The translations under genes and the position numbers were made by a program. Positions 1 through 61,135 of a stretch of DNA of 61,135 nucleotides are shown piece by piece (position 1 is the stretch's first letter; every line of letters starts with the position of its first letter). The stretch is from Planctomycetaceae bacterium. Its GTDB lineage: Bacteria > Planctomycetota > Planctomycetia > Planctomycetales > Planctomycetaceae. Below the pieces are notes generated by a model. The model saw only the letters and a list, made by a program, of their open reading frames with translations. It ran no database searches and was not told where the DNA came from. The stretch spans positions 1 through 61,135 of the forward strand of contig JAGQQE010000002.1 in NCBI GenBank assembly GCA_020426345.1, read 5' to 3'.

Positions 1-293
1 AGATTTGACACGGCCATACGGCGAAGTGACGGCCATTGCGGGACATAACAGCCAACATTCTTGACAGCGTTGACCCATCCGACAACCTACTCGCTTCAAT
101 CGGCTATCGAAACAGCAGACTCGAGAACCCTCGACAAAACGAACAGCGTCCAGTCTTCGGAGCCCCAGGCTGTTTTTCACTTCGCCAGCGGCCTGATCAT
201 GATAGGATGGCAGGGCGTGCATGTTGTCATGCAAGACTTTAACATCCCGGTCACCGTCACATCACAAATACTCAACACAGGAGTTGCTTGTTC
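1..293. other. 5' window edge, no gene recognised
   Basis: I find no convincing coding region here. Short open frames exist but have no family-like composition. A good -35-like TTGACA lies at 61-66, but no matching -10 is visible 16-18 bases downstream, so I do not call a promoter. The last bases contain AGGAG (279-283), the ribosome binding site of the next gene. Confidence 0.4.
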
Positions 294-1097
294 ATGCCAT
301 ATCTCAGCCGCGCCGTCAAATCCATGCCGCGTTTGCCCGGTTCATCTCCGGGTATAAGCCGATTCTGTCGAACGAACGCCTGCCTGGCCTTTGCTGTGAC
401 TGCATTGTTCGCTCAATCACCGGTACTGGCTCAGTCAAAACCTCCTGGCCCACCGATTCAGGAGAAAACCCTGACAGCAGAACCAACAGACCTGGTGGCT
501 CCGAAGGATGAAAAGCCGGCTGCCGGGAAGGATGATGGCTGGAAAATGCTGTTCAACGGCAAAGACCTGACAGACTGGAAGGTGACGAATTTTGGGGGCG
601 AGGGAGATGTTTTCGTCGAAGATGGTGCCATGGTCATTACCCAGGGAGCGGAATTGTCCGGCGCGCATACGGAGCAGAAAATCCCGAAAATCAACTACGA
701 AATTCAGTACGAAGCTCAGCGCTCTGCCGGAAGCGATTTCTTTGCCGGACTGACCTTCCCCGTGGCAGATGCCTCATGCTCTTTGATCCTGGGAGGCTGG
801 GGCGGCGGAGTTTGCGGGTTATCCAGTCTCGACGGAATGGATGCTTCAGAAAACGAAACAACATCCTATCGTGAATTCGAAAAGGGCAAGTGGTACAAGA
901 TCCGCCTGATTGTCACCGATAAGCGCATTGATGCGTGGGTCGATGACGATCACATGGTCGAAGTGGAAACCGAAGGGCGACGCATTTCCGTTCGGTTCGA
1001 AATGGAACGATCAAAGCCACTTGGGTTTGCGACATGGCAGACCACTGGTCGCATTCGCAATGCCAGAATCCGGTCTCTGCCTGCTGAGTCGAAATGA
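294..1097 (+). CDS. Secreted DUF1080 (3-keto-disaccharide hydrolase-like) protein
   Basis: A 267-residue exported protein with a hydrophobic signal segment ending near ALFAQSPVLAQ, then a Pro/Lys-rich linker and a DUF1080 domain. The domain begins with the typical GWKMLFNGKDLTDWKV motif and has the alternating beta-strand composition of concanavalin-like folds. Members of this very large planctomycete family are annotated as 3-keto-disaccharide hydrolases; the substrate here cannot be predicted. ATG at 294 is preferred because AGGAG lies 10 bases upstream; a TTG at 288 is closer to the site, and an internal Met at residue 11 is also possible. The stop overlaps the next gene in an ATGA, so the two are probably translationally coupled. 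The domain is clear, the activity is inferred. Confidence 0.85.
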   Translation: MPYLSRAVKSMPRLPGSSPGISRFCRTNACLAFAVTALFAQSPVLAQSKPPGPPIQEKTLTAEPTDLVAPKDEKPAAGKDDGWKMLFNGKDLTDWKVTNFGGEGDVFVEDGAMVITQGAELSGAHTEQKIPKINYEIQYEAQRSAGSDFFAGLTFPVADASCSLILGGWGGGVCGLSSLDGMDASENETTSYREFEKGKWYKIRLIVTDKRIDAWVDDDHMVEVETEGRRISVRFEMERSKPLGFATWQTTGRIRNARIRSLPAESK

Positions 1098-2182
1098 AAC
1101 GACTGTTCTTCCTGATCTTTGGTATTGGTGTTTCGGTCGCCTGCTTTGCAGCGTCACTGAGAGGGACCAACATCGATGAATTACAGACCGGGTTTGCCCA
1201 GGCGAATTACCTGACTTTGCCTGCCATGCTCGGTCTTCTCTTCGCTTTCTACTGGATGAAGACACAGCGTTGGGTCTGGCTGTTGTCTCCCGTGCGGCAG
1301 TTGACCGTCCGCGAACTTTTCCCCCCCATGCTGATCGGCTTCGCTGCAAATAATCTCCTGCCGGCCCACCTTGGCGAATTCGTTCGTGTGTTCATCGTTC
1401 GCCGTCGCTATGGAATTCCGGCCAGCACTGTTCTTTCAACCGTTGTGCTGGAACGAATCTTTGATGTCCTCGCCATCCTTGCATGGTTCTCAATTGGTCT
1501 GATGTATTCGGCGGATTTGCCGGAAGAATACCGCAAGGCAGCGCTGTTTTTCGGCGCAGCCTCTGCCGCAGTGGTTGTCTGCGTCGCCGTTTATCTCATC
1601 TGGACGGACTCGTTTCTGAATCTGCTGCGGGCCGTATGTCGCAAAGTGCCTTTTATTCCCCACAGTCTTTCCGACAAGATCGTCGGTATGCTTGCCAGTG
1701 GTGCTGAAGGGTTGTCCTCCCTTCGCAGCGGGAAAATGGTGCTGATGATCACCGTCAGTTCCCTGGTGCAGTGGTTGTTCAATGGAATGATCGCATGGGT
1801 TGCCCTGCGTGCATTCGGAATCCCCGTTACATTTGCAACGGGAATGATTGTGACGGGCGTCACCGCGATGGGCGTCACAATTCCATCAACGCCAGGCTAC
1901 TTTGGCGTCATCCAGATCTGCTTTAAGGTTGCTATGGGTGCTCAGGCGGTTAAGCCGGATCCATCGCTCGTGCTGGGTGCATCCCTTTACTACCACGTCA
2001 GCATGTATATTCCTGTCACGACTCTTGGAATGTACTTCCTGCATCAGTCCGGCCTGAATCTGAAGGATCTGAGCAAAGCCGCAGTCGATTCTGAACCGCA
2101 GGCACCTGCCGAAAAAGAGACGAACCCGACAATTCTGCTGCAACCGGGTAGTTCTGACTCAACCGGTCCCGATCCGACGTAG
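1094..2182 (+). CDS. LPG-synthase-type flippase-like membrane protein (UPF0104)
   Basis: A 362-residue polytopic inner-membrane protein with about eight hydrophobic segments. The stretch around residues 75-125 has the hallmark of the lysylphosphatidylglycerol synthase TM / UPF0104 family: a NNLLPAHLGEFVRV motif followed by a short basic loop and VVLERIFDVLA. A second signature, PSTPGYFGVIQ, comes near residue 265. Relatives flip or transfer lipid-linked groups; no synthase (aminoacyl transfer) domain is attached, so this is the membrane part only. The C-terminal tail after the last TM segment is polar and Pro/Ser-rich. ATG overlaps the DUF1080 stop. The 3' end converges on imuB with 30 bases between stops and no obvious hairpin. 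Confidence 0.85.
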   Translation: MKRLFFLIFGIGVSVACFAASLRGTNIDELQTGFAQANYLTLPAMLGLLFAFYWMKTQRWVWLLSPVRQLTVRELFPPMLIGFAANNLLPAHLGEFVRVFIVRRRYGIPASTVLSTVVLERIFDVLAILAWFSIGLMYSADLPEEYRKAALFFGAASAAVVVCVAVYLIWTDSFLNLLRAVCRKVPFIPHSLSDKIVGMLASGAEGLSSLRSGKMVLMITVSSLVQWLFNGMIAWVALRAFGIPVTFATGMIVTGVTAMGVTIPSTPGYFGVIQICFKVAMGAQAVKPDPSLVLGASLYYHVSMYIPVTTLGMYFLHQSGLNLKDLSKAAVDSEPQAPAEKETNPTILLQPGSSDSTGPDPT

Positions 2183-2212
2183 ACACTTCATGTCTGGATG
2201 CTGTGACTCTCG

Positions 2213-4243
2213 TCAATCAAAAAGACCGTGCAGCCACCACTGATTTGTCACCAGATCCCGATAAATCCAGAACAAAGACCCGACCGTAGTCCGAACCCGG
2301 TAGTAATCGCGCTGGATCGCATCGTCGTGCCACCATGCCGTTTGCAGACGTTCGGGGCCAATAATTTGTTCGATCCGATACGATTGTCCCTGCCACTGAA
2401 TTCCTTCCATCATCAGGGCAGCACTCGTTCGCTGCGGAAGCAGAAATGGCGCTGAGAGAAGTCGTACCGGGCGAAGTGGAGTCGTCACTGCAGACGTTCT
2501 GCCGTCCCCCTCAGCCGGCGTCGCCAGTTGATGAACGACGTCCTCGCGGTTGAGCGACAAAGTAGCCCCCTGAAGGTCAGGAACAGCAGGCGTCAGTCGA
2601 ACCGAATACTCTGGCCTGACATCATCGGCCTGGCGTGCCACCAGCACAGCATCCGCCCCCAGGCGACCATTCAGCCGGGAAATCAGCGTTGCCAGTTCAT
2701 CTGATGGGACAACATGCTGTGTCTCGTCAAATAAATCCTTTTGGCGGGCTGTCGGAAGTGGGCACGTCGTCGCAAGCAGATGGATTTTTTCGACCGACAG
2801 CGACAGCTTCATGGCTTCCAGTCGAAGCGACAACACATCCATCAGCAGGTCTGCTGCCTGAGTTGGTTTGACCGTTTCGACAATCAGAGTCCGCATTTCT
2901 TTTTTGGGCAGTGTCGACGCATTCTCAATCGACTGAGTCCTGAGCGAAACATCGGTGCTGGATGCACCTTCAGTCAGACAATGCAATTCGCCTTTTAACC
3001 GAATACAGCCAACATGACGACTGACGAATTGTTCGGCCATTTGAGCGACCAGATGATTCAAAACCTGAAGAATCTCATCGTGTTGAGAGGCGGGAAACTC
3101 AGAGCTCCATTCTGCCTCGATGGGGCTGCTTTCGGGAATCGGAACGATCAGTTCGTCATCCAGACCAGCCAATTGCTGCACTCGCCGAACACCGTCTATA
3201 CTCAGTCGCGATGGCAGGTCTTCTCGCGGCAAATCCAACAATTGCCGAATGGTCAGCAACCCCAGTTGCGACAGCACATCAATGTCCGAAGGAAGCAGCC
3301 GCGCCGCGTGAACTGGCAGTCGCCCCATTGAATCTGAATGCTGCCCGGGTGGCATAATCAGAATAGGAAGGTTCAGTGTCTGATCCCGACCTGCCGGGGT
3401 ACTGACCGATCGAATATGACCTCGCCCAGAGCTTCGGGCCATCCGAACGTCGCCATCATAATGAGCAAATGCCCATGCCGCCGCAATACTGTCAGTAACC
3501 GCGACACGACATCGATAGCCATTCGACTGCATGGTCCTGAGAAGCTGTTCTGCCAGGGCCGATTCGCCGCCAAACAAGGGCCCACATCCGGTAATCTCCA
3601 GAATCAGACAATCCGGTGCAGGCATTTGATCAAGCCCTGTGACCGGAGAGAACCGACGAGTCAGTTCGGCCAGAGAAATCAAACCGGCGCGATCTTCCAG
3701 AGGTTGCCATTCACGGAACTGGATTTCTGGCGGAGTTTTGACTTCCCGTTGACTTCTGCTGCGACCTGCGCTTTGGTGACTGCGTTGATTGAGCAAAGGA
3801 ACGGCCATGCTTCGAGCTTCGGCCAGGGGCATTCCCGGCCGAACACCTCGCTGCCATGCCTGGTCGCAGACAGCGATTACAGCAGGCCCGTTGCGTGCTG
3901 CCGGAAACAGAGTTCGAATCCATTTCAGATCCGTCAGCTCCAGTTCCTTTGCCCCGCCTTTCACGGATTTTCCGCGACCAGAGGTCTGCCTGAGCGAATG
4001 CGTCCTTTCTGAACGTCCGGCTGCGTCGCGAGTTCCGGACGGTCTGGCTTCATGAGAAGCACTGGCAGCTGCAACCCCCGATTGTGTAACCGGCATTGGC
4101 GAATGGATAGCCAGGGGTTCAGGATTTGAGAGACCTTTGGCCGTCTGTGATCCGGGTGACGCGGCTGTCAGCAGAAGTTGTTGCTGAAGACGCTGGATCG
4201 GCCAGTTCGGGAATCGTAAACAAAGCACCCGTTTCATCATCAA
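2213..4243 (-). CDS. imuB: ImuB-like Y-family polymerase homologue
   Basis: A 676-residue Y-family-like protein of the mutasome type. The N terminus KRVLCLRFPNWPIQRLQ and the C terminus (WWHDDAIQRDYYRVRT, then WWLHGLFD) are strongly ImuB-like. The first catalytic acidic motif of true Y polymerases is replaced by LRFPNW, and the palm motif reads LEITGCGPLFGGE, as in ImuB proteins considered catalytically inactive adaptors to the clamp and DnaE2. A low-complexity, Ser/Ala/Arg-rich insertion of roughly 80 residues (about 25-105) separates the N-terminal strand from the AWQRGVRPGMPLAEA helix. The first 125 bases overlap imuA in another frame. No dnaE2 lies in this window, so the polymerase partner must be elsewhere. 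Start at 4243; the next two codons are also ATG. Confidence 0.88.
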   Translation of the reverse strand: MMMKRVLCLRFPNWPIQRLQQQLLLTAASPGSQTAKGLSNPEPLAIHSPMPVTQSGVAAASASHEARPSGTRDAAGRSERTHSLRQTSGRGKSVKGGAKELELTDLKWIRTLFPAARNGPAVIAVCDQAWQRGVRPGMPLAEARSMAVPLLNQRSHQSAGRSRSQREVKTPPEIQFREWQPLEDRAGLISLAELTRRFSPVTGLDQMPAPDCLILEITGCGPLFGGESALAEQLLRTMQSNGYRCRVAVTDSIAAAWAFAHYDGDVRMARSSGRGHIRSVSTPAGRDQTLNLPILIMPPGQHSDSMGRLPVHAARLLPSDIDVLSQLGLLTIRQLLDLPREDLPSRLSIDGVRRVQQLAGLDDELIVPIPESSPIEAEWSSEFPASQHDEILQVLNHLVAQMAEQFVSRHVGCIRLKGELHCLTEGASSTDVSLRTQSIENASTLPKKEMRTLIVETVKPTQAADLLMDVLSLRLEAMKLSLSVEKIHLLATTCPLPTARQKDLFDETQHVVPSDELATLISRLNGRLGADAVLVARQADDVRPEYSVRLTPAVPDLQGATLSLNREDVVHQLATPAEGDGRTSAVTTPLRPVRLLSAPFLLPQRTSAALMMEGIQWQGQSYRIEQIIGPERLQTAWWHDDAIQRDYYRVRTTVGSLFWIYRDLVTNQWWLHGLFD

Positions 4244-4895
4244 TCTTCAGCAGCACACTTTGCTGACGTTGCAAAACAGACTGACGCGACTTCAGAACAC
4301 GAATGGAAATCGCTTTGCCAACATCGTGGCAGGGTAACGTGACTCGTGAAACGTGCAAACGCAGATCCGCCCACGACGATTGCATCAGCACCGAAGACGG
4401 GCGCATTAAAAATATGGTGACGCCGCTTCGTTCGACGGCCAGTTGAAGACGCCGCAACGCCGTCGATGAAACTCGATCCAGCCAGCAAAGAATGGCCCGC
4501 ACTCCCACCGACCTTGCCGTTTGTTCAAGTGCCCAAAGCATTTCCTGTTGTGGCGGTCGAATCAGCAGAAGGCGACTCAGGGGAATTCCGGCACTGCCGG
4601 CAGCCAGTGGATAAAAGTCTCGTCGGCTGTCAATCACCGCCAGACATCCGGGCTTTTTTAACTGTGGCCGCAGACAATTCAGGGCGACGGTGGTGGCCGC
4701 GGATCCAGGCTGATCACTCACCCATTCCACCAGAGAAGCTGTCGGAAATCCACCATCCGGCAGAAGCTGGTTCAGCGCAGAATAGTCGGACGCCACGACA
4801 TCCTGAGTGATGCCCACCGTGAATGACTTATTCAACTGCCGCCGCAAATCATGCAGCGTATCTGACTGAGCAGACGCGGACCTTGCAGCGTTCAC
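4119..4895 (-). CDS. imuA: ImuA-like RecA-fold mutasome protein
   Basis: A 258-residue protein with the ImuA pattern. An N-terminal helix is followed by LLPDGGFPTASLVEWVS and a degenerate P-loop region (PGSAATTVAL, no GKT), then VIDSRRDFYP and the LLLIRPPQQEMLWALEQT segment typical of the RecA-like ImuA/SulA family. In known systems ImuA acts with ImuB and DnaE2 in damage-induced translesion synthesis. Start is GTG at 4895, preceded by a purine-rich AAGGGGGTCAGGGA. The last 125 bases overlap the imuB start region, a much longer overlap than the usual few bases. The promoter upstream carries a candidate SOS operator (4953-4973). It lies directly upstream of imuB, and the pair is almost certainly one transcript. 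Confidence 0.85.
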   Translation of the reverse strand: MNAARSASAQSDTLHDLRRQLNKSFTVGITQDVVASDYSALNQLLPDGGFPTASLVEWVSDQPGSAATTVALNCLRPQLKKPGCLAVIDSRRDFYPLAAGSAGIPLSRLLLIRPPQQEMLWALEQTARSVGVRAILCWLDRVSSTALRRLQLAVERSGVTIFLMRPSSVLMQSSWADLRLHVSRVTLPCHDVGKAISIRVLKSRQSVLQRQQSVLLKIDDETGALFTIPELADPASSATTSADSRVTRITDGQRSLKS

Positions 4896-4942
4896 AGTCC
4901 CTGACCCCCTTCTCCGACCATCATCGGCAATTCAGCGAGGGC

Positions 4943-4973
4943 TTTTTAAGATTGTTGATATTAACTGTCAACA
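4943..4973 (-). promoter_or_regulatory. imuA promoter with palindromic operator candidate
   Basis: On the minus strand a perfect -35 TTGACA (plus 4966-4971) is followed by a 17-base spacer and a TAAAAA -10 (plus 4943-4948, 4/6 match). The perfect inverted repeat TGTTGA-N9-TCAACA (4953-4973) covers the -35 box and most of the spacer. A repressor bound there would block RNA polymerase. Given the SOS role of imuAB in other bacteria, LexA is the obvious candidate, but this is inference. Predicted transcription start is about 40 bases before the GTG. Confidence 0.55.
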
Positions 4974-5042
4974 TCAACTCTAATGGCCAGCCGGATCAAA
5001 TTCCTGCGGCTGCAATTTGTCTGAGGCCTGGATAACTTTCGA

Positions 5043-5876
5043 CTACCAGTCAGCCTGAACACCCGACGTTTCGGGAGATTCCGACGTACTTTCAGAGCTG
5101 TCATCGGCGGACGCTGCCATTTCCGTCACTCGATTCTGCCAGAAGCTGACAAACTGCCGATCAACACCTCGCCAGCGGCAAAAAGATCCGACGGCCATGT
5201 CAATCCAGTCGTGATCCAGCTCCATGTCGGCCTGTTCCGGCAGCACCCCCGAACCCGGTAAAGAGGCGGCAAAATTCAGCCAGCGTGCACTCCAGTCGTC
5301 GTTGTCGTCCCCGCTGCGAACCTGATCAACCAGCACAATTCGATTCAGAATGGATCGCAGAATCTCCGGAAGCACCATCGACTGAAATTCACTGGTCTGC
5401 ACAAGTGCTTTGCGAGACACCAATCGAGAATTCACCAGCAATAAAGGTTCATCCGAGAAATCCAGACGCCAGACCTCACGTCCCAGGTCCTGCGATTTCA
5501 CCGGCAGCAGCGGTACACGCAACAACGATTCACGATGGCTGTCCTGCGGATGAATTCGATCCGCAACACCCAGCAACCGACCTCGGGGAACATCTGTCGA
5601 AACAATTTTCACCCGGAACCTCAAACCGGACAGTGATCCAAATTCGGACAGTCGACAGTTGGAAGGCACGTCAATCTGTTCGACAGTTCCAAATTCAAAC
5701 CGGGAAAGCTCAAGCTGCCGGTAGGCTTCAATGACAACTCTCGCCGTTGGTGGAAATTTATAAGACGCTAACTCCAGCCTGGCATGGAAGGTTTCAATGC
5801 CACCAATTCCGGTCACGCTGATTTGTACGTGACTGTGTGAGATGCGTCGGCGTCCAGTGAAGTTCAGGCGAGGCAT
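5043..5876 (-). CDS. Hypothetical protein, unknown family
   Basis: A 277-residue protein I do not recognise. It begins PRLNFTGRRRISHSHVQISV and has a beta-rich N-terminal half with several R-x-x-L-x-V strands (about residues 1-125). A helical C-terminal half follows with FCRWRGVDRQFVSFWQN, and the protein ends in an acidic Ser-rich tail. There is no signal peptide or membrane segment, so it is probably cytoplasmic. The codon pattern is like its neighbours and the frame is intact over its whole length. It lies upstream of imuA on the same strand, with 147 bases between, but imuA has its own promoter there. An ATP-dependent phage- or DNA-related role cannot be argued from sequence. Confidence 0.6.
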   Translation of the reverse strand: MPRLNFTGRRRISHSHVQISVTGIGGIETFHARLELASYKFPPTARVVIEAYRQLELSRFEFGTVEQIDVPSNCRLSEFGSLSGLRFRVKIVSTDVPRGRLLGVADRIHPQDSHRESLLRVPLLPVKSQDLGREVWRLDFSDEPLLLVNSRLVSRKALVQTSEFQSMVLPEILRSILNRIVLVDQVRSGDDNDDWSARWLNFAASLPGSGVLPEQADMELDHDWIDMAVGSFCRWRGVDRQFVSFWQNRVTEMAASADDSSESTSESPETSGVQADW

Positions 5877-6160
5877 GGTGTGATTCGTTCAGGATATTTG
5901 CAGGTGCCCCCATTGACACGGGCAACACTGTGCCAGCTACCCAACAACTTTTTCAAGCGCGAATCGGATTTTCCAACCGACAAAAAGCAAGCCAACCTGC
6001 CTGGGCCATTCGGTGAGAAAAATTGGCAACCATTTCTCCATTCCCACACCAGAATACGCCAAATCAGCGATGATCACACCAACAGCAGCATTGACCCTAC
6101 ACCCGGTATACAACACTATACGCACCAGTTCTTTTCCACTTACCTTCAGGAGCTCCAAAG

Positions 6161-6387
6161 ATGACGAGTCGAAGTGTCCCCAGGTGGATGCTGGTCGATT
6201 TGTGGTCCGATGACAGCGCCATATGCCCTGGGGCAGTCGATGTCGTGACGCCAGGCAATGCGACCGGGCCCGCGTCGTGAGCCTGATCAATGGGACATCC
6301 AGTTTCAGCAACAAGTATGTCTCGGGGCAATTGCGTTACGAACCTGTCGGGGGGAAGTTTTCAGTGCTGACAAACTTGGGTGCCTGA
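6161..6387 (+). pseudogene. Possible frameshifted small gene
   Basis: ATG at 6161 follows TTCAGGAGCTCCAAAG, with AGGAG 8-9 bases upstream, an unusually good start signal. The frame stays open for only 39 codons (stop TGA 6278-6280), beginning MTSRSVPRWMLVDLW. Just before that stop a second frame opens that reads VVSLINGTSSFSNKYVSGQL and continues to a TGA at 6385-6387. The join near 6262-6280 looks like one gene of about 75 codons with a single frameshift. Alternatively the first 39 codons are a real small protein and the rest is chance. I recognise no family. Confidence 0.3.
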
Positions 6388-6554
6388 CGAACTCATCGGG
6401 AGACTGCGCAACAACACCCGTCGCTGACCCGGATGTTCATGCCACAGCGCCAAATTCGAAAACATTTGTGAAGTCAGGACCATGTTAATGGTAACGCTCT
6501 GTGAGGACACCAACTGGTATACGAGACCTTGCAGTAGGAACTGACCTGACAACC

Positions 6555-6585
6555 TTCCGCCGAGGCACTTCTGCTCTCGGCGGAA
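6555..6585 (+). promoter_or_regulatory. Perfect 10-bp hairpin in the DUF1559 leader
   Basis: TTCCGCCGAG (6555-6564) and CTCGGCGGAA (6576-6585) form a perfect GC-rich stem with an 11-base loop, ending 23 bases before the ATG at 6609. No T-run follows, so it is not a classical terminator. It could stabilise or control the leader of the DUF1559 transcript. Confidence 0.4.
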
Positions 6586-6608
6586 CTTCTGGAATCGGGA
6601 GCCAAACA

Positions 6609-7538
6609 ATGAACGACGTCACGGTTTCATCGAGTGCTCGCAGAGGAGTGTCGCTGCCCGAGGTTCTTGTCGTGCTGGCAGTGATCGGCCTGCTGACAGC
6701 CCTTGTATTACCTGCAGTGCAGTCGGCGAGGGCAATGGCACGGCGAACCGAATGTTCGAATAACCTGCGACAAATCGGCATCGCAGCCCACCAATATCAT
6801 GAACAACACGGCTCGCTCCCGCCCTGCAGTGCCGGAGGCTTGTTGTTCAGCGTCCTGCCATACGTTGAGCAGCAGATGCGATTCGAAAACGCTTCCGAAT
6901 CACTGGCCCACCAGGACTTGGCCAGATCTCATGATATTCTGGGTGGGATCACCACATATATTTGCCCGGACGACATTCTTTGTGATCCCGAAGGTGGGGC
7001 AAGTTATGTCCTCAACAAAGGGTCCATACCTCCAACCGAAGAGAGGGCTGGGTTCAATCAGTTCAGTAACGGTGTCAGATTCAGAGAAGTCACGGATGGT
7101 CTCTCCCAGACAGCCTTTGTCAGTGAAAGCGTCAACACCGCCTTCGACCTGATGTCTCCGGATCCATATGATGGCCCACGAGGCCTGGGCGTTTGGCTTA
7201 CCTGGGCCCCGACTCCCTGTGACTTATCATTCAAGTGGATGGCCGATCGCTGTTCAGAGGATGCGGATGCACGACCGGCGGACTACGGAAGTTCCGGCGG
7301 ACGAGTGCTGTCGCTTACCAATGGATATAATCATGCCCTGCCACCCCATCGAGGCTCCTGTTTTTCAGGAACGAATCCCTGCTTTATCGATGTAATATCG
7401 GCCGTCAGTGGACACATTGGAGGCGTCAATGTCCTTCTGGCAGATGGATCGGTCAGGTTTGCTTCCGCCTCAATTGATCGCGATCTGTGGACATCCATTG
7501 GAACCATCCACAACGGAGATCAGGTGACCGAATGGTAA
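6609..7538 (+). CDS. DUF1559 pseudopilin-like protein
   Basis: A 309-residue protein with a type IV prepilin/type II pseudopilin N terminus. A short basic leader (SSARRG) is followed by VSLPEVLVVLAVIGLLTALV; the residue after the Gly is V and Glu is at +5, as processed by a prepilin peptidase. The helix runs into SARAMARRTECSNNLRQIG, the signature of the DUF1559 (SBP_bac_10) family, which is vastly expanded in planctomycetes. The end, HIGGVNVLLADGSVRF, is the family's usual C-terminal motif. Start at 6609 is chosen because a longer frame to 6501 adds 36 residues before the short leader; GGGAG lies upstream of 6609. The stop overlaps the next ATG in ATGGTAA, so the next gene is coupled. The protein is likely exported to the envelope; its function in planctomycetes is not established. 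Confidence 0.9.
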   Translation: MNDVTVSSSARRGVSLPEVLVVLAVIGLLTALVLPAVQSARAMARRTECSNNLRQIGIAAHQYHEQHGSLPPCSAGGLLFSVLPYVEQQMRFENASESLAHQDLARSHDILGGITTYICPDDILCDPEGGASYVLNKGSIPPTEERAGFNQFSNGVRFREVTDGLSQTAFVSESVNTAFDLMSPDPYDGPRGLGVWLTWAPTPCDLSFKWMADRCSEDADARPADYGSSGGRVLSLTNGYNHALPPHRGSCFSGTNPCFIDVISAVSGHIGGVNVLLADGSVRFASASIDRDLWTSIGTIHNGDQVTEW

Positions 7539-8080
7539 GAAGACATACAACCTGGATCGTCTTTGCTGTGGTTGTGCTGGCCGGTTTGTATTGGACATTT
7601 CGAGACAGGGGACCTGCACCGCCTTACATTTTTTATACGAAGCCGTTAACAGGACACTTGTCCCCTCCTGATGTAGACGTTCCTGTTGAGCCACTGGCAG
7701 GCAAAGTCGTCATCAAGCTGGGTGATCAGGAATGCGGACCGCAGCCAATTCACCTGAAATCCAATACGAAGGTGGACGTCTCTGGCTTTCTCGTTCCCGC
7801 GGAAGAGTTAAACAATGGAAGGTGTATCGAGTCGGTACAGCTGGGTATTGCTTACAAAGATCGAAACCGTTTGGGCTGGTCCGTTGGACAGGAAGTGGGC
7901 CTCGGAGGGCCTGGCACCTGCGAGTATCCAGGCGGGCCACTGACGCGCCACATTGAGGGCGCCTGGCAGATTCCGGAAGTGACGGGAGAAGCCTGGATTA
8001 TCGTTCTTATATCCGTCACGGAATCCGGAAAGATCAGGCCGTGGCACACCGCTGCGACGTTTCCCGTAGTGTTCGACTAG
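7532..8080 (+). CDS. Small membrane-anchored hypothetical protein
   Basis: A 182-residue protein with one N-terminal hydrophobic segment after two Arg (VRRHTTWIVFAVVVLAGLYW), followed by an exported domain of about 150 residues that is beta-rich and contains two Cys (CGPQP and CIESVQ) plus GPGTCEYPGG. The start is ATG 7532, inside the stop region of the DUF1559 gene. In planctomycetes DUF1559 genes are often followed by such small partner genes. I recognise no domain. The coupling suggests that it is made together with, and may interact with, the pseudopilin-like protein; that is inference. Confidence 0.65.
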   Translation: MVRRHTTWIVFAVVVLAGLYWTFRDRGPAPPYIFYTKPLTGHLSPPDVDVPVEPLAGKVVIKLGDQECGPQPIHLKSNTKVDVSGFLVPAEELNNGRCIESVQLGIAYKDRNRLGWSVGQEVGLGGPGTCEYPGGPLTRHIEGAWQIPEVTGEAWIIVLISVTESGKIRPWHTAATFPVVFD

Positions 8081-8401
8081 AACGTCATCGTGGCCAGACA
8101 ACAACAATCCGCTGTGTAATGAACAAGAAGCGATGAAATTCAAATCCATTGCTGCTGGTTCGGGCTGACCCAATGCAGGCAATTTGCTGACACCATCAAA
8201 ACAGTTTCGATCGATGCTCTCCCGGAATGGAGGTTTTCCGCACTTATCATGTAATGATTCTGCCAATGCTGCGTCCAACCCCATAGCGGCACGATCCAGA
8301 AGCCAGCGCACAACGGATGCCTGGTGACACTCACTGGCTGAAACTGTTGCCTTCGCTGGATCGAGGAACACAGGCCCAACGTCAGACAGGCAGAGTTCGA
8401 T
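8081..8401. other. 321-bp intergenic region, nothing recognised
   Basis: There is no convincing gene, hairpin or promoter. A minus-strand open frame (8371 down to 7808) crosses this region and continues antisense into the previous gene. It has no family resemblance and no start signal, so I treat it as chance. Confidence 0.4.
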
Positions 8402-8887
8402 ATGCAGGCAGTCCCTCCGATCACTGGTATTTCAGAAATCGTGTTAAGCGTCAATGACCTGACAGAGATGCGGGACTTCTATGTCCGAGTCCTGGGGTTT
8501 CGATTGCACAGCCAGTTGTCGCTGGAGTCACTGGTTCCGGATCCGGATGGCGTTCCGACAATCGCTTTCCTGAGTATCAGTGAAACGCAAACCCCTCTGG
8601 GACTTGCTGGACATCCACAGCTCTTTGTCCTGATCGACCATCGCCGCCATGTCCACGCAAGAAAGCGATTTGCCGGACATGATGTCTCACGGTCGACGCT
8701 CAATCATCTGGCGTTTGAGATTCCTCCTGAGTCCTTCGGGCAGCACGCCAAACGACTTTGCGACCTCGGGATTGAAGTTTCGTATGCCAGTTTTCCGGCG
8801 ATGAATGCAAAGGCCGTCTTTTTCAAGGACCCGGAGGGAAATGTTCTGGAACTGATCTGCCATCACCCGGCTTCGATCCGGAGCTAG
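8402..8887 (+). CDS. VOC (glyoxalase/dioxygenase) superfamily protein
   Basis: A 161-residue single-module pair of beta-alpha-beta-beta-beta units. The first begins ISEIVLSVNDLTEMRDFYVR-VLGF, the classical VOC opening; the second begins STLNHLAFEIPPESF, with NHLAFE carrying a candidate metal-ligand His. The end KAVFFKDPEGNVLELICH has the usual DPEGN-x-x-E metal-binding Glu. The family covers glyoxalase I, fosfomycin/bleomycin resistance and extradiol dioxygenase folds; the substrate cannot be read here. It is a stand-alone gene with no operon partner. The stop TAG coincides with the left boundary of repeat copy 1. Confidence 0.85.
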   Translation: MQAVPPITGISEIVLSVNDLTEMRDFYVRVLGFRLHSQLSLESLVPDPDGVPTIAFLSISETQTPLGLAGHPQLFVLIDHRRHVHARKRFAGHDVSRSTLNHLAFEIPPESFGQHAKRLCDLGIEVSYASFPAMNAKAVFFKDPEGNVLELICHHPASIRS

Positions 8888-8993
8888 CCGCCCATTGAAA
8901 AACCGGGTCAGGCACGCAGGACGACTGGAAACCATCACGTTTTAAGGTCTCCTGCTCGAGCCAGTCCCGCTTTTCAACTGGCTGTTAGGTTAG
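8888..8993 (+). repeat. MITE-like element, copy 1
   Basis: This is one of five related elements. The left arm has ATTGAAAAACCGGGTCAGG, the middle CGTTTTAAGGTCTCCTGCTC, and the right arm CAGTCCCGCTTTTCAACTGG. The arms are inverted repeats of each other around TTGAAAAACGGGAC. It is flanked by CTAG (8884-8887, containing the VOC stop) and TTAG (8985-8988), both fitting YTAR. The tail TTAGGTTAG is shared with copy 5 and nearly with copy 3. Confidence 0.8.
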
Positions 8994-9024
8994 CCGTTCG
9001 GACTGGATCAATGTTCGAGGTCAA

Positions 9025-10461
9025 TTACTCTTCTGATGGAACCGTCAGAGTAACTTTAGCCTGATAGATTAGCCCCCAGTCTTTTCGGCGCTGGTAACTT
9101 TCAAGAACAGTCGACAGGCGGCAGTCAATGCGATGCTGGCTCTGCTGGCCATTCACGGAGACGTTCACAGGCCGCGAAAAATCGACCATCGCCGGATGCA
9201 GCCAGACAGAAAATCGGCGAACGTTTTGCGTTTCGACCACGAGATGATTATCAGACGCAATACGTGCATCAACCAGGCCGGCCTTCACCGCACGTCGGCT
9301 CAGATGAAAGCTTTGCTTGTGAAAATCCTCCGATGATTCTCCAAAAGCAGGTCGAGGGCCCGTGATCTGAACCTGATCGAATTCAATTGTTCCGTCGCCG
9401 GATTTGTGAATCGTGATCCAGCGGCAATGAGGTGACGGAGCATCGCTGTCTGCATTCCATCCACGTGGAGAGATGGCGACAACACGTTTAGCAAACGGGT
9501 CTCGTCGCGGTGTCACAATCCAGTCCGCGAAACGCGACATCGCAACCTTTGCTCCACGAATGGCATGATTGCCTTCATCCTCCACATACTCATGCGGCAG
9601 GCCGAGTTCCGAGAGCCGCTGTGTGGCCGCCCGGGCGTAAAAAACATCCGTAAAACGAGGCCGTCCAGCCGTTTCGTTCTGCTTCGCGGGTGCGGCATCG
9701 TAAACACCATGTCTCAGAAATAACGGCAAACCGGTCCATGCCTGCCATCGCATGGTCTTCCATGCGCCGGAGAAAACGAAACCTCCAGCCAACTGATCAC
9801 TCAGTCGTTGGCAAAGATGATAGGCACCGAATCCTCCCATTGAGTATCCACCGAGAAATACGCGATCGCCATCGATGTTGAAACGAAATCGGCACTCCCG
9901 AATTACATCGGCAATAGATTCGTCTGCTCCCTGCACGTTCCATCTCGCCCCTGTGTTTTTATTCACGGGTGCTGATGGTGCTGCCAGAATAAAAGGACGA
10001 TCGGCGAGGTATGGCTGCAGGCCAATGCTTTGTGGGTCATCATCCGGATGCGTCACAATATGCAGCGCATGTTCTGGTGGAGTCTGGCCGCCACCGCCAT
10101 GCATGAAGATGACCAATCCAAACGGCTGAGAGGGCTTGTAACTCTGTGGAACATAGAAGTGCAGCAGGTCACCGGTATGTCTATCCATCAAATCCGGGTG
10201 CCGGAACGATTGGTTCGCCATCACGCCTGTCACCGCCTGACGATCGACGGGTTCAGACCGAGACAGTCGATCAATGATCTTGTTGACGACAACCGGATCG
10301 CGGTCAGGCGTATCCAGTACTTCCATGGTTTCTCTGGTCAGGAGATCCGGATTTCCGCCAGCAACCAGATATCGCTGACACGCAGCAAGAAGATCGGTAT
10401 CGTCGGCCCAAACAGACTGCCATGGCAGCATCAGAGACATGAGAACAAGAACAGACTTCAT
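9025..10461 (-). CDS. Secreted alpha/beta-hydrolase (esterase-like) protein
   Basis: A 478-residue exported protein with a signal peptide (KSVLVLMSLMLPWQSVWA). The alpha/beta-hydrolase domain shows the oxyanion region LVIFMHGGGGQTPP, the nucleophile elbow GGYSMGGFGAYH (Ser about 207) and a late His in EDEGNHAIRG (about 299), so a Ser-His triad is visible. It resembles PHB-depolymerase/feruloyl-esterase-like (Esterase_PHB, COG4099-type) enzymes. The C-terminal 150 residues form a beta-rich module of unknown role. Start at 10461 is taken because GGA lies 8 bases upstream and the signal peptide follows directly; ATG 10467 and a start at 10503 are alternatives. Same strand as the upstream 10586-14071 gene, 124 bases apart, so possibly one transcript. 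The substrate is unknown. Confidence 0.75.
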   Translation of the reverse strand: MKSVLVLMSLMLPWQSVWADDTDLLAACQRYLVAGGNPDLLTRETMEVLDTPDRDPVVVNKIIDRLSRSEPVDRQAVTGVMANQSFRHPDLMDRHTGDLLHFYVPQSYKPSQPFGLVIFMHGGGGQTPPEHALHIVTHPDDDPQSIGLQPYLADRPFILAAPSAPVNKNTGARWNVQGADESIADVIRECRFRFNIDGDRVFLGGYSMGGFGAYHLCQRLSDQLAGGFVFSGAWKTMRWQAWTGLPLFLRHGVYDAAPAKQNETAGRPRFTDVFYARAATQRLSELGLPHEYVEDEGNHAIRGAKVAMSRFADWIVTPRRDPFAKRVVAISPRGWNADSDAPSPHCRWITIHKSGDGTIEFDQVQITGPRPAFGESSEDFHKQSFHLSRRAVKAGLVDARIASDNHLVVETQNVRRFSVWLHPAMVDFSRPVNVSVNGQQSQHRIDCRLSTVLESYQRRKDWGLIYQAKVTLTVPSEE

Positions 10462-10585
10462 TAACATTTCCGGGTGCCTGATCCTGTCGTGGCAAATCAG
10501 CATGAAAACGGTCCGTCTGGCCTGAGCGTTTCCATCTGCAAACTCACACCATTATCAAAGATGGGCCTGATGATGGGATGGAACT

Positions 10586-13500
10586 TCATTTTCGAAAGAC
10601 TTCGTCCTGGTCATTGGCACCGGACTGGATATATGCCAGAAGATCCAGAATCTCGTCGCGGTCGAAAACCATGAGTAGTCCTTCGGGCATTGTTGAACGA
10701 TCGGATGCAAGGATTTCGTCAATATCACTGCGAGCAACAATGGTCTTATGGTCAGGGATAAGCGGATTGGTGACCAGAGTAACGGAGGTGTCGCTGGAGT
10801 CGGTCATCAAGCCTGTCAGAGTACGGCCCTCGTTGGTGACAACAATCCATGTCTGGTGCTGCTTGCTGATCTCAGCAGATGGCTCCAAAACCTGTTGCAG
10901 CAATTTTGCCCCACGGAACCGCTCACGGACCTTGCTGAGATCTGGTCCAAGCGCCGAAGTAATCGAACCTGATAACCCAGAGTCGTCTGAGCCGATGCGA
11001 TGGCATTTAATACAGCCTGCCTGAACGAAAACAGCTTTCCCATTTTCATAAGACCGCGACGTCATCGTTTCTGCAGCATCGCTCAATTCCTGCAGTTGCC
11101 AGTTCCGGACAAACCGACGAACCGGGGCATCCGTTTCTTCGGGCATGGGCTGGTCATCCGGAAGAACAAACAATGTGCCTCGCATCACTCGCGAATGTCC
11201 AGGGTAGGTGCAAATGATTCGATACTCGCCCTGTTCTTCCGGAGCCTCAAAGTAGACGGTATATTGATCCAGCGGATTCAGGATCGGTGAGAAACAGATT
11301 TCTGCCGAATCCTGCGGCACATAGTGAGTTGCAATGGCACGCGGATTACTGGCCAGCATCATCGCCTTTTCCGCAAACGCATCAGCAGAGTCAGCCTTAA
11401 CGATTGCAATGTTATGGGGCATGCTGGGATCAGTGTTGTGAAACGTCAATGCCACACGTCTGCGCGGTGCAATGCGTAGTCGACGGGGTTCATACTGTAG
11501 ACCGGGGATGGCCGAAATCGAAAGTTTGGTTGCCGACTGCACCCATCCAAAATTGGTTCCATATTGATCCTGCGCTGACAGTCTGGGGTCGAGCGCGAAC
11601 TTTTCGGCGACTGGAAAATCGGGGTCACGTCGTTTCGCAATCAGTTCGTACCCTTCGAATTCTGTAAACGCTGGACCCAGTTCAAATATGGACGTATAGG
11701 CATCCGGCGTAAACATTTGCCCGTCCGAATTTCGAAGACGCATGTGCAGATGAAACTGCATGACAGGATGAAGCTCAGGAATCTCCAGAAACACAGACTG
11801 CTGATCGGACAGCACGTGTACGGATTTCACCCTCACAAAGTCGTGGGCCTGTCGTCCGGGGTCTTTGACGGAATACTCCGGAGAACCGTACGCAGCACTG
11901 TAGAGATAATTCCATTGCTGACAGAAGACATTGGAAAGCTGAACCGAATCTGCGTCGATCTTATCGCTGAATCGCACCAGAAGGCCGTTGTTTCGCGCTT
12001 CGACGGATGTTGGCAAGACCACGGGGCGACCTGTATAACGAATTCGCTGGAGGCAGCCGTTCTTCTGAGCGTAACTTTGCCAGCCGCTTGTGCCGGCAAC
12101 GTAGATACAACCGTCGTACTGATTGAAGCTCAGTCGACACGCGCCACTTTCAAATTCTCCGGGCATCGGCACGATTCCGCCCTGGTATTTTCCGTTCACA
12201 ACTTCGCGAAGAACAACATAGTAACTGCAGTCGCCAAAGGACGTGCCGATCGTCGCGCCTGAAAGCGGACCCAGGCGACGGTCCTGTGGAAGAAAAGCGA
12301 GTTCACCAGAAGAATTATCAACGCCCCGGGGCAGAAAGCACAGAGGCAAGTCATATCCGTACTTGCCAGTTCCATCGCGAGGTCCATTGAAGCCGTGATA
12401 GCTTCCGTTACGGACTTCAAATATCGCAGAAGCAGGTGTCCAGGTCCCCTCCTGAACGGTCGCGTAGACAACAGATCCGTCTGAAGAAACTCCTATGCCA
12501 TTGGAATTGCGAAGACCGGTAGCAATCGACGCGGGCTTTGTCGAAACCGGATCGTGAAACGCATCTTTCAGCATCGTGACGCCAAAGTTTTGTGCCGCCG
12601 TGAACCAGTATAGATTCCCCATCTGATCCTGCTGCAGCGATGTACAAAAGTCGTGACCAGGCGTTGTGGGGTAGTCGTTGGTCAGGCATTCGTAGAAGTC
12701 CGTTTCCAGATCTCCATTCAAATCATGCAGTCGCGTCACCTGATCTCGACCAAGTACAACGATCTGGTCGTTATGCACGACCAGACCAAGTGGCTGATAG
12801 AACCCGGCGGCAATGCGCTGCCAGTGAATTTCTTTCAGATCATCCCCTGAAGATGTCACCAGCCAGACATCACCAATCAGCGTGGAAACAACGATTCGTC
12901 CATCGCTGAGCGATCCAATCCCACAAAGACGCATGGGTGTCCGAAAAGGATTTTTTTCCCCGAACGGCACCGTCAGCGTGTCGATCGCATATCCGTCGCC
13001 GGCACTTCCGGGGACACCCGTTGTCGTTACGGTCTGTGAGACCCATTGGCCGGCCCCGCCTTTTGCCAGCTCCGCTAATTCCACAACATCCGCTAATTCA
13101 ACGGCGGTCCCTGGCGAAGCAGCGTCAATGATGGGCTCGATGGAAAGCTCCAGTTGCACCAACGTTCCTGAGTCCGGCGTTTCATTGGTCGAACGCGTAA
13201 ATTCGACGACCAGATCGTTGTCTGATGCGACAAGCTGACTGTTAAGACTGTGAGCCTGCGTGACAACCACCATCGAATCGTCCGAAATCCGTGACGAATA
13301 CACGAGTGGACCGGAAGTACCAACCCCGGCTTCCTTCCGTTGCCTTCCCATCACCACATCATTTCTGCAGGTCATCAGTTTCAGATGAACACCTTCGCCC
13401 AAGGTCTGATCGCTCCGGATTGTTCGAATCAGCCTTCCGCCATGGAACGTCATAGCATCCAGCAGGCGAGCAGAACCCACACGATACTGGAATACGACGG

Positions 13501-14071
13501 TCGTTCCATTGCGGAAAAAACCTTCATACCGCGCCTGCGTCTTTTCCGGCAGATGCCAGCCGCTCTGATTCAGACCAATCCACTGTCGGCCCTTCGCCTG
13601 TACTCCGCCAATCACACCAAACCGGCTGACACCCCACTGCACGAAACCGTCCTGCCATGTATCCACAAATGACATTTTTTCCGGATCGAACAGCACCGTG
13701 GTGGAGGAGTCTTTGTCAACATGAACAGCCACTCCTTTTGTCGTCGCTGTCCCAAAATGATTGATCACCTGTCGAACAACATTTCCCGTATCAACGTCGT
13801 TCAGTGTATGGTCAAAATTGACCTCTTCGGGGTTTTGTCCCCAGTGTCCGAATGCTCCGCCATCCAGTCCCGGGAACTGCGGGATCAAATCCGGAATTTG
13901 ATCTGCATCCAGAAGTTGCTCCGCCTGATGAAAGTAAAAGCTCTTCAGGCGATTCTGTGGAAACGGTTTCAATGGCTTCGTCACATCCTGCGCTGACAGG
14001 TCCGCAGAAAACCAAACCAGAATCCCGGAAACAACGGACATCGCACAGCGATGAGTAGCAGGCCAGCCCAT
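10586..14071 (-). CDS. Large DUF6797/cupredoxin/cytochrome c protein
   Basis: A 1161-residue exported protein. After a signal peptide (GILVWFSADLSAQ) comes an N-terminal DUF6797-like part (FPGLDGGAFGHWG). A glucose-sorbosone-dehydrogenase-like propeller region follows (GIGSLSDGRIVVSTLIGDVW, GLVVHNDQIVVLGRDQVTRL). Near residues 800-970 lies a plastocyanin-like domain, MPHNIAI ... ICTYPGHSRVMRG, giving the type I copper set His, Cys, His, Met. Then a c-type haem site AGCIKCHRIG (about 1018), and the planctomycete haem-binding module (GPDLSKV, LLQQVLEPSAEI, GLMTDSSD, SDIDEI). It is likely a periplasmic sugar/alcohol oxidation protein passing electrons via Cu and haem. Start 14071 has GAGG 6 bases upstream; 14104, 14077 and 14041 are alternatives. 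It is divergent from the DUF2235 gene. Confidence 0.8.
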   Translation of the reverse strand: MGWPATHRCAMSVVSGILVWFSADLSAQDVTKPLKPFPQNRLKSFYFHQAEQLLDADQIPDLIPQFPGLDGGAFGHWGQNPEEVNFDHTLNDVDTGNVVRQVINHFGTATTKGVAVHVDKDSSTTVLFDPEKMSFVDTWQDGFVQWGVSRFGVIGGVQAKGRQWIGLNQSGWHLPEKTQARYEGFFRNGTTVVFQYRVGSARLLDAMTFHGGRLIRTIRSDQTLGEGVHLKLMTCRNDVVMGRQRKEAGVGTSGPLVYSSRISDDSMVVVTQAHSLNSQLVASDNDLVVEFTRSTNETPDSGTLVQLELSIEPIIDAASPGTAVELADVVELAELAKGGAGQWVSQTVTTTGVPGSAGDGYAIDTLTVPFGEKNPFRTPMRLCGIGSLSDGRIVVSTLIGDVWLVTSSGDDLKEIHWQRIAAGFYQPLGLVVHNDQIVVLGRDQVTRLHDLNGDLETDFYECLTNDYPTTPGHDFCTSLQQDQMGNLYWFTAAQNFGVTMLKDAFHDPVSTKPASIATGLRNSNGIGVSSDGSVVYATVQEGTWTPASAIFEVRNGSYHGFNGPRDGTGKYGYDLPLCFLPRGVDNSSGELAFLPQDRRLGPLSGATIGTSFGDCSYYVVLREVVNGKYQGGIVPMPGEFESGACRLSFNQYDGCIYVAGTSGWQSYAQKNGCLQRIRYTGRPVVLPTSVEARNNGLLVRFSDKIDADSVQLSNVFCQQWNYLYSAAYGSPEYSVKDPGRQAHDFVRVKSVHVLSDQQSVFLEIPELHPVMQFHLHMRLRNSDGQMFTPDAYTSIFELGPAFTEFEGYELIAKRRDPDFPVAEKFALDPRLSAQDQYGTNFGWVQSATKLSISAIPGLQYEPRRLRIAPRRRVALTFHNTDPSMPHNIAIVKADSADAFAEKAMMLASNPRAIATHYVPQDSAEICFSPILNPLDQYTVYFEAPEEQGEYRIICTYPGHSRVMRGTLFVLPDDQPMPEETDAPVRRFVRNWQLQELSDAAETMTSRSYENGKAVFVQAGCIKCHRIGSDDSGLSGSITSALGPDLSKVRERFRGAKLLQQVLEPSAEISKQHQTWIVVTNEGRTLTGLMTDSSDTSVTLVTNPLIPDHKTIVARSDIDEILASDRSTMPEGLLMVFDRDEILDLLAYIQSGANDQDEVFRK

Positions 14072-14237
14072 TTCCATCCTCAATAATACAAACGCACAGC
14101 ACAAACGATCGTCACATGACGAGTTGCCGCCCGGGCCTGAATCGCGATGTCAACCGTTCCCTGGGGAGCGACTCACTTGACCCCGCACCTAAAGATAGAT
14201 GCAATGGCTGAACTCATCCGCACAAGAAGGGCCAATC

Positions 14238-17156
14238 ATGACAAGCAGCGCTGAGAATACCAACCTTCCAAAAAACAAGTCGATTATTATTTGTTCCGAC
14301 GGAACGGGGAATGTCGGTGGAAACGCAGCTCCCACAAATGTCTGGCGAATCCACAAAGCCGTCAGGAAACTGACAAAGGAGAAAAACGAGCGACAGATAC
14401 TGATCCATCAGGATGGAGTCGGGACCTCCACCTTTCTGCCGCTGGAAGTCATCGGGAAGGCCATCAGTTTTGGAATCACCAGCAATCTGGAACAGCTCTA
14501 CGCTCGATTGATGGAAGTTTACGAACCGGGCGACCGTATCTATATGTTCGGCTTCAGCCGCGGAGCATTCACCATCCGGACTCTGGCGTACATGCTTCAT
14601 GTCTGTGGATTGGCAGATAAGCGAGATCGAGACAGTCGGCAGCTACACACAATTGATCGCATCCGCGAAATCTCAAGAAAAGCAGTCATCGCATACAAGT
14701 GCCGCCACGTTATCGAGTCCGCCGGGCCGGATTCTCCCGCAACAACGGTTGCCGACCAGTTTCGAACAACATTCGGGGTTTCCGCAGACCAATCCGATCT
14801 GGACAAGAGCCACGAAATTGGTCGCGTTCCCATCAGTTTCGTTGGTGTGTGGGACACTGTTGCCGCGGTGGGACTTCCATTCGAAAACCTGACGCAGTGG
14901 CTATTCGGCTTCTGGTGCCGGGTGATCAAAAGGCCCGCCTTTCGCTGGCTGACACTGACGACGCTGAACTTCCATCGGCCACCAAAGACAAGCTGGAAGG
15001 AATGGAAGGATGATGATCTGCATCCAGGTATCCAGAGCGCATTCCACGCCATTTCAATCGATGACGAACGCGAAACGTTTCGACCACTCCTGTGGCTGGA
15101 GTTCAACAGGGACGGCTCACGCAAGAAAAACACGGTGAAACAAGTCTGGTTCCCGGGTGTTCATGCCAACGTTGGAGGCGGTTACGCAAAAGACCAGTTG
15201 GCCCATGTTTCGCTCGTCTGGATGATCAGACATGCCGAAGCCGCCGGTCTTGAATTCGACGAGACCCTCAAGGCAACTTATGAACAGGAGGCCGATCCGC
15301 TCGGCACACTACACGATTCGCGAGCGGGACTTGCCGTCTATTATCGATACCGGCCTCGCGTGATCGAACAATTCGCCAAAGAAGTCGGTATCGACGGAAG
15401 TAGTTACGTTGATGCCAGCGGAAGACAACAGCACAACTTGCCGTTTATTCATCACAGCACGCTGGCTCGCATCGAAAACTTTGGCCTGGATTACGCCCCT
15501 TCCGGAATCCCCGGGCCGAATCAATACGAGGAAGAATCCGAAGCATTCGTGCCCCTGATCAAGCCCCTTGATGTTGGGGAAACAACGAAATCGTTCGGAC
15601 CGGAAATCACCGTCAACGGAGTTCCCGTCGGAGAGATCACTGCCGAGAACTTCACGAAAGCGGCGAGGCAATCGGCTGGCCGTGAAATGCTGAATCCATC
15701 AGAACAACGCTGGAGACAGAACTTCGGTCCGAATAACCGTCCAGGGACGTACAAAGCACTGGAGTCCATCGATCCTCCCGTTGCCGGTTTCGCAGCAACA
15801 CCCCCTTTGTCCGGGTCGCTTCCTGGCGAACCGCCACTTGAGGTGGAGAAACTGGAAAAAGCTGTCAGCAAGTACCGCCAACTGGCGGCTGACTACACAG
15901 CCGGCTACGTCATCATCAGGAGGTCATGTTATTACGCATGGATTGTGCTTTCGATCATCGCCATTGCCATTGGGCTATTTTGGCAGCCGGGGCAAGCCAC
16001 CAACTGTCTCTCATGGGCAATCGATCGTGCCAACCAGTCGCTGTACGGCCTGATTGCGGTCACCGTCGATAGCGCGCGTACTCTTGCCACCTGGCCTGTG
16101 GAAGCTGCCCTGGGGCGAGGGATCGCCCTGGAAATAGTGACGATGCTGTTTTCACCAGTTCCGCTCATCGTACTGACACCCCCGCTGGTTGCGTTTGTGA
16201 TTCTCAGTCTTCGATCCCGGCGACGGGTTCAGTATCCAGCGGAACAGCATACGAGTGCTGCTCTTGCATTATTTGGACGTACGATGGTCATCATGCTTAT
16301 CGCATGGGTCACACGGCCAGCCATCGCTCTCGTCGTGGAATGGATCGCACCAGGTTTTGTCGAACCACTCCTCCATGGCGTCTTCGGATCACCGATTATT
16401 TTCACCTTCTTGTCGGGGGCACTGTACCTGACAAATCGCCTCAACAACCTCTGCTGCGATCGGATTCGTGAATGGAATGTCCTGTCCTGGAGATACTCTC
16501 GCCATGAGAAAGAAGTTCGGCATCCGGATGTGGATAGATTTGATCGCTGGGCTCAGAAGCTTCAGAGAATCATCAGACATCGCCATGGAGTTTTCGGTAA
16601 GGCGAGCGACCTGCTGGGACGGTTCGTGGTGCCAGCGGTCGGGGTTGGCATCCTGGTCGCGGTCTTTTCTTACCCCGTTTGGATTACCATCAAAGACGTG
16701 CTCATTCGCATTCGCCTGCAAAGGCACGACTCTGCGGCAGCCGCGGCAGCCCAAACCGTGACAAGTCCTGCGAATAATCAATCCGGGTCTCCTGAACCAT
16801 TCATCGTCGAAGGCTCAGCTGTTCTGGCAACAGGGATGTACCTTCGCGCTGGTCAGGTCTATGTCGGACGCTTCGAACAACCATCCTGGCAGGACGGTGA
16901 TTATCACGCTGGGAAAGAGGGCGTTGAATACGAGAATCGGGCAATGAAGCTGGCGGGACCACTCCGGCGAATGAGCACCAAATACATGACATTGTGTGGA
17001 TGCATGAATGATCCAACCGCACCCGCATTTCTCATCAGAGACCAACAACCCTTTTCACCACCTTCTGATGGATACTTGTTCCTGTTCGCAAACGACGTTC
17101 CGGGATTTTACTTCAACAATACCGGAGAGTTGAGGGTGACAATTCAGCCCCTTTAG
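14238..17156 (+). CDS. Membrane-anchored DUF2235 hydrolase with LecA-like tail
   Basis: A 972-residue protein. Residues 13-400 are a DUF2235 (T6SS phospholipase effector Tle1-type) alpha/beta-hydrolase: KSIIICSDGTGN at the start, nucleophile MFGFSRGAFTIR (Ser about 106), Asp in FVGVWDTVAAVG (about 204) and His in WFPGVHANVGGGY (about 309). After a linker (about 560-590) come roughly five hydrophobic segments (570-830), then an exported or cytosolic beta-rich domain of about 120 residues. That domain ends LFANDVPGFYFNNTGELRVT, resembling the PA-I galactose-lectin (LecA) family end. Start at 14238 is preferred over 14199 because an AGAAGGG stretch lies a few bases upstream. No T6SS or immunity gene is adjacent, so a membrane lipase or envelope role is more likely than a toxin. 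The lectin likeness is tentative. Confidence 0.8.
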   Translation: MTSSAENTNLPKNKSIIICSDGTGNVGGNAAPTNVWRIHKAVRKLTKEKNERQILIHQDGVGTSTFLPLEVIGKAISFGITSNLEQLYARLMEVYEPGDRIYMFGFSRGAFTIRTLAYMLHVCGLADKRDRDSRQLHTIDRIREISRKAVIAYKCRHVIESAGPDSPATTVADQFRTTFGVSADQSDLDKSHEIGRVPISFVGVWDTVAAVGLPFENLTQWLFGFWCRVIKRPAFRWLTLTTLNFHRPPKTSWKEWKDDDLHPGIQSAFHAISIDDERETFRPLLWLEFNRDGSRKKNTVKQVWFPGVHANVGGGYAKDQLAHVSLVWMIRHAEAAGLEFDETLKATYEQEADPLGTLHDSRAGLAVYYRYRPRVIEQFAKEVGIDGSSYVDASGRQQHNLPFIHHSTLARIENFGLDYAPSGIPGPNQYEEESEAFVPLIKPLDVGETTKSFGPEITVNGVPVGEITAENFTKAARQSAGREMLNPSEQRWRQNFGPNNRPGTYKALESIDPPVAGFAATPPLSGSLPGEPPLEVEKLEKAVSKYRQLAADYTAGYVIIRRSCYYAWIVLSIIAIAIGLFWQPGQATNCLSWAIDRANQSLYGLIAVTVDSARTLATWPVEAALGRGIALEIVTMLFSPVPLIVLTPPLVAFVILSLRSRRRVQYPAEQHTSAALALFGRTMVIMLIAWVTRPAIALVVEWIAPGFVEPLLHGVFGSPIIFTFLSGALYLTNRLNNLCCDRIREWNVLSWRYSRHEKEVRHPDVDRFDRWAQKLQRIIRHRHGVFGKASDLLGRFVVPAVGVGILVAVFSYPVWITIKDVLIRIRLQRHDSAAAAAAQTVTSPANNQSGSPEPFIVEGSAVLATGMYLRAGQVYVGRFEQPSWQDGDYHAGKEGVEYENRAMKLAGPLRRMSTKYMTLCGCMNDPTAPAFLIRDQQPFSPPSDGYLFLFANDVPGFYFNNTGELRVTIQPL

Positions 17157-17264
17157 AGGATCATGGCTGCGTGCATCTTCCGGGCCACACGGCAAAAGCA
17201 TCTGACAGGCAGACGATGCTTCACCGCGTAGAAAAATCGCAGGGCACGTTTCAGGGGCCGTTCG

Positions 17265-18227
17265 ATGAATCAAATCAGTCGCCGTCAATTCGGGCTTTCA
17301 ACTGCTGCAGTACTGGCAGGATATGGCTTCTCCATTCCTGCATCACGGCTGGAGGCCGGGGAACCAGCGATCGAACAGCAGCGACTGGTGGAACTTGGTC
17401 TGAACGCTCTGAGCCGCGCGGCAGATATGAGTTACTTTGCTGACGGACATCGCGGGGCAGCAATGATCTCGGCTCATCTGCTTTGTGTGGACAACAAGTT
17501 GGATGATGTGGCCTCAGCCCGTATTGTGCAGCTCTTCGATTTGAACTGGGCGGGGACAAAGTTGTGCCAGTCTTTTCCCAGGGCAGATCCTGTTGACGAT
17601 GCCGCGCAGCAAATCGGCAAAGCGCTGGCGAACGGAAACGGTGTACTGCGAGAAGTCGGACACGATGCCATCTTTGCAATGCATGCGATCAAGGCAATTC
17701 GGTTGATGCCTCAACTGGCAACGGCTGAACGCGTCGATGGAGTGTGTCGGTTAATCAATGCCATCAAGCCCTGGCGCGATGTCGAACCTGCGGCCAATGT
17801 CAATCCACCGCCGTTTAGCGACATCGAAGCCGCGTCTCGATTCGTCCTGAAAGAAGCCAGTGACGCGATCGATCGCTTTATTGGGTTTGGACAGGGCTTT
17901 GCCGGACACATGCTGACGTTTGGTCAGTCCCTGATTGAGCTCGCAGAAATGGGTGACGTCGAATGGGCCGAAAGCTGCCGAACAGCCTTCCGAAAATACG
18001 TGACCGTGACGCGCAGTGGCCCCCAGGCCGGGGATCGCAGGATTGCCGATCATCGATTCAGCAAGCTGCGTCCGAATGAAGCCGAATACTGGGAAAAACG
18101 GGGAGAAAAAACACTAGGCATCGGCCACGTGTTCAAGTACCCGTATGCCTACTACGAGCTGGCCGCCCGCGCGAATTCGCCCGAGATCATCGCCGAATTT
18201 GAATCCAAAGCGTGGCACGTATTCTGA
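17265..18227 (+). CDS. Tat-exported hypothetical protein
   Basis: A 320-residue protein with a Tat-type signal, ISRRQFGLSTAAVLAGYGFS (twin Arg at 6-7), followed by a helical domain. I recognise no catalytic family. Conserved-looking elements include ADGHRGAAMISAHLLCVDN, HDAIFAMHAIKAIRL and the C-terminal IGHVFKYPYAYYELAAR. Several His and Asp/Glu residues could bind a metal or cofactor, which would suit Tat export of a folded protein, but that is only inference. The gene follows the DUF2235 gene by 108 bases on the same strand, and the lipoprotein gene follows by 189 bases. Confidence 0.65.
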   Translation: MNQISRRQFGLSTAAVLAGYGFSIPASRLEAGEPAIEQQRLVELGLNALSRAADMSYFADGHRGAAMISAHLLCVDNKLDDVASARIVQLFDLNWAGTKLCQSFPRADPVDDAAQQIGKALANGNGVLREVGHDAIFAMHAIKAIRLMPQLATAERVDGVCRLINAIKPWRDVEPAANVNPPPFSDIEAASRFVLKEASDAIDRFIGFGQGFAGHMLTFGQSLIELAEMGDVEWAESCRTAFRKYVTVTRSGPQAGDRRIADHRFSKLRPNEAEYWEKRGEKTLGIGHVFKYPYAYYELAARANSPEIIAEFESKAWHVF

Positions 18228-18416
18228 TCGGCCTGAATGCAGGCGAGACTCACCTGGAAGCCATCTGACAATCGGCAGATTCTGCCGGTCCGGGAAAATG
18301 TCTCCTGCACGTGTCCGTTGTCCGGCCAGCAGGTCACAAACTGATCTCGGGAAGGTCAATCGATTCTGCCACAATGAGGGAAATCTTCATCTGCCTGGCA
18401 TTCCCGGAGCCCCTTC

Positions 18417-19391
18417 GTGCAGCTTCACAATACCCAGCCAAGTATTGCTTCAATATTCCGGCATTCTCTTCAGGTCAGTATCGCACTGATCATTTCCGCC
18501 TGCGCGGGCTGTGCGACGGGTTCGTATCATTTTGGTCGCGCTGAACACTATCGAACCAGTGATGAACTACAGGCTCGGACAGGCCCTCAGATCGAACGCG
18601 GCGAACCCAATGTGGTGGTCGATTCAGTGGGCTGGGTATTTGGAATTCCCAACAAGATTCTGCTTTTTGATCGTCGTGTTGAAAATCACAACATTGATCA
18701 ACAAACGGAAACAGCCATTGCCGGCTATCTGGCTCAGAACGAGCTCAGCAGTGTGAAGGTACGTCTGAATCAGTACCGCCCCGGCGACGACTGGAAACGG
18801 CTCGTTGCCAACAAATCGGTCGGCGCGGGATGGAAGTACACACTTGGAACGATGAGCGTCCTCGGCGAGACACTGTTTCCCGGACGCCTCATTGGCGGCG
18901 ACCACTTCAATCCGTTTACAAACACAATCCATCTCTATTCAAACATTCCCTCTATCGCATACCACGAGGGAGGGCATGCCAAAGACTTTGCCAAAAGAGA
19001 ATGGAAGGGCACGTATGCAGCAGCCTATCTGATCCCGGGCGTTTCACTCTACCACGAACGTCTGGCGACGCAGGATGCCATTGACTACGTCACTGTGAAT
19101 GGTGACCGTGGTCAGCAAAAAGAGGCCTACGAGATCCTTTATCCAGCCTATGGATCCTACGTCGGCAACGTGATATCGGGCTACATACCCTTTGGATATG
19201 TTGGCGGTGTCATCGGCGGGCACATCGCTGGTCGAATCAAATCTCGCAATCTGCCGAACTCCGATCAGCGTTCGCTCTACAGTCAGAGCTGGCAGTCTGA
19301 AGCCGTCTCCCCAAATTCCAGCGACCATGCCGTTCTGCGTGTCAGTCAGGAAGTGGAACATCCGCCAACGACACGAAGCGCCGAGTGGTGA
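18417..19391 (+). CDS. Lipoprotein with HEGGH metalloprotease-like motif
   Basis: A 324-residue predicted lipoprotein. The signal SLQVSIALIISACAGCATGS has a lipobox I-S-A-C (Cys 29). The centre has AYHEGGHAKDFAKREWK, an HExxH motif (His 183, Glu 184, His 187) preceded by SNIPSIAYH and followed by a glycine-rich membrane-like segment (VISGYIPFGYVGGVIGGHIAG). HExxH is typical of zincin proteases; the third ligand is not obvious (ERLATQDAIDY supplies a Glu and Asp about 35 residues later). Start is GTG at 18417 with GGAG 9 bases upstream. The gene converges on the kinase-tubulin gene with 32 bases between stops. Family not recognised; protease activity is plausible but unproven. Confidence 0.7.
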   Translation: MQLHNTQPSIASIFRHSLQVSIALIISACAGCATGSYHFGRAEHYRTSDELQARTGPQIERGEPNVVVDSVGWVFGIPNKILLFDRRVENHNIDQQTETAIAGYLAQNELSSVKVRLNQYRPGDDWKRLVANKSVGAGWKYTLGTMSVLGETLFPGRLIGGDHFNPFTNTIHLYSNIPSIAYHEGGHAKDFAKREWKGTYAAAYLIPGVSLYHERLATQDAIDYVTVNGDRGQQKEAYEILYPAYGSYVGNVISGYIPFGYVGGVIGGHIAGRIKSRNLPNSDQRSLYSQSWQSEAVSPNSSDHAVLRVSQEVEHPPTTRSAEW

Positions 19392-19394
19392 CGT

Positions 19395-19421
19395 CGCCTG
19401 TCAGACGTTCTATGACGGGCG
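19395..19421. terminator. Hairpin between convergent stops
   Basis: CGCCTGTCA (19395-19403) and TGACGGGCG (19413-19421) can pair over 9 positions with one G-T wobble and a 9-base loop. The hairpin fills the 32-base gap between two convergent stop codons (19391 and 19424). There is no T-run on either side, so a bidirectional terminator role is only a suggestion from position. Confidence 0.35.
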
Positions 19422-19423
19422 TT

Positions 19424-22400
19424 CTACCATGCGACATCTTTTCGAGTATGTAGGCGGTCTGACATTTCTTCGACATTGGGTCGAAGGTGGGTCAGGGCAT
19501 CTATGACGGCGGGAATGACAATCGATGAACCCTCGTAGAAGGCCGAAACCTGTGTCCCCTTCGACGATTCAACCTGAACACATTCCCCGAACTCTGCCTG
19601 AAATCGGGATTTCCACGTGTCCTGAGCAGCACTTTCAGGAATCAGACTGAGCACACGGTGACCTCCGCCGACGTTGCTCAGAACAGGCCTCGCATTCGCC
19701 GGGAAATTCTCGCGAACTGTCGGCATCGACTCTGTGTCATTATCGCCACTGTTAATCTCAGATTCGCGATGCATCATCAGGAAGCTGGAGGCATCCGAAA
19801 GCAGAATTCCCTGAGCTTTGGCCGGCGTCACAGCCTGTGTCAGCAGAGCACCAATTCGAAATTGTCCCGAGGCGGCCAGATACTGATCGAAGGCCGCCAC
19901 GACGGACTCGCTCATTTCCGAATTTGTATTGCCGTTCATCGTCAATCCGCCGGAAATTGTCAGCAGTTGGTCTCGCAGCTTTTCCATTGTGTCGCGGCGT
20001 TGTTTTTCAACAAATTCCCGCAGGCTAACCAGGTGTCCAATGACACATTGGCAAACCGTCTGACACGTCATCAGCATGCAGTACTGCTGGCAGAAATTCT
20101 GGGGAGCCAATTGTGATGTGGTCGTGCTTTCGCTCTCGACCTTTCGCATAAACGTTTCGCAAAGCTCACTGAAAGACTGCTGGATGTCTGTCTTCTGAGA
20201 GGTACAGGCTGCAATCGCTGCCTCAACCCGACTGTAGCAGCTTTCCAGGGTGTAACGGGCATTCCACACCCGATGAGGCTGGTCGACAACTTCGGATAAA
20301 TGTGAGGTGATCTTTTTGTACGACTGCTGCAGTCGAGCGATAAGACCCTGCCGCACCGTTTGGGTGATGCGGGCGACCGAGTCCATTGACTGCGAAGTAC
20401 TGGACGCATCGTGCGTGATAGTTTCCGCGAGCTTCGACGCCAGGTCTGTCAGATCCGATTCCGATCGAATATTTCCGCAAATCCGACGCCAGACATCATT
20501 TGCATAGATTTCAATTCGCTTTGCGATCTCACCTCGCAACAGTGTCGGCATGAACTCAAGGATCTGGCTGTTGGTTAGTGACAGGGACTGAAACAGCTGC
20601 TCCAGTTCGGGCGATCCTTCCCGACCGCAGCCCGAAACATCATGGTGGTCGTCACTTTCCGAGTTCGTTGCCTTTTCAGGACTGTTGCCAAACGCGGCAG
20701 CCCACCGACGAATACACTGATGTGCCAATCGTTCTGAATCGGCACTCGCATCGCGCCAGGTTTCGATATCGATTGCGGAATATCCAATGGTATGCAGTGT
20801 CAGTTCTGAAGCCGCGCTGGCTGAATCGGCATCATCTTCTTTTCGCCATGTTTCGAGAATTGCCCGATGCGGAGACATGGACCATGTCCGGAGATACTCA
20901 GCCACACGTTCCACATGACGGTCATAATCTGCTGTTGTCAGATCGTCGCCCATATGCACAAACCAGGCCGCGTCGAGTGGTCTGGCCACGGTCCCGGATG
21001 CTCGAATATCTGCAGGCAGGTCTGCTCCAGGGAGCCCGTAAAGTTGCAACTCTTTCAGAAAACAAACAGAGTTTGCATCCTGTGCATCCGTATTCCGCCC
21101 CCCGGCACTGGTGCCGTGAAGCAACATGCCAAGGATTCGTGGATTGTGGTGAAGCCCGTTCATCCGCAGGATGCGTCGCAGGAGGAATCCCATATCCAGC
21201 AACATTCCGCTGGAAGTGCCGCCGGCGGTCGAACCAACAAGACAGACGTCAATTGAGTCTTCGTCGAACTGCCAGCCCGTTTGCTCGGAACTCTTCGCAG
21301 CGTTTCCTTCCACGATCAGTTCCCCAATCGCGGCCGTAATTACGTCGCGCACCTTTGACTGATGATCAATCAGCGCAAGACGCCCCAGGGGGCGCATCCC
21401 TTCGACGTTTCCCGAACGGGGAATGTTGAAGAGCCATCTTCGGCTCAACCATGTCAGATGCTCATCGGCGACTTTGCGGTACTGCTGCGTCGAGCGAAGT
21501 GGGATCGCCACTTCCCGGAAAGGCAGATGTTCCTGCTCGCTCAAGCCGTTCTGAATCTGTCGAATAACATCAGAGTCTGAATCAACGACAACAAAGCCAA
21601 CGGTCGAGAGCTGAGTACTACAGAACTGTTCATGCAGTTTCTGATGCAGGCTACTGAGGATCTCTGCTCCCAGGCCACCGACGCCGATGAAGAGTGTGGG
21701 CCGATGACGTATCCCCTGGTCCGGAGCCACCAGTGGAAGTTGTCTGGATGGACGAAGTGGCGTCGACTGAGTCGTGCCTACCAGACCCGGCTCAACCACT
21801 TTGGTCAGGCTGTTATCCTGATCTCTGAGCGGCATTGCGGGCAGTCGATTCGACGGGCCACCTCCCGTCCGGCGTTTTGCCAGTTCATCGACGAACTGTC
21901 GGCAACCGGAAAAGCGACTATTGGCATTCTTGGACAAAGCACGCGCGACAACACTTCGATCACCGTTGCTTAATGATGAGAGATCCGGCTTACTGTGCAG
22001 ATGCTGGGCTGTCAGCTGAGCGGCGGTTCGCCCGTTGAATGGAGGCACACCCGTGAGCATCGTTTGGTAAACGATTGCGAGGCTGTACTGATCACTGCTT
22101 CGCGTCGCGCGGCCTTCAAACAATTCAGGCGGCGCGTACAGCGGTGTGAATCCGCTCACAAGGGATGCTCGCGAGATCGCAACATTCTTCGTGAGACCGA
22201 AATCACCGACTTTGGCATGCGTTCCCTGGATCAGAAGATTCTCTGGCTTGATGTCCAGATGTTGCAGACCGTGGTGCTCGGACATGAAATCCAGGGCATC
22301 CGCCGCATCGCGCAGAAATCCGATCAGTTCATCCCGTGGAATCCCGCGGCCACCAGCCGCGATGATATCGCTGAATCGTTTATCGAGACTACAGTCTGCC

Positions 22401-22726
22401 AGTTCTGTAACGACAATTAACCTTCCACCGATGAGTTCTACTCGTTCGACATTCAGCAGAAACGGATGCCGCAATTCGCGCATCAGGTTCAGAGACTTCA
22501 TTTCGGTTTCGGCCTGCGGCCCGTCCACCTTGCCGAACAGGATCTTGACGGCTTTTGGAAAACCGCCCGGGCCGATGGCTCGCCAGACTTCGCCGTAGCC
22601 GCCAACCCCGATGCAGTCCTGAAGTTCATACCCTGCAATAATGCGCTCACCCGCAGCCAGCGCTGTCCCCGGTTCGCGAGTATCACCTCCAACAACGGCA
22701 GTAGAAACGATCTCCGTGTTCGCCAT
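19424..22726 (-). CDS. Ser/Thr kinase fused to tubulin-like GTPase domain
   Basis: An 1100-residue cytosolic protein. Residues 32-285 are a eukaryotic-type Ser/Thr kinase: glycine loop CIGVGGYGEVW, Lys 61 in FPKAVKIL, catalytic loop GLQHLDIKPENLL (HLD in place of HRD, Asp 158), DFG 175-177 and LYAPPELFEG. After a linker, residues about 341-660 are a Tubulin_2-type domain: TLFIGVGGLGAEIL begins the nucleotide fold and STAGGTSSGM (499-508) is the GGGTGTG-like phosphate loop of tubulin/FtsZ. The rest (about 690-1100) is mostly helical, with an acidic linker and a terminal alpha/beta part. There is no membrane segment. Start 22726 lies 2 bases after the AAA+ gene stop, so translation is likely coupled. 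Phosphorylation probably regulates, or is regulated by, the GTPase polymer; this is inference. Confidence 0.85.
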   Translation of the reverse strand: MANTEIVSTAVVGGDTREPGTALAAGERIIAGYELQDCIGVGGYGEVWRAIGPGGFPKAVKILFGKVDGPQAETEMKSLNLMRELRHPFLLNVERVELIGGRLIVVTELADCSLDKRFSDIIAAGGRGIPRDELIGFLRDAADALDFMSEHHGLQHLDIKPENLLIQGTHAKVGDFGLTKNVAISRASLVSGFTPLYAPPELFEGRATRSSDQYSLAIVYQTMLTGVPPFNGRTAAQLTAQHLHSKPDLSSLSNGDRSVVARALSKNANSRFSGCRQFVDELAKRRTGGGPSNRLPAMPLRDQDNSLTKVVEPGLVGTTQSTPLRPSRQLPLVAPDQGIRHRPTLFIGVGGLGAEILSSLHQKLHEQFCSTQLSTVGFVVVDSDSDVIRQIQNGLSEQEHLPFREVAIPLRSTQQYRKVADEHLTWLSRRWLFNIPRSGNVEGMRPLGRLALIDHQSKVRDVITAAIGELIVEGNAAKSSEQTGWQFDEDSIDVCLVGSTAGGTSSGMLLDMGFLLRRILRMNGLHHNPRILGMLLHGTSAGGRNTDAQDANSVCFLKELQLYGLPGADLPADIRASGTVARPLDAAWFVHMGDDLTTADYDRHVERVAEYLRTWSMSPHRAILETWRKEDDADSASAASELTLHTIGYSAIDIETWRDASADSERLAHQCIRRWAAAFGNSPEKATNSESDDHHDVSGCGREGSPELEQLFQSLSLTNSQILEFMPTLLRGEIAKRIEIYANDVWRRICGNIRSESDLTDLASKLAETITHDASSTSQSMDSVARITQTVRQGLIARLQQSYKKITSHLSEVVDQPHRVWNARYTLESCYSRVEAAIAACTSQKTDIQQSFSELCETFMRKVESESTTTSQLAPQNFCQQYCMLMTCQTVCQCVIGHLVSLREFVEKQRRDTMEKLRDQLLTISGGLTMNGNTNSEMSESVVAAFDQYLAASGQFRIGALLTQAVTPAKAQGILLSDASSFLMMHRESEINSGDNDTESMPTVRENFPANARPVLSNVGGGHRVLSLIPESAAQDTWKSRFQAEFGECVQVESSKGTQVSAFYEGSSIVIPAVIDALTHLRPNVEEMSDRLHTRKDVAW

Positions 22727-22728
22727 TC

Positions 22729-24117
22729 TCAGTTACTCCCAGGCAGAGCTGCATGTTGTGGCAGGTCGCCTCGATCCTGCGTTTCCGGATTGAAATCCCT
22801 GGTTTTTACGCGTGTGAAGAAGCAGCTTGAGACCGCATCAAAGTACTCAGGTAACATCTCGAAGGGATGATCATGGTACGTGCAGTAATTTCGCACCTGA
22901 AGAAGAATGTCTCTGGCATGACATCTTCGAAGTGGTCTGCCCTGATCGCGATAATAAGTCTTCAGAAGGTGGTCGACAGCGTTTCGGTCGTAGCCGCAAC
23001 CCATACGGTCGGCTGCGATCTGAAACAGCAAATGAAACTCTGTTTCATCCGGATCACGAACTTCGATGCGATACGGTATTCGTCGCAGGAAAGCTTCGTC
23101 CACCAGTTCCGATGGATCAAGGTTTGTTGAAAAAATGATCAGCTGTTCGAACGGTACCTGGATTTTCTTGCCAGATGACAGAGTGAGAAAATCGTGACGA
23201 TTCTCCAGCGGGATAATCCACCGATTCAGCAGGTCCGTTGGTGAAATCCTCTGACGTCCGAAGTCGTCGATCAGCAGGCAGCCACAATTGCTTTTCATTT
23301 GCAGCGGCGCTTCACTGATTCGTGTCGCGGGATCGTGGCGGATTTCCAGGTTATCCATGGTCAATTCGCCACCGACGACAACTGTCGGACGGCGCACCCG
23401 AACCCAGCGACGATCATACGGCGCGGTGTCCCCTGTTGGTTCCACAATTTCGTGGTAGGACGGGTCGTAGACAGTAATGATGTCTCGACCATCAATAATC
23501 GAATACGGAATCCAGATTTCCTGGCCGAAACAGCTGGTGACACAGTGGGCCAGCGTGGATTTCCCGTTCCCCGGTGCACCGTACAGAAACAGACCGCTGC
23601 CAGAGTTCACCGCCGGTCCGAGCATATCAATCAAATCTTCGTTGATCGACACGTTATAGAAGGCATCTCGCAATTCCGCCCGACGTATCGGTTCGTCGCA
23701 GATGGCCTGTGCTTCAACAGAGATTACGTAATCGGTAAGTGGCACAGGTGCATGCCCGGTGTAGCCACATTCGGCATAAAAGACCTCGGCCCGTTTCCGG
23801 CCCTCGTCCGTCAAACCATAAATGTAATCGTTCAGGCTTGCGCTGCCGCAGTGGAGAACAAGCCGTCGTGACTTCAGTCGTTCCAGTACACCTTCTGCAA
23901 TGCGGAAGGGTATGCTCGATTCCGTCGCGACCTGTCGACCTGTCATGTTGCCGGTTGAAAGCAGCAGGCGGCAAATCAGTGCTTCCACAAATGGATCGCT
24001 TAAACCCATCTCCTGCAGACTTCGCGGGTCTGTGGGCCAGAAGCTTTCACCCGCCATTAACGCTGACAGCAGGCTGGCGTCTCCGGCGTTTATCTTTGCA
24101 CTACGTGACATTAACAT
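22729..24117 (-). CDS. AAA+ ATPase with winged-helix-like N terminus
   Basis: A 462-residue protein. An N-terminal helical region (about 25-120) contains TGNMTGRQVATESSIPFRIAE and GLTDEGRKRAEVF, the look of a winged helix-turn-helix. The C-terminal AAA+ module has Walker A YGAPGNGKST (179-188), Walker B LLIDDFG (281-287), sensor 1 IIFSTNLDP (327-335) and DEAFLRRIPYR with a candidate arginine finger (345-346), followed by a helical lid. Between Walker A and B there is an extra segment (about 200-275) with VTVYDPSY-like and PTVVVGGELTM stretches. It is cytosolic and the middle gene of the operon with FHA-EAL (42-base gap) and kinase-tubulin (2-base gap). It may remodel the tubulin-like protein or its partners; the exact family is not recognised. 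Confidence 0.85.
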   Translation of the reverse strand: MLMSRSAKINAGDASLLSALMAGESFWPTDPRSLQEMGLSDPFVEALICRLLLSTGNMTGRQVATESSIPFRIAEGVLERLKSRRLVLHCGSASLNDYIYGLTDEGRKRAEVFYAECGYTGHAPVPLTDYVISVEAQAICDEPIRRAELRDAFYNVSINEDLIDMLGPAVNSGSGLFLYGAPGNGKSTLAHCVTSCFGQEIWIPYSIIDGRDIITVYDPSYHEIVEPTGDTAPYDRRWVRVRRPTVVVGGELTMDNLEIRHDPATRISEAPLQMKSNCGCLLIDDFGRQRISPTDLLNRWIIPLENRHDFLTLSSGKKIQVPFEQLIIFSTNLDPSELVDEAFLRRIPYRIEVRDPDETEFHLLFQIAADRMGCGYDRNAVDHLLKTYYRDQGRPLRRCHARDILLQVRNYCTYHDHPFEMLPEYFDAVSSCFFTRVKTRDFNPETQDRGDLPQHAALPGSN

Positions 24118-24159
24118 GGCGTAACCTGTTGCGACGGAATGACGCAGCTTTCAGTAAAA

Positions 24160-25299
24160 CTAGTGCTGTGCCCAGTGTGCAGCCGTGTCGGCCCGACCAA
24201 ACAGATACCCCTGAGCAAGTTCGAAGCCCAGTTCATGACAACAGGCCGCCTCCTCAGTTGTTTCGACGCCTTCTGCGAGCGGGATCACATTCAGGTCCCG
24301 GACGAGCTTCACAAGCGACTGGATCGTGGCGCGTTGCTGTGGTGAAGCGAATGGCAGTCCATTCACAAATTTCACATCGAATTTCAGCACGTCCGGCGGA
24401 ACATCGAAGAGTTCCTTCAATCGAGCCTGCCCCGCACCAAAATCGTCGTATGCCAGCTTCATGCCGAGATCAGAAACAACCGTCCGCAACTGACGGAGAA
24501 AATCAGTGGATGCAACCGCCGCTTCATGAACTTCAATCACGATATCCATCAGCGGAAATTCTTCCCGCATTGTTGTGAGCGAATTGAACAGCTGCGTACT
24601 CTTCAGTTCCGCAGGGTGCGTGTTCAGATAGAACTGAACATCCGGCCCCATTCCCTCTCCGACACGGAGCCCTTCGTGCCGGCAAACAATGCTCAACTCA
24701 ACTTCTGATGTCCGCTGCGCAGCGATGCGAAACATCTTATCCGGCGTTTCCAGACCAATCAGTGTACTGCGTGACAAGACTTCAAAAGCGACACGGGAAT
24801 GGTCGTCCAGGCGAACAATCGGCTGGTAATACGGTTTCAGGCCCGGGCGTTTCAGCAACTTGTCAAATTGCAGCTGTGCCATGGCTTCCGTGGAGACATC
24901 CGCCATCATGGTCGCTTCAGGTATCGCCTCGCTGTCAGCGCTGTTCAGGGTGTACATGACACTGCCGAAATGCAGAACATCGCCGGAACGAAGGCCGGTC
25001 AGGTTTTGAACTCTTCGGCCGTTCAACAGCGTTCCATTCGTGCTGTTCAGATCACGAATAAACAGATCCCGATCGATCACCAGCAGCTCAGCGTGGCGTC
25101 CAGAGACTGTTGGATCAGCAATCGTCAGATGGCAGGAAGAGCTGCGACCGACAAGAAAATTGCTGACCGAAACGGCAACCTTCTGACAGGTTCCATTCTC
25201 TGATACCGAGCTGACAAGCATCCAGGCCGGACTCTGACCAGGCTGTTCCGTACCTTCCGCGGGGTTGATCGACAAAGAATGTTGTGCAGTTGTCGCCAT
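24160..25299 (-). CDS. FHA-EAL protein (phospho-Thr reader plus c-di-GMP hydrolase)
   Basis: A 379-residue cytosolic protein. The FHA domain (about 25-120) has all the phospho-threonine pocket motifs: FLVGRSSSCHLTI, VSGRHAELLV and LNSTNGTLLNG. The EAL domain (about 145-379) retains the catalytic set: FEVLSRS (EVL for EAL), FYLNTHPAEL, IVIEVHEAA, YDDFGAG, VLKFDVKFV, PLAEGVET and LAQGYLFG. Active c-di-GMP phosphodiesterase is therefore plausible. Start is taken at 25299 because AGGA lies about 10 bases upstream; the frame is open to an ATG at 25467, with other ATGs at 25377 and 25323, so the N terminus is uncertain. It is the first gene of the operon, 42 bases before the AAA+ gene. The FHA domain would be expected to bind kinase products; the partner is inferred from context. 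Confidence 0.85.
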   Translation of the reverse strand: MATTAQHSLSINPAEGTEQPGQSPAWMLVSSVSENGTCQKVAVSVSNFLVGRSSSCHLTIADPTVSGRHAELLVIDRDLFIRDLNSTNGTLLNGRRVQNLTGLRSGDVLHFGSVMYTLNSADSEAIPEATMMADVSTEAMAQLQFDKLLKRPGLKPYYQPIVRLDDHSRVAFEVLSRSTLIGLETPDKMFRIAAQRTSEVELSIVCRHEGLRVGEGMGPDVQFYLNTHPAELKSTQLFNSLTTMREEFPLMDIVIEVHEAAVASTDFLRQLRTVVSDLGMKLAYDDFGAGQARLKELFDVPPDVLKFDVKFVNGLPFASPQQRATIQSLVKLVRDLNVIPLAEGVETTEEAACCHELGFELAQGYLFGRADTAAHWAQH

Positions 25300-25690
25300 C
25301 GATGGTTTGTCCTGAATGAACATCTTACGCGTGCCTGTGACCACTTCGGGTGTCCCGTCGATGCATTTGCCAGCCATCGACGGATGTTGCCACAATGCAA
25401 CCAATGAGAAACCGTAGCCCACGTTCCCGGCTTCCCCGCCCAATTTGAGGTAGTGTTTGCCTGACATCCTGGTATGTGGTGACGGTTAAGCCGTTCAGTC
25501 CACTTTTGAGTCGAGTAGCCGCATCATCCGCATGACCGGGCGATGGTCAGAAACGAGTAAGATGCGCGACCCTCGCGTTTCCAGTGTCGCAAGACTGTTC
25601 GCCGCGACGGTGCCCTGCCACGATTCGCTACAACCGTTACACTTCCGCCGGATGTGATCGATGGAAGATTGGTGTGGAGGGAGAACCGAA
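25300..25690. other. Divergent intergenic region
   Basis: This lies between the FHA-EAL operon (minus) and the AddA-like gene (plus). Part of it stays open as an N-terminal extension of the FHA-EAL frame up to 25467. It must hold the promoters for both directions, but I see no clear -35/-10 pair. GGGAG at 25679-25683 is the ribosome site of the downstream gene. Confidence 0.35.
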
Positions 25691-28600
25691 ATGAGCCGTT
25701 TGCTGATTCGCGCGTCTGCAGGAAGCGGAAAGACGTTTCGCCTGTCCGGTCACTTTCTGCGACAGCTGTACGAAGGCAGCCCACCGGAATCGATTCTTGC
25801 CACAACTTTCACACGAAAAGCCGCCGGAGAAATTCTGGGGCGAGTCCTGACCAGACTTTCGGACGCTGCAGAGGATCCGGCAGCAAGTGCAAAGTTGGCC
25901 GAGTTCCTGGAGACTTCGCTGGTTACACAGGAGTCCTCTCAGGCTCTGCTGGCAGAAGTGACCCATAACCTGCATCGCATGCGAGTCTGTACACTCGACA
26001 GCTTTTTTCAACTACTGGCTCGCAGCCTGACACTCGAACTTGGGCTTCCTCCAGGCTGGAGCATTATTGATGAACACGTGGATCAGGATCTGAAACAGCA
26101 GGCCATTGATTCTGTTCTCGCACAACATGTGTCCAAAGATGCGCAGCAATTGATGCAAATGCTGGCAAAGGGCCGGTCCAAAAGAAGTGTGCGGGATTTG
26201 ATTGATGATGCAGTCTCAAAGTTCTACGAGCTGTACCAGTTAACGGACAGGGAAGCGTGGCTGCGCTTCCCAAAACCGCAACGACAGCGCGACGACCTGC
26301 TGCGCGATCATGTCATTCTGATTCGCAGTATGCTGCCGGATCTGGACAAGAGGGTACAGACGTCTGTCACAGGCGACCTCGATCGATTTCAAAACAGGCA
26401 ATGGGATTCTTTTATCACCAGCGGAGTCGCCACGAAAATCGTCGCGGGGCATCCCGTATTCTACAGCAAGCCTTTGCCAGACGGACTGGTGGAAGCCTAT
26501 GAACCGCTCATCAAGGAGGCAAAGGCTCATCTGACAGAACAACTCGCAAGGCAAACATATGCGACGTGGGAGTTGATTTCGCGATTTGACCGCGAATATT
26601 CCCGACTGCGGGCCGAGCACGGAGGAATGCGGTTCAGCGACGTGACGCGAATTCTGGCACGGTCCAGTTCGGCGGCTGATGGAACACGGCTTCAGTTTCG
26701 GCTCGACAGCACAATCCGTCATCTTCTGCTCGATGAGTTTCAGGACACTTCTCCCGATCAGTGGCACATTCTGAAAGACCTCGCACTATCGATCGCAGGA
26801 AAATCCAGGTCGCGAACGCGATCGGACAAGGAGGACCGCGGCAAAGACTCGACAACGTTCTTTTGCGTCGGCGATGGCAAGCAGGCTATTTACGGATGGC
26901 GTGGTGGTGAGGCTGAGATTCTGAACGCCGTGGAAAAATCCATCCCGGAGATCAAAGCAGGTTCACTGAATACCAGTCAGCGATCATCATTGCCTGTCAT
27001 CGAGACTGTCAATCAGCTGTTTCAACACATCAGTCAGCACAAGGACCTTGGCGATTATGAGGAGGCATGCCATGCATGGCAGAAGTTGTTCCCGACGCAT
27101 TCGACGGCAAAGACAACGCTGCCCGGCTACGCAGAACTCCGGACCGGGCCTTTTCTTGACACCAAAGGTGTCGAGGATAAAAAGGGTCCATGGTATCGCT
27201 GGGTAGCATCGCAGATCAGGGATCTTTACGAACAGGCACCAGGTCACGAGATTGGGGTCCTGACGCGCCGAAATGCAACCGTAGCCCGTTTAGTTCACGA
27301 ACTGACATTGCTTGGTGTCCCGGCAAGCGAAGAAGGCGGTACCGCACCGCTCGACAGCCCCGCCGTTCTGGCCATCATGTCGCTCCTTCATCTCTGCAGT
27401 CATCCGGGTTGTCAGATTTCCAGGTTTCATGTTTCCGGTTCACCACTGGGTCAAATCGTAGGTCTGACGGCGTGGGACGACGACAAAATGGCCCTTGAAG
27501 TCGCGCAGGCACTGCGGAACCAGCTGATCGACGACGGATACGGACGGACGCTTCAGAATCTGCTCGACCACATTCGACCGCACTGCAACGCCCGCGACCT
27601 GTTGAGAATGCGTCAGGTGATTGCGGCAGGATGGCAATTCGATGAATCTCCGTCCCTGAACGCGGCAGATTTTGTGCGCCTCCTTGAAACCAGTCGGTTT
27701 TCGCGCTCGGAGCCCGCTCCGGTTCGAGTCATGACTGTCCACCAGAGCAAAGGTCTGGAATTTGACATCGTGGTGCTGCCCGAACTGGATGCCAGACTCT
27801 TCCTTGCTCCAGCGGCCGCCGCTGGAGGAAATGAAGCGGGCGAAGCTCCGGAATATGTATCAATCTGGCGGAACAAGAGCATGCGTGATCTGCTGCCGGA
27901 ACCGATTCAAAAGGCCTTCGAACAAACCACCGCCAGCCACCTATCCGAAACACTTTGCCTCCTTTACGTCGCGATGACACGAGCCGTACATGCATTGCAT
28001 ATGCTGATTGAGCCGTTCAGCAAAAAATTGCCAAAGACATATGCAGGCGTGCTGTTCGCGGGCCTGACCGACGCCGCAAGTGCAGACGGTAATGCGGTCC
28101 TTTATTCGACAGGGAACCCCGATTGGATGTCTCTTCTGCCGACGAAGTCCCTCCGCAAAGTTCATCAGATAAAGCCCGCCTTTCCATCCCGAACAATTGA
28201 ACTGGCCCCTATGTCGGGAGGTCGACGGCGGGGACTCGCGCGACAAACACCTTCGCGACATGATGAAACTCGATTGTTTCTACCTGCCGCGGAGATCGAA
28301 ACCAGTCAGGAATTGCCGCAACACACAACCATCAGCCATGCAGGAGCTGTGGACCCAAGAACCCGAGGGACAGTGATTCATGCGTGGTTTGAATGCATCG
28401 AATGGTTGCCAGACGGAACGATGCCTGACGAACAGCTCCTGCGGAAACGAGCGGCAGAGCTATCGATCCCGGAGCCGGCTGTTGAAAGCCTGCTGGTTGA
28501 ATTCCGCAGCATGCTGAACCGTCCGGTGACACGAGGAGTGATGTCCAGACAGGCAGTGGTGCCGGAGAATCGAGCACAGAAAGCGGTCCCGTTCGGTGGC

Positions 28601-28966
28601 GGAGTCACAAGTCGAGCCTTCGCGCGGTGGGCAGACGAAATCCGTTCCGGGCAAATCCGGATTCACGTATTGCCCGAACGCTCGTTCGTACTGCCAAAGA
28701 ACGGAACGATCATTCAGGGGACAATGGACCGCCTGGTTCTGGCGAGAAAAAACCAAAAAAACGTGGCTGCTGACATTGTCGACTTCAAGACAGATCGCGT
28801 CGTGGGACCTGTTAGAGAGTGGATTTCGGCCAGGACGGAGCACTATGCACCGCAACTGGACATCTATATCCATGCGGTTGAACACTGTTTTCGTGTGCCG
28901 CGAGAGCACATTACTGCTCGCCTTCTTTTGCTGGAAGCAGATGCCGTCGCCGATGTCACCGTCTGA
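25691..28966 (+). CDS. AddA/RecB-like UvrD-family helicase-nuclease
   Basis: A 1091-residue SF1 helicase with a terminal nuclease. The protein opens with the Q/Walker A motif IRASAGSGKTFRL (8-15). Motif Ia is TTFTRKAAGEIL, motif II LLLDEFQDTSPDQW (about 345), motif III CVGDGKQAIYGWRGG, motif V VMTVHQSKGLEFD and motif VI LYVAMTRAVHAL. The C-terminal PD-(D/E)XK nuclease has IIQGTMDRL, then ADIVDFKTDRV (about 1027) and PQLDIYIHAV. This order matches AddA or RecB; no AddB, RecC or RecD lies next to it, so the partner is unlinked. The start at 25691 (GGGAG upstream) is chosen over 25661. It probably processes double-strand breaks for recombination. Confidence 0.85.
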   Translation: MSRLLIRASAGSGKTFRLSGHFLRQLYEGSPPESILATTFTRKAAGEILGRVLTRLSDAAEDPAASAKLAEFLETSLVTQESSQALLAEVTHNLHRMRVCTLDSFFQLLARSLTLELGLPPGWSIIDEHVDQDLKQQAIDSVLAQHVSKDAQQLMQMLAKGRSKRSVRDLIDDAVSKFYELYQLTDREAWLRFPKPQRQRDDLLRDHVILIRSMLPDLDKRVQTSVTGDLDRFQNRQWDSFITSGVATKIVAGHPVFYSKPLPDGLVEAYEPLIKEAKAHLTEQLARQTYATWELISRFDREYSRLRAEHGGMRFSDVTRILARSSSAADGTRLQFRLDSTIRHLLLDEFQDTSPDQWHILKDLALSIAGKSRSRTRSDKEDRGKDSTTFFCVGDGKQAIYGWRGGEAEILNAVEKSIPEIKAGSLNTSQRSSLPVIETVNQLFQHISQHKDLGDYEEACHAWQKLFPTHSTAKTTLPGYAELRTGPFLDTKGVEDKKGPWYRWVASQIRDLYEQAPGHEIGVLTRRNATVARLVHELTLLGVPASEEGGTAPLDSPAVLAIMSLLHLCSHPGCQISRFHVSGSPLGQIVGLTAWDDDKMALEVAQALRNQLIDDGYGRTLQNLLDHIRPHCNARDLLRMRQVIAAGWQFDESPSLNAADFVRLLETSRFSRSEPAPVRVMTVHQSKGLEFDIVVLPELDARLFLAPAAAAGGNEAGEAPEYVSIWRNKSMRDLLPEPIQKAFEQTTASHLSETLCLLYVAMTRAVHALHMLIEPFSKKLPKTYAGVLFAGLTDAASADGNAVLYSTGNPDWMSLLPTKSLRKVHQIKPAFPSRTIELAPMSGGRRRGLARQTPSRHDETRLFLPAAEIETSQELPQHTTISHAGAVDPRTRGTVIHAWFECIEWLPDGTMPDEQLLRKRAAELSIPEPAVESLLVEFRSMLNRPVTRGVMSRQAVVPENRAQKAVPFGGGVTSRAFARWADEIRSGQIRIHVLPERSFVLPKNGTIIQGTMDRLVLARKNQKNVAADIVDFKTDRVVGPVREWISARTEHYAPQLDIYIHAVEHCFRVPREHITARLLLLEADAVADVTV

Positions 28967-29317
28967 TTGTCGTGAATAGTGGTCAAAACAGACAAGCTCG
29001 GCACATTCACACCCTCCCTTCACCATGTTCTCACTCAAAGTCGGGTTAATTCCGCAGGGAATCCATGTCGGTTTACTTTTGCGTTCGGCGTGATACCGTA
29101 GAATCCCGCCTGTACGGAGTGGTTTATTTCTGAGGGATGAATCACGCCGTAGCCTCACCGCACTGGACTACCGTGGCACTTTCCTTCTCGCAGCCACATC
29201 CAGAAGCTACGTTGAACGTGAATTGGGAAGGACGGGTCAGTTTTTGCACCGTCTTCTTCCCGGCATGCACCCGCCTGAGGGCGCGAGACAGACCTGAATA
29301 TCGGGAAAACGACCACT
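28967..29317. other. gltA upstream region, 351 bp
   Basis: No gene is recognised. A TAGAAT hexamer at 29099-29104 (5/6 match to -10) is preceded by TTTTGC at 29077-29082, a weak -35, with a spacer of 16. This could be the citrate synthase promoter with a leader of about 210 bases. A minus-strand open frame here is antisense to the previous gene and is rejected. Confidence 0.3.
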
Positions 29318-30589
29318 ATGACCAGTTCCAGTTTCATTCTCGGCGACAAGTCCTGGGACCTGCCCGTCGTGACCGGCACCGAACACGAAGTAGGTGTGGA
29401 CATCACAAAACTGCGATCCGCCTCGGGCGCGATCACGCTGGATCCCGGATTCAACAGCACTGGCGCATGTGAAAGCGCAATTACATTCATCGACGGTGAC
29501 AAAGGAATTCTTCGGTACCGCGGCTACCCGATCGAACAACTTGCCGAGCGATCGGATTTCGTGGAAACATCCTGGCTGCTGCTGAACGGCGAACTGCCGA
29601 CAGCAGACCAGCTGCGCACCTTTCGCGCACAGCTGACCTACCACAGCATGATCCACGAAGACATGAAAAAGTTCTTCGAAGGATACCCCCCCAATGCACA
29701 TCCCATGGCAATTCTCTCTGCCATGGTCGCATCATTATCGACCTATTACCCGGATTCCGAAGACGAACACATGGACGTCAACATCGTTCGCCTGATCGCT
29801 AAAGTGCGAACGATTGCTGCGTATGCGTACAAGAAATCCATTGGGCAGCCAATTATCTACCCTCGGAACGATTTCTCCTACTGTGCAAACTTTCTGAACA
29901 TGATGTTTGCCGTCCCTGCTGAAGAATACAAAGTCAACCCGCTGCTGGTGAAAGCACTTAATATGCTGCTGATCCTGCACGCGGACCACGAACAGAACTG
30001 CAGCACATCAACGGTTCGAATGGTCGGCAGCAGCCGGGCAAATATCTTCGCTTCGATTTCTGCAGGAATCTGCGCTCTGTGGGGCCCACTGCATGGTGGC
30101 GCGAATCAGGCTGTGCTCGAAATGCTGAGCATGATTCATGAAGACGGCGGCGACTACAAAAAATACATCCAAAAGGCCAAGGACAAAGATGACAACTTCC
30201 GCCTGATGGGCTTTGGCCATCGCGTCTACAAGAACTTCGATCCGCGGGCCACCATTCTGCGAAAGATGTCAGCCGACGTTCTTGAATCTCTCGGTATCGA
30301 CGATCCACTTCTGGATATCGCAATGAACCTCGAGAAGATCGCGCTGGAGGACGAATACTTCGTTGATCGCAAGCTGTATCCGAACGTCGATTTCTACAGC
30401 GGAATCCTGTATCGAGCGATGGGAATTCCAGTGAACATGTTCACCGTCATGTTCGCTATCGGTCGGCTCCCCGGATGGCTGGCACACTGGAAGGAACTTC
30501 GCGAAGACGATACGAGCCGCATTTATCGCCCTCGGCAGATCTACACCGGGCCAACAGAACGCAGTTACATTCCGGTTACAGACCGCTAA
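29318..30589 (+). CDS. gltA: Citrate synthase
   Basis: A 423-residue type II (hexameric, Gram-negative-type) citrate synthase, condensing acetyl-CoA with oxaloacetate at the entry of the TCA cycle. The family signature is intact: N-terminal [20 protein letters not shown] and [14 protein letters not shown], the catalytic histidines in [26 protein letters not shown] and [14 protein letters not shown], and the catalytic Asp in [10 protein letters not shown]. Length is normal for the family (about 420-430). It is a single-gene unit; ATG at 29318 follows a weak GGGAAAA. The stop TAA is the left boundary of repeat copy 2, and dapB starts 200 bases further on. I see no allosteric NADH-site change that can be judged from sequence alone. 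Confidence 0.97.
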
Positions 30590-30691
30590 CTGTCCATTGA
30601 AAATCGGGACAGGCATGCTGGACGGCTGTAACTGTAAGCTGTCGTGTTTTGAGATCACCCGCTCGACCCAGTCCCGTTTTTCAACAGGCTG
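30590..30691 (+). repeat. MITE-like element, copy 2
   Basis: This copy starts immediately after the gltA TAA. The left arm is CTGTCCATTGAAAATCGGGAC, the middle contains CTGTCGTGTTTTGAGATCAC, and the right arm is CAGTCCCGTTTTTCAACAGG. The left flank is CTAA (contains the stop). The right flank CTCA has a mismatch, so no clear direct repeat remains. The rest of the element is well preserved compared with copies 1 and 4. Confidence 0.8.
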
Positions 30692-30789
30692 CTCATGCCG
30701 GGTTTCTGATGAGTTCATGTTTTCGGGAGATCGCAACCTGCCGTCTCCTGGTCACTCCCTCTGTGAGGGACCTTTGAGGGTGGAGCATT

Positions 30790-31590
30790 ATGGTTCTGAA
30801 AGTCGGCGTAAACGGTGCAGCGGGGCGAATGGGACAACGGGTCGTCGCATTGACCATGGCCGACACAGAATTACAGCTTGCTGCGGCCCTTGAATCTCCA
30901 AACAGCGCCAGCCTGGGTCGGGATGCAGGCGAGATTGCCGGGGCAGGGACCGCCGGAGTCAAAATCGCCTCCGAACTGGACTGCCACGTTGATGTCGTGA
31001 TCGACTTCTCAACGCCAGCCGGACTGGAACGCGTAGTTGCCCTGTGTGAAGATCGTCGAGTGCCACTGGTTGTTGCGACAACAGGTCTGACAGACGCGCA
31101 GCGAGAAACCGTGCTGGCAGCATCACAGGTCACGCCAATTGTCATGGCGCCCAGTATGAGCACGGCTGTCAATCTCGTCATGAAGCTGGTCGCGGATGCA
31201 GCTCGCATCCTGAAGAATCACTCATCCGGTGTCGACGTCGAAATCATCGAACGCCATCACCGCTTCAAAGAAGATGCCCCCAGTGGAACAGCCCTGCATT
31301 TCGGCCGAATCGTCGCCGAACAAATGGGACAGACAAATCACATTCATGGTCGTGAGGGTCGCCCCGGAAAGCGGCCCGCCAACGAAATCGGTTACCACGC
31401 ACTCCGCACAGGCGACAATGTGGGTGAACACACGATTGTATTTGGCCTGATGGGTGAAACGATTGACCTGACAGTTCGCGGACATACGCGTGACAGCTAC
31501 GCCTACGGAGCGTTGTCCGCCGCGAAATACGTGGTGCAGAAACCGGCTGGCATCTACTCCATGGCCGATGTCCTGGGCCTGGATTCGTAA
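30790..31590 (+). CDS. dapB: 4-hydroxy-tetrahydrodipicolinate reductase
   Basis: A 266-residue reductase of the diaminopimelate/lysine pathway, using NAD(P)H. The Rossmann motif is VGVNGAAGRMGQRV (5-18), FSTP is at 73-76, and the catalytic region EIIERHHRFKEDAPSGTA (151-168) has the paired His 156/157, Lys 160 and the substrate-binding APSGTA. The end DVLGLDS is typical. Family length is normal. ATG 30790 with GGAG just upstream. The start lies about 100 bases after repeat copy 2. Its product feeds meso-DAP for peptidoglycan, and planctomycetes do make peptidoglycan. The gene stands alone, converging on the DUF6268 gene. Confidence 0.95.
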   Translation: MVLKVGVNGAAGRMGQRVVALTMADTELQLAAALESPNSASLGRDAGEIAGAGTAGVKIASELDCHVDVVIDFSTPAGLERVVALCEDRRVPLVVATTGLTDAQRETVLAASQVTPIVMAPSMSTAVNLVMKLVADAARILKNHSSGVDVEIIERHHRFKEDAPSGTALHFGRIVAEQMGQTNHIHGREGRPGKRPANEIGYHALRTGDNVGEHTIVFGLMGETIDLTVRGHTRDSYAYGALSAAKYVVQKPAGIYSMADVLGLDS

Positions 31591-31667
31591 TTTGCCCACA
31601 GCACGAATTTGGCTAATCCGCCGAACGGTTCTCAAGATGTCCTGCGCTCATCACGCAAGACAGAGAA

Positions 31668-32810
31668 TCAAAATGTGATGCCGCCACGAATCATGCTTGC
31701 GGCATCCAGCTCGTTTTCAACATTCAACTTCTGCCATTTGTACTTTCGAGCAAATGCCAGGCCAACTTCCGCAAACCACCCCTTGTTGCCGGCCAGTACT
31801 TTTTCGTAGCCGATCGCCGCTCTCAAGTCGCTGATGGTGATCTCATCGGTGGTACCATCCTGTCGAATCGCAGCCCACGTATTCCCACCAAAACCACCCG
31901 AGACATATAACCAGGATTCGCTTTCCATGCCGACTTTCGAAAGGCGGTAGCTGATTCGCGGTTGGGGAAACTGCACATCGATTCGCCAAAGGGGATTCGG
32001 CGTCCAAAGGACCCCAAACCCAGGGATCGCAGGGTAGTCTGCTCGATCCAGATAAACCAAACCTGCCGACAGAGTCAGTTCTTCAGGAACAACTTCCCAT
32101 GTCAGCATTGCCATCCCGAAAATACGGAAGGACTTTTCACTGGTCCGAAAGTCCGTTCGTGCGGAGGGTGCGAAGAGAATTGTGGTGCCAACTCTTTCGC
32201 TCAGCGGCTTCTGGTAAAAAAACTTCACACCAGTCTCAAATAATGCATCCGGCACATCCATGGTTGCCGGCGCGCTGATGAAGTCGGCCTTGAAGTTTGG
32301 CATTACACCCAGGATGTTGTCCTTGCTTCCGAGGGGCACCGCAAGACTGACCAGCGTCGATACGTAATGCAACCCCAGCGATTCAGTCGCTCCCCCGCCG
32401 ATGTTGCCCTGCTGTACCTGAATGCTTTGCAACAGCGATTTGCGAAAACGCGGAATGGGTCCGAAATCATCCGGAGCGTGCGACGTTGTCAGGCCCGGTG
32501 GGTACGCACCGGGTGACGATGGGCGCAAAGGATCTAGGATAGGAGATTCGATCTGCGAATTCGCAGACACGGGGACGATCGCGGTCGCCTGCTTACCGAA
32601 GAGTTGCGAGTCCTTCGCCGACTTCTGTGTTTCTCGCAATGATTCGGTCCAGGCAGTATCGCCCCCTACGGTAAACAGCCTGCCAACATCAGTGTTGGTC
32701 GCCCATTCGCCGTCTGGCTGATCCGAAGCGCAAACGCAATTGCTCCACAGAGACACAACGGTCAATGCGACGGCGAATACGCTGCCCTGGATGGAAGGAG
32801 ATAAGATCAT
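31668..32810 (-). CDS. DUF6268-type outer-membrane beta-barrel protein
   Basis: A 380-residue exported protein with a signal peptide (SVFAVALTVVSLWSNCVCAS). The first 130 residues are a Pro/Ser-rich periplasmic or linker stretch; the rest alternates hydrophobic strands as in outer-membrane barrels: GVKFFYQKPLSERVGTTILF, IFGMAMLTWEVVPEELTLSA, GFGVLWTPNPLWRIDVQFPQ and GWFAEVGLAFARKYKWQKL. This matches the DUF6268 barrel family as I know it. The C terminus GGITF ends in an aromatic residue, as expected for barrel assembly. Start at 32810 is chosen because the longer frame (to 33080) has no signal peptide until this Met. It converges on dapB. No substrate is known. Confidence 0.75.
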   Translation of the reverse strand: MILSPSIQGSVFAVALTVVSLWSNCVCASDQPDGEWATNTDVGRLFTVGGDTAWTESLRETQKSAKDSQLFGKQATAIVPVSANSQIESPILDPLRPSSPGAYPPGLTTSHAPDDFGPIPRFRKSLLQSIQVQQGNIGGGATESLGLHYVSTLVSLAVPLGSKDNILGVMPNFKADFISAPATMDVPDALFETGVKFFYQKPLSERVGTTILFAPSARTDFRTSEKSFRIFGMAMLTWEVVPEELTLSAGLVYLDRADYPAIPGFGVLWTPNPLWRIDVQFPQPRISYRLSKVGMESESWLYVSGGFGGNTWAAIRQDGTTDEITISDLRAAIGYEKVLAGNKGWFAEVGLAFARKYKWQKLNVENELDAASMIRGGITF

Positions 32811-33098
32811 GCAGATGAATTCGGATGAATGAGTTCTGCTGCAACGTTCGATTTTCCCAATGAGCGCTGATTGTCCGGGCCTGTCATGATGCTCCCGGCA
32901 GAATCCGCCAGAGTCTGTGCATACAACCAATGCAATCGGTACAGTTTCCCATGGCGCCCAATCAAAGGTGGTTACAGCAAGCGGAGGGATCATGCAGCCA
33001 GGACGGCTCAGCCAAACCATTCTTGAACTGTTTGAGCAGTCGACAGAACCCGCTCCTTTCAGTATTGAGCATTTTCTCAACTGCGCCGCAGTTATGTC
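32811..33098. other. Region upstream of the DUF6268 gene
   Basis: The frame of the barrel gene stays open to 33080 but reads unlike a protein (Cys-rich, no signal). I therefore treat it as leader. Repeat copy 3 follows. I see no clear promoter hexamers. Confidence 0.3.
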
Positions 33099-33203
33099 CT
33101 AACCCAACAGCCTGTTGAAAAACGGGACTGGCTCAAGCAGGAAACCTTAAAACACGACGGTTTCCAGTCGTCCTGCGTGCCTGTCCCGGTTTTTCAACGG
33201 ACA
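33099..33203 (-). repeat. MITE-like element, copy 3 (inverted)
   Basis: This copy is inverted relative to copies 1, 2, 4 and 5. Read on the plus strand it shows CCTGTTGAAAAACGGGACTG, then CTTAAAACACGACGG, then CTGTCCCGGTTTTTCAACGG. It includes the tail CTAACCC (33099-33105), the complement of the GGTTAG tail in copies 1 and 5. It lies between the barrel and DEAD-box genes and does not touch a stop codon (62 bases from the DEAD-box stop). Confidence 0.8.
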
Positions 33204-33264
33204 AAAAAAGATGCGGATTCGAGTCACTGCCAGCGGATCGCCGTTACTGAACGGGAGCCTGGAA

Positions 33265-34488
33265 CTAGCTGCCGAATTTTCGGATCGAACGGCTCTTTCG
33301 CTCTTTGCGTCGGAATGCGTCGAAGCCTTCGACGATGTATTCCGGCAGGACGGTATTGATTCGCTTCTCGATATTGGTCAGTTCGCCACCCTGATCAAGT
33401 CGAACAAAGGTAATCGCTCGCCCGGATTCGTGGGAGGACATACGACCGGTGCGGCCAACACGATGGACATAGTCGTCGCAGTATTCCGGAATGTCGTAGT
33501 TGATAATGTGGGAGATGCCGCTGACATCAATTCCGCGTCCGACCACGTCCGTGGCGATCAGGAGTCGTAATTGTCCCGATCGCAACTCTTTGATGACTCG
33601 ATCACGTCGTCGCTGCGGCAAATCGCCATGAATAACGGCAACGCGATTCGATTTAAGTCGACGGGAAAACATGTCGTAAAGTGCGTCGGCCCCTCGTTTT
33701 GTGCGGGTGAACACGATTGCCTGGCGAGGCAGTTCCTGTGCAAGTACGCGAAGCAGCAGTTGTCGCTTTCGGTCCTCGTCGACGGTCACATAGTACTGCT
33801 CGATGGTATCGACGACGACGCGATCTTCGGACAGGTCGACCATTTCAGGATCGACCATATATTTTCTGGCAAGTCGTTCGACCGGTTCTGCCATCGTCGC
33901 GGATAAGAGCAGCGTCTGTCGTTCCGCCGGGCATCCACGCAGAATTTTTTCGATGTCCGGACGAAAGCCGATGTCCAGCATGCGGTCCGCTTCGTCCAGG
34001 ATGACCGTTTCGACGGCACTCAGGTTAAGTGCACCTCGACGCATCAGGTCAATGACTCGCCCCGGTGTCCCAATGACGATCTGAGCCCCCGCACGGATTG
34101 CGTCGACCTGGCGGTGAATTGGGCGTCCGCCAACGGCAAGCGCGAATTTCAATGCGTCATCACCGGAAAACTTGACAGACTCTGCGTGCACCTGTTCGCT
34201 CAGTTCGCGCGTCGGTGCGAGCACCAGCACCTGAACTCTTTTCCGGCCAACGTCCACTACTTCGAGTGTTGGCAGCATGAAGGCTGCCGTCTTGCCCGTT
34301 CCTGTCCGGGCCTGTCCGATGACGTCTTTCCCGGTGAGTGCAACAGGGATGAACGCAGCCTGAATGGGGCTTGGCTGTTTGTATCCGATTTTCTTCAGCT
34401 GCTTCAGCGTTGAATCACACAGCTCCAACGCATCGAAAGTTGTTTCCGCAAGAACGTCCAAAGTGTTTCCTGGCAGGGCTGAGCCCAT
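33265..34488 (-). CDS. DEAD-box RNA helicase
   Basis: A 407-residue SF2 RNA helicase of the RhlE/CsdA-like class. Visible motifs in order: Q motif GYKQPSPIQ, motif I ARTGTGKTAA, PTRELS, GTPGR, motif II LDEADRMLD, SAT in LLLSATMAEP, IVFTRTKRGAD, ATDVVGRGID and HRVGRTGR. The C-terminal extension after the helicase core is short and basic (RRKERKSRSIRKFG). It unwinds RNA duplexes, typically in ribosome assembly or mRNA decay. The true start is uncertain: 34488 (ATG) is chosen; a TTG at 34530 extends the protein by 14 residues and neither has a strong ribosome site. It is on the same strand as the ClpP-like gene, 197 bases downstream. Confidence 0.92.
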   Translation of the reverse strand: MGSALPGNTLDVLAETTFDALELCDSTLKQLKKIGYKQPSPIQAAFIPVALTGKDVIGQARTGTGKTAAFMLPTLEVVDVGRKRVQVLVLAPTRELSEQVHAESVKFSGDDALKFALAVGGRPIHRQVDAIRAGAQIVIGTPGRVIDLMRRGALNLSAVETVILDEADRMLDIGFRPDIEKILRGCPAERQTLLLSATMAEPVERLARKYMVDPEMVDLSEDRVVVDTIEQYYVTVDEDRKRQLLLRVLAQELPRQAIVFTRTKRGADALYDMFSRRLKSNRVAVIHGDLPQRRRDRVIKELRSGQLRLLIATDVVGRGIDVSGISHIINYDIPEYCDDYVHRVGRTGRMSSHESGRAITFVRLDQGGELTNIEKRINTVLPEYIVEGFDAFRRKERKSRSIRKFGS

Positions 34489-34685
34489 CGCAAAGTCATG
34501 ACGCTGTATCAGTTGATTTCCGCCCCACAACAGTTGTGGAAGAGGGATGCGTCTTCAAAAAGAATCCGTCGGCAATTGAATGCCGGACAATTTCTCACGA
34601 TATCCTGGTCTCGGGAAGCATAAGCCGCGTTGAATCGGCCAGAATTCCGTGAATGAGACGGGGCTGGGCGTGCAATATCGGAGAT

Positions 34686-35315
34686 TCAGCCGCCCGTGAG
34701 TTGTTTCCAGCAGTCTTCGTCCTCGAATGCGTCGATCAGCGTTGCCAGGCCAGCTTCCGCCAGCTCGGGACCGGTGACAAAACGCCCGGGACGAGTCCAG
34801 AGGTGCAACTTTTCTCTTAAGATGCCAAACATACGGACCAGAACGTCGTCCAGGCTGTTTTCCAGCAATTTGAAGTGCCGTGCCCACTCTGTCGCCTCTT
34901 CCAGCTTGACGTCTTCTTCTGACTGCCAGCGCATTGGATGAAAAAGCAAAGTACTTTGGTGCGTTACAAAGCGGCGTTTGCAGGCCGAAAAACTGAGAAG
35001 GGCTGCCGATGAGCATTCTCCGATGACGACACCGGTCACCTGAAGGCGCCGAAGACGAATGAGCGTTGCAACGGCGAGCCCCGCGTAAACGCTGCCTCCA
35101 CAGGAATCGAAGTACAGGATCCCGCGACTTCCCCGCGGGACATCTGTCAGGCTATTGATGAGTTCGCCCTGTTTATCGCTGAGCTCACCGCAAAGAGTAA
35201 ACTCCCAGGGACCCTTTCGGTCTGATTCGTCGCGACTGTACCATTGATGTGAAGGTTGTCCTTCCAGCCTGGGTGATTGTTTCGACGATTTGCCACGATG
35301 GGGATGAGATCTCAT
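34686..35315 (-). CDS. ClpP/SDH-like serine protease homologue
   Basis: A 209-residue protein with the ClpP/crotonase fold. It has the glycine-rich strand GILYFDSCGGSVYAGLAVA, the nucleophile helix VIGECSSAALLSFSA (Ser in SSAA, in place of the usual S-M of ClpP) and the catalytic His in STLLFHPMRW. It therefore retains Ser and His; the Asp cannot be assigned with confidence. The N terminus (about 50 residues) is a basic, Ser-rich, probably disordered region. ClpP needs an AAA+ unfoldase, and no ClpX or ClpA is adjacent, so it may be a stand-alone or membrane-protein-type protease. The start at 35315 avoids overlap with the divergent sulfatase gene; a longer frame goes to 35417. Confidence 0.7.
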   Translation of the reverse strand: MRSHPHRGKSSKQSPRLEGQPSHQWYSRDESDRKGPWEFTLCGELSDKQGELINSLTDVPRGSRGILYFDSCGGSVYAGLAVATLIRLRRLQVTGVVIGECSSAALLSFSACKRRFVTHQSTLLFHPMRWQSEEDVKLEEATEWARHFKLLENSLDDVLVRMFGILREKLHLWTRPGRFVTGPELAEAGLATLIDAFEDEDCWKQLTGG

Positions 35316-35399
35316 ACTTCGGCTACTAATGTGCAGGCGTAATGAATGATTGATCGACGTGAGATGCTCTCTGAAGCATGCGAGTGGAAAGTTAAGACG

Positions 35400-37430
35400 A
35401 TGGGTCAGTTTTGGCAAAGGTACGGCATGGCGTTACGAGGAATTCGCGGAGTTGTGTCCGGGACCGCATTGGTTGCATGCATGATTTTTGCGACGACAAC
35501 AACCCTTGCAGCGCCCGGCTGCGGACAAAATCCAGAACCGACAGCCGCAGACAAACCGAACATTGTGTGGCTGATTTCCGAAGATAACTCGAAACACTGG
35601 TTGAAGATCTATGATCCCTCAGGTGCAGCGACGCCCAGGATTTCAGAGCTGGCCAATCACGGATTGACATTCAATCACGCATTCTCAAACGCACCCGTAT
35701 GCAGCGTTGCTCGGACGACTCTGATCACGTCCTGCCTTGGTCCACGAATTGGGACCCAGTTTCACCGAAAAGCAGTATCGGTGCCAATGCCGGATGGTGT
35801 GCAAATGTTTCCTGCACTCTTGCGTCAGGCAGGATATTACACGGCGAACAACAACAAGAAGGATTACAATGCCACTGAAGGATCCGGAGTCTGGGACGAT
35901 TCGTCCAGGAAGGCAACGTGGGGTGGGCGATCCGCAGGACAACCTTTTTTCTACATGCAGAGTTTCGCGACCACGCACGAAAGTAGTTTGCATTTCCCGG
36001 ATGCCGATGTGGATGACAGGCCCACGGTTCATTCTGCCGCCAGTGTCACGCTCGCTCCGTATCACCCTGACACCCCGTTGTTTCGATACACGTATGCTCG
36101 GTATCTGGACCGGATCCAGCAGGTCGACCAGCAAATTGGAAACGTGGTGGATCGCCTGAAAAGCGATGGTTTGCTCGAAGATACCTTTATCTTCTACTTC
36201 GGAGATCATGGGGGCGTGCTTCCACGAGGGAAAGGATATGCCTATGAGAGTGGGCTGCATGTGCCACTTGTGATTCGTGTGCCTGAACGATGGAAGCATT
36301 TAGTTGATCGCGACCTGCCATCACGCGTCGATGGCTTTGTGAGCTTCATCGATTTCGGCGCCACTGTGTTAAGTCTCGCTGATATTGAATTGCCAGAGGG
36401 AATCGACGGTCGGCCATTTCTGGGCAGGAACGTCAGATCCGAAGATGTTGATGAACGCGATGAAGCGTTCGGATATGCGGATCGCTTCGATGAGAAATAT
36501 GATTTCGTGAGGACTCTGCGGAAAGGTAGATTCAAATACATCCGAAACTATCAGCCGTTCAATATCGACAGCCTGCACAACAACTATCGTTATCTGAATG
36601 CTGCATTTCGTGAATGGCGTCAATTGTCAAAGGACGGAAAACTGAATGCTGTTCAGCAGCAGTTTTTCTCTCCGCGCCCGGCAGAACAGTTATTTGATCT
36701 GAACGCGGATCCCCACGAGACGAGTGATCTGGCAAATGACCCGAACTTCAAATCGCAGTTATTGATGCTGCGAACACGATTGGGTGAAATTGTTCGCACG
36801 TTACCTGATCTCAGTTTTGTACCTGAAAGTGAACTCGCCAGAGAAGCGTTCCAACATCCTGTGGAATTTGGACAGGCGAATCAGGCGAAGATCTCCCGAC
36901 TTGCCGATATCGCTGATGCGCCGCTTCATGTTGGGGACGCCATCAAATCCGGACAGGCCGTTGAGGTGTCTTCAGTACTGCATCGACTCGCCGCCGCGCG
37001 CGCATCGGAAGATTGGCTGGAACGTTACTGGGGCGTCATCAGTACAACCGCCATTGGTTCGCAGTTTGGCTGGAATCATGTCCGCAGCCTGAAAGACGAT
37101 ATGCTGACGATTGCCCGAAACGACGCGTCTGTCCTTGTCCGCTGTCGGGCCGCCGAATTTCTTGGTCTGAGTGGTCTGGCGGATCCCAGGGAATTTCTGA
37201 GTGCAGCCATTTCCGGGTCCACGTCCGATATTGAGGCCGGATTGATTCTGAATAGTGCCGCGTTGTTGCACGATGTTGGTACCTGGGGCTTCCCGAATCA
37301 TCCCTTCGCAGCGATGAGCCAGTGGCCAGTGACGGTAGAGCCATCTATCATTCCCGATGGATATGCCCGGTTTGATGCCGTCAAACGCCGCCTTGAATAC
37401 CTTGCGCCTGCGAAAAAAGAAAACGAATGA
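35400..37430 (+). CDS. Sulfatase with C-terminal extension
   Basis: A 676-residue exported sulfatase. A signal-like segment (TALVACMIFATTTTLA) is followed by the start of the alkaline-phosphatase-like fold, NIVWLISEDNSKHWLKIYD (metal-binding Asp), and the formylglycine site VCSVARTTLITSC. The motif C-S-V-A-R deviates from C-x-P/A-x-R at position 3 but keeps Cys and Arg. Later motifs: FYFGDHGGVLPRGKGYAYES (second metal site) and RTLRKGRFKYIRNY. Beyond the sulfatase domain (about 480 on) the C-terminal 170 residues are helical, HEAT-like and of unknown role. ATG 35400 has GGAAAG upstream; 35346 and 35427 are alternatives. The stop overlaps the next gene in ATGA. It likely cleaves sulfate from a sugar; the substrate is unknown. 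Confidence 0.85.
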   Translation: MGQFWQRYGMALRGIRGVVSGTALVACMIFATTTTLAAPGCGQNPEPTAADKPNIVWLISEDNSKHWLKIYDPSGAATPRISELANHGLTFNHAFSNAPVCSVARTTLITSCLGPRIGTQFHRKAVSVPMPDGVQMFPALLRQAGYYTANNNKKDYNATEGSGVWDDSSRKATWGGRSAGQPFFYMQSFATTHESSLHFPDADVDDRPTVHSAASVTLAPYHPDTPLFRYTYARYLDRIQQVDQQIGNVVDRLKSDGLLEDTFIFYFGDHGGVLPRGKGYAYESGLHVPLVIRVPERWKHLVDRDLPSRVDGFVSFIDFGATVLSLADIELPEGIDGRPFLGRNVRSEDVDERDEAFGYADRFDEKYDFVRTLRKGRFKYIRNYQPFNIDSLHNNYRYLNAAFREWRQLSKDGKLNAVQQQFFSPRPAEQLFDLNADPHETSDLANDPNFKSQLLMLRTRLGEIVRTLPDLSFVPESELAREAFQHPVEFGQANQAKISRLADIADAPLHVGDAIKSGQAVEVSSVLHRLAAARASEDWLERYWGVISTTAIGSQFGWNHVRSLKDDMLTIARNDASVLVRCRAAEFLGLSGLADPREFLSAAISGSTSDIEAGLILNSAALLHDVGTWGFPNHPFAAMSQWPVTVEPSIIPDGYARFDAVKRRLEYLAPAKKENE

Positions 37431-38536
37431 AAACGTCCGAAACCGTAAAAAAGTGGTTGGTTGAACAAGGTGGTGTTGAGGGGCCACTTGTCCTCGGAGA
37501 AACGGCATTCCATCACTTTGGTGGCAACGCTGGTGAAAAGGCCGAGGATATGGCCGGTTCGCAAAACCAGGCAGGGTCAGACGCCGTTGTGGTTCCGTTG
37601 CCGCTGTTTACTCGGCTCCGTGCAACCGGGAGCGACCGTGCGCGATTCCTGCATAATTTCTGTACCAACAATGTGAAGGCACTTTCCCCTGGACAATCGT
37701 GCGAGGCTTTTTTTACGGATGCGAAAGCGCGAGTGCTGGCCCACGGCTGGATACTTGCTGGCGAGGCGGAACACGAAATCTGGATGCTCAATCCGGATGC
37801 AGGGGCCTTGTGCGAACATCAGAACAAATACATCATTATGGATGATGTGGCCGTAGAAACTCTTTCCACGCCGGTGGCTGGCTTTGCGATCTGTGGAACC
37901 CGCATTCAGGATGCGCTGGTGGCGTCACAAAACACGGAGGCGGCAAACGCTTTGGCAAACTCCTGTGGTCAATCTGTAATCAATGGCCTTCATGGTTCAA
38001 TTCGCTGGCTGAAACCCTCCCTGAGTGAAGGGGAAGCCGTGATTTTCAGTTTGCCTGAGGAGGATGTGGTCTCCGTTCTCCAGGATTGGATGGCATCAGG
38101 AATAATGCTCGCGGGGTACCCCCGGTTCGACCTGCTGCGAATCAGGGATCGACTGCCAGTATTCGGTATCGATTTGTTGAGCGATACGATGGCTCCGGAA
38201 GCCGATCGCAACAAGAGGTCGATCAGCTACTCAAAAGGTTGCTATCTCGGTCAGGAGCCGATTGCGCGAATTGATGCAATGGGCCACGTCAACAAATGCA
38301 TTCGTCGGCTCACTCTGGATTCGGGTGACATCAGCCAATTCGACTGGACGGGTGCCTCTGTCCAGTCGGTTGACGGTGAGGCACTTGGGAAGATTAGTTC
38401 GTGGCAACAAAGCTCTCCAACAACGGTGGAAGCTTTGGCCATGCTGCGCACCAGGGACTCTTGCGCTGGTACCGGAGTTCGGGTATTGTGCGGTGTGAAT
38501 GCAGTTTCGGCGGTTGTGGTAAAGTCTGGGGAATAG
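37427..38536 (+). CDS. YgfZ/GcvT-like folate-binding protein
   Basis: A 369-residue protein of the YgfZ/GcvT family. The hallmark KGCYLGQEPIARIDAMGHVN (about 267) contains the family's K-G-C-Y-x-G-Q-E, with Cys and Gln-Glu intact. An N-terminal LRATGSDRARFLHNFCTNNV and FTDAKARVLAHGWIL also match. In other bacteria YgfZ-type proteins use tetrahydrofolate to help assemble or maintain Fe-S enzymes such as MiaB. The gene overlaps the sulfatase stop by ATGA, so the two are made together; sulfatase maturation by an anaerobic-type enzyme also needs Fe-S, but no such enzyme is visible and the link is speculative. The first 45 residues look like a linker. Confidence 0.85.
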   Translation: MKTSETVKKWLVEQGGVEGPLVLGETAFHHFGGNAGEKAEDMAGSQNQAGSDAVVVPLPLFTRLRATGSDRARFLHNFCTNNVKALSPGQSCEAFFTDAKARVLAHGWILAGEAEHEIWMLNPDAGALCEHQNKYIIMDDVAVETLSTPVAGFAICGTRIQDALVASQNTEAANALANSCGQSVINGLHGSIRWLKPSLSEGEAVIFSLPEEDVVSVLQDWMASGIMLAGYPRFDLLRIRDRLPVFGIDLLSDTMAPEADRNKRSISYSKGCYLGQEPIARIDAMGHVNKCIRRLTLDSGDISQFDWTGASVQSVDGEALGKISSWQQSSPTTVEALAMLRTRDSCAGTGVRVLCGVNAVSAVVVKSGE

Positions 38537-38938
38537 AGTCTTCCAGCCAACATCTTCGTGCTGCTGTTGTCCTGTGCATTTTGAATACAGGCCGGTGTTG
38601 AACTTGCTCTTGCGGTTTTTTTGCCAAATACCGTTTCCGGTCGTATCGCAAACTGCGGTTACAGGAATTTGGAAAGGATCGGTAGGTTTTACTGCTGTGG
38701 TTGTCATGCATTGCGGATGTCCGCAGCCTGGCGAATCGAGCCGAAACCAGGTGAGCGAAGCTTCCGCGTCATTAGAAAACAGGTAGAATTGCTGGACTGG
38801 AGGCTCTGAGAGCCCGGGGCAGCCTGCGTCCTGTGCGATCGTCGTCGTTTTGCAGTGAGATCGACATCTGACATTGGCAAACGCGGAACGATGGCCCCTG
38901 AACTATTCGTTTCTACGCACTTCGAGAAGAGGGCAAAA
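38537..38938. other. 402-bp region upstream of the metalloprotease
   Basis: No gene is recognised. A TAGAAT at 38784-38789 matches a -10 box, with no matching -35 at 17 bases, so it is only a hint. GGCTCTGAGAGCC (38802-38814) can form a 5-bp hairpin downstream of it. The metalloprotease frame is open from 38855, but the purine-rich AGAGGG favours 38939. Confidence 0.3.
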
Positions 38939-41824
38939 ATGGTTTGCAAGCTGTTTTGCTGGCTGAAACCGGCCACATTTCTGTCGGCAGCGCTGTGTGC
39001 GATGTCCGTCAGCACTATTGCTCAGGAAGGAGGTTCGCCTCCGGAGTTCCCGCCACACGCAAAGGTCCTGGAGGGGTATGAGAAGGTGGTCACCAAGGCG
39101 AACATCACCCCGATGTATACGCTTTGGACTCGGGCCAAAGACAATCAGATGCTCGCGGAATTGCCGCGGACATTTGCGTCCAAGAAGTATTTCATTGCAT
39201 TAACGGTTGCCAGTGGCGAAACCTATGCCGGCCTGCAGGCCGGAGAGTACTACGTCTACTGGCGTCGATATGACAAGCATCTTGCGCTGATTGAACCCAA
39301 TATCAGCATCCGGGCAAATGGAGACAAAGAGGCTGAGTCCTCAGTGAAGCGTCTGTTCACGGATCGAGTACTGCTCGAGGTCCCTATCGTGACCATTGGG
39401 CCGGGTGGCGGACCTGTCATTGATATGGATGCGATGCTTGTTGGTCGGGCCAATCAGTTTTTCGGATTTGATGTCAGTCCGAATCCCACGATGGTTCGGA
39501 ACAACATGTTCAAAATTGCGACGGCCAAGGCGTTTGAGAACAATGTTGAAATCGCGTTCGAGATTCCGACAAATGGTGGGTTGCTGAAGACCGCGCACTA
39601 CTCAATTAGTGACATTCCTGACAGCACGGGCTACAAGCCTCGCGAAGCTGACACCCGTGTGGGGTACTTCACGACGAATTACACAGACCTCGCCAAATAC
39701 AACGACCGCGAAACTTCGATCCGTTACATCAATCGCTGGCACCTTGAGAAGGCTGATCCCAAGTTGAAGATCAGTCCGCCGAAGGAACCCATCGTTTTCT
39801 TCATCGAGCACACGACTCCGGTACGTTATCGTCGCTGGGTTCGGGAAGGCATTATTTCGTGGAACAAGGCCTTTGAAAACGTCGGGATTTCTGACGCGAT
39901 CGAAGTGTACTACCAGGATGCCACGTCCAAAGCTCACATGGACAAAGATCCTGAGGACGTGAACTTCAACTTTGTCCGCTGGTTAAACAATGACATTGGA
40001 ACAGCCATCGGCCCAAGCCGAGTCCATCCTCTGACCGGACAGATTCTGGATGCGGATATCATTCTGACGGATGGCTGGATTCGTCACTATCAAAAGGAAT
40101 TCACGGAATCGCTGCCTAAAGTTGCCATGGAAGGGTTTGGCCCGGACACGCTGGCCTGGCTTGCGGAACATCCCACCTGGGATCCTCGTATTCGACTGGC
40201 GCCCCCTTCTGAACGGCAGTCTATTCAGCAGGAAATTGCTCGTCAGTCCGCGATGCCGTTTGTTGGGCATCCACTGGCGTCCGGTGATCCTCGCATGATT
40301 GGTCGCAATGAATTTGATGGATTGATGGGACGTCAATCTCAGGTCAATGGCATGTGTATGGCGGCCGATGGAATGGGTTTCGACCTGGCCCTGATGCAGA
40401 TGACTCTGGCCTTGATGGATGCTGACGACAAGGGGGAGAAGGCTGACGAAGAGAAAGAAGAGAAGAAGGAAGAGGACAAGAAAAAAGATGAGCCGAAAGA
40501 GCAGATGCTCGACGGCATGCCTGAATCTTTCGTTGGTCCTCTGATTGCGCATCTCGTCGCACATGAAGTTGGTCACACTCTCGGTCTTCGACACAACTTC
40601 AAAGCCTCCAGCGTCTACACACTCGCCGAAATCAACAGTGAAAAAGTGAAAGGGAAGAAGCCGCTGGCAGGTTCGGTGATGGACTACATCGGCACGAACA
40701 TCAATCTGGGTGCCGGCGAGATCCAGGGCGACTACTGTATGACGGGCATTGGTCCCTATGACATGTGGGCCATCGAGTACGGTTACACATTCGGTGACAC
40801 GAAGCCGGTACTTGCTCGCGTCGCGGAGCCCGAGCTGGTTTACGCCACAGATGAAGATACTTCAGGACCGGACCCACTGGCTCGCCGTTATGACTTCAGC
40901 AAGGATCCTGTGGACTACGCCGAAAATCAAATGAGGCTTGCAAAGCATCACCGCGAAAAACTGCTTAGCTCGTTCATCAAAGACGGGGATAGCTGGGACC
41001 GTGTTCGATACGGCTACGAACTGACACTGAGCCTGCAGACAAAATCACTTTCGATGATGTCCAACTGGCTGGGTGGTGCCTTCGTCAACCGCGATAAGAA
41101 AGGCGATCCCAACGGCCGAATGCCAATTAACGTCGTACCGGCTGAGCAGCAGCGGACCGCCCTTCGCTTCGTGATCAACAATGCATTCAAGGATGAAGCG
41201 TTTGGTTTGTCGTCTGAACTCGTGACAGCCATGGGACTTGATAAGTGGCTGGATAACCCACGTTCTGCCTTCAATGATTCTACGTGGCCAATTCACGATC
41301 GGATCATGGGGATTCAGGCTTCCATGCTGACTGGAATCATGAATCCTACGACGCTGGAGCGTGTTTACGACAACGAGTTTCGTATTCCTGCTGATCAGGA
41401 CAGCCTGACGCTGCCGGAACTGCTTCAGACACTGACCAATGAAATCTGGAGCGAGCTGGATGCCAAGGCTGAGGGAGAATACACCGCCCGCAAGCCTTTC
41501 ATTTCAAGCCTGCGATTGAATCTTCAACGCGAGCACATGCAGCGACTGATCGATCTGAATATGCCCGCCAACGCTGCCGATTCTGCCGAGCGCGCGATTT
41601 CCATGCTCGCGTCAGAACAGTTGCGACAGATTCTCAAAAAGATTGAATCGGCCCAGGCCGCTGCGGCTGATCGTCACGATCCATACACAACGGCTCACCT
41701 GTCTCAGGCGAAGTCAAGGATTGAGAAGGCTCTGGATGCCGATTACATTCTCAACCCTTCGCGTGGTGGTGGCAGTGGTGGCGGAATGATTATCCGTCTC
41801 GGACAGGAAGAGGAAGCTCGCTAG
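38939..41824 (+). CDS. Zinc metalloprotease (metzincin-like), large exported
   Basis: A 961-residue exported protease. After a signal (ATFLSAALCAMSVSTIAQ) comes a beta-rich region (KYFIALTVASGETYAGLQAG; VDSSVKRLF-like) resembling DUF5117/DUF5118. The zinc-binding motif is HEVGHTLGLRH (His 542, 546, 552), the HExxHxxGxxH of metzincins, followed by SVMDYIG, a likely Met-turn. Just before it lies a 28-residue Lys/Glu-rich stretch (about 495-522), and a helical C-terminal region ends in a Gly-rich tail. Length and architecture match secreted metalloproteases common in planctomycetes and Bacteroidetes. Start at 38939 has AGAGGGCAAAA upstream; frames to 38855 and 38891 are longer. The stop TAG adjoins repeat copy 4. 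Protease activity is very likely, the target unknown. Confidence 0.88.
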   Translation: MVCKLFCWLKPATFLSAALCAMSVSTIAQEGGSPPEFPPHAKVLEGYEKVVTKANITPMYTLWTRAKDNQMLAELPRTFASKKYFIALTVASGETYAGLQAGEYYVYWRRYDKHLALIEPNISIRANGDKEAESSVKRLFTDRVLLEVPIVTIGPGGGPVIDMDAMLVGRANQFFGFDVSPNPTMVRNNMFKIATAKAFENNVEIAFEIPTNGGLLKTAHYSISDIPDSTGYKPREADTRVGYFTTNYTDLAKYNDRETSIRYINRWHLEKADPKLKISPPKEPIVFFIEHTTPVRYRRWVREGIISWNKAFENVGISDAIEVYYQDATSKAHMDKDPEDVNFNFVRWLNNDIGTAIGPSRVHPLTGQILDADIILTDGWIRHYQKEFTESLPKVAMEGFGPDTLAWLAEHPTWDPRIRLAPPSERQSIQQEIARQSAMPFVGHPLASGDPRMIGRNEFDGLMGRQSQVNGMCMAADGMGFDLALMQMTLALMDADDKGEKADEEKEEKKEEDKKKDEPKEQMLDGMPESFVGPLIAHLVAHEVGHTLGLRHNFKASSVYTLAEINSEKVKGKKPLAGSVMDYIGTNINLGAGEIQGDYCMTGIGPYDMWAIEYGYTFGDTKPVLARVAEPELVYATDEDTSGPDPLARRYDFSKDPVDYAENQMRLAKHHREKLLSSFIKDGDSWDRVRYGYELTLSLQTKSLSMMSNWLGGAFVNRDKKGDPNGRMPINVVPAEQQRTALRFVINNAFKDEAFGLSSELVTAMGLDKWLDNPRSAFNDSTWPIHDRIMGIQASMLTGIMNPTTLERVYDNEFRIPADQDSLTLPELLQTLTNEIWSELDAKAEGEYTARKPFISSLRLNLQREHMQRLIDLNMPANAADSAERAISMLASEQLRQILKKIESAQAAAADRHDPYTTAHLSQAKSRIEKALDADYILNPSRGGGSGGGMIIRLGQEEEAR

Positions 41825-41921
41825 CTGTCCCTTGAAGAATCGGGGCAGGCACGCTGCACGGCCGTAAACCGCAGTGTTTTAAGGTCTTCTGCTCGAGCTG
41901 GTCCCGTTTTTCAACAGGCTG
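41825..41921 (+). repeat. MITE-like element, copy 4
   Basis: This copy begins one base after the metalloprotease TAG. The left arm is CTGTCCCTTGAAGAATCGGG, the middle CGCAGTGTTTTAAGGTCTTC and the right arm GGTCCCGTTTTTCAACAGGC. Flanks: CTAG on the left (contains the stop) and CCAG on the right. It is followed by the strong terminator at 41971. Confidence 0.8.
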
Positions 41922-41970
41922 CCAGGCGGGAGGCTGGCAATTCTGCCTGTTTCTGTTCATATGACTTGAG

Positions 41971-42005
41971 ACCCGTCCCCGGGCAATTCCGGGGACGGGT
42001 TTTTT
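41971..42005 (+). terminator. Strong intrinsic terminator
   Basis: ACCCGTCCCCGG (41971-41982) pairs perfectly with CCGGGGACGGGT (41989-42000) over 12 base pairs, with a 6-base loop GCAATT. TTTTT follows directly (42001-42005). This is a textbook Rho-independent terminator for the metalloprotease transcript, reading through repeat copy 4. Confidence 0.9.
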
Positions 42006-42242
42006 CGTGCGCAGTCAATAAGAATCAATACATTCCATCCAACCGAATCCAATTGGTGCATAATTCAGGGTTCAACTGTGGAGCTACGGCAACAAATCGG
42101 AACGTTCATGCCGTCATGCCGGAATCCGTGACCTATTCTCCAGTATCGCCATTATTGGCGTGGTCTGTCCGAACGTTCAGGAAGAACGCGGAGACTGCCG
42201 GGGAAAGTAGAAACTGGTTACCGCACACGGAGTTCCATCGAA
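42006..42242. other. cpaF leader region
   Basis: This 237-base stretch lies between the strong terminator and cpaF. A CATAAT at 42059-42064 resembles a -10 box but has no convincing -35. GGAG lies about 10 bases before the ATG at 42243. No other feature is seen. Confidence 0.35.
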
Positions 42243-43553
42243 ATGATTGCCCCTGTTAAGACGTCTCGGTCAAGCACGAACGATTTCGAAACATTAAAGT
42301 CGCACATTCACGGCAAGCTGGTTGAAAAGCTGGATCTGACCCGTCTGTCGGAACTGGAAGGTGATAGCCTGCGACGTGAGATTCGCGTCGTAGTCGAGCA
42401 CCTTTGCGATACCGAGAATCCGATGCTGAATCGTTCCGAGCGTGAACGATTGGTGGAAGAGGTTCTTGATGAGGCGTTTGGCTTCGGTCCGCTGGAACTG
42501 CTCCTGAAGGAAGAGGGCGTTGCGGACATCATGATCAACGGCCCAAAGCACGTCTTCATCGAAAAAGGAGGACGAATTCAGAAGTCTGATGTTACGTTCC
42601 GCGACAACGATCACCTGTTGCAGATCCTGGACCGCATCGTCTCCAAGGTCGGTCGCCGCGTCGACGAAACCTCTCCGATGGTGGACGCGCGATTGCCGGA
42701 CGGTTCGCGTTTGAATGCAATCATCCCGCCTCTGGCACTTGACGGTCCTTCGCTGACGATTCGTCGCTTCGGGTCGAATCCGCTGACACTGGAAGACCTG
42801 CTGAAGTTTGGTGCGTTCACGCCCGAGATGGTCATGTTCCTTGAAGGCGGGATGAAGGCTCGTCTGAATATGATCATCAGCGGAGGTACTGGTTCTGGTA
42901 AAACCACGCTGCTGAATACGCTTTCAAGCTTCATATCGAACGAGAATCGAATCATCACCATCGAAGACGCGGCGGAGCTTCAATTGCAGCAGGAACACGT
43001 GCTGCGACTGGAGACTCGTCCTCCAAATATTGAAGGCAAAGGGCGAGTGACCGCCACCGACCTTGTCAAGAACGCCCTTCGTATGCGACCGGACCGGATC
43101 ATCATCGGCGAGTGTCGAGGTGGTGAAACGCTGGACATGCTTCAGGCGATGAATACTGGTCACGATGGTTCTTTGACAACAGTGCACGCCAACAATCCAC
43201 GTGATGCAATCTCTCGTATTGAAACGCTGATTAACATGAGCGGTATTGAATTACCGCTTTCGGCCATTCGAAAACAAATTTCCTCTGCCGTTCACCTGAT
43301 CATTCAGGCGAATCGCCTTCAGGGCGGGCCGCGTAAAGTGACCTATATTACAGAGGTTGTGGGCATGGAAGGTGAAACGATTGTTATGCAGGACATCTTT
43401 AAGTTCATACAGGACGGTATTGGCGAAAACGGCAAAGCGTTCGGGCATTTCGAATCGACGGGTGTTCGTCCGAAGTGCATCGAACAGCTCGAATCAGCCG
43501 GTGTTCGTCTGCCATCAGGGTTGTTTGCCCAACGGACAATGCGAACGCCTTAG
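42243..43553 (+). CDS. cpaF: CpaF/TadA-type secretion ATPase
   Basis: A 436-residue hexameric secretion ATPase of the Tad/Flp pilus type. It has the N-terminal domain with [36 protein letters not shown], Walker [14 protein letters not shown] (about 223), the Asp box [12 protein letters not shown], Walker B-like [16 protein letters not shown] and the His box [14 protein letters not shown]. It powers pilus or pseudopilus assembly with TadB and TadC, encoded next. The neighbouring pilin, secretin and TadZ genes are not in this window. Start ATG 42243 with GGAG upstream. The following tadB start is 95 bases further on. Confidence 0.93.
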
Positions 43554-43647
43554 TCAGGAATCGTTCGGCTAATGATCTCTCTCTGTTGATGAATTGTTTT
43601 ACGTTGCAACTGGCTCTTCGACGGAATCGAAAAAACTGGGGACCACT

Positions 43648-44610
43648 ATGGATCCAACACTGATCTACATGGGAGCTGCCTTTATCGGCGTGCTTGCGCT
43701 CGTTTTCGGTCTCGGCCAGATCCTTACTGCCGGAGGGGATTCGAACCTCGAGGCGCGTTTGGCTGCGTTTACCGGTGCGGCCGAACCGAGTCGCAAAGAG
43801 ATTGCAGACTCATTGATTCGCGATGGCCTGGACGGGGCTAACGGTCTTGTCAACGCGATTGTGAAAAGATTTGCGTCTCTGCCGATGTTCTTTCGCCAGG
43901 CAGATTGTCCACTGAAGTTTGAACACTTCCTTGGCGCGTGTGCAGGAGCCGCAGCGCTGGGGGCCATGTTCACGATGATCGCAAGAGCCCCTGCTCCGAT
44001 GATTCCTCTGGGTGCTGTTGGTGGGTTCTGCACCCCCTGGCTCTGGCTGCTGCTGCGTCGCCGCAGTCGATTCCGGCGTTTTGAAAAACAGCTCCCGGAT
44101 GCCCTCGAGCTCATGGGACGCGCTCTGCGTTCCGGACACAGTCTTGCTTCGGGCCTGAATGTTGTTGCCTCTGAAATGCCAGCACCGATTTCGACGGAAT
44201 TTCGCACTGTGTATGACGAGCAGAATCTTGGGATTCCGCTGGAACAGGCACTTCGAAACATGCTTCTGCGGGTGCCAAACCTGGACCTCAAATTCTTCGT
44301 AACTGCGGTTGCCATTCAGCGTACGGCTGGGGGCGACCTCGCCGAGATTCTGAACAAGATCAGTTTCCTGGTTCGCGAACGCTTCAAGTTGCTTGGGCAG
44401 GTGAAAGCACTGACCGGCGAAGGTCGAATCAGCGGTGTGGTACTGATGGGTCTGCCAGTCGCTCTGTTCTTCGCAGTGTATTACATCAATCCTGACTACG
44501 TGATGGTGCTGTTCGAGCATCCGACTGGGCAGAAAATGATGTATGCGGCGATCTTCATGCAAGTGCTTGGTGCCATCGCAATTAAGAAGATCGTCGATAT
44601 CAAAGTCTGA
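43648..44610 (+). CDS. tadB: TadB-like inner-membrane protein
   Basis: A 320-residue type II secretion F-domain protein. It has an N-terminal TM (LIYMGAAFIGVLALVFGLGQ), the F-domain with KQLPDALELMGRALRSGHSLA at the usual place, and FFVTAVAIQRTAGGDLAEIL. Two further hydrophobic segments are in the C-terminal part. It forms the platform of the Tad pilus with TadC. Start at 43648 has GGGG upstream; a longer frame to 43594 adds a doubtful N terminus. It follows cpaF by 95 bases and precedes tadC by 69, so one operon. Confidence 0.9.
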   Translation: MDPTLIYMGAAFIGVLALVFGLGQILTAGGDSNLEARLAAFTGAAEPSRKEIADSLIRDGLDGANGLVNAIVKRFASLPMFFRQADCPLKFEHFLGACAGAAALGAMFTMIARAPAPMIPLGAVGGFCTPWLWLLLRRRSRFRRFEKQLPDALELMGRALRSGHSLASGLNVVASEMPAPISTEFRTVYDEQNLGIPLEQALRNMLLRVPNLDLKFFVTAVAIQRTAGGDLAEILNKISFLVRERFKLLGQVKALTGEGRISGVVLMGLPVALFFAVYYINPDYVMVLFEHPTGQKMMYAAIFMQVLGAIAIKKIVDIKV

Positions 44611-44678
44611 TTTGACGTCAAAATTTATGTTGATTGATTGAGAACTCAGAGTCCGCCGTTTTTTGAAAAGTCAGTGCC

Positions 44679-45620
44679 ATGGATTTTGCAAGTCTGATTC
44701 CGATTGCTGCCTTCGTTGCCATTTTCCTTGGTGTCTGGGGCGTTGCTTCGATGTTTTCCAGGCAAAAATCCCGTGCCTCAGAACGGCTGGAAGATATCCG
44801 TGATCCGTTCTCACGGGCCAGACGCGAAGGTACGCAGCAGCAACAACAGCCAGGCGCGATGAGCAGCATGATTGAACGTGCCGCTCCGGCACTATCGAAG
44901 GCGCTGCAGCCAAAGACAGAAACAGAACAAAGTGCTCTGAAGGTGCGACTTGGAAATGCTGGTTTCAGCAGCCCCAATGCCCCTCGCAACTTTCTGGCCA
45001 TTAAGTTTCTTGGTCTGGTGACCGGCGTACTGTTCGGTGGCGGCTACGGATTCCTGACTGCCACCCCGGGTTCGAATTCCTGGATGTCACTGGTGATTGG
45101 CGGCGGATTGGGATTCTATGTTCCGGAACTGTGTCTGACGCTTCTGAAGTCTTCTCGTCAGGCCAAGATCTTTCTTCAGCTTCCCGATGCACTGGACCTT
45201 CTGGTGGTTTGTGTGGAAGCGGGTCTTGGACTTGATGCCGGCATGCGAAAGGTCGCAGAAGAACTGGAGGATGGTGCTCCCGAGGTCTGCGGGGAACTTT
45301 CGACCTGCAACATGCAGATGCAGATGGGAAAACCGCGTCGAGAAGTGCTGCACGATCTTGGCGTGCGAACGGGAGTCGACGACGTCCGTGCGCTTGCTGC
45401 GATTCTCATTCAGGCTGACCGTTTTGGTTCGTCAATTTCGCAGGCACTTCGCGTTCAGTCCGACACGATGCGTGTGAAACGCCGTCAAATGGCCGAAGAA
45501 AAAGCGCAACAGACAGCGGTGAAAATGATTTTCCCTCTGGTCCTTTTCATCTTTCCGGGGATCTTTGTGGTCCTTGTCGGGCCTGCAAGTATCCAGCTGA
45601 TGGAAAACCTCTCCAGCTAA
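44679..45620 (+). CDS. tadC: TadC-like inner-membrane protein
   Basis: A 313-residue partner of TadB. It has an N-terminal TM (LIPIAAFVAIFLGVWG), a Gln-rich linker near residue 50 (TQQQQQPGAM), and the F-domain with LQLPDALDLLVVCVEAGLGL, GMRKVAEELEDGAPEV and LAAILIQADRFGSSISQAL. It ends with hydrophobic VLFIFPGIFVVLVGPASIQL. The gene ends 49 bases before the convergent lutC stop. Together with cpaF and tadB it is a minimal Tad assembly cluster with no pilin. Confidence 0.9.
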   Translation: MDFASLIPIAAFVAIFLGVWGVASMFSRQKSRASERLEDIRDPFSRARREGTQQQQQPGAMSSMIERAAPALSKALQPKTETEQSALKVRLGNAGFSSPNAPRNFLAIKFLGLVTGVLFGGGYGFLTATPGSNSWMSLVIGGGLGFYVPELCLTLLKSSRQAKIFLQLPDALDLLVVCVEAGLGLDAGMRKVAEELEDGAPEVCGELSTCNMQMQMGKPRREVLHDLGVRTGVDDVRALAAILIQADRFGSSISQALRVQSDTMRVKRRQMAEEKAQQTAVKMIFPLVLFIFPGIFVVLVGPASIQLMENLSS

Positions 45621-45669
45621 ATCGCCGTCACTGCGGTGGCCCTGAGGTGATTGGCTTATCGCGTCGAAC

Positions 45670-46287
45670 TTACTTTTCTGCCGGCCATTCATCAATCAGG
45701 TACACAGTCAGTGCTCTTGCACCATGAGCGCCGATGACGAGTGATTGTTCGATGTCGGCCGTTTTGGACGGTCCGGAAATGAATCCGGCGAAAGCATGAT
45801 CCTTTGCTGAAATCTTCGTGTAGGCTTCGTGCATGTTGTTCACGAGGCTGACTGACGGAATTGCAATTGCGATGTATTGAGGGATGAAATAGAGGACACG
45901 ATGCTTTACGGTGTTGTCTGTCACCCAGACTGCACCGTTTTCTGAAACTCCGAAGTGTCCTTTGAGCACGGCAAATCCCACATTCTCCAGCAAGTGTGGG
46001 TCTTCAACAGCGTTCAGGTCGAATGTTGAATCGCCGAGGCCTTCTACTACCGAACAACGAACGGTGGACTCGTTCCATTTGGGGTGAGCCAGCAGATGCG
46101 TATTGGCTTCGGCTACCGTAGCAACCCGAACGGCCGTGCCACCAACGAACTCGAGGACTTCACTGAAGCGGGAGTAACGATCATCGAACGTTTGCCAGGG
46201 ACCCTCCGCTGGAAGTTCTGGCAGGGGTGAAGACTGGGGCAGCGCTGTTCGAAGACGTTTGAAAATGGCTTCTCGGGCGGTGCTCAT
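45670..46287 (-). CDS. lutC: LutC-like LUD-domain protein
   Basis: A 205-residue LUD-domain (DUF162) protein. It begins STAREAIFKRLRTALP and has the domain's later motifs ENVGFAVLKGHFGVSENGAV, FIPQYIAIAI and GFISGPSKTADIEQSLVIGAHGARAL. In lactate utilisation LutC acts with LutA and LutB to oxidise L-lactate. Its ATG overlaps the lutB stop (ATGA), so it is translated right after lutB. LutA is not in this window. Confidence 0.9.
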   Translation of the reverse strand: MSTAREAIFKRLRTALPQSSPLPELPAEGPWQTFDDRYSRFSEVLEFVGGTAVRVATVAEANTHLLAHPKWNESTVRCSVVEGLGDSTFDLNAVEDPHLLENVGFAVLKGHFGVSENGAVWVTDNTVKHRVLYFIPQYIAIAIPSVSLVNNMHEAYTKISAKDHAFAGFISGPSKTADIEQSLVIGAHGARALTVYLIDEWPAEK

Positions 46288-47690
46288 GATTCACTTCCCT
46301 GAGTGGAGTTGCGGTTGGATTGTGGCGTCGTTCGTTTGCGGTTTGCGTAGAGTTGGCGGAATGACTTTGCCGGTGCCTCTGGCAACTCTCGTTGTTTTCC
46401 CCAGCCGTTCAGTCCATTGTAAACAGCAAATCGCGGACTCAGCCTTAACGCAGTTCTGGCTATCCTTCCGGTGATATTGAAAAGCCAGGCACGCGACAGA
46501 ACAACGGAGGCGATTTTCATCGGCAGTTTCTTGGATATCGGCACCAGGTGCTTGCGATCCAGCTCGCTTCTTAATGCAAACAGTTGATGGTGAAGGTCGA
46601 TCTTTACGGGGCAAACATCTGTGCACGAACCGCACAGACTGCAGGCGAAAGGCAGGGAGCTATGGCTGGCTGCATCCTTCAGTGGCGAAAGGATCGATCC
46701 AATCGGCCCGGGGACTGTTGCTTCGTAACTGTGACCTCCACTGCGTCGGTATACGGGGCAGGTATTCATGCACGCGCCACAACGAATGCAGTTCAGGCTT
46801 TTCCGGAATTCACCCGACTTCAGGATTTCGCTGCGGCCATTGTCGACGAGGACAATGTGCATTTCGCTTCCTTCCTGGGGGCCGTGAAAATGAGACGAAT
46901 ACGTGGTGATCGGCTGACCTGTGGCAGAACGCGCGAGTAACCGGAGAAAGACCGCCAGGTCGCTGAGACGGGGAATCAACTTTTCAATTCCCATGCAGGC
47001 GATGTGCAGCTTAGGAAGAGATACTCCCAGATCTGCATTCCCTTCATTTGTACAGACCACAAATCCGCCAGTTTCTGCAATCGCAAAGTTGACCCCCGTG
47101 ATGCCCGCGTCAGCATTGCAAAAGCGTTCTCGCAGGTGCTGGCGTGCCGCTTCTGTCAGATAGGCTGGATCCGATGCACCCTTCTCTGTGCCCAGATGTT
47201 CATGAAAACACTCCCCGACCTCTTCTTTTCTGATATGGATGGCAGGCAGGACAATATGGCTGGGAGTTTCTTTTCGAAGCTGGACGATACGCTCACCCAG
47301 GTCCGTATCAACAACTTCATAGCCTCGTTCTTCAAGATACGGATTCAGATGGCATTCTTCAGTGAGCATGGACTTGCTCTTCACGACTTTTCTTGCGCCG
47401 TGTTTTTTCAGGATCTCCTCCACAATCTGATTGTGTTGTTCGCCATTCTCTGCCCAGTGCACGTGGACACCAAGAGCTTCGGCATTCTTTTCGAACTGCT
47501 CAAGATAGTCTGGCAGCCGGGACATGGTGTGCATCTTGATGGCAGACGCAGTCTCGCGCAGCATCTCCCATTCGGGAACGCTGCCAGCCATTCGGTCTCG
47601 CTTTTCACGTACAAACCACAAAGCCTTGTCGTGCCATTTCGCCCGATCATGGTTTGCTACAAACTGTTTTGCCAGAGTTGGGTGTGACAT
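46284..47690 (-). CDS. lutB: LutB-like iron-sulfur LUD protein
   Basis: A 468-residue protein. The N-terminal part has the LUD domain (VPEWEMLRETASAIKMHTMS, NFAIAETGGFVVCTNEGNAD). Two 4Fe-4S clusters follow: CIRCGACMNTCPVYRRSGG and CSLCGSCTDVCPVKIDLHHQ. The C-terminal part (GKQRELPEAPAKSFRQLYAN) fits LutB. In known systems LutB carries electrons in L-lactate oxidation to pyruvate. It lies 7 bases downstream of the M50 protease stop and overlaps lutC. Without LutA nearby the activity is probable but not certain. Confidence 0.9.
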   Translation of the reverse strand: MSHPTLAKQFVANHDRAKWHDKALWFVREKRDRMAGSVPEWEMLRETASAIKMHTMSRLPDYLEQFEKNAEALGVHVHWAENGEQHNQIVEEILKKHGARKVVKSKSMLTEECHLNPYLEERGYEVVDTDLGERIVQLRKETPSHIVLPAIHIRKEEVGECFHEHLGTEKGASDPAYLTEAARQHLRERFCNADAGITGVNFAIAETGGFVVCTNEGNADLGVSLPKLHIACMGIEKLIPRLSDLAVFLRLLARSATGQPITTYSSHFHGPQEGSEMHIVLVDNGRSEILKSGEFRKSLNCIRCGACMNTCPVYRRSGGHSYEATVPGPIGSILSPLKDAASHSSLPFACSLCGSCTDVCPVKIDLHHQLFALRSELDRKHLVPISKKLPMKIASVVLSRAWLFNITGRIARTALRLSPRFAVYNGLNGWGKQRELPEAPAKSFRQLYANRKRTTPQSNRNSTQGSES

Positions 47691-47696
47691 GGAAAC

Positions 47697-48965
47697 TCAG
47701 ATATTCGAGTCGGAGGACATGGAGCCGTCGGATGACGGAAAACGAAGTGCAATTTGCTCCTGAGACGTTTGTTGTGCAGGAGCGGAAGGCTTTGGTGCGT
47801 CTTCAATGATAATTGGATTTGGTGTAAATCCTATTAAGAGAAAGCTCATCGTCATCCAGCCAATGGCATGCCGTTTCCACCCAATCGGCATGCTGTCGTC
47901 AGAAGTGGGGGGATGTCGTGTCCCGGTGAGCATCAGCAGAATGATCAGCAACATGTAAGAGACGGTGCGCGTGTAGAGCATGAATGCGACGCCGGTCAAC
48001 AGGACGCCATAGGCCACATAGTGCGCCTTTCGGCCGATCAGCGTGTACAGAATATGGCCACCATCCAACTGCCCGATGGGAAGCAGATTCATGGATGTAA
48101 TGAAAACTCCTACCCAGCCAGCGAAACCGTAGCCATTTAGAATAAAGACTTGGTTCTCGCCAGCTGGATGGTGTAACCATTCGATCAGCCACGTCAGCAG
48201 CATGGGTTCTCCAAACTCCAGGCCGGATTGAATCGCAAATGCCGGGCGGAATTCAGAGGTTCGTATGCCATAAAACAAGACGGGCAAAGTGATCAGAAGG
48301 CCGGCAAGTGGCCCCGAAACTGCGATGTCGAACATTTGCTTTCGGTTGGCAACTCCCCTGCCCTGCAGGATGACGGCGCCCATGGTGCCCAGTGGCGGCA
48401 GCGGCAAAGGAATAAAGTACGGCAGTGAGGCTGGTACCCGGTATCGGACTGCCTGTAAGAAGTGGCCCAATTCGTGACAGAGAAGGATCAGCATCAATGG
48501 AACTGAATACTCCAGTCCGTTCCGGATCGCTTTGCCCATGACCTCCTGAAAAGACATCGCACGCGTTCCGGTTCGTGCTGCGCTTCTTTGGAGTTCTGCG
48601 TTCGCGTATTCACGAAAATCGGATGAGAAGAAACCTGGCGACCACACCAACGGAAGAAACTCGGAGGCAACAAGAAACGTTGAAAAGCACGTCGCCAGAA
48701 ACAGCAGCAGCGACGTGCGAAACTGTTTGCGTTTGTAACGTCGATACTCTTCCGCAGTGATACGATTGATGGCAGGTGTCATTTCCTCCACAACGTCGGA
48801 TGGGATTCCATTCGATGGCGAATGGATCGCGGTATTCAGGGCATCCTGGTGTGTCTGTGGGAATTCCGGTACGTCGCGGCTTTCCGCGGGTATGGAATGG
48901 GAATGATCCGGAAGAGAGGATGCGGGTTGCCGCTCCGGGGGACCTTCGTCACAGTTCATATTCAT
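47697..48965 (-). CDS. Site-2 (M50) membrane protease
   Basis: A 422-residue intramembrane zinc protease. The N terminus is hydrophilic and acidic/Ser-rich (about 1-75). TM segments follow, with the zinc motif LLCHELGHFLQAV and the second motif NLLPIGQLDGGHI that supplies the Asp ligand; the sequence AVSGPLAGLLITLPVLFYG lies between. The topology is that of the site-2 protease family (M50), often used for regulated intramembrane proteolysis. Start at 48965 is preferred: it begins MNMNCDEGPPERQ after a GGGAA, and avoids overlap with the DUF1501 stop; a longer frame to 49151 exists. It precedes lutB by 6 bases. Confidence 0.85.
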   Translation of the reverse strand: MNMNCDEGPPERQPASSLPDHSHSIPAESRDVPEFPQTHQDALNTAIHSPSNGIPSDVVEEMTPAINRITAEEYRRYKRKQFRTSLLLFLATCFSTFLVASEFLPLVWSPGFFSSDFREYANAELQRSAARTGTRAMSFQEVMGKAIRNGLEYSVPLMLILLCHELGHFLQAVRYRVPASLPYFIPLPLPPLGTMGAVILQGRGVANRKQMFDIAVSGPLAGLLITLPVLFYGIRTSEFRPAFAIQSGLEFGEPMLLTWLIEWLHHPAGENQVFILNGYGFAGWVGVFITSMNLLPIGQLDGGHILYTLIGRKAHYVAYGVLLTGVAFMLYTRTVSYMLLIILLMLTGTRHPPTSDDSMPIGWKRHAIGWMTMSFLLIGFTPNPIIIEDAPKPSAPAQQTSQEQIALRFPSSDGSMSSDSNI

Positions 48966-49122
48966 ATTTGAGTTTGTTCCCGCCCGCCAGCGACGGAAGC
49001 TCTTGTTGGCACGCCGGAAGAACACAAGGGTCGCTGTTCCGGAAGATGAAAAGCCTGCGACCGAGTCATTCGCAGGAGGCAGGTTTCTGTCCGTTTGGCA
49101 GTTGATTGACTGGTTGATTTCG

Positions 49123-50586
49123 CTAGAAAAGTTCGGGCATTGGGGTTCCATTTTCTTCCACGATAAATCGCGGTCGGTTCCGTTCGTCTTCGTAGGTTAA
49201 GTCGAGCGGGACGCCCATATGACGGTAGATTGTAGCGGCCAGATCCCCGGGCGTTACCGGACGATCTTTGACTTCACCGCCATCCTGTGAACTGCTGCCG
49301 ATGACCTGGCCATGCCGAAGTCCGCCGCCAGCCATGCACATTGACATCACAACAGGCCAGTGATTTCGACCGTCGGTGCTTCCCTGTGTTCCCATGACGG
49401 GCGTCCTGCCGAACTCGCCCATTGCCAGAACCAGCACGTCGTCGAGCAGATTTCGTTCGTCCAGGTCCCCGACGAGTGTTGTGATCAGATGATCAAACAG
49501 AGGAAGGAGCGGGCCTAAACCTTTGCTGATTCCACCGTAGGGCGGAATATTGTCACCATGCGTATCCCAGGTGCCCGACGCTGTGTGATAGCTCAGGTCA
49601 ATTGTGACGAATGCTACCCCTGCTTCCACAAGGCGTCTTGCGAGGAGCGCCTGTTTGCACCAAAGATGATCACCATACCGGAGACGGGTCGCATCCGGCT
49701 CGCGCGACAGATCGAATGCCTGTTGTGCCTTGCCACCCAGAACCATTTCGAATGCCTGTTGTCCATAGATGTCCAGAGAATCCATCGCGCCGCTCTGATC
49801 AAGGCCGCGTCGAAGGCGGTCCAGATCCTGGACCAGCGTGCGCCGATTGGAGAGACGATCCTGACTCAATGCCCCCGGCATGTGAAAGATGTCGGCTCCC
49901 GTTTCGCGCCCAAGCGGCTTTCCAACGAGATCCAGTGCGGGCAGGACCGCCGCGCGATTTCCGTCAAAAGGATCGAATGACTTGCCGAGCCATCCGGCCC
50001 ATGCCAGATGGCTGCGGCTCTTGTGAAACGAAACGTACGGAGGCATTGTGGGGTCGTTCGCCCCCCGGAATTTCGAGATAATGGATGCGATCGCCGGATA
50101 CCGGTCCCCTTTCGGATTTGATCTCGGCGAAGCGTCCCGATTTCCCGTTTGCATCACCATATTGGGCTCATGGTTGCTGCCACGGCAATCAACAGAGCGT
50201 ATGAGCGAAAACTTGTCCATCATAGCGGCCTGTTTTGGCAGGTGTTCGCAGATGGACACCCCTGGAATCGCAGTTTCGATTGGCATGAACGGCCCGCGAT
50301 TTTCGAAGGGGCGGTCTGGTTTCATGTCCCAGGTGTCGATGTGACTTGGTCCGCCGGTCATCCACAAAAGGATGACGCTCTTGTTATTCGTTGGCCGGCC
50401 AGCCCGGAGAGCTTGTTCTTTGGCACGAAGCAAAGCCGGAACGGAAAGGCCCGCCACTCCAGCAAGGCCCGCCTTCAGCATATTGCGTCGGCTTTTCAGG
50501 ACCAGACCGTCAGTCGCCAGCGGTTGCCAGCTGCTGAATGCATGTTGGAAATGATGACCATTGCGTGGCATTGAGTTCACGGGCAC
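49123..50586 (-). CDS. DUF1501 Tat-exported protein
   Basis: A 487-residue DUF1501 protein with a Tat-like signal, SRRNMLKAGLAGVAGLSVPA. It has the family signatures KSVILLWMTGGPSHIDTWD, NHEPNMVMQTGN and VLAMGEFGRTPVMGTQGSTDG. DUF1501 proteins are very common in planctomycetes and are related to alkaline-phosphatase/sulfatase-fold proteins; no activity is established. A perfect AAGGAG lies 8 bases before a GTG at 50586, so I take that start; ATG 50616 and ATG 50571 are alternatives. The stop lies 158 bases before the M50 protease start. It is divergent from the MFS gene. Confidence 0.85.
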   Translation of the reverse strand: MPVNSMPRNGHHFQHAFSSWQPLATDGLVLKSRRNMLKAGLAGVAGLSVPALLRAKEQALRAGRPTNNKSVILLWMTGGPSHIDTWDMKPDRPFENRGPFMPIETAIPGVSICEHLPKQAAMMDKFSLIRSVDCRGSNHEPNMVMQTGNRDASPRSNPKGDRYPAIASIISKFRGANDPTMPPYVSFHKSRSHLAWAGWLGKSFDPFDGNRAAVLPALDLVGKPLGRETGADIFHMPGALSQDRLSNRRTLVQDLDRLRRGLDQSGAMDSLDIYGQQAFEMVLGGKAQQAFDLSREPDATRLRYGDHLWCKQALLARRLVEAGVAFVTIDLSYHTASGTWDTHGDNIPPYGGISKGLGPLLPLFDHLITTLVGDLDERNLLDDVLVLAMGEFGRTPVMGTQGSTDGRNHWPVVMSMCMAGGGLRHGQVIGSSSQDGGEVKDRPVTPGDLAATIYRHMGVPLDLTYEDERNRPRFIVEENGTPMPELF

Positions 50587-50872
50587 CTTGAGAACTCCTT
50601 CGAATTGGCCTGACATATCGTCTGGTTTGGGTGGCGTCGCCGCCCGCAGGTCAGTGATTGTAGTCAGAACGCACTGGAAATGAATGCCTGATTCTGCAAC
50701 TGATCAGCCGACACGCAACTTTCGGACGATGTTTCGGTCTGTGGTTTCTGAATCGGTCCCGCAAACTTCTGAATTCTGCAATCACGCGATCCGCAACCAG
50801 GCTCGCCGTTAGCTGTATCGAGCCGCGTGGGTTAGACTTTTCGGCCGATCCACGCCAGACAGGAAGACACAA

Positions 50873-52411
50873 GTGTACCTTTCAGAACACAAGACTCTGC
50901 GGATGTTCACCCTGTGCCTGCTTTACGTAGCGCAGGGGATTCCGTGGGGGTTTGTAACCGTCACATTCGCGGCGTGGCTTGCAACGCCCGAACATGGCAT
51001 CAGCACGGATCAACTTGGAAAGATTCTGGCGGTGGCATCGTTGCCGTGGTCGTTCAAGTTTCTGTGGGGACCGTTGATGGATCGGTTTACGATTCCGTCT
51101 CTGGGACGTCGTCGCCCCTGGATCATCTTTGCGCAGGGGATGGCGATTCTTGTGCTTGCAAGTCTGTTGGCGGTGGACGACCTTGCCGGCATGGTTTGGG
51201 CGGGTACTGCGAATGCTGGGCCTGTCTGGAGGACACTCTATGAATTGATCCCGGGACCACTAGCCGCTGTGATACTGCTTGCCAATGTCTTTATGTCCAT
51301 GCAGGACGTGGCTGTCGACGCACTGGCTGTTGATCTGCTGCAGGAAAAGGAACGCGGCATCGCGAACGGATTGATGTACGGAAGCAGCTATGCCGGAACA
51401 GCAATCGGAGGCGCTGGGCTTGGCTATGTTGTTGCGAACTACGGCATTCAGGCTGGTTTGCTGACTCAGGCTTTGTTGTTGTTCGTGATCATGCTGTTGC
51501 CACTGTGCGTTCGTGAACGTCCCCAGTCTGCAGGCACCCGTTTGGCGGGCGGGCGTTTGATGGGCACGCATTCATCCGGCACCGGTCAAGGCGATCCATC
51601 AGATCAACGAGAAGTGGACCGGGATGCGCCTGATCGGATTGACTTTGGGGAGACGCCCACTCTGCATCTGCAAACCGACCCAATGCCAACCCAGCCCATG
51701 CCAACATCAGGCTCTGCCAGTCAGAAACAATCTCCTGCTTCCGCGGCGGGCACCCCGGAAACGAACGATGGCCTCAGGCCACTCTCCTCTGAATCTGTTC
51801 TTCGAAATCTGATTCGGGCATTTTCTCTCCGATCCACAATTCTCGGCGCCGGGGTAGCGATTGGCGTGAAGATCGGCATCGGTGTTCTCACCGCAGTTCT
51901 GGTCGACTTTCTTATCAAAGATGGCGGGTGGACTCAGCAACAATATACCAGCGTAACTGGAGGGTGGGCCCTGTTGCTTGGGTTAAGCGGTGCAGCAATG
52001 GGCGGGTTTGCCTCGGACCGATTTGGGGCGCGTTTGCTGATCTTCACGGTCTCTGTCCTGCTCGGGACTCTCTGGATCGCGTTCGGCTTCCTGGAGACAC
52101 TTATCGATCGTCATTCGTTTGTGGTCGTGCTGCTCCTGGGGCAGGAATTCCTGCTGGCGATGTTGTCGGTGTCATTGTTCTCATTGTTCATGACGATTTC
52201 CTGGCCTCGCGTCGCTGCAACACAATTCACGGCGTACATGTCTTTGATGAATCTTTCAACGACCATTGGTAGTTATCTTGCTGGTCAGTTGAGTGCCTCA
52301 ATGACCATCCATCAAATTCTGCTCGTTTCGGGAGTACTGCAGATTCTTCTGGTGATTCCCGTACTGTTGATCGATACACAACAGGCTCGCAGAACGTTGC
52401 CATCGGAATAA
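50873..52411 (+). CDS. AmpG-like MFS transporter with enlarged loop
   Basis: A 512-residue 12-TM transporter. The N-terminal half begins LCLLYVAQGIPWGFVTVTFA and has SLGRRRPWIIFAQG, the A-motif-like loop, and MQDVAVDALAVDLL, all AmpG-like. The central cytoplasmic loop is unusually long, about 85 residues, rich in Pro/Ser/Gln/Thr (including MPTQPMPTSG). The second half has GASDRFGARLLIF-like elements. AmpG imports muropeptides; this may be such a permease or a sugar transporter. Start GTG at 50873 has AGGAAG 9 bases upstream, a clear site. It converges on the TIM-barrel gene, with a hairpin in the gap. Confidence 0.85.
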   Translation: MYLSEHKTLRMFTLCLLYVAQGIPWGFVTVTFAAWLATPEHGISTDQLGKILAVASLPWSFKFLWGPLMDRFTIPSLGRRRPWIIFAQGMAILVLASLLAVDDLAGMVWAGTANAGPVWRTLYELIPGPLAAVILLANVFMSMQDVAVDALAVDLLQEKERGIANGLMYGSSYAGTAIGGAGLGYVVANYGIQAGLLTQALLLFVIMLLPLCVRERPQSAGTRLAGGRLMGTHSSGTGQGDPSDQREVDRDAPDRIDFGETPTLHLQTDPMPTQPMPTSGSASQKQSPASAAGTPETNDGLRPLSSESVLRNLIRAFSLRSTILGAGVAIGVKIGIGVLTAVLVDFLIKDGGWTQQQYTSVTGGWALLLGLSGAAMGGFASDRFGARLLIFTVSVLLGTLWIAFGFLETLIDRHSFVVVLLLGQEFLLAMLSVSLFSLFMTISWPRVAATQFTAYMSLMNLSTTIGSYLAGQLSASMTIHQILLVSGVLQILLVIPVLLIDTQQARRTLPSE

Positions 52412-52498
52412 CGATTGCTGCTGTTGCTCTATCAGCCTGTCGGACTGGCTTTATTGGTAGCCGGACGCGCGCCGGCTCGGACGGAAAATGCAAAGAAA

Positions 52499-52526
52499 CC
52501 GGAGGTGCTTTGTGGCACCGTTCCGG
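52499..52526 (-). terminator. Probable terminator for the TIM-barrel gene
   Basis: CCGGA-GGTGC (52499-52508) and GCACC (52515-52519) plus TCCGG (52522-52526) form a 10-bp stem with a small bulge and a 6-base loop. On the minus strand it is followed by GGTTTCTTTGCATTTTCC, a T-rich tail, so it would stop the minus-strand transcript. There is no T-run on the plus side. Confidence 0.45.
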
Positions 52527-52588
52527 GGGAAAGTGATTGTGGTGTGCCTCGCCAACTGCAGGTTGCACAACAGTGCGAGCAATTCTCA

Positions 52589-53596
52589 TCAGGAATTGAA
52601 GGACTGATGCAACAATTCAAGACTCTTTGGGATGGCCGTCAAAGGTGACTCTTTTCCTTCGAATTCCAGAGACACGTATCCCTTGAATTGGTGCCTCCTC
52701 AGCAGATCAGCGATGCGTGGGTAATCCAAATCCAGCTGATACCAAAGACCGCCGCCAAAGTAAGTCTTGGCCTGAACAAGAACGGCTTCATCCGCCATCA
52801 GTTCGAGTCTGTCATACGGGTCTTCAAGAAAGTTTCCGGTATCCAGGGTCGTCTTCAGCCAGGGTGAGTTGATTGCTTTCACAATGCGCATGACACCTTC
52901 TGGTGTTCGACCGAGCCCCCAATGGTTTTCGAGTCCAAGCGTCACGCCACACCGCTCAGCAGCAGGCAGGCATTCGGTCAATCCATCGATGACCCATTTA
53001 AAAGCATCTTCATCGGTGTAACCTTCGATCGGTGGTTCAATTCCGCGGTTGGCCATCAAGGCATCAAAGTTCTTGCTGGTGCCCCACGTGCCTGTATTGA
53101 CCCGCATCGTTGGGATGCCAAGTGCGTATGAAAGTTCAATACATTTGATCGTGTGTTCTGTATTTGTTTTTCGCTTTTCTGCATCCGGCGAGCACCAACC
53201 CTGATGGGTGGAAAATCCGCACAGATCTAAACCATTCACAAATGCACGCTGCTTCAAACGCTGCAGATAGCCGTTGCTTTCGTTCGTCATCTGGCGATGA
53301 AGAATTTCGACGCCATCGAAGCCCCATTCCGCGGCCAGATCGATACATTTTTCGATGTCTCGAAGGTCATCGTTGCGGAATTGCCAGAACGAATACGTCG
53401 AAACGGCAAATCGAGTGCGTTGATGTGGTTTCGTCTCGTCGCTCATCGGACGAGCGCTGGAGAGATTGGCCATTGTGTGTGGTGAAGCGGAACCGGACAT
53501 CGCCCGGGATCCAAGAACGCCTGCGACTCCTGCCATGGCCAGTATATTTCGGCGGTTCAGCAATTTGACGGTTTGAGTTGTGCTGTCAGTTGTCAT
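52589..53596 (-). CDS. Tat-exported sugar isomerase/epimerase-like protein
   Basis: A 335-residue xylose-isomerase-like TIM-barrel protein with a Tat-like leader (LLNRRNILAMAGVAGVLG). The domain has AAEWGFDGVEILHRQM, GFSTHQGWCSPD, GVTLGLENHWGLGRTPEG, KTTLDTGNF and KGYVSLEFEGKE, the usual spread of Glu/His/Asp metal ligands. The family includes sugar-phosphate isomerases and inositol catabolism enzymes; the substrate is unknown. ATG 53596 is preceded by AGGA about 9 bases upstream, so it is preferred over 53644. It ends the minus-strand run from pqiA-like to here, 54 bases after gpsA. Confidence 0.85.
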   Translation of the reverse strand: MTTDSTTQTVKLLNRRNILAMAGVAGVLGSRAMSGSASPHTMANLSSARPMSDETKPHQRTRFAVSTYSFWQFRNDDLRDIEKCIDLAAEWGFDGVEILHRQMTNESNGYLQRLKQRAFVNGLDLCGFSTHQGWCSPDAEKRKTNTEHTIKCIELSYALGIPTMRVNTGTWGTSKNFDALMANRGIEPPIEGYTDEDAFKWVIDGLTECLPAAERCGVTLGLENHWGLGRTPEGVMRIVKAINSPWLKTTLDTGNFLEDPYDRLELMADEAVLVQAKTYFGGGLWYQLDLDYPRIADLLRRHQFKGYVSLEFEGKESPLTAIPKSLELLHQSFNS

Positions 53597-53650
53597 TTCA
53601 CATGTCCTGAAAAAGGTATGCATCGGGGCCAATTCGAGCATCAAAATGGA

Positions 53651-54646
53651 TCATTCGGTTCTTAGGGGGCGTCGCATCAGTTCCTCTGTCGCCTCCGAAG
53701 GGGCTTTGCCCTGAAAGAGGACAGCATAGACTTCTCGCGCAATTGGCATATCGATTTTCCTTTGGACAGCCAGATCGACGATACTGCGTGTTGTGGCCAC
53801 ACCTTCTGCGACCGCATGCATAGACGCTTCGATCTCAGTCAGGCTCTGACCTTGGCCGAGCAGTTCGCCGACCCGTCGATTTCGGCTATGTTGACTACAA
53901 CAGGTGGCTGTGAGGTCGCCAATTCCGGCGAGCCCGAAAAACGTCTCGGCCTGCGCACCCATTCGCATTCCAAAACGAACCATTTCTGCCAGTCCTCTGG
54001 TCAAAAGCGCGGAACGTGCATTGTCTCCGTAACAAAGACCGTCGCTGATTCCAGCGGCAATGGCCATTACGTTCTTCAGGGCACCAGCCAGTTCAACACC
54101 CAGCAAATCGTTGTTGGCATACACACGCAGCGCGTCATCCGAAAACAGAATCTGTACTTTTTCGGCAGATGCCAGATCATCGCAGGCTGCAACCACACTG
54201 GCTGGTTTACCGCGAGCCACTTCTTCCGCGTGACACGGACCACCAAATGCAACGACGGGGCGTTCGCCGAGCAACTCCTGAACGATTTGACTGGGCCGAA
54301 TCAACGTTTCATTTTCGATGCCTTTGATGGCGCTCACGATCAGACTGGACTCAGGAATGCAGGACACCAGCGACTGCAGCGCCGAACGCAGACCCTTTGT
54401 AGGGATGCAAACCACAATGTAATCGGCCGCCTGAAGTGCCTCTTCGGCATTGGATGTTACATTCACTGACGATGGAAGACGAACACCGGGAAGCAGTCGA
54501 CTGTTTTCTCGTGTTTCCTGAATATGTCGTGCAAACGTCGCGTTACGTGCCCAAAGCTGCACGTTATGGCTTCCGCCACGTGCGAGGATGCAGGCACAGG
54601 CGGTTCCCATCGACCCCGCGCCAAGAATCGCAATTTTCTCGCTCAT
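53651..54646 (-). CDS. gpsA: Glycerol-3-phosphate dehydrogenase [NAD(P)+]
   Basis: A 331-residue enzyme making sn-glycerol 3-phosphate from dihydroxyacetone phosphate for phospholipids. The NAD fold is ILGAGSMGTACA (7-18). SAIKGIENETL, GGPCHAEEVARGKP, and the catalytic-site VELAGALKNVMAIAAGISDG with its Lys and FGLAGIGDLTATC are intact. ATG at 54646; the gene lies 53 bases after hrpA, in the same orientation. Length is normal. Confidence 0.95.
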   Translation of the reverse strand: MSEKIAILGAGSMGTACACILARGGSHNVQLWARNATFARHIQETRENSRLLPGVRLPSSVNVTSNAEEALQAADYIVVCIPTKGLRSALQSLVSCIPESSLIVSAIKGIENETLIRPSQIVQELLGERPVVAFGGPCHAEEVARGKPASVVAACDDLASAEKVQILFSDDALRVYANNDLLGVELAGALKNVMAIAAGISDGLCYGDNARSALLTRGLAEMVRFGMRMGAQAETFFGLAGIGDLTATCCSQHSRNRRVGELLGQGQSLTEIEASMHAVAEGVATTRSIVDLAVQRKIDMPIAREVYAVLFQGKAPSEATEELMRRPLRTE

Positions 54647-54699
54647 GGATCCACTCGTTCTTCTGTTTCAAAACAAACTCGGCTGCCCATTCCGAAGGG

Positions 54700-57600
54700 T
54701 CAAATCGAATCCATCACACGTTCCCACTGTTCGTCCAGTTTGCGTGTGGAGACCTGGATGGCTGTTCCAAGTTTCTGAGCGAACAGCGACACGCGATATT
54801 CTTCCAGCATCCATCGATAGTGATTGAGCATTGCACTCGTTCGATTCGTTTGCTGAAGCTGTGCCTTCAGATTTGTGTACCGTTCTGACCAGGGGGAGAA
54901 TTCGCGTTGAAGGCTTTGCTCGGTGCGAAGGCCACCTGAATTCAGTCGCTGGATTCTCTGGCGAATCGTTGTCAGATATCGCGGAAACTGGATGAGCCAC
55001 GGCCAGGGGGTTTCTCCGAGTGTGTTCTGGTGAAACAGTTCCGACAGTTGTGACTTCATGTCATTCAGCAAATCGGTCCACCCGGGACCACTTGTTCGGT
55101 CCAGGAGCAGTCTGGTTTCATGCAGTTGTGTAAACAGAACAGGGAAGAACTGGGCGAATTCCTGCGCGACGATTCCCAGGCGGTTTCGACCCAGTTGAAC
55201 GCACTGGTTGAATGACGTTTGTGTGCGAGGCAACTGTTTGTCTGACAGGAACGCTCGATCCACCAGCAGCAGCATCAGTTGATGATTGATGTCGAAATCG
55301 CGTATTGTGGCGGCCATCATACGAACGTGGCCGATCTTTGGCAGGTTATCGATCTGAGATTTAATCCGTTTCCTTTCCGTCAGCATAATCAGCCTTCGCA
55401 GGCCCGATCGATGGACGATGTTCGATTCTTCCGGTGCCTGACAGAGCGTTAAAGCGACGGATGTGATGTCGTCGCGAATGGCGGGGAAAGCATGCAGTTT
55501 CATGCCGGCGCGAGCAATGTCGATTGTTGTCGGAACGTCAGCGAATTCCCAGGCGGTAAATCCGGTTCGGTGCCATTGTTTCTCTTCAGGCGACGGGCCG
55601 GAGTTACTGACTGCTTCTTTGTGTTTGGCGACAAACGTGTCACGAAGTGATGACAGCTCACAACCTTCGGCAAGTATTTTCCCCTGGTCATTAACGACGC
55701 GGATATGGAACTTCAGGTGATCCGGCAGATTTGTCGTATCGAATGATTTGGGTTCGATGCGTTCTCCGGAAATCTGGCTGAGCTGTCCGGCGGTTGCCGC
55801 CAGTAAGTCCCCTTTGCCAAAGTCAAGATTGGCGACGACCAGTTTTGCTGTATCAGGAGCAGGAACGAAGTGACGCCGCTGGGATTTTGGTAACGATCGA
55901 ATCAATGCGAGTACTTTTTGCTCCAGCAACCCGGGTACCAGCCAGCTCAAACGAGATTCCATGAGTTGCCCCAGCCCTTCGGCCGGTACGGTGACCGTCA
56001 CACCGTCCGCATCTTTTCCGGGATCGAGCTGATAGGTCAAAGGCAATTCCATCACGCCGAATCGTGCCGTTTCAGGAAAACGCTCCGCATGATCATGATG
56101 CTCGTCAGCATGGATGAACTGATGAACGTCAAATCTCAGCAGAGACTGATCCCGAGTGGCTGCGCGGCGATACCAGCGTTTCAGTGTGTCCCGGTCTGCC
56201 ACGTCTTCCGGTATCCGCTCGCTGTAAACGGCGAACAGCATTTCATCCGTTGGCAACAAATCGTGACGACGGGTTCGATGCTGCAACTCTTGAATCTGAT
56301 TCAGAATGTCTTTGTTGTGTTTGAGGAATGGAAAATCCTGCCCCCATCCTTTTCGTTGATTCCCACCGGGATTCGACGAACGACCGGGAGTCAGGCGAGA
56401 TCGACTGCCAGTTGTGAGGGCCTCTTCTTCTTCGGCCCATTCGGATTCTCTTTCGTCTTCTGTATCTCCAAAGAGGAGCCCGAATTCGACAAGCCCATGC
56501 TGGATGAACAGTTCTCTGGCTTTGGCTGCATCAATTCTGGCCAGCGGTACTTTGCGACGTGGCACGATCGGCATGCCCCAGAGTGTGACTTTTTCAAAAA
56601 TCATCACGTTGCCGGCGTTTGGGTCCCAGTGCGGCTGAGAGTACTCGCGACTGACAAGGTGTGCCGCCAGCGGTTCAATCCATTCGGGCTGGATTCTGGC
56701 AACGGTTCGAGCGAAGCGTTTGCTGGTTTCGACCAGTTCGGCCGCGACGATCCATTTCGCACCCTTTGGCGCCAGGGCGGACCCCGGCCAGAGTACGAGT
56801 TTGTTGCCGCCCGCTCCGCTGTAGTCGCCTTCCACTGTTTGCCATGCAATATTCGCCAGCAGTCCGGTCATCAGTGAGCGATGAATCGAGGGCATGTCGT
56901 TGCGTCGATCCTTCAGGGGATGAAGTCGTGCAGCTTTGGCAATGTCCTTGTCATCGCTTTCGGAGAGGAGATCTTTCAGCTGACGATGCACATCAACCCA
57001 TTCGCGCATTCGCAGCCACGACAGAAAGTTTTGTTGACACCATTTTCTAAGCTGGCTGTTGGAAAGGCTCTTTTTTCTTTCGTGCCAGGTATCCCACAGA
57101 TTCAGCAGCGTCATGAAGTCTGAGTCTCGATGCCTGAACTGCGAGTGCGCTTCGTCGGCCTGCTGTTGTTTGTCGATTGGTCGTTCGCGGGGGTCCTGAA
57201 TTTCCAGTGCGGCAGCGATGGCAAGAACTTCGGGAAAGGCCTGTTCGTCGATGGAAGCAAGAATAATTCGGCTGATACGGGGATCCACCGGCAGACGCGA
57301 CATGCGGCGTCCGGTGTCGGTCAGTTGACCGGACGAATCGATCGCGCCGAGTTCTTCAAGTGTTCTATATCCCTCGCGAACGGTCGATGTGCGTGGCGGA
57401 TCGAGAAACGGAAACTCTTCGATCGCACCGAGACGCAGAGAAATGGTCCGCAGAATGACGGACGCGAGGTTGGTTCGCTGGATCTCGGGTGTCGTGAATG
57501 GGTCACGGGCGGCAAAATCCTGTTCGCTGTAAAGACGAATACAGACCCCGGGCCCGATACGTCCGCAACGCCCGGAACGCTGATTCGCTGAAGCCTGAGA

Positions 57601-58920
57601 CACAGGTTCTACCGGCAGACGCTGCATCCGCGATCGTGCCGAATAGCGGCTCATACGCGCCGTTCCGGTATCGATGACGTATCGAATGCCCGGTACGGTC
57701 AGCGAGGATTCTGCGACGTTGGTGGCCAGTACAATGCGCCGGTGCTGGAAGGGCTGAAAAACCTTATCCTGTTCTGCACTGGAAAGACGGCCAAACAAAG
57801 GGACGATTTGTGTCAATTGATGGCCGGAATCCCCCGGGTATCGGCGGCCGCTGAGCTTCTTGTCAACTTCGCGGATGTCACGTTCTGTTGGCAGGAAAAC
57901 CAGAATGTGACCACTGTCAATTGAGGCCAGCTCATCCACCGCGTCAACGACGCCATCGATCCAGTCCCGGTCTTCACTCTCCCGTCGATTGGGCCCTGAG
58001 CGGCCCGTTGCGGGAGTTGCTTTTGGAGGGCCTGTCCGAACGCGAACGCGGGAGGCAGGATCAGCGTTGTCATAATCGCCGAGTTCCTCGCGATACGCTT
58101 CGGCCAGCGACATACCGTCGACTTCCAGTGGTCTGTACCGCAACTCAACGGGATACGTCCGCCCGGACACCATCAGCACCGGGGCAGGATTGCCGTCCGT
58201 CTCAAAATGCGAAGCAAAGCGCTCGGCATCAATAGTGGCTGAGGTGATAACCAGTCGCAGGTCGCGGCGCCGTGGAAGCAGTCGTTTCAGGTAACCCAGA
58301 AGGAAATCGATATTCAATGACCGTTCGTGGGCTTCGTCGACGATAATCGTGTCGTACTGATCGAGAAAACGATCCGTTTGCGTTTCGGCCAGCATGATGC
58401 CGTCGGTCATCAGTCGGATAAGAGTACGAGGCCCGGATTGATCCCCGAATCGGATTCGGTATCCCACCTGCTGACCCAGCGTGCAGTTTAATTCCTGAGA
58501 GAGCCGAGCGGCAATTGATCGTGCTGCAATGCGGCGTGGCTGCGTATGACCGATCACTCCGCCAATACCGCGTCCCAGTGCCAATGCGATCTTGGGAAGT
58601 TGCGTGGACTTGCCTGACCCTGTTTCGCCGCATACCACCACAACCTGATGTTGCCGGATGGCTTCCGAGATTTCGTCGCGACGTTCGACGACGGGAAGCT
58701 GTTCGTCCCACGTGATTGCCGGCAAGGCCCGAGCACGTTCCTCACGCAGCGTTATGGATTTCGACAACTGTGCCTGTAGTTTGCTGAGCAATCGATCAAA
58801 TGGCTTCCCGGACTTTCGATTCGCCTCCACCGCGCGCAGCAGTTTTCGGAGCGAGAATACATCAGAATGCATCGCGGTTTGAATGGCGGCATTCAGTTCC
58901 TGGAAGTCTGTCATGTTCAC
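54700..58920 (-). CDS. hrpA: HrpA-type ATP-dependent RNA helicase
   Basis: A 1406-residue DEAH RNA helicase of the HrpA family. Motif I is VCGETGSGKSTQLP (about 97-109), Ia HTQPRRIAARSIA, motif II IIVDEAHERSLN (195-198 is DEAH), motif III ITSATIDAERF and motif VI QRSGRCGRIGPG. The C-terminal 700 residues contain the oligonucleotide-binding fold and the DUF3418 helicase-associated region. In other bacteria HrpA rescues stalled ribosomes and processes mRNA. It starts 12 bases after the universal stress gene, so the two are co-transcribed. Confidence 0.93.
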   Translation of the reverse strand: MNMTDFQELNAAIQTAMHSDVFSLRKLLRAVEANRKSGKPFDRLLSKLQAQLSKSITLREERARALPAITWDEQLPVVERRDEISEAIRQHQVVVVCGETGSGKSTQLPKIALALGRGIGGVIGHTQPRRIAARSIAARLSQELNCTLGQQVGYRIRFGDQSGPRTLIRLMTDGIMLAETQTDRFLDQYDTIIVDEAHERSLNIDFLLGYLKRLLPRRRDLRLVITSATIDAERFASHFETDGNPAPVLMVSGRTYPVELRYRPLEVDGMSLAEAYREELGDYDNADPASRVRVRTGPPKATPATGRSGPNRRESEDRDWIDGVVDAVDELASIDSGHILVFLPTERDIREVDKKLSGRRYPGDSGHQLTQIVPLFGRLSSAEQDKVFQPFQHRRIVLATNVAESSLTVPGIRYVIDTGTARMSRYSARSRMQRLPVEPVSQASANQRSGRCGRIGPGVCIRLYSEQDFAARDPFTTPEIQRTNLASVILRTISLRLGAIEEFPFLDPPRTSTVREGYRTLEELGAIDSSGQLTDTGRRMSRLPVDPRISRIILASIDEQAFPEVLAIAAALEIQDPRERPIDKQQQADEAHSQFRHRDSDFMTLLNLWDTWHERKKSLSNSQLRKWCQQNFLSWLRMREWVDVHRQLKDLLSESDDKDIAKAARLHPLKDRRNDMPSIHRSLMTGLLANIAWQTVEGDYSGAGGNKLVLWPGSALAPKGAKWIVAAELVETSKRFARTVARIQPEWIEPLAAHLVSREYSQPHWDPNAGNVMIFEKVTLWGMPIVPRRKVPLARIDAAKARELFIQHGLVEFGLLFGDTEDERESEWAEEEEALTTGSRSRLTPGRSSNPGGNQRKGWGQDFPFLKHNKDILNQIQELQHRTRRHDLLPTDEMLFAVYSERIPEDVADRDTLKRWYRRAATRDQSLLRFDVHQFIHADEHHDHAERFPETARFGVMELPLTYQLDPGKDADGVTVTVPAEGLGQLMESRLSWLVPGLLEQKVLALIRSLPKSQRRHFVPAPDTAKLVVANLDFGKGDLLAATAGQLSQISGERIEPKSFDTTNLPDHLKFHIRVVNDQGKILAEGCELSSLRDTFVAKHKEAVSNSGPSPEEKQWHRTGFTAWEFADVPTTIDIARAGMKLHAFPAIRDDITSVALTLCQAPEESNIVHRSGLRRLIMLTERKRIKSQIDNLPKIGHVRMMAATIRDFDINHQLMLLLVDRAFLSDKQLPRTQTSFNQCVQLGRNRLGIVAQEFAQFFPVLFTQLHETRLLLDRTSGPGWTDLLNDMKSQLSELFHQNTLGETPWPWLIQFPRYLTTIRQRIQRLNSGGLRTEQSLQREFSPWSERYTNLKAQLQQTNRTSAMLNHYRWMLEEYRVSLFAQKLGTAIQVSTRKLDEQWERVMDSI

Positions 58921-58932
58921 CGGGGCAATTCG

Positions 58933-59889
58933 TCAGAACTGCAGAGGGCATTTAAAGTCATCAGGCTTGATGACAATCAACGAGCAGGAAACCTCAGAAA
59001 GAAGCGTCTCGGCGGTATTTCCAAGGACCATCCCCGAAACACCTCCACGAGCCTGGGATGCCATGACAACAACATTGATGTTCAGGTTCTGGATTGCGTT
59101 GAGAATTCCAACATCAGCTGGACCGCTTGCCACCTTGACCTGAACACCGTTTTCAAGAGTTCGGAAGTCTGTTTGCGCAAGCTGATCATGAACGCGGTGC
59201 GTCGCTTCCTCAATTGACCGGGCACGCATCTCTTCCAGCTGCTCAACTGATACGCCGGTGCGTCGCATGTAACGTTCCACTGTCCCTTCCGCGACGTGCA
59301 GAACGCTCAGTCGTGACGGAATGCACTTCGCCAATCCGACTGACAGACCAAGAATGTCTCCGCCAATTTCGGTTAAATCCGTTGTCGCCAGGATATCGAG
59401 TCGATCGTCGTCATCCGGCACTGCTTTCACCAGCCAAACCGGGCCGCACGCATACCGCAGTAACTTGAGTCCAGTGCTGCCAAACAACGCTCGGCTCACC
59501 GCTCCGACGGGCCTGCTTCCACAAATAATCATGGTGTCGTCTGCGTTCCCCGCCACGCGAAGCAGTTCCATCCATGGCTTGCCGACGCCCACAACACATT
59601 CAACGACAATATTTGATTCGGTCGCATACTGTGCAGCCAGATCCTGCAAAACGCTGTTGGCCTCTGTCAATGCGACTTCATGATCTCGTCGTGCCTGCTC
59701 CGCACTTCCAAACCAGCCCGCGTTTGGTTCCGGTAGAACAGTGACCAGGCTGACCGGCAGCTTGGCGGAAGCAGCGAGCTGGAAAGCCTGTCGCACGGCC
59801 AGACGTGAAGGTGCTTCCAGGTTGGCCGCATCCCATGGATGCGACGGTGGCATCTCGATCCCGACAACGATTTTCTTGACCAGATACAT
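58933..59889 (-). CDS. Tandem universal stress protein
   Basis: A 318-residue protein with two UspA domains. The first (about 1-150) begins YLVKKIVVGIEMPPS and ends with IICGSRPVGAVSRALFGSTG, a nucleotide-binding G-x-x-G-x9-G-S/T motif. The second (about 165-318) begins LDILATTDLTEIGG and has VVMASQARGGVSGMVLGNTA. Both ATP-binding loops look usable. Start at 59889 (ATG) is chosen over 60015 because the preceding residues look unlike a USP. It lies 12 bases upstream of hrpA and downstream of the pqiA-like gene. Confidence 0.9.
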   Translation of the reverse strand: MYLVKKIVVGIEMPPSHPWDAANLEAPSRLAVRQAFQLAASAKLPVSLVTVLPEPNAGWFGSAEQARRDHEVALTEANSVLQDLAAQYATESNIVVECVVGVGKPWMELLRVAGNADDTMIICGSRPVGAVSRALFGSTGLKLLRYACGPVWLVKAVPDDDDRLDILATTDLTEIGGDILGLSVGLAKCIPSRLSVLHVAEGTVERYMRRTGVSVEQLEEMRARSIEEATHRVHDQLAQTDFRTLENGVQVKVASGPADVGILNAIQNLNINVVVMASQARGGVSGMVLGNTAETLLSEVSCSLIVIKPDDFKCPLQF

Positions 59890-60059
59890 TGACTTCGAGT
59901 CTCTCGGCTTTGATGGAGTGTGGAAATCCAGCGGACCAGGGAGGAGTCCGGAACCGCAAGTGGACCGTATCAATTGGGCTGTATGATGACTCTCATTGAA
60001 CTTCCGGCAAGTCATTCCAGAGGTATTTCGTCGTTCCGCATTCGGTCAGATCACCAGGG

Positions 60060-60100
60060 TTAGCTGTCCGTTGAAGAACCGGGACAGGCTGTTAGGTTAG
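60060..60100 (+). repeat. MITE-like element, copy 5 (reduced)
   Basis: A shortened copy: TTAG, then CTGTCCGTTGAAGAACCGGG and ACAGGCTG (60064-60091), then TTAG and GTTAG. The 28-base core is a small inverted repeat CTGTCC ... GGACAG, the left hairpin of the full elements, joined to the end GGCTG of the right arm. The perfect TTAG direct repeats (60060-60063 and 60092-60095) look like target-site duplications. The tail overlaps the pqiA-like stop (60097-60099). Confidence 0.75.
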
Positions 60101-60699
60101 ACCGCCGCATCGCTGTCTTCCCAGATCGCATGTGGATCAAAGGTAATAGACGCGACCATGCTCATCGCGACACATGCGACAAATGCGATGACTGCTGGCC
60201 CGAACTGAAAGTGCACGAGGTTGCCGAGTTTGACCAGCATGACCAGAAATGCCAGCAGCATCACGTCCATCATACTCCATTTTCCGAGGTGTTCCATGAC
60301 CTGGAGCGTTATCGCTTTGTGCCTGCGATGGAGGAATTCGAGCAGACTCAGTTCGAGCAGAAGGACAATCTTCGTGAATGGGAAAATGATTGAAAACAGC
60401 AGAACCACGCCTCCTACCAGCCAGCTGCCGTGTTTCAGAAGATCGACGATTCCGCCCAGTATACTCGACTGTTGACGAATCCCCAGTTTCTCGATTTCCA
60501 GGATTGGGCAGAGTATGGCTGGCCAGAACAGGATGAAAGCGCCCAGGGCCGCAGCGGCGGTTCGGCTGGCAGATTCGCGACGCAGTCCGGGCATGGCGAT
60601 CCTCGCTCCGCAGCGCGTGCAGGACGCTCGCTCGCTGGCCCGTAATTCAGGTAGTTCATGAATCAGCCCGCAGCAGTGGCAGCCACGAAGACTTCCCAT
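60097..60699 (-). CDS. Paraquat-inducible protein A-like membrane protein
   Basis: A 200-residue PqiA-like inner-membrane protein. The N terminus has two zinc-ribbon-like pairs, CHCCG and CTRCGAR, then four TM segments: AAALGAFILFWPAILCPILE, GGVVLLFSIIFPFTKIVLLL, MMDVMLLAFLVMLVKLGNLV and VIAFVACVAMSMVASITFD. PqiA acts with periplasmic MCE proteins in lipid transport; no MCE gene is adjacent. ATG 60699 is preceded by GGAAG; a longer frame to 60783 is possible. The stop is the TAA in the tail of repeat copy 5. Confidence 0.88.
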   Translation of the reverse strand: MGSLRGCHCCGLIHELPELRASERASCTRCGARIAMPGLRRESASRTAAAALGAFILFWPAILCPILEIEKLGIRQQSSILGGIVDLLKHGSWLVGGVVLLFSIIFPFTKIVLLLELSLLEFLHRRHKAITLQVMEHLGKWSMMDVMLLAFLVMLVKLGNLVHFQFGPAVIAFVACVAMSMVASITFDPHAIWEDSDAAV

Positions 60700-61020
60700 A
60701 GTTGGATTCTTCCGTTGAACGTTTTCGAAGGCTCGAACAAGTTCTCGAGTACCGTAACACTGATGGATGGCAGAGACAGACATGATCGTAGTCTGGTGGC
60801 CCGCACTATTCCTTGGCCTGAAGGGCTTCTGTACTCCGGATGTCCTTCATATCGGCGCGGTTAGGAATGATCACAATCCGTCACTGAAATTTCCACACGC
60901 AGATCTTACCATTCGGCATCAGAGATTGGCCAGCAGACCAATCAGGCTGTCAAAAGATCCAGCTCTGGAATTTCGGGGCGACGACTGCGAAGAAACCAGC
61001 AATAATCGGGAGAATGTGAA
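60700..61020. other. Divergent intergenic region
   Basis: This is between the pqiA-like gene (minus) and the partial secreted gene (plus). Open frames here have no protein-like features. No clear promoter hexamers are seen. GGGAG lies about 11 bases before the ATG at 61021. Confidence 0.35.
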
Positions 61021-61135
61021 ATGCGGGCGATGATTCTGATCATGTTTTGGACCACACTTCCGATTGGTATCGTCCCGAACGTCGTCGGTGATGAGAGTGC
61101 GCTCGCAGCCCGCATGAAGGAATTGGGAGGTGTCG
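61021..61135 (+). CDS. Partial secreted protein, cut by window edge
   Basis: Only the first 38 codons are seen. They begin RAMILIMFWTTLPIGIVPNV, a hydrophobic signal, followed by ESALAARMKELGGV. GGGAG lies upstream of the ATG. The mature start resembles the beginning of planctomycete leucine-rich-repeat proteins (Ala-rich helix ending LGG), but there is too little sequence for an assignment. Confidence 0.65.
   Translation, partial: MRAMILIMFWTTLPIGIVPNVVGDESALAARMKELGGV

Follow-up and report, generated by a model that had tools for sequence, protein, structure and literature searches.

A conserved FHA-EAL, AAA+, and kinase-tubulin gene module of Planctomycetes and its candidate link to c-di-GMP

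The locus and its three proteins

The window (the whole 61,135-nucleotide stretch of Planctomycetaceae DNA that was analyzed) contains minus-strand genes for an FHA-EAL protein, an AAA+ ATPase, and a Ser/Thr kinase-tubulin fusion, here called KT (Table 1). The open reading frame coordinates confirmed that the three genes are adjacent, separated by 42 and 2 bases. A promoter/terminator scan across the module returned sites no more numerous than in shuffled sequence, so the operon boundaries depend on gene spacing alone. Near the module, the opposite strand encodes a protein with a T6SS Tle1-like phospholipase domain and an AddA-like helicase-nuclease.

Table 1. Positions of the module genes and their features in the window
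Feature	Positions	Strand	Description	Basis
FHA-EAL protein	24160-25467	-	435 aa as listed; FHA ~90-175, linker with T186, EAL 202-425	Pfam; pocket and catalytic residues
Thr186 codon	24910-24912	-	FHA-EAL linker, candidate phosphosite	Conservation in family
AAA+ ATPase	22729-24117	-	462 aa; winged-helix-like N-terminal region; Walker A GAPGNGKS, Walker B CLLIDDFG	AF2 model; solved-fold matches; alignment
KT	19424-22726	-	1,100 aa; Ser/Thr kinase-tubulin fusion	Pkinase and Tubulin_2 Pfam matches
KT kinase domain	21902-22630	-	Residues 33-275	Pfam; catalytic residues invariant in 31/31
KT tubulin fold, N-terminal part	20687-21706	-	~Residues 341-680	Tubulin_2 match 345-575; AF2 superposition on CetZ
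KT helical/coiled-coil insertion	19673-20686	-	~Residues 681-1018, before the C-terminal strands	DSSP of model
KT C-terminal strands and helices	19427-19672	-	~Residues 1019-1100; complete the tubulin C-terminal domain	Model

The FHA-EAL protein matched the Pfam families EAL (5.5e-35) and FHA (9e-19). Its real start is likely 48 to 56 codons further in, at an ATG near 25323 or 25299, because the relatives begin at that position. All FHA pocket residues are present (G107, R108, S122, H125, N144, and N149), and the pocket (Arg, Ser, His, Asn) is kept in 33/33 family FHA-EAL proteins. The EAL catalytic residues are likewise complete (E229, N282, E312, D341, D342, K362, E399, and Q419), with the set (E, N, E, DD, K, E, Q) intact in 29 of the 33. 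These residues are shared with EAL phosphodiesterases such as RocR, the best solved match (2.2e-20). In contrast to RocR, the input domain is FHA for REC, the "EAL" motif reads EVL, and loop 6 (DFGAGQARL) has GQARL for GYSSL. Where aligned solved EAL proteins have Tyr, Gln stands here and Gln, Arg, or Lys in the family as a whole, which thus departs from the canonical DFG[T/A]G[Y/F]SSL. This departure is an observed deviation and is no proof of an inactive EAL domain.

The second protein had a weak Pfam match to AAA (0.012, below cut-off), and its identity as an AAA+ protein was settled by fold. In the AF2 model (pLDDT 89.5), N-terminal helices are followed by a two-strand, winged-helix-like hairpin and then by the AAA+ core. 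The closest solved folds were 8p49 (Z 17.8), Lon (Z 16), and CbbQ and NorQ (Z ~15), which lie within ~3 Z units of one another as AAA+ fold matches. The AAA+ fold is shared with Lon and the MoxR-type proteins CbbQ and NorQ at Z ~15-16, whereas the winged-helix-like N-terminal region sets the window protein apart from them.

KT matched Pkinase (1.7e-26) and Tubulin_2 (9.4e-30; PF13809, 104.5 bits against a curated cut-off of 27). The kinase residues checked (G-loop, VAIK Lys, alphaC Glu, HxD Asp, Asn, DFG, and APE Glu) correspond to G40, K61, E75, HLD158 with K160, N163, DFG (D175), and E201, all of them invariant among the sequences compared; HLD in place of HRD makes the kinase a non-RD type. 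The GTP-binding loops are T1 (GVGGLG) and T4 (STAGGTSSG), the pattern AGGTSSG being kept family-wide apart from one or two variable positions. The tubulin half of the AlphaFold model superposed on CetZ (3zid; Z 25.8, 301 residues aligned) across both tubulin domains, and the match to tubulins was Z ~22.5, so that the whole fold is shared with CetZ and tubulins at Z 22-26 over ~300 residues. Unlike these proteins, KT has a fused kinase, a ~340-residue insertion of long helices (DSSP of the model), and a likely T7 loop without a conserved acid (residues 616-624, a loop assigned by DSSP order only). The apparent lack of this acid would argue against ordinary tubulin GTPase cycling and makes dynamic GTP-driven polymerization of the tubulin part doubtful.

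The earlier note had described an FHA domain with all phospho-Thr pocket motifs, an EAL domain with its catalytic residues, an AAA+ ATPase with a winged-helix-like N terminus, and a Ser/Thr kinase fused to a Tubulin_2-type domain. Each of these assignments was borne out by the residues and models above, and the STAGGTSSG loop does lie in a tubulin fold.

Co-inheritance of the three genes

The same note had taken the three genes to be linked, and they proved to be neighbors across relatives as well. The AAA+ partners formed one clade (SH-aLRT 100), and the KT gene was in the same locus for 35/38 loci of this clade versus 0/56 scorable rows outside it. In the three exceptions, KT lay directly behind an FHA-(dead)EAL-type gene. 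Tubulin_2 was present in 14/14 genomes with a clade AAA+ gene and in 7/45 genomes without one (Fisher p 8.7e-9), and the evolutionary distances of the three proteins were correlated (r 0.57-0.83; Mantel 0/2000). The three genes form a genuine conserved module, all of them co-inherited beyond chance, which was found here mainly in Pirellulales. The stricter rule that KT is always accompanied by the AAA+ protein was rejected, as one KT family (f3) and genome G039 have KT alone.

Two other readings of the module were weighed against these data. A chance or ancestral neighborhood without functional link might be suspected from the stand-alone genes of all three families that occur elsewhere; however, linkage persisted through several changes of gene order and strand, and gene pairs remain together where the third gene has moved away. 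The tree and the linkage counts strongly disfavor this reading, which we consider extremely improbable. An anti-phage or conflict system based on the kinase and the AAA+ protein is also very unlikely. PADLOC models for PD-T4-6 kinases and the IetA ATPase do match, and presence of the module is patchy (9/37 genomes of the window's family), but the matches extend only over the kinase domain, which is generic, and a short part of the AAA+ protein, with no EAL match. No effector was recognized within the module, whose proteins co-vary and have GGDEF genes as recurrent additional neighbors. Since the PADLOC matches were generic kinase and AAA+ fragments, a defense function was not adopted.

A candidate phosphosite and the proposed link to c-di-GMP

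The linker between the FHA and EAL domains carries Thr186, a position that is Thr in 30/33 family members (entropy of 0.52 bits versus mostly 2.3-3.5 bits in surrounding linker columns). The residue at +4 is usually acidic, and that at +3 is not one usually preferred by FHA domains. A near-invariant Thr in an otherwise variable linker points to a phospho-switch like that of DgcB, GarA, or OdhI, making this Thr the best candidate phosphosite. With a candidate site in the FHA-EAL protein itself, the FHA domain may read its own protein and not a separate target.

DgcB, an FHA-GGDEF protein of Bdellovibrio, reads T14 in its own tail (PMC6733907). As in DgcB, the enzyme under FHA control here would act on c-di-GMP, and the candidate ligand is a conserved Thr of the same chain; the differences are that EAL replaces GGDEF, that the Thr is C-terminal to the FHA domain and not in an N-terminal tail, and that a kinase gene lies next door, whereas the kinase of DgcB is unidentified. 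PknG or PknB with GarA or OdhI likewise pairs a Ser/Thr kinase with an FHA protein in a self-docking phospho-Thr switch, a pairing that the module resembles, with T186 as its candidate site. GarA and OdhI, as FHA proteins that stand alone, inhibit metabolic enzymes; they have neither EAL nor tubulin, and their Thr is at the N terminus. A literature search for papers naming an FHA-EAL protein found none.

For c-di-GMP, the window's own genome encodes 8 GGDEF and 6 EAL domains, so the messenger is expected to be made. In three relatives (L033, L069, and L070), the run of genes includes a GGDEF gene immediately upstream, at gaps of 54, 10, and -4 bases; RYGGDEF is intact in L069, and this adjacency supports the c-di-GMP link. 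In six genomes (G040, G049, G057, G060, G061, and G062), the module persists although its EAL domain is catalytically dead, and the FHA pocket is still intact; all six also have a REC-GGDEF-CBS neighbor in which the GGDEF signature is absent by eye. Hydrolysis of c-di-GMP is thus the usual, not an obligatory, predicted output of the module. The link to c-di-GMP made in the earlier note therefore stands with respect to the adjoining GGDEF genes and the mostly intact EAL domains, but not as a fixed hydrolytic function.

The same observations bear on what the FHA domain reads and what the EAL domain does. The EAL domain may instead be mainly a protein- or ligand-binding platform (a c-di-GMP receptor or without ligand), with the FHA domain recruiting it to phosphorylated KT and assembly or positioning of a tubulin-like scaffold as output, without c-di-GMP turnover. 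The invariant FHA pocket, the dead EAL domains with their signature-less GGDEF neighbors, and the loop 6 deviation even in intact EAL domains make this a possible reading, although we would not expect it to prevail: a full catalytic set in most family members is difficult to account for if the domain neither catalyzes nor even binds substrate, and the GGDEF genes in the same run also speak against it. Alternatively, the FHA domain could read an autophosphorylated KT site (the activation loop) or an AAA+ site, the linker Thr being merely structural, for example as a helix cap before EAL. FHA domains often dock on kinase activation loops. Moreover, the linker Thr is found in most stand-alone FHA-EAL proteins, and a kinase gene is next door in only 2/22 stand-alone cases; the pairing with the kinase is thus mostly specific to this module, while the Thr itself is not tied to this kinase and may have a structural role. 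We nevertheless consider this alternative unlikely, as the Thr stands in a segment otherwise variable in sequence and a search of the kinase-tubulin linker for a conserved phosphosite or Thr found none.

A proposed switch and its relation to known Tubulin_2 systems

The module probably represents a previously undescribed switch that couples an internal tubulin-like structure with c-di-GMP. Computed support covers the domains, the intact active sites, co-inheritance, the tubulin fold, the conserved Thr, and the GGDEF linkage. Our preferred reading, held with somewhat less than even confidence, is a signaling module acting via linker-Thr phosphorylation and c-di-GMP hydrolysis, with the following steps: (i) KT would be a cytoplasmic kinase joined to an entire GTP-binding fold of tubulin type, which includes a large insertion of helices, and would probably self-associate into a filament or scaffold; (ii) its kinase would phosphorylate the FHA-EAL protein, most likely at T186; (iii) the phospho-Thr would be bound by the FHA domain of the same or a partner molecule; (iv) binding would rearrange the EAL dimer and so set local c-di-GMP hydrolysis in one direction or the other, as modeled on DgcB with its phosphorylated tail; (v) in some relatives, the GGDEF enzyme of the same run would provide the opposing activity; and (vi) the AAA+ protein may remodel or disassemble KT assemblies or the KT-FHA complex. 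The picture in its most specific form, a tubulin-type filament with its own kinase, a phospho-reading phosphodiesterase controlling c-di-GMP locally, and an AAA+ remodeler in bacteria without FtsZ, is speculative and rather unlikely to hold as a whole.

FtsZ was searched in 59 genomes and was absent in 59/59 (control, 13/14); cell division and shaping proceed without it in this group of Planctomycetes. If true, the proposal would mean that FHA domains gate the enzymes of c-di-GMP degradation as well as those of synthesis (DgcB), here with a neighboring gene for a candidate kinase. It would also constitute a circuit leading directly from the cytoskeleton to a second messenger, for which we found no description in bacteria.

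The earlier note knew of no described system with this combination. Our literature searches found no description of the FHA-EAL, AAA+, and GGDEF linkage, and those on tubulin-like proteins with AAA ATPases, vWA, or conflict systems found nothing on this combination. Novelty does not extend to the kinase-Tubulin_2 fusion, which was already known and was reportedly mentioned once more in both 2023 and 2024. The vWA and distinct GTPase operon is a frequent association of Tubulin_2/FtsZl1, not a strict definition of it, and neither a vWA nor a GTPase gene was found among the scanned near neighbors in the window. It was in 2010 that the fusion was reported in Planctomycetes, and vWA-GTPase-kinase operons were predicted for the FtsZl1/Tubulin_2 family (PF13809) (Makarova and Koonin, PMC2875224). 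KT has in common with that family the Tubulin_2 domain, the GTP-binding glycine loop, and a long helical C-terminal extension, and an N-terminal kinase had already been described there for members from planctomycetes (PMC2875224); the partners here are instead the AAA+ and FHA-EAL proteins, plus GGDEF genes in some relatives. The function of Tubulin_2/FtsZl1 has been open since 2010, and the module, by linking the family to specific partners and supplying candidates for both a phosphosite and an output, makes that function directly testable. The KT model also shows elements of the C-terminal domain that had escaped identification by sequence analysis in 2010 (PMC2875224).

Linkage of the three genes

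The three minus-strand reading frames of the earlier note, separated by 42 and 2 bases, were confirmed, as were the FHA and EAL domains of the first (Pfam, 9e-19 and 5.5e-35) and the kinase-tubulin (KT) architecture of the third (Pkinase, 1.7e-26; Tubulin_2 [PF13809, alias FtsZl1], 9.4e-30). The true FHA-EAL start probably lies ~50 codons downstream of the listed start, since relatives begin at that point. The second protein fell below all Pfam cut-offs; its model (pLDDT 89.5) has an AAA+ fold with the winged-helix-like N-terminal region previously proposed, and the nearest solved folds were an uncharacterised Pyrococcus AAA+ protein (8p49, Z 17.8), then Lon, CbbQ, and NorQ.

Co-occurrence in relatives, which the earlier note had left to be checked, was found. 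Protein searches detected AAA+ homologues in 54 of 59 relatives, and at the loci of the best matches the full trio of genes recurred across several families of the class. Scanning public genomes with an AAA+ alignment added 80 loci, including those of Rhodopirellula europaea 6C, Rhodopirellula sp. SM50, and Candidatus Laterigemmans baculatus. In a tree of 100 AAA+ proteins, those of the module formed a single clade (38 rows; SH-aLRT 100). KT was encoded at the same locus in 35 of the 38 rows and in none of the 56 scorable rows outside the clade (Fisher p ~1e-22, which overstates independence, as shared ancestry is not accounted for). The stronger argument is that linkage was retained through six changes of order and strand within the clade; the arrangements included FHA-EAL, AAA+, KT (the window's order), AAA+ and KT with FHA-EAL divergent, and FHA-EAL downstream. 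In the other three clade members (genomes G060, G061, and G062), KT is located away from the AAA+ gene and follows an FHA-EAL-type gene by 54, 55, and 21 bases, respectively; in R. europaea, FHA-EAL is encoded elsewhere in the genome. Tubulin_2 was present in 14/14 genomes with the module AAA+ gene versus 7/45 without it, and protein distances of module members were correlated (r = 0.57, 0.67, and 0.83). The module is thus real, conserved, and made of known parts, and linkage of its genes is nearly certain.

Four planctomycete kinase-FtsZl1 fusions have been on record since 2010 (PMC2875224). A 2023 paper again noted the N-terminal kinase (PMC9871819), and one from 2024 reported that, within the phylum, purely cytoplasmic kinases are most often paired with the tubulin-like domain (PMC11032199). 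No description of the FHA-EAL/AAA+/GGDEF linkage was found in the open-access journal literature searched; as far as found, the module is undescribed.

A closely related AAA+ family occurs in most planctomycete genomes searched, and paralogues such as those at loci L044 to L050 usually lack module partners. At locus L032, a PD-(D/E)XK protein adjoins the KT gene.

Module genes, neighbours, and related genes (positions in the window or in the locus, L, named)
Feature	Location	Strand	Remarks
FHA-EAL	window 24160-25467	-	
AAA+	window 22729-24117	-	
KT	window 19424-22726	-	1,100 aa
T6SS Tle1-like phospholipase catalytic domain protein	window 14199-17156	+	985 aa; 2.3e-66
AddA-like UvrD helicase with PD-(D/E)XK nuclease	window 25661-28966	+	divergent from module
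REC-GGDEF-CBS	L036:10426-11925		
REC-GGDEF-CBS	L037:6061-7410		
REC-GGDEF-CBS	L038:6343-7695		
REC-GGDEF-CBS	L079:1123-2511		
REC-GGDEF-CBS	L227:10096-11550		
REC-GGDEF-CBS	L228:10850-12322		
Second REC-GGDEF-CBS	L228:12542-14200		beside the first; strong GGDEF match
Tandem KT-type pair	L151:5495-12753		genome G053; no AAA+/FHA-EAL nearby
Tandem KT-type pair	L153:5093-11152		genome G051; no AAA+/FHA-EAL nearby
Second Tubulin_2 protein	L147:2409-5543		window's genome (G000), contig C312 (5.6 kb); 1,044 aa; no kinase domain
Second kinase/FHA-EAL pair	L149:3871-8228		window's genome, contig C187

The kinase-tubulin protein

Kinase catalytic residues were invariant in 31/31 proteins. A model of KT residues 330 to 1100 (pLDDT 79.7, pTM 0.70) aligned with CetZ (Z 25.8, 301 residues) and tubulins (Z ~22.5), bearing out the proposed tubulin fold. 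The match spanned model residues 12 to 758, C-terminal strands included. The 2010 analysis did not confidently place T6-H7 and found no similarity to tubulin C-terminal domains (PMC2875224); the model suggests that both elements are present, with ~340 helical residues inserted. Foldseek alone gave modest TM-scores (0.24 when scaled to query length and 0.50 when scaled to the target), a result that the insertion would lead one to expect. The likely T7 loop had no conserved acidic residue, making ordinary GTP-hydrolysis cycling doubtful.

FtsZ was not found in any of the 59 genomes searched (control, 13/14), and the window's genome also lacks FtsZ_C. KT is no general replacement for FtsZ, as just 21 of the 59 genomes have Tubulin_2.

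FHA-EAL and a candidate phospho-switch

The window protein has every EAL catalytic residue, as do 29 of 33 family proteins, and all 33 have a full FHA pocket. The window's genome encodes 8 GGDEF and 6 EAL domains. At three loci, FHA-EAL is immediately preceded by a same-strand GGDEF gene (gaps of 54 bases in L033, 10 in L069, and -4 in L070), with an intact motif (RYGGDEF) in L069. Counting against a c-di-GMP link, six genomes retain the module with a catalytically dead EAL domain (L036 to L038, L079, L216, and L220); the predicted c-di-GMP enzyme function is therefore typical, not obligatory, and the constant element is the phospho-reading part. In all six, a REC-GGDEF-CBS gene, its GGDEF signature degenerate by eye, adjoins FHA-EAL; no strong match to it was found among intact-EAL loci.

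Between FHA and EAL, T186 is kept in 30/33 proteins (entropy 0.52 bits; surrounding linker columns, mostly 2.3 to 3.5 bits), usually with an acidic residue at +4, and is also present in the dead-EAL versions L036 to L038. Most stand-alone FHA-EAL proteins have an equivalent Thr, and T186 is thus a trait of the family rather than of this operon. It may be conserved for a structural role. A signalling role is suggested by Bdellovibrio DgcB, which is activated when its FHA domain binds its own tail phosphorylated at T14 by an unknown kinase (PMC6733907). DgcB joins FHA to GGDEF and is marked in its tail, whereas the module protein joins FHA to EAL with the candidate mark in the linker. By analogy with DgcB, the product of the neighbouring kinase gene would likely be the writer, T186 the mark, and FHA the reader. 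This signalling mechanism for the module is a reasoned proposal, which we consider possible at somewhat less than an even chance.

In the window's genome, the second kinase/FHA-EAL pair (L149) consists of a large gene for a kinase with Pkinase and DUF5939 domains and another FHA-EAL gene that overlaps its end by 4 bases.
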